From NCBI GenBank assembly GCA_001564255.1, contig LKNC01000050.1, forward strand, positions 1-13,232: a stretch of 13,232 nucleotides of DNA. The letters are read 5' to 3'. Below are positions 1 through 13,232 of this stretch, piece after piece; within the stretch, counting starts at the first letter, position 1; every line of letters starts with the position of its first letter. Source of the DNA: Natrialbaceae archaeon Tc-Br11_E2g1. Lineage in GTDB: Archaea; Halobacteriota; Halobacteria; Halobacteriales; Natrialbaceae. Both the position numbers and the translations under genes were made by a program. Below the pieces are notes generated by a model, which was not told the DNA's origin, did no database searches, and saw only the letters and a list, made by a program, of their open reading frames with translations.

Positions 1-45
1 CACAGTCGTTCAGTCGGCGCGAGCAAGCGAGAGTTCCGTACCACG

Positions 46-957
46 TTACTCGGCGGGCTGGCCGATCGTCTGTGAACCCTGGAGATCGAGGCCGCCCTCG
101 AGGGTTCGAACGGGGTAGGGGATGTCGATTCCCGCCTCGTCGAATCGCTCTTTGACGGCGGTGACGTACTCCCCGCGGATACGCACGAAGTCGGCCCGGG
201 AGGGATCGGCGATCCAGAAGCGAGACTGGAGACCGACGTCCGAATCGCCGAGTTCGGTCAGGCGCACGGTGGGTGCGGGATCGTCCATGATCTCGGGGTG
301 GGACTCGGCTTCCTCGACGATTATCTCACTCGCCCGCTCGACGTCGTCGTCGTAGCCGATGCCGAAGTCGAACTTCAGGCGCAGGCGGTCGGCGTCGACG
401 GGGTTCTTGACGACGCCGTCGACGAGTTCGGAATTCGGTACCGTGAGCAGCTCGTTGTCGAAGGTGCGAACGCGGGTGACCCAGAGGCTGATGTCCTCGA
501 CGACACCGGAATACTCGTCCCACTCGATCCAGTCGCCGATGCGAAACGGCTTGTCCGCGTAGATGAACACGCCCGAGACGAAGTTCGCGATGATGTTCTG
601 GGTGGCCAGGCCGACCGCGAGCGCTCCGGCCGCGGCGATGCCGGCCATCGACACCAGGAAGTTCCCGAAGCCGGCGAAACCGAAGGCGACGGCCACGGCG
701 ACGAAGACGACGCCGATCCTGGCGGCGAGCAAAAGCGGTGTCCGGGCGTGGTCGTCGAACTCGCGTCGGTCCAGGGCCCGACTGACGAGCGCCACGAAGA
801 CCACTCGGCCGAGTACGTAGAGGGCCAGGAAGGCCACGACGAACTCGACCGTGCTCTCGAGTGTGCCCGCGATGGCGGCGTCTATCCCCTCGAGACTCTC
901 GAGTCGTGTCCCGATCGGGCCGAGATCGGCCGGGACTACGGCCGCCGACCCGCTCAT
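46..957 (-). CDS. MscS-family mechanosensitive ion channel
   Basis: Predicted membrane channel that opens under membrane tension and releases solutes during osmotic downshock. The protein has 303 residues, close to the size of small MscS proteins. Three hydrophobic segments are visible at about residues 36-58, 76-94 and 99-131. The third is the Gly/Ala-rich pore helix and ends in TQNIIANFVSG. The cytoplasmic beta domain follows, with the family hallmarks KPFRIGDWIE (136-145), a G-V-V-E-D-I turn (151-156), DNELLTVPNS (167-176) and a C-terminal IPYPVRTL (279-286). The ATG start lies inside the stop of the upstream CRM gene (ATGA overlap), so the two are probably cotranscribed and translationally coupled. 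Family assignment is firm; ion selectivity cannot be read from the sequence. Confidence 0.93.
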   Translation of the reverse strand: MSGSAAVVPADLGPIGTRLESLEGIDAAIAGTLESTVEFVVAFLALYVLGRVVFVALVSRALDRREFDDHARTPLLLAARIGVVFVAVAVAFGFAGFGNFLVSMAGIAAAGALAVGLATQNIIANFVSGVFIYADKPFRIGDWIEWDEYSGVVEDISLWVTRVRTFDNELLTVPNSELVDGVVKNPVDADRLRLKFDFGIGYDDDVERASEIIVEEAESHPEIMDDPAPTVRLTELGDSDVGLQSRFWIADPSRADFVRIRGEYVTAVKERFDEAGIDIPYPVRTLEGGLDLQGSQTIGQPAE

Positions 958-1208
958 CGGTGCAAGACGGCCGTGTGTCCGCGGACGTCGAACAGGTCGG
1001 CGCTGACCCGTTCGGCGAGTTCCGCTGCCTTCTGTTCTGTCGTCCCGCCTGCCCTGCCCGCCCGGAGGAACTTGACTTTCACCAGGTTACTCGCGGCCAG
1101 CTGGTCGTTGAGTTCGTCGACGACCGCGTCGATACCGTTCTTGCCGACCCAGACGGAGACGTCGAGGTCGTGGGCGCGTCGCTTGAGTTCCTGTTCGTGG
1201 TCGCTCAT
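954..1208 (-). CDS. CRM-domain (YhbY-like) RNA-binding protein
   Basis: Small protein of 84 residues, the size of a single CRM/YhbY domain. This family binds structured RNA, and bacterial YhbY associates with pre-50S ribosomal particles. The diagnostic GxxG loop is seen in VWVGKNGI (residues 19-26). A helix (29-38), the strand NLVKVKFL (41-48) and a closing helix with a final G-H-T-A-V-L-H-R follow in family order. I chose the ATG at 1208 rather than a start ten codons upstream because the domain begins there and an AT-rich box lies about 28 nt further upstream. In haloarchaea, as I recall, such genes often neighbour an RNase P subunit gene; none is visible here. The stop overlaps the MscS start by 4 nt. 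Confidence 0.88.
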   Translation of the reverse strand: MSDHEQELKRRAHDLDVSVWVGKNGIDAVVDELNDQLAASNLVKVKFLRAGRAGGTTEQKAAELAERVSADLFDVRGHTAVLHR

Positions 1209-1230
1209 ACCCCCAGGTAGCGGTCCGACC

Positions 1231-1240
1231 CGTTTCAATC
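1231..1240 (-). promoter_or_regulatory. Putative TATA-like box for CRM/MscS pair
   Basis: On the minus strand the stretch reads GATTGAAACG, centred about 28 nt before the ATG at 1208. The position suits a leaderless transcript, but the match to an archaeal TATA box is weak. Confidence 0.3.
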
Positions 1241-1271
1241 TTCGCGAAACAGAACGCCCGCGTCCTGTGGG

Positions 1272-1278
1272 TTCATAC
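1272..1278 (+). promoter_or_regulatory. Putative TATA-like box for the flavin-binding protein
   Basis: TTCATAC lies in GC-rich surroundings about 27 nt before the ATG at 1302, as expected for a leaderless transcript. The inference rests on spacing and base composition only. Confidence 0.35.
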
Positions 1279-1301
1279 CGGTCGGAGTCGTACGTTCGCC
1301 A

Positions 1302-1742
1302 ATGGACAGGATCGAGTACGTCTACACCTTCGGGATGACCGACAAAGAAGTCAGCGGCTACCTCGAGGAAGGCGAGGTGGGCGTCCTCTCACTCGCGACC
1401 GACGGCCGGGCGTACGCGATCCCCGTCGGCTACGTTTTCGACGGGTCGTCGCTTTTCATCCGCTTGAGTGAGGAACACTCGAACGAGAAAATGGCGTTTC
1501 TCGACGGAACGACCGAGGCCTGCTTTTTACTGTACGACGTCGAGGGATCTGCCTCCTGGAGTATCGTCGTGACCGGCGGGCTGTCGGAACTCGAGGCCGA
1601 CGAACGGGCGGCGTTCGACCCGGCGAGAATAAACGAGGAGTTTCAGCGGTTGCGGGTCTTCGACGAGGACATCGAAGCCGTCGACGTGAGTATCTACGAA
1701 CTCGAGATCGGGACGCTCACCGGCCGACGAACGGAACAGTAG
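1302..1742 (+). CDS. Pyridoxamine 5'-phosphate oxidase-family flavin-binding protein
   Basis: Protein of 146 residues with the split-barrel flavin-binding fold of the PNPOx-like superfamily. The N-terminus EYVYTFGM is typical of haloarchaeal members as I recall them. Successive strands are GVLSLATDGRAYAIPVGYVFDG (27-48), SLFIRLSE (50-57), KMAFLDGTTEACFLLYDV (63-80) and SWSIVVTGGLSEL (85-97). The motif WSIVVTGGLSEL matches the W-S-V-x-V-x-G-x-L signature, and VYELE-like residues close the barrel (SIYELEIGTLTGRR). Such proteins bind FMN or F420, or act on nitroimidazole-like or haem substrates; the substrate here cannot be deduced. Vitamin B6 metabolism should not be assumed. It appears monocistronic and is divergent from the CRM gene. 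Confidence 0.85.
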   Translation: MDRIEYVYTFGMTDKEVSGYLEEGEVGVLSLATDGRAYAIPVGYVFDGSSLFIRLSEEHSNEKMAFLDGTTEACFLLYDVEGSASWSIVVTGGLSELEADERAAFDPARINEEFQRLRVFDEDIEAVDVSIYELEIGTLTGRRTEQ

Positions 1743-1798
1743 CCACCACGGCGGACGCGGCCTCGAGTGCTCGTGCACGTTCGACGTTCTTCCTGGGG

Positions 1799-1810
1799 TT
1801 TTTTACTATT
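1799..1810 (+). promoter_or_regulatory. TATA box upstream of four-helix membrane protein
   Basis: TTTTTTACTATT is conspicuous in GC-rich DNA and is centred about 26 nt before the ATG at 1829. This spacing is why I prefer 1829 to the upstream GTG at 1811 or the ATG at 1823. The T run could also help terminate transcription of the preceding gene. Confidence 0.55.
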
Positions 1811-1828
1811 GTGTCTGTTGTTATGAAC

Positions 1829-2230
1829 ATGGGCACAAACCCCACAGCTGATACATCACTGTTCGTTCGTCCGTCGAACCCGATCGGCTACGTCGCCGTC
1901 GTCATGGCGCTTGTCACCGGCGTCTTACATCTCCTGGCCGCGACGAACGCCATCCAGTTCAGCGAGGTACTTGCAATCCTCTTTGTTCTCAACGGGCTCG
2001 GATTCCTCGGCGGGATAGGGATATACCTGACACGCTACTGGCGACGGCCGCTCTTTCTCGTCGCGGCGGCGTACTCGATCGTTACCATCCTCGCACTCTT
2101 CCCGTTTCAGGGATGGGGCATCGAGGCCTTCTACATGGAGGGGAACCTCAACCCGCTCGCGGTCATCACGAAAGTCGCCGAGGCCGTCCTCGCGGTCTGT
2201 GCGCTCTATCTCTACGCTGACGCGGATTGA
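1829..2230 (+). CDS. Four-helix haloarchaeal membrane protein, unknown function
   Basis: Hypothetical integral membrane protein of 133 residues from the ATG at 1829. Alternative starts at 1823 (ATG) and 1811 (GTG) would add two or six residues. Four hydrophobic segments are seen at about residues 18-38, 45-67, 74-93 and 110-129, with short loops and a very short acidic tail (ADAD). The pattern GVLHLLAA in helix 1, NGLGFLGGIGIYL in helix 2 and KVAEAVLAVCALYLY in helix 4 resembles a haloarchaeal family of small four-helix proteins (DUF7475-like, from memory, unverified). No catalytic or metal-binding motif is evident. A leaderless promoter precedes it. The stop codon falls in a sequence resembling the end of an IS200/IS605 element. 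Confidence 0.75.
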   Translation: MGTNPTADTSLFVRPSNPIGYVAVVMALVTGVLHLLAATNAIQFSEVLAILFVLNGLGFLGGIGIYLTRYWRRPLFLVAAAYSIVTILALFPFQGWGIEAFYMEGNLNPLAVITKVAEAVLAVCALYLYADAD

Positions 2231-2583
2231 CATCCTTCCGCGCGTGAAGACCTCTCTCTCACCCATAACTCAGTGCTACCGTGAAAATCAACCAAATTCG
2301 GCCTGAAATGAATAGATTGGCCAGGAGGGGATCATTATTCGCGCTGACTCACGACTATCAGGGGCTGGACAGTCTGTGATCTGAACAGGAACTAGATTCA
2401 CGGAGAGTCTCGCTGATTGAGCGACTGGAGTGATCGTGGTTAAGGTTGACTACTCGTTTCAGAAACGTTGGCTCGAGACGGCGTTTGACAGCACCACAAA
2501 ATCGTGAGGCCAACGAAACGAAGTGTCTATCACCCAAAGGTTAAGATCAAGTTTAAGATACGTCAAGGATCTCCTATAGGTGC
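2231..2583. other. 353-nt AT-richer non-coding stretch
   Basis: No convincing gene is visible in any frame. Base composition falls to about 42-48 % GC, against about 65 % elsewhere. It starts with a sequence resembling an IS200/IS605-type end (about 2228-2250). It also holds a 13-nt palindrome, CGTTTC-A-GAAACG (2455-2467), and the inverted pair CGTTGGC (2466-2472) / GCCAACG (2509-2515). Near its end is the TATA-like box of the transducer. It may be decayed mobile DNA or a long upstream region; the sequence does not decide. Confidence 0.6.
2551..2560 (+). promoter_or_regulatory. TATA box of the transducer gene
   Basis: GTTTAAGATA is centred about 29 nt before the ATG at 2584, the classic spacing for a haloarchaeal leaderless transcript. 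A similar GGTTAAGATC sits just upstream at 2539-2548 and could be an alternative. AGGTG directly before the ATG is too close to act as a normal ribosome-binding site. Confidence 0.5.
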
Positions 2584-4503
2584 ATGCGGGAGTCAACCAA
2601 GGCGAGCGAAATACAGGAGTTTCTCAGTCACATTCCGGATGGGAGTCGGATAACGGACGACTCGTTCCGAAGCCGACATCGGGGTGTCCTGGCTGTGACA
2701 GCGATTCAGATCCCATTTTTGTACCTACTCAGTCGGATGACCGGAGTGGAATCCGTAACGGGGGCGGAACTTCCGGAGATTCCGCTCTTTCATTCGATAG
2801 CGGGAGTAGCGATCATTGCTATACTGGTTGTACTCGCGCTACTCCCATTTCCACGCCGTATACGAACCGGAATTGCATCGTTTGGTTTCATGACTACAGC
2901 TGCTGTACTGGCGTACTTTTCGGGCGGCTTCATTGAAGCACATTTCGTTTATTTCATCGGTATTGGTGTTGTGGCATTGTATGAGGACTGGGTGCCGTTT
3001 GCGGTCGGGATCGGCTATGTCGCGTTTCAGCACAGTATTTTCGGCTCACTGGGTCACATCCCCGTGTACAACCATTCACCCGCCCTGGAGAACCCTGTTA
3101 CTTGGGGAATAATTCACGCTTTTTTCGTCTCATGTCTTGCGATTGCGATTTTGTTTCATTGGCGATCGCTTAGCATCGCCCGAGACAACGTCGATCAGCG
3201 GATGGTCGAAGTCGAACGGACAAAAGAAAAAGTAGAGACACAAAAACGGAACGCCGAACAACAGCGAGCGGAAGCCGAAACACAACGGAAACGAGCCGAA
3301 GAGCAACGTGAACAAGCTAAAGAGCAGCGTGAACGAGCAAAAACACAACAGCAGCGAATGGCACAACTCAACGAAACGCTGTCAGACTCCTATGGGTCGA
3401 CGATCCGAGCGTGCGAAGACGGGGATCTCACTCGTCGGCTCGATGAAGGCGTCGACAGCGAAGCCATGGCTGAGATTGCAAAGTCGTTCAACGAAATGCT
3501 GGATGAATGGGAGGTGACAGTTATCGATATCCAGACGCTTGCAGCGGATGTCGACCGCGTGAGTGGCGACGTCACCGGCCAGGTCGGCGAAATCGAGACG
3601 GCAAGCGGGGATGTCAGTCGATCCGCCGAGGAGATTGCGACGGTGACGGCAAACCAGAGCGGCCGCTTTCAAGAAGTCTTCGGCGAGATGAACGACCTCT
3701 CTGCGACCGTCGAAGAAATCGCCTCGACGGCTGGCGGCGTCGCCAGTATCTCGAGTGATGCCGCCAAGAAGGCGGATGTCGCCGGCGAGGCGACGATCGA
3801 GATCAGCGACGAGATGGACCGGTTGGAGCGTCGAGCCGAGGAGATCACCGACCGTGTCGAGCAACTGGATGCGGAGATGGGGGAGATCAGCGAGATTGTC
3901 GATCTGATCGACGATATCGCCGCCCAGACGAATTTACTCGCGCTGAACGCCTCAATAGAGGCTGCGAGTGCGGGCGACAGCGGCGACGGCTTTGCGGTTG
4001 TCGCAAGCGAAGTCAAATCGCTCGCCGAGGAAACGAGCGAGGCGACCCAAGAGGTCGACGACCTCATTTATCGAGTCCAGGAATCCGTCGACAAAACCGT
4101 CGACGAGATCGGCCGGATGCGCGAGCAGGTCGACCGCGGGACGGCCGCCGTCGACGACGGGATCGACGCGATCGAGGCGATTACCGAACAGGTCGGCACT
4201 GTAAACGATAGCATCCAGTCGATCGACGACGCAACCGACGAACAGGCACGCGCAAGTGAGCGCGTCGTCACAATGGTCGACGAGGCGACCAAACAAAGCG
4301 AGCAAACACGAGACGAAACCGAAAACCTCGCCGCCGCAGCCCAAGAGCAGACTGCAACGGTCTCCGAGGTCGCTCGTGGAGCCGCCTCCCTAACGGAGAT
4401 GGCAGACGACCTCCGGAAGCGACTCGAGACCTTCGACGTTGGCGGCGAACGATCGGAGGACGTGCTGAAACACGACAAACGCGACCATTTCAAGAGGGGG
4501 TAA
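2584..4503 (+). CDS. Methyl-accepting transducer, six TM segments, HtrVIII-like
   Basis: Chemotaxis/aerotaxis-type signal transducer of 639 residues, expected to control CheA through CheW at the membrane. Six hydrophobic segments lie at about residues 33-50, 70-89, 96-112, 118-133, 136-156 and 172-192. The fourth to sixth carry the His-bearing motifs IEAHF (117-121), ALYEDW (131-136), AFQHS (147-151) and H178. A coiled coil of six heptad-like repeats (218-259) leads to a HAMP-like region (about 265-312). The long signalling domain has its hairpin tip at about 435-490, with the canonical [17 protein letters not shown] (444-460) and [15 protein letters not shown] (469-483). Length and topology match Halobacterium HtrVIII, a transducer reported for aerotaxis; the stimulus here is inferred. 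The N-terminal half has much lower GC than the signalling half. Confidence 0.9.
3235..3360 (+). repeat. Six 21-bp in-frame repeats coding heptad coiled coil
   Basis: Residues 218-259 of the transducer form six consecutive seven-residue units: [42 protein letters not shown]. The pattern is [E/K]-x-Q-[R/K/Q]-x-x-[A/M]. At DNA level this is an imperfect 21-bp tandem repeat. It joins the last membrane helix to the HAMP-like region and should form a continuous signalling helix. Confidence 0.85.
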
Positions 4504-4546
4504 CCGGAAGTAAGCCAACACAGGTCGAATGTGATTGGGACGTACT

Positions 4547-4586
4547 GATATCTGCCGCCCTGTACAACCGACAGGCGGTCGATATC
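4547..4586 (+). terminator. Imperfect long hairpin after the transducer gene
   Basis: GATATC (4547-4552) pairs with GATATC (4581-4586), and CCGCCCTGT (4555-4563) pairs with ACAGGCGG (4571-4578) with one bulged C. The loop is ACAACCG. In all this gives about 15 pairs with one mismatch and one bulge. It begins 43 nt after the transducer stop and could shape the 3' end, but there is no T run directly after it, so terminator function is only one possibility. Confidence 0.4.
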
Positions 4587-4710
4587 TCGTGCGGTGCAGT
4601 TGCTGTTGTAGACAGCAGCCGCTCACGGAGGGCCTCGGTCAGCCACTGAGGGCCGCCAAGGCCGTGGCATTGCGCCTGTTCCCCTGTAACGGAGCACTGA
4701 CATCGACTCG

Positions 4711-4718
4711 TTTTTACT
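4711..4718 (+). promoter_or_regulatory. TATA box of the methyltransferase gene
   Basis: TTTTTACT is centred about 27 nt before the GTG at 4741. This supports GTG as the start of a leaderless transcript. Confidence 0.55.
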
Positions 4719-4721
4719 CGA

Positions 4722-4737
4722 GACGGGCCAACCCGTC
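4722..4737. promoter_or_regulatory. Perfect palindrome between TATA box and start, possible operator
   Basis: GACGGG (4722-4727) and CCCGTC (4732-4737) are perfect inverted repeats around CCAA, ending 3 nt before the GTG start and downstream of the TATA box. A repressor bound there would block RNA polymerase. Six-base arms in GC-rich DNA can arise by chance. Confidence 0.3.
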
Positions 4738-4740
4738 CCC

Positions 4741-5535
4741 GTGCGACGCTTTTCCGAAGACTACCTGCGCCGGACCCGCGAGGGGATGTGGGCCGACTCG
4801 AGGCTGGCTCTCTCCGCGCTCGCCCTCGAGAGCCGCGAACGGGTCCTCGACGTCGGCTGTGGCACCGGCGAGTTGAGCCGGGTCCTCGAGGCGGAGTGTC
4901 CGGGCGAGGTGGTCGGCTGTGACGCCGACTCGCGTCTGCTTTCGATCGCCCGCGAAACCGTCCCCGTCGTGGCCGGCGACGCCACCCGGCTCCCGTTCGC
5001 CGACGACAGTTTCGACCTGGTGGTCTGTCAGGCGCTCCTGATCAACCTCCCCGAACCGGCGGCGGCCCTCCGGGAGTTCGCCCGCGTCTCCTCGGCGCTC
5101 GTGGCCGCGATCGAACCCGACAACGGCGCGGTCCGGATCGACTCCTCGGTCCCGTCGGAGTCCGTCCTCGAGTCCCGTGCCAGGCGGGCGTACCTCGAGG
5201 GCGTCGACACCGACGTCACCCTGGGGGCGGACGCGCGCGCGGTTTTCGAGGCCGCCGACCTCGAACCCGTCGAGACCCGCCGGTACGACCACGACCGGAC
5301 GATCGAGCCACCCTATGGCGAACACGCCCTGGCGGCTGCCAGGCGCAAGGCGACGGGTGCGGGGCTCGCAGACGACCGGGAGACGATGCTCGCCGGCGAC
5401 CTCTCCCCGGAGGAGTACGACGACCTCCGGAGTGACTGGCGTGAGATGGGCCGGGACGTGATCGACCAGATGCAGGCGGGTGAGTACGAACGGACCGAAG
5501 TCGTGCCGTTTTACGTGACTGCCGGGCAGGTCTGA
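4741..5535 (+). CDS. Class I SAM-dependent methyltransferase
   Basis: Soluble methyltransferase of 264 residues with a Rossmann-like SAM-binding core. Motif I is VLDVGCGTGELS (residues 35-46). The acidic residue after strand 2 is in GCDADSRLL (59-67). GDATRLPFADDSFDLVVC (79-96) supplies the adenine-binding Asp and the strand 4 motif, and LLINLPEPAAALREFARV (99-116) is the following helix typical of Methyltransf_11-type enzymes. The C-terminal hundred residues form an extra, highly charged helical region that probably holds the substrate site. The substrate is not identifiable; neither the ubiE nor the bchM signature stands out. The GTG start fits the upstream TATA box, and the next in-frame ATG (residue 16) would remove a conserved-looking N-terminal helix. 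Confidence 0.88.
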   Translation: MRRFSEDYLRRTREGMWADSRLALSALALESRERVLDVGCGTGELSRVLEAECPGEVVGCDADSRLLSIARETVPVVAGDATRLPFADDSFDLVVCQALLINLPEPAAALREFARVSSALVAAIEPDNGAVRIDSSVPSESVLESRARRAYLEGVDTDVTLGADARAVFEAADLEPVETRRYDHDRTIEPPYGEHALAAARRKATGAGLADDRETMLAGDLSPEEYDDLRSDWREMGRDVIDQMQAGEYERTEVVPFYVTAGQV

Positions 5536-5888
5536 CACCCCGGCGTGGTACGGCAACCCGAGTGAGTCACAGTAACATACCACACGTCCACTATAATCCC
5601 TCCGTAGAAGACATACGTGTTCGATACTCTCACATGGATGGGTGTTACGGAACCTTTATTGCCCCCTACGTTTACGATCGAAGTGGAATGGTTACCCGAA
5701 ATCCGGAGGGCACACGTTTCTCCGGTGTTCCCCCACGTTCGTTCACTATGAGCGGACGTTCCGCAGGTCCGAACAGGGTAGCCGATGCCCGTCTCCGGAC
5801 TGTGACACCGAACTCGCGGTCCGGCGGACGTCCCTCGAGGACGTCGACTCCCCCGCTGAAACCGAAATCAGGACTGCCTCACGTCACA
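5536..5888. other. 353-nt stretch without a confident gene
   Basis: The first 150 nt are AT-richer than the surroundings and carry TATA-like motifs: CTATAATCC near 5591 and CTTTATTG near 5654. The remainder contains the possible decayed zinc-finger frame described separately. No RNA gene or mobile element is recognised. Confidence 0.5.
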
Positions 5889-5932
5889 ATGACACGCAAC
5901 TCACTCACGACGGCACTGACCCTGTATCGTAG
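5642..5932 (+). pseudogene. Possible decayed or frameshifted zinc-finger-like ORF
   Basis: This frame (GTG start, 96 codons) contains RCPSPDCDTELAVRR followed by an acidic LEDVDSPAETE, which look like a haloarchaeal zinc-knuckle protein. A further Cys pair expected upstream is not cleanly present; only YCPL and LRCSP occur. A TATA-like CTTTATTG (about 5653-5660) is spaced for a start at the ATG 5688, which lies in a different frame, the one that continues into the next gene. A frameshift between 5688 and about 5700 would reconcile promoter and coding frame. The 3' end overlaps the next gene by 44 nt. It could instead be non-coding. Confidence 0.25.
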
Positions 5933-6068
5933 CAGAGCACTCTCCCTCGAACAGGCCGCCGCGTACGGCGGCGTCTCCCGGCGGAAGCTGGCCAGGGAAC
6001 TCCGGGCCAGGTCGATCCCGGTTCGTGAACACGACGACGTCCGCCGTCGCCAGCACGCCTCGGACTGA
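5889..6068 (+). CDS. Small haloarchaeal helix-turn-helix-like protein
   Basis: Protein of 59 residues from the ATG at 5889. The sequence SLTTALTLYRSRALSLEQAAAYGGVSRRKLARELRARSIPVRE reads as one helix followed by a helix-turn-helix: LSLEQAAAYGGVSRRKLAREL (residues 18-38) has the A-x-x-x-G-V-S turn. The Y/F-R-x-x-x-L-S/T-L-E-Q-A-A pattern and the IPVRE tail match small haloarchaeal proteins of a DUF7317-like family (from memory). It may be a DNA-binding accessory factor or an antitoxin-like protein, but no partner gene is adjacent. I reject the much longer in-frame upstream extension because it has no family-like sequence and is unusually rich in Ser, Arg and Pro. Confidence 0.65.
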   Translation: MTRNSLTTALTLYRSRALSLEQAAAYGGVSRRKLARELRARSIPVREHDDVRRRQHASD

Positions 6069-6145
6069 TACTCCCCGTTCGCGACCAGGCGTCCGGACCA
6101 CCGACAGCCACTTGAGTGGTGGCCGGGTACCGGCTACAGGCAGCT

Positions 6146-6319
6146 ATGTGTGACCACTCACCGAAGTGTTCGAACGAGGTGGCCTGTCGGCTCGTCTTGC
6201 GAAACGACGAGACCGGTCTCGAACGCCTCGAGTACTACTGTAACGCACATCTCGTTTCACGCGTCTGGGAACTCGAGGCCGAGACCGCCCTCGAACCCGT
6301 CGGCGCGAGCCGGCTCTGA
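6146..6319 (+). CDS. Small Cys/His-rich haloarchaeal protein
   Basis: Protein of 57 residues, function unknown. It begins MCDHSPKCSNEVACRLV and carries a second Cys/His pair in YYCNAHL (residues 31-37). With Cys2, His4, Cys8, Cys14, Cys32 and His35 it could bind one zinc ion, as in the many tiny zinc-finger proteins of haloarchaea. The rest is acidic and helical (WELEAETALEP). I chose the ATG at 6146 because the Cys-rich domain starts there; the upstream GTG (6116) adds ten unremarkable residues. It converges on the next gene, with a hairpin pair between them. Confidence 0.65.
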   Translation: MCDHSPKCSNEVACRLVLRNDETGLERLEYYCNAHLVSRVWELEAETALEPVGASRL

Positions 6320-6363
6320 CGCCGACGGGGATACCCATGGGTGACCGCTCGACCGACAACGTC

Positions 6364-6400
6364 CGTCTCCACCGTTCGGAGACGAGTCGTCCCACACGAC
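6364..6400. terminator. Two adjacent hairpins between convergent genes
   Basis: CGTCTCC (6364-6370) and GGAGACG (6378-6384) form a perfect 7-bp stem with a 7-nt loop. GTCGT (6386-6390) and ACGAC (6396-6400) form a second, 5-bp stem. They lie in the 92-nt gap between the convergent genes ending at 6319 and 6412, so they could mark the 3' ends of both transcripts. There is no T run. Confidence 0.4.
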
Positions 6401-6411
6401 GGCTGTAGGGC

Positions 6412-7071
6412 CTAGACCACGTCCCCGCGGACCGTCACGCCCTCTTTCGTTTCCTGCCAGGCCGCGAGTTCGTCGGCGGCCGTCGCCGCCTCCGCCGGGT
6501 CCATTCCGAGCATCCCGAGGGCCATCTCGAGGGTCGGGAGGGCGAACTCGCCCGCCCGGAGTTTCCGGAACGCCTCCGCGCTTCGCTGTCCGTCGACCCA
6601 CAGACAGACCCCGCGAGGGTCGAGCAGTTGCGTGTAGTCCCCCCGTGCCTGTGCCCCCCGCAGGCGCTGGGTGACGTTGTCCTCGAAGGAGGCGTTACAG
6701 ACCTCGAGGTGGACGGGTTCGTCCGCCTCGAGGAGGTGGGCGGCCAGGCACTTCTCGGGGGCGGCGTACCCGCCGGCGTTCGCACGGAGGTATTCGGGGT
6801 ACTCGACGGCCCAGTCGGCACGGACGGTGGAGCCGACCCCCTCGATTCCGTGGGAGTCTTCGCTGTCCTCGCCGCCGGCGTCGTCGGGGTCGTCGCCCAA
6901 CAGGACATCCTTGGTGAGATAGACGTCGACCCGGGAGACGGGGTCGACGCCCAGGGCGAGGGCGCCGTAGACCCACACCTCGCGGACGGGGACGGGCATC
7001 CGTTCGTCCTCGACGGTGTCGACGATTTCGGCGACCCGTTCGACCGCCCGTTCGCGCTCGAGTCCGTTCAT
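6412..7071 (-). CDS. Conserved haloarchaeal protein of unknown function (DUF7095-like)
   Basis: Acidic soluble protein of 219 residues with no signal peptide or membrane helix. The N-terminal part ERAVERVAEIVDTVEDERMPVPVREVWVYGALALGVDPVSRVDVYL (residues 8-51) has the shape of a nucleotidyltransferase-like start: helix, strand, G-x-x-A-x-G, then an Asp in a strand. The resemblance is weak and no full catalytic triad can be assigned. A very acidic, probably disordered loop follows (59-80). Later conserved-looking parts are AAPEKCLAAHLL (103-114), HLEVCNASFEDNVTQRLRGA (121-140) and a helical C-terminus. I recall a haloarchaea-specific family with this N-terminus, named DUF7095. The ATG at 7071 fits a TATA-like box about 28 nt upstream; the TTG at 7098 is rejected. 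Confidence 0.75.
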   Translation of the reverse strand: MNGLERERAVERVAEIVDTVEDERMPVPVREVWVYGALALGVDPVSRVDVYLTKDVLLGDDPDDAGGEDSEDSHGIEGVGSTVRADWAVEYPEYLRANAGGYAAPEKCLAAHLLEADEPVHLEVCNASFEDNVTQRLRGAQARGDYTQLLDPRGVCLWVDGQRSAEAFRKLRAGEFALPTLEMALGMLGMDPAEAATAADELAAWQETKEGVTVRGDVV

Positions 7072-7094
7072 CGGCGGTGGTTGGGTCCTCGCGG

Positions 7095-7104
7095 CCAAAA
7101 CGGT
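7095..7104 (-). promoter_or_regulatory. TATA-like box of the DUF7095-like gene
   Basis: On the minus strand it reads CCGTTTTGGC, centred about 28 nt before the ATG at 7071. It is the only AT-rich stretch nearby. Confidence 0.4.
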
Positions 7105-7130
7105 TTCTCGTCGTCGGGTGTCTCCGGGAA

Positions 7131-7140
7131 CCCTTTTTGT
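7131..7140 (+). promoter_or_regulatory. TATA-like box of the hydrolase-sirtuin unit
   Basis: CCCTTTTTGT is centred about 27 nt before the ATG at 7164. It supports that start over the one at 7077, and it is divergent from the promoter of the DUF7095-like gene. Confidence 0.45.
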
Positions 7141-7163
7141 TCTCGCCCGTCGAACGTTTCAGT

Positions 7164-7895
7164 ATGAGACACAGAACCTTCGGCGACGACGGTGACGACC
7201 TCGTGTTCGTCATGGGCTGGGGGAACCGGTGGACCCACGAGAACGTCGGCTGGCTGATCGGGAAACTGACCGACGCCGGCTACCGGGTCCACGCCTTCGA
7301 ACTGCCGACGAACATCGACGATTTCAAAGCCGACTGGCTCGAGCCCATCGCCGAGTACGTCCTCGATCTCGAGGGCTACCAGCTTCTCGGCCACAGCGCC
7401 GGTGCGTTGATCGGCCAGGCTCTAGACGGCGCGGAAAACCACGTCTACCTGAGTCCGTGGTGGGGCTATGACACCCCCTATCCGGAGCCGGTCCTCGAGG
7501 CCGTCTCGGCGATCCCGACCGCATTCCAGTTCCTGCCGGGACCGACCGTAGACGAGGCGGCCCTCGGATCGCTCGCGACCGACCACCAGCTGTCGACGAT
7601 GCCACGGTGGGTCTCCCCGGCGTTCGTCCGCGAGACGAGAGCCGCCCAGCGGAACCTGCTGACGATAGATCACGACGCCGTCGTCTTCTGTTCGCTGTGT
7701 GACCCACTGATCGATTTGGCGGCGATCGGTCGACGCGTCCCGACGGAACACGTCGTCCTCTACGACGGCGGCCACGAAATCTTCTCGGCGAGAGGCCGGG
7801 CGGAGTACGTCGACCTCCTCCTCGAGGCCCTCGAGTCGGGTGCCGAGCCGATCGAACGGCGCCAGCCGACCGCCCCGGCCGCCGACGCCGGGTGA
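7164..7895 (+). CDS. Alpha/beta hydrolase
   Basis: Soluble hydrolase of 243 residues with a recognisable catalytic triad. The nucleophile elbow is GHSAG with Ser78 (residues 76-80), the likely acid is Asp180 in CSLCDPLI (176-183), and the His is His204 in GGHEIF (202-207). The oxyanion region is probably VFVMGWGNRW (14-23), where family members usually have H-G. The sequence FELPTNIDDF (45-54) leads to a short cap. The C-terminal 20 residues are Ala/Pro-rich and probably disordered. Ester, thioester or amide substrates are all possible. The sirtuin gene begins 30 nt after its stop, so the two are probably cotranscribed. Confidence 0.85.
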   Translation: MRHRTFGDDGDDLVFVMGWGNRWTHENVGWLIGKLTDAGYRVHAFELPTNIDDFKADWLEPIAEYVLDLEGYQLLGHSAGALIGQALDGAENHVYLSPWWGYDTPYPEPVLEAVSAIPTAFQFLPGPTVDEAALGSLATDHQLSTMPRWVSPAFVRETRAAQRNLLTIDHDAVVFCSLCDPLIDLAAIGRRVPTEHVVLYDGGHEIFSARGRAEYVDLLLEALESGAEPIERRQPTAPAADAG

Positions 7896-7925
7896 CAGTT
7901 GTCCCCCGAACGCCACCCCTCGATC

Positions 7926-8699
7926 ATGACAGACCTCGACTCCCTCGCAGCCGAGATCGCCGGCGCCGACACCGTCGTCGCGTTGACCGGCGCGGGCATC
8001 TCAGCGCCCTCGGGCGTCCCGACCTTCCGTGGTGAAGACGGCGTCTGGGGACACTTCGACGAAGGACAGTTCACCTACGGCCGGTTCCAGCGTGACCCCG
8101 CCGGCTTCTGGCGCGATCGCCTCGAGCTTTACGAAGCGATGTTCGGCGACGGGATCGAACCGAACCCCGGCCACGAGGCACTGGCCGACCTGTCCGCCGA
8201 CGGTCACCTCGAGGCCGTCCTCACCCAGAACACCGACGGACTCCACGCCGAGGCCGCCGGGAGGCTCCCCGAGGGGGACCGGCCGGAACTTCTCGAGTTA
8301 CACGGCAACGCCCACCGGGTCAGGTGTGAAGACTGTGGCCGCCGGAAGGCGAACGACCCGATCGTAGCGCGCGTCCGGGACGGCGACGTGCCGCCACGGT
8401 GTTCCTGTGGGGGTGTGTTCAAACCCGACGTCGTCCTCTTCGGCGAACGACTCCCGGGTGGAGCCCTCCAGCGTGCACGCGCCCTCGCCCGCGAAAGTGA
8501 CGTCTTCCTCGCGATCGGCTCGTCGCTCGTCGTCCAGCCCGCCGCCGCCCTTCCACGACAGGCGGCCGGCACTGACGCGACACTCGCGATCGTCAACCTC
8601 GAGACGACGCCCTACGACACGGACGCGAGCGTCCTCCTCCGGGCCGACGTGACCGACGTCCTCCCCCGGCTCCGGGACGCAGTCGCCGACCGGGCCTGA
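7926..8699 (+). CDS. cobB: NAD-dependent protein deacylase, Sir2 family
   Basis: Sirtuin of 257 residues that removes acyl groups from protein lysines using NAD, giving nicotinamide and O-acyl-ADP-ribose. Visible motifs are ALTGAGISAPSGVPTFRG (residues 19-36) for NAD, TQNTDGLH (100-107), the catalytic His126 in ELHGN, a zinc ribbon of Cys134, Cys137, Cys159 and Cys161, FKPDVVLFGE (165-174), GSSLVVQP (198-205) and IVNLE (222-226). The length is normal for prokaryotic CobB/Sir2. At the position of the Tyr-x-x-Arg pair that favours acidic acyl groups in E. coli CobB, my manual alignment reads FWRDR, so Arg is kept and Tyr is Trp. The ATG at 7926 is preferred to a TTG nine codons upstream. It ends 4 nt before the end of a convergent gene. 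Confidence 0.93.
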   Translation: MTDLDSLAAEIAGADTVVALTGAGISAPSGVPTFRGEDGVWGHFDEGQFTYGRFQRDPAGFWRDRLELYEAMFGDGIEPNPGHEALADLSADGHLEAVLTQNTDGLHAEAAGRLPEGDRPELLELHGNAHRVRCEDCGRRKANDPIVARVRDGDVPPRCSCGGVFKPDVVLFGERLPGGALQRARALARESDVFLAIGSSLVVQPAAALPRQAAGTDATLAIVNLETTPYDTDASVLLRADVTDVLPRLRDAVADRA

Positions 8700-8703
8700 C
8701 CGC

Positions 8704-9612
8704 TCACCGCAGGCGATCGAAGACCGCGGAGAGAATCGACCCGTCCGAACGGCCTTTCGCGATCACGACGGGCGGATCGGCCCACCGGCTGACCGTCGCG
8801 GCGACCGAACCGACGACCCGACGCCGAACCGTTCGCTCGCGGGTCGCCCCGAGGACGACCAGATCGTGCTCGCCGGCTTCGACGACGACCGAACTTGCGA
8901 CGTCGTCGCTCTCCTCGACGACCGCCTCGACGGGAACCTCCGTGAGTTGCCTCGCGGCCGCCTCGACGTACTCGTGGGCGCTCGCCCGGTCGCGTTCGTC
9001 CGCCCCCGTGGGGGCGTAGGAGACGACCGTCACCGTCGCGTCCTCGGCGGCCGCGACGGCCTCCGCGAGGTCGGTCGCCGGCTCTACGTGTGGGCCGCCG
9101 ACGGTCGGAAACAGGACCGACTCGAGGCCGTCGGCGGTCGTCCCGACGCGCTCGACGAAGACGTCACAGGGGGCACGCCTGATCACCGGATCGACCGTGG
9201 TCCCGAGGACGACGTCCGAAGCCCGGGGCCTGTCGTGCCACCCCAACAAGAGTGCGTCGGCGTCGGCCGCTTCGACCGCCGTGAGGATCTCGCCGGCGAC
9301 GTCGGTCCCGATCAGGAGCCGGCCGTCGACCGGTACCGACGCCTCGGACGCGGCCGCAGTCGCCCGGTCTATCGCCTCCCGGTGGCCCGTGGCGAACTCG
9401 GATTTGATCCGCTGGTCCGAAAAGAGCCGAAACGGCGAGGTCGGCGTCTTGTGGATCACGCTCACGACCTCGATCTCCCCGTCCTTTCCCGCCGCGAGGT
9501 CGACTGCTGTCCGCATCAACTGCTCGACGTTTCCACGGTCCGCGACCGCGACGACGAGCGTGTACGTCCCCGTCGAACCCGCCTCGAGAACGGATCGCTG
9601 AGAAACCGCCAT
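8704..9612 (-). CDS. Universal stress protein with two UspA domains
   Basis: Cytoplasmic protein of 302 residues with tandem Usp domains (about 17-155 and 163-287). Domain 1 starts TLVVAVADRGN and has the nucleotide-loop region LLLGWHDRPRASDVVLGTTVDPVIRRAPCDVFV (121-153). Domain 2 starts SVLFPTVGG and has LVVLGATRERTVRRRVVGSVAATV (251-274), close to the G-x2-G-x9-G-S/T ATP motif but with Thr for the second Gly, followed by PPVVIAKG. Such tandem proteins in haloarchaea often accompany amino acid or cation transporters, but no transporter is visible here. Its end is 4 nt from the convergent sirtuin gene, so the two 3' UTRs must overlap. Confidence 0.9.
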   Translation of the reverse strand: MAVSQRSVLEAGSTGTYTLVVAVADRGNVEQLMRTAVDLAAGKDGEIEVVSVIHKTPTSPFRLFSDQRIKSEFATGHREAIDRATAAASEASVPVDGRLLIGTDVAGEILTAVEAADADALLLGWHDRPRASDVVLGTTVDPVIRRAPCDVFVERVGTTADGLESVLFPTVGGPHVEPATDLAEAVAAAEDATVTVVSYAPTGADERDRASAHEYVEAAARQLTEVPVEAVVEESDDVASSVVVEAGEHDLVVLGATRERTVRRRVVGSVAATVSRWADPPVVIAKGRSDGSILSAVFDRLR

Positions 9613-9639
9613 TTGCTACCACTATGCACTGTAGCACCC

Positions 9640-9650
9640 TAAGAATACCT
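9640..9650 (-). promoter_or_regulatory. TATA-like box of the universal stress protein gene
   Basis: On the minus strand the stretch reads AGGTATTCTTA, centred about 32 nt before the ATG at 9612. The spacing is a little long for a leaderless gene, but it is the best AT-rich element there. Confidence 0.35.
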
Positions 9651-9661
9651 CACGAACTCGA

Positions 9662-9752
9662 GACCGTCTGCTACGGTCAGACAAACGTACGTATACAGCC
9701 GGTCGAGTAACTGAGACGACAGAGGGGCGAGAGGAACCGGATGCTATCCGGT
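9662..9752. repeat. Two perfect inverted repeats in the usp-lipid synthase gap
   Basis: GACCGT (9662-9667) / ACGGTC (9673-9678) has a 5-nt loop. ACCGGAT (9736-9742) / ATCCGGT (9746-9752) has a 3-nt loop. Both lie in the 218-nt gap between two minus-strand genes. They could be hairpins in a transcript or protein-binding sites upstream of the stress protein. Confidence 0.45.
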
Positions 9753-9799
9753 GACGAGCGGCCCGGACACATCGGTCGGAGATACGAGCACTGGCGGGC

Positions 9800-9819
9800 G
9801 AAAATCCGCGGGGATTTTC
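9800..9819 (-). terminator. Hairpin terminator after geranylgeranylglyceryl phosphate synthase
   Basis: GAAAATCC (9800-9807) and GGATTTTC (9812-9819) form a perfect 8-bp stem with a 4-nt loop. It starts 11 nt downstream of the stop of the minus-strand synthase gene. A short U run lies in the descending arm rather than after it. Confidence 0.55.
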
Positions 9820-9830
9820 CTTCGGCAGTA

Positions 9831-10532
9831 TCAGGCGTCGTTCGCCCCGTCGACGGTTTCCCGGACGGCCTCGACGCCCCCGTCGTGTGCGAGGTCGCCG
9901 ACGACGACGACGTCGGCGTGCTGGCCCATCGTGTACGCCGAGTCGTAATCACGGACCCCGCCGCCGTAGAACAGCGTCGACTCCTCGAGGCCGTCGCTCG
10001 CGGCAGAGACGAGACGCTCCTCGCCGAAGGTGCCGGAGTACTCGACGTAGACGATCTCCTGGCCGAACATCCGTTCGGCGACTTTCGCGTAGGCCTCGAC
10101 GTCACCGGCAGTGAGATCACAGTTCGCCTCCGTCAGTTGTGCCACGTCGGCCTCGGGGTTCAACACGATGTAGGCCTCGAGGGTGGTCCGATCCCAGTCC
10201 AACCCGTCGTCGATCCGGACCCACTCCTTGTGGGCTTCGGTGATCCAGAAAGGCGAGCCGGCGTTGAAGACCGTCGGGACGAGATACCCCTCCAAGGCGT
10301 CGCTGTCGACGACGACGCCCGGGTTCGCCGGCTCCTGGTAGAGGGGGACGTCGTGTTGGGCACAGGCCTCGATGACCGCGGTCATGTTCTCTTCGGTCAT
10401 CCCCGTCGTGCCGCCGACTTCGATCGCGTCGGTGCCTGTCGCACAGAGGTCACCGTAGGTGATCCCGTCGGGCAACTCCTTGTCGGGATCGAGTTTCAGA
10501 ACGTGGTTCCAGTCGTCCCAGGGCGCAGTCAT
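9831..10532 (-). CDS. Geranylgeranylglyceryl phosphate synthase (EC 2.5.1.41)
   Basis: TIM-barrel prenyltransferase of 233 residues that joins geranylgeranyl diphosphate to sn-glycerol 1-phosphate, the first ether bond of archaeal membrane lipids. Hallmarks are the Mg-binding start VLKLDPDK (residues 11-18), [14 protein letters not shown] (33-46), FNAGSPFWI (89-97), [10 protein letters not shown] (121-130), the glycerol-phosphate site YVEYSGTFG (162-170), the phosphate-binding [11 protein letters not shown] (189-199) and VGDLAH (211-216). Its length is that of the haloarchaeal enzyme. The ATG at 10532 starts the conserved region and sits about 27 nt after a TATA-like box; the ATG at 10559 is rejected. 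It appears monocistronic, with its own terminator hairpin. Confidence 0.94.
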
Positions 10533-10552
10533 ACCCCTCCGTTTCCCGGTAG

Positions 10553-10563
10553 CGATCAAAAAC
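10553..10563 (-). promoter_or_regulatory. TATA box of the lipid synthase gene
   Basis: On the minus strand the stretch reads GGTTTTTGATC, centred about 27 nt before the ATG at 10532. It fits a leaderless transcript. Confidence 0.5.
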
Positions 10564-10617
10564 CCTGCGAAACCGACGGATACCGGTCAACGCGGCGAAA
10601 CCACGATCCCGAGGCCG

Positions 10618-11808
10618 TCAGATACCCTGACCCATCAGGTGACTTCGTAACACGTCCGCCTCCTTGTTCCCGGTCCCGGTACTGACGACGACGACCGTCG
10701 CGTCGCCGTCGAACTCGCCGCCCTCGGCGAGTTGCCACGCACCACTGGCCGCGGCCGCCGAGGAGGGGTCCATCTCCAGTCCCTCGTTTTTCGCGACGGC
10801 GATCGCCGCGTCTAAGATCTCGCCGTCTTTCGTCGCCACCGCACCCCCGTCGCTTTCCCGGAGGGCCTCGAGGATCAGCGGGCTCGCGTTCGGGTCGGGG
10901 ATCTCGATACCGCCACAGATCGTGTCGGGGTACTCGATCGGTTCGGTGACCTCCCTCTCCTCTCCGAGGGCCTCGACGATCGGCGCACAGCCTTCCGCCT
11001 GGGCGGCGTAGATCCCCGGCAGCTCGTCGATCACTCCGAGGTCCCGGAACTGGCTCGCGCCCTTGTGCAACGCGACCGGCCCCAGTCCGCTCCCGGTCGG
11101 GTAGACGATCGCCTCCGGAACCTCCCACTCCAGTTTCTCGACGATCTCGAACAGCAGCGTCTTTTCGCCCTCGTGGCGATACGGCGTCGCGAAGGCCTCG
11201 AGTGAGTACCAGTCGTGTTCGGCCATCGCCTCCCGAAAGCCGGCTTCGGCGTCGGGGAACCGGCCGCCGGTGACGGTCATGTCGCCGCCGTGGACGTTGA
11301 CCATCGACTTGTGGGTGTGACTCGAGCGCGCCGGCAGGTAGGCGTGGGCCTCGAGGTCGGCCCGGCCGGCGTAGGCCGCGGCGGCCTGCCCGTCGTTGCC
11401 CGTCGAGGGGAGGGCGACGTCGCTCGCGCCGTGGCCGTTCGCCGCGGTGACGGCCAGACTCAGCCCGCGATCGAGGACCGTCCCCGTCGGGTTTCGGCCC
11501 TCGTCTTTGATCAGGACGCGTCCGACGCCGAGTTCCTCGGCGAGGGTCGGACACTCGACCAGCGGCGTTCCCCCCTCCTCGGCCGTCACCGCCGACTCCC
11601 GGCAAAAGGGGAGCAGTTCCTCGTAGCGCCACATCGAGTCGACGGGACGTGACTCGACGGTCCCCCAGTCGACGTCGATCGCGTCCAGGTCGTACGCCGG
11701 ATCGAGGATCCCCCCACACTCCTCACAGCGGTGAGTCGTTTCGGCCGCGTCGAAAGTCGCCCCACAGTCGGTACACTCGAGCCCCGAAAACGCCTCGGTC
11801 GTCTCCAT
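10618..11808 (-). CDS. Threonine synthase-family protein lacking the PLP lysine
   Basis: Protein of 396 residues with the fold-type II PLP layout of threonine synthase, which normally converts O-phosphohomoserine to threonine. An N-terminal zinc ribbon has Cys12, Cys15, Cys28 and Cys31. KDEGRNPTG (101-109) is intact, as are STGNDGQAAAAYAGRADL (135-152), the phosphate-binding-like YPTGSGLGPVALHKG (236-250) and STGTGNKEA (376-384). However, the expected S-F-K-D-R-G after NPTG reads T-V-L-D-R-G, so the Schiff-base Lys is Leu112. I checked this codon (CTC) on the sequence. The protein may be a non-PLP, regulatory or altered-chemistry paralogue; a functional threonine synthase would have to be elsewhere. 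The ATG at 11808 fits the zinc ribbon start and the promoter; the start at 12027 is rejected. It is divergent from the oxidoreductase gene. Confidence 0.85.
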   Translation of the reverse strand: METTEAFSGLECTDCGATFDAAETTHRCEECGGILDPAYDLDAIDVDWGTVESRPVDSMWRYEELLPFCRESAVTAEEGGTPLVECPTLAEELGVGRVLIKDEGRNPTGTVLDRGLSLAVTAANGHGASDVALPSTGNDGQAAAAYAGRADLEAHAYLPARSSHTHKSMVNVHGGDMTVTGGRFPDAEAGFREAMAEHDWYSLEAFATPYRHEGEKTLLFEIVEKLEWEVPEAIVYPTGSGLGPVALHKGASQFRDLGVIDELPGIYAAQAEGCAPIVEALGEEREVTEPIEYPDTICGGIEIPDPNASPLILEALRESDGGAVATKDGEILDAAIAVAKNEGLEMDPSSAAAASGAWQLAEGGEFDGDATVVVVSTGTGNKEADVLRSHLMGQGI

Positions 11809-11815
11809 AGTCGGG

Positions 11816-11830
11816 CTTTCGGCCCGAAAG
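11816..11830. promoter_or_regulatory. 15-nt palindrome in promoter of threonine-synthase-like gene
   Basis: CTTTCGG (11816-11822) and CCGAAAG (11824-11830) are perfect inverted repeats with a single central C. The site lies between the TATA-like box (11831-11837) and the ATG at 11808. The overlapping pair CGGGC (11812-11816) / GCCCG (11822-11826) gives an alternative stem. A dimeric repressor site is plausible. Confidence 0.4.
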
Positions 11831-11837
11831 ACAAATC
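11830..11837 (-). promoter_or_regulatory. TATA-like box of the threonine-synthase-like gene
   Basis: On the minus strand the stretch reads GATTTGTC, centred about 26 nt before the ATG at 11808. It abuts the palindrome. Confidence 0.4.
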
Positions 11838-11890
11838 GCTGTCCATCCGACGGACTCGAGGCCAGCCGGTCGACGCCGTATGGGTCCATG

Positions 11891-11899
11891 ATTTTATAT
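11891..11899 (+). promoter_or_regulatory. TATA box of the FAD oxidoreductase gene
   Basis: ATTTTATAT is the most AT-rich stretch nearby and is centred about 26 nt before the ATG at 11921. It indicates a leaderless transcript and excludes the upstream in-frame start at 11888, which lies before the box. Confidence 0.6.
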
Positions 11900-11920
11900 G
11901 TCGAGATACAAGCGCCGCCC

Positions 11921-13195
11921 ATGAGTAAGACGCCACACGTGTCGGTCGTCGGCGGTGGTCTCGCCGGACTGGTCGCCGCCCGCCACCTCGCCGCCGGCGG
12001 GGCGTCGGTGACCGTCCTCGAGCGCAACGACGAGGTCGGCGGGCGCGTGCGGACCCGTACGGAAGACGGCTACCGGTTCGACCGGGGTTTTCAGGTCCTC
12101 TTTCCGACCTACCCCGCCGTGGCCCGGGAACTCGACCTCGAGGCGCTCGACCTCCGTCGGTTCGCCCCGGGTGCCGTCCTGGCCCGTCCGGGCCACCGCT
12201 CTACCCTGTCGGACCCGTTTCGGGAGCCGACGGCACTGCCCGCGACGCTGCTTAACCCCGATATCACGATCGGCGACAAACTCCGCGTGGCGAAACTCAG
12301 GCGGGATCTCACGGGGACCGACCCCGCGGAGATCTTCGCCGGCGACGACAAGTCGATCGCGTCGTACCTGCGCGAGTATGGGTTCTCCCCGAAGTTCGTA
12401 GAGAACTTCGCCGCACCCTTCTACGGCGGGATCACCCTCGATCGCTCTCTCGAGACCTCCGCGGCGGTCTTCGAGTACACCTTCCGGACGCTTTCGGTCG
12501 GGGCGACGGCCGTCCCGGCAGGCGGGATGGGGGAGATTCCAGCACAACTCGGGAAATACGCCCGACGGAACGGTGTGACCCTCGAGACGGGCGTCGACGT
12601 CGAGTCCGTCACGGCCGACGGCGACGGCGCGACCGTCGTCGCCGACGGCGACTCTCACGGGTCGGACGCCGTCGTCGTCGCGACCGATCCCCGGAGTGCC
12701 CGCGAGCTGACCGGCCTCGAGTCGATCCCGACCGAGGGCCGGGCCTGTGTGACCCAGTACTACGCCTTGCCGGAGGAAACGGACCTCGAGACGGGCAAAC
12801 GCCTACTCCTGAACACGGGCGAGGAGGGGCCAAACCAGGTCGTCCCCCACAGCGAGGTCGCCCCCGAGTACGCACCCGAGGACGCGACGCTCGTGAGCGC
12901 GACCTACCTCGGCGAGCGCGAGGAGAGCGCCGAGGAACTCGCCGAGACGAGCCGGCGGACCCTCGAGTCGTGGTTCCCCGAACGCCGGTTCGATCGCTTC
13001 GAGGTCCGTTCGACCGAGCGTGTCGACTTCGCCCAGTTCGCCCAGCCCCCGGGCATCCACGACGAGTTACCCGACGTTCGCGACCCCGAGGGGCCGGTTT
13101 ACCTCGCCGGTGACTATACGCAGTGGTCCTCGATCCAGGGGGCGATGGGGAGTGGCTACGAGGCGGCACGCGCGGTCCTCGAGGATTCGGTCTGA
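11921..13195 (+). CDS. FAD-dependent oxidoreductase, amine oxidase/desaturase type
   Basis: Flavoprotein of 424 residues. The dinucleotide-binding motif VSVVGGGLAGLVAARHL (residues 7-23), the acidic end of strand 2 in VTVLERNDEVGGRVRT (30-45) and GYRFDRGFQVL (50-60) are the start of the amine oxidase/protoporphyrinogen oxidase/phytoene desaturase superfamily. PAGGMGEIPAQL and the strand VVVATDP in the middle are also typical. The C-terminal FAD site is PVYLAGDYTQWSSIQGAMGSGYEAARAVL. Substrates in this superfamily range from carotenoids and porphyrins to amines, and nothing here narrows this down. No Tat signal is visible, so it is probably cytoplasmic or loosely membrane-associated. It is divergent from the threonine-synthase-like gene across 112 nt. 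Confidence 0.88.
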   Translation: MSKTPHVSVVGGGLAGLVAARHLAAGGASVTVLERNDEVGGRVRTRTEDGYRFDRGFQVLFPTYPAVARELDLEALDLRRFAPGAVLARPGHRSTLSDPFREPTALPATLLNPDITIGDKLRVAKLRRDLTGTDPAEIFAGDDKSIASYLREYGFSPKFVENFAAPFYGGITLDRSLETSAAVFEYTFRTLSVGATAVPAGGMGEIPAQLGKYARRNGVTLETGVDVESVTADGDGATVVADGDSHGSDAVVVATDPRSARELTGLESIPTEGRACVTQYYALPEETDLETGKRLLLNTGEEGPNQVVPHSEVAPEYAPEDATLVSATYLGEREESAEELAETSRRTLESWFPERRFDRFEVRSTERVDFAQFAQPPGIHDELPDVRDPEGPVYLAGDYTQWSSIQGAMGSGYEAARAVLEDSV

Positions 13196-13224
13196 CAGCC
13201 GGCGGCCCGTCCGACAGCGACCGG

Positions 13225-13232
13225 GTTTATAC
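13225..13232 (+). promoter_or_regulatory. TATA box of a gene beyond the right edge
   Basis: GTTTATAC lies in GC-rich DNA 30 nt after the oxidoreductase stop. By analogy with the other promoters, a plus-strand start should follow about 25-28 nt later, outside the window. Confidence 0.35.

Follow-up and report, generated by a model that had tools for sequence, protein, structure and literature searches.

PLP enzymes of the threonine synthase fold are defined by a single lysine, and the loss of this residue is easily mistaken for the death of the gene. A PLP-fold subunit that lacks the lysine and works with a partner subunit is nevertheless known in SPTLC1/LCB1, and a cyanobacterial threonine synthase reportedly moonlights, so that the thrC product there has a second role, with no indication of lysine loss in its literature record (PMC12172450). 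In plants, the TSB-like pseudoenzyme, a paralogue of a fold type II PLP enzyme without catalytic activity, is retained as an activator of its partner TSA (PMC12727527). Partners of CysK, among them CdiA-CT, dock through a C-terminal isoleucine (PMC4961446).

Here we analyze a threonine synthase (ThrC)-like gene in a 13,232-nucleotide stretch (the window) of a Natrialbaceae draft genome. By sequence comparison we show repeated lysine loss, selection on the Lys-less copies, and opposite patterns of conservation in two groups of family members. A search of the open-access literature, with most subscription journals outside its coverage, returned no paper on this haloarchaeal family.

A ThrC-like gene with leucine at the Schiff-base position

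The gene encodes 396 residues uninterrupted by stop codons, and the features of the locus are as follows.

9831..10532, minus strand: downstream neighbor, PcrB-type GGGP synthase (TIGR04147, 410.8 bits)
10621..11808, minus strand: ThrC-like gene (396 residues), assigned to PLP fold type II, Lys-less and tail-bearing
10621..10656, minus strand: C-terminal tail DVLRSHLMGQGI-COOH, residues 385-396
10903..10929, minus strand: second segment of a putative second site (residues 294-302, with P294, D295, G299, and E302)
11080..11094, minus strand: GSGLG (residues 239-243), which corresponds to the PLP-phosphate loop and is relaxed in Lys-less members
11248..11334, minus strand: first segment of a putative second site (residues 159-187; discriminating: N171, R183)
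11392..11406, minus strand: STGND (residues 135-139), which corresponds to the PLP Asn loop and is relaxed in Lys-less members
11473..11475, minus strand: codon 112, CTC (Leu), replacing the PLP lysine codon
11716..11775, minus strand: zinc ribbon, Cys 12/15/28/31
11888..13195, plus strand: divergent neighbor, FAD amine-oxidase-like gene (PF01593)

By profile and predicted fold, the window protein is a member of PLP fold type II. It scores 206.5 bits with Pfam PALP (PF00291; cut-off 35) and 325.9 bits with the NCBIfam model NF006050 (PRK08197) for threonine synthase (cut-off 303). Its AlphaFold model has a pLDDT of 94.9, and the best PDB matches of the model found with Foldseek are threonine synthases (2zsj, 6nmx, and 2c2b); the fold thus looks intact.

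The segment around the active-site position reads IKDEGRNPTGTVLDRGLSL, and residue 112, where the fold carries its Schiff-base lysine (NPTGSFKDRG in catalytic threonine synthases), is a leucine, as an earlier note on this DNA had claimed. An error of sequencing or assembly might be suspected, as the genome is a draft of 210 contigs with a completeness of 67.7%. We rejected this possibility, to which we give practically no credence: lysine is encoded by AAG (46) or AAA (11) at the scanned family loci, so that CTC differs by three bases; a protein 90% identical to ours, from Natrialbaceae archaeon A-gly3, also reads TVLDRG; and 83 of 253 family sequences have a residue other than lysine here. 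The latter two findings also dispose of the idea that the substitution is limited to one sequence.

The pocket of the window protein is altered beyond the lysine. The earlier note had the other motifs remaining, which holds for the zinc-ribbon cysteines 12/15/28/31; the loops have changed, with GSGLG in place of the canonical GNAGN and STGND in place of the canonical STGNT. In addition, the window protein has AFATPYR where canonical haloarchaeal ThrC has LNSLNPFR, the NSxNPxR segment of the canonical enzyme having a role in substrate phosphate binding. We infer that a Schiff base with PLP is absent from this site in Lys-less copies and that these do not work as threonine synthases.

Such activity seems unneeded from a Lys-less gene, given the canonical ThrC genes found in the same genomes. 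The second, Lys-containing thrC that the earlier note proposed to look for is present in the genome as a canonical ThrC on contig C86; a further Lys-containing ThrC-like gene, cut by the contig end, lies on contig C52. Twenty-two other genomes with a Lys-less copy were searched, and all 19 that we read have a canonical ThrC with the lysine and NSLNPFR. Further paralogues were seen. The C52 gene (10919-11902) and L277 represent a haloarchaeal type with NPTGCFKDRAS, an MGDGCT loop and NAAINPFQVEGKRT. Another ThrC-like paralogue (∼33% identity, about 115-130 bits) appears to be interrupted by one or two in-frame stops in a number of genomes (G088, G104, G126, G202, G227, G248, G266, G325, G388, G393, G394, G401, and G409). 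In Haloferax volcanii, a mutant with a transposon in HVO_2969 (thrC3) is reported to be restored by Gly, Ser and Thr together (PMC4300041).

Recurrent loss of the lysine in a gene under selection

We collected relatives by a protein search (120 listed of 1573) and a genome scan (80 loci kept of 287). After addition of genus representatives, the alignment holds 258 distinct rows, five of them outgroups (canonical or other ThrC) and 253 family members. L067 from Natrinema hispanicum DSM 18328, in which a frame change near the 3' end replaces the tail, was left out of the alignments; the CDM_6 copy (L033) is intact, and the frame change may be real or a draft error. The lysine is present in 170 family rows and absent from 83, in which 13 kinds of residue occupy the site. 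Non-lysine residues occur in, among others, Natrinema, Natronorubrum, Natronolimnohabitans, Natrarchaeobius, and Halococcus, and also in Haloferax and Halegenticoccus (Leu) and in Halobacterium salinarum (Arg). The H. salinarum orthologue (L050) comes from the model organism DSM 3754 and reads TFRDRG.

By parsimony, a 174-row tree and a 183-row tree need at least nine changes between lysine and other residues, a count that does not separate loss from gain; the outgroups all have lysine. A 54-row, Natrialbaceae-centered tree calculated without the relaxed pocket columns contains six such changes, and in this set a single Lys-less clade is rejected, both strictly (22 rows; p-AU 4.6e-5) and with two nested Lys-containing rows included (24 rows; p-AU 4.5e-7). 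The idea that TVLDRG marks a conserved clade of its own was rejected: the lysine has been replaced repeatedly and by many residues. On this sequence evidence, many haloarchaeal lineages dropped the lysine independently.

The placement of the window protein varies. It groups with Natribaculum/Natronobeatus-type Lys-containing rows in the 174-row and 54-row trees and among Lys-less rows in the 183-row tree; we prefer the tree without pocket columns for this purpose, with moderate support (87/55 to 91/94). There, the window lineage associates weakly with L118, which comes from the same genus and has Arg in place of the lysine, and adjoins Lys-containing rows. Four Lys-containing rows with an altered residue 111 (P0036, P0041, P0055, and P0107) fall in or near the Lys-less Natrinema group, so that regain and late loss are indistinguishable there. 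Together with L024, these Natrinema-type sequences read T-S-K-D or T-T-K-D and have lost Phe111; regain by drift or late retention of the lysine are both possible.

Both groups of genes are under purifying selection, which is somewhat weaker without the lysine. Among pairs picked by hand from relatives of the window gene, dN/dS is 0.10-0.28 in 15 of 16 Lys-less pairs (dS is undefined in the other one) and 0.04-0.20 in 16 Lys-containing pairs, three of them tail-less. A relative at 1e-40 is found in all 392 genomes searched. By hand count, the best match reaches 1e-75 or better in 366 of them, a level not attained by any canonical ThrC match observed here (the strongest at 1.9e-67); this count pools tail-bearing and tail-less members. 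Five of the 26 genomes with weaker matches still yielded a family member, Lys-less in every case (G003, G009, G011, G075, and G375).

A redundant threonine synthase paralogue that is simply decaying would account for the canonical ThrC in the same genomes, the relaxed PLP pocket and the slightly higher dN/dS of Lys-less genes as a whole. It fits poorly with dN/dS well below 1 after loss of the lysine, with family-level matches in nearly all genomes, and with Arg-161, Asp-295, Glu-302, Arg-388, and Ser-389, which are present in 83 of 83 Lys-less rows. We therefore rejected decay, which we consider very unlikely. The pattern is that of a pseudoenzyme: the catalytic residue is lost in several species, the fold is kept and selection, as estimated from relatives, is maintained. 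The earlier suggestion of a preserved, repurposed paralogue gains support from the loss in many species, the separate ThrC on C86, the ThrC-like gene on C52, and the purifying selection.

Opposite conservation of the PLP pocket and of a second residue set

We mapped the PLP shell by alignment to solved threonine synthases and defined the tail as residues 385-396. Column entropies were referred to the Lys-containing, tail-bearing rows and compared with matched controls in 20,000 draws. The Lys-less rows were picked by residue 112 and the tail-less rows by their tail, so those columns are no proof in their own group, and the conservation table was seen before testing, so that no residue set was truly named in advance.

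In the 39 Lys-less rows nested among Lys-containing ones, PLP-shell entropy rises by 0.92 bits (controls 0.04 ± 0.11) and, with residues 111-112 left out, by 0.73 bits (controls 0.06 ± 0.13; 0 of 20,000 draws as high). The 44 older Lys-less rows, which vary more overall, show a weaker relaxation, with increases of 1.44 bits (controls 0.75 ± 0.17) and, without 111-112, 1.24 bits (controls 0.80 ± 0.19, p = 0.017). The shell is instead tightened in 21 tail-less, Lys-containing rows (-0.22, and -0.21 without 111-112; controls +0.21 ± 0.17). The tail behaves in the opposite way: its entropy changes by -0.22 in nested Lys-less rows (controls 0.03 ± 0.14; p = 0.03 for so low a value), by 0.29 in older ones, where 0.73 is expected, and by +1.08 in tail-less rows, where 0.12 is expected, the last by construction.

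Individual residues follow the same division. Phe-111, Lys-112, Asn-138, Ala-139, Gly-240, Gly-243, and Thr-377 are present in 21 of 21 tail-less rows and eroded in Lys-less ones. Asn-171, Arg-183, Asp-295, and Glu-302 are found in 149, 148, 149, and 149 of the 149 Lys-containing tail-bearing rows and in 82, 82, 83, and 83 of the 83 Lys-less rows, as against 0, 1, 8, and 4 of the 21 tail-less rows. Arg-161, Lys-167, His-173, and Thr-296 are kept in every group, including 19-21 of 21 tail-less rows, and are thus not discriminating; His-173, Thr-296, and Asp-385 also occur in canonical ThrC and so are not specific to a second function. Among the older Lys-less rows, Arg-161, Asp-295, Glu-302, Asp-385, Arg-388, and Ser-389 are invariant (44 of 44), and Lys-167, Asn-171, His-173, and Arg-183 are each present in 43. 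What is conserved in Lys-less proteins seems to lie in these other residues and the tail rather than in the relaxed PLP pocket. The zinc ribbon seems dispensable for the second function, since its cysteines are substituted in six Lys-less rows (L086-L088, L144, L146, and L157); the 10 of 44 zinc-ribbon losses are partly an artifact of start choices that trimmed N termini (L140, L141, and L162; L158 is untrimmed).

The tail follows the pattern D-x-[LI]-R-S-[HR]-L-M-x-x-G-[I/V] and is directly followed by the stop codon in nearly all tailed rows; the window protein ends in GQGI. The terminal Ile/Val expected of a CysK-type partner thus stands at the exact C terminus, and a G-[I/V] end with the same spacing to the motif is found in 142 of 149 Lys-containing tailed rows and 79 of 83 Lys-less rows (39/39 nested, 40/44 older; the exceptions are L164, L165, L166, and L170) and in 0 of 21 tail-less rows. 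These counts comprise Ile and Val only; the strict tail pattern also admits Leu, Met, Thr, or Glu as last residue. Two divergent Lys-less sequences outside the 253 rows, L228 and L229, end in GE. Since 149 rows have both, the PLP lysine and the tail are compatible.

The tail-less, Lys-containing proteins are mostly extra copies. Ten of 49 genus representatives contain one, in each case together with a tail-bearing copy, which is Lys-less in nine (L136 has the lysine). Ten of 11 further genomes with a tail-less copy likewise have a tail-bearing, Lys-less one (split over two frames in G422); a search for a tail-bearing copy in G420 returned none. Overall, 20 of 21 such genomes have a tail-bearing copy, Lys-less in 19; G188 and G415 probably represent a single genome, so that no more than 20 different genomes are included. 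A rarer tail-less, Lys-containing paralogue with NPTNTFKDRG accompanies a tail-bearing Lys-less copy in L178 (Natrarchaeobius genome G401), L155, and L159.

The divergent FAD amine-oxidase-like gene adjoins 54 of 103 rows with the strict tail and two of 23 others, counted over the 126 rows kept when those with <1,500 bases of upstream flank are left out. Those two rows are Lys-less (L165 and L166), and the gene is next to none of 20 tail-less Lys-containing copies. A downstream PcrB gene is present at 32 of 141 loci, largely from Natrialbaceae. In Haloferax, the genes that follow the Lys-less gene encode, as named by eye, a DtxR-like regulator and a LysE-like exporter. The FAD gene marks the locus and, like the other neighbors, names no function.

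Two proposed separable functions and their relation to known systems

The opposite conservation in Lys-less and in tail-less copies seems to reflect two functions, with PLP chemistry as the dispensable one. We consider it quite probable, from the alignments, that the haloarchaeal ThrC-like protein has two separable functions, of which the PLP function was dropped in many lineages and the other one in extra copies. The first would be PLP chemistry, which needs Lys-112 and its pocket. The second would depend on the discriminating residues Asn-171, Arg-183, Asp-295, Glu-302, and Ser-389 and on the C terminus RSHLM-x-x-G-[I/V]-COOH. Many lineages, including that of the window, would have dropped the first function and kept the protein as a pseudoenzyme for the second; the extra copies would have done the reverse. 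For the second function we favor the role of a non-catalytic partner: its tail would dock, as the C-terminal isoleucine of CdiA-CT and of other partners does with CysK, into or onto a neighboring subunit or another protein, which it may thereby regulate or scaffold. The CysK-like tail end and the TSB-like precedent speak for this regulatory pseudoenzyme, to which we assign about an even chance within the two-function explanation; the docking itself is suggested by the form of the tail.

A close rival holds that the second function is a small-molecule site, in which the Arg/Asn/Asp/Glu set forms a PLP-independent catalytic or ligand-sensing center, perhaps closed by the tail. Ten residues retained in 43-44 of 44 older Lys-less rows appear strict for a mere interface, and canonical ThrC has Asn-183 and Arg-302 where the family has Arg-183 and Glu-302, a difference that resembles the exchange of a residue pair; a ligand site and an interface are, however, indistinguishable by sequence, and we hold this alternative to be plausible but rather the less probable. 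We would put the same modest weight on its broader form, a near-universal protein with a PLP-independent second site (ligand or catalytic) joined to a conserved tail on the ThrC fold, whose dispensable PLP site has been dismantled repeatedly and in parallel. In that case these proteins form a natural series with both functions, with the first only and with the second only. Lys-less members might also still use PLP, without a Schiff base or through another lysine, considering that Lys-101, Lys-167, Lys-216, and Lys-382 are kept in most Lys-less rows and Asn-138 in 64 of 83. Those lysines are equally conserved in Lys-containing members, however, and a search of the Lys-less alignment for a compensating lysine column found none gained. 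Only 5 of 83 Lys-less rows retain Gly-240 in the phosphate loop. Where residue 112 is aliphatic or aromatic, residue 116 is hydrophobic without exception (30 of 30 Lys-less rows, against 13 of 53 other Lys-less rows and 1 of 149 Lys-containing tailed rows), a pairing that suggests a filled PLP cavity. Retention of PLP therefore appears improbable to us.

One orthologue lives on after many losses of its lysine, and sister copies have lost the other half instead. The second function is thus separable by sequence alone and can be tested in the genetically tractable Haloferax. The findings further suggest that many haloarchaeal genomes carry this gene under a mistaken name, 'threonine synthase'.

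Canonical archaeal ThrC, on contig C86 and outside the order, shares PLP fold type II and the overall fold with the window protein, and haloarchaeal canonical ThrC also shares the zinc ribbon. In a search of the phylum, the listed matches from outside the order align only to residues 373-390 of the 397-residue query. Of 20 stretches read, 18 come from genomes outside the order, of which 136 have matches, and encode a canonical ThrC with the lysine, LNSxNPxRLEGQKT and GNAGN and without a tail; the window protein has the tail but lacks these three features. Canonical ThrC lacks Asn-171, Arg-183, Asp-295, and Glu-302 as well as the tail, which Lys-less family members almost always retain. The remaining two stretches are a C52-type paralogue within the order (G006) and a PRK08197-like protein (G516), the closest non-haloarchaeal sequence among the matches listed (42% identity to P0003), which has the YPTGGG loop of the family but contains the lysine and no tail. 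The tail and the Asn-171/Arg-183/Glu-302 set thus look like haloarchaeal inventions; in the present data they and the lysine loss are seen only in haloarchaea.

SPTLC1/LCB1 differs from the haloarchaeal protein in being of fold type I and in forming a fixed heterodimer. The CysK partners resemble the haloarchaeal tail in an exact C terminus ending in a branched aliphatic residue; unlike theirs, the tail here belongs to the PLP-fold protein itself, for which docking is our proposal. TSB-like is a separate paralogue with a known partner, TSA, whereas in haloarchaea it is the orthologue itself that repeatedly loses the lysine.
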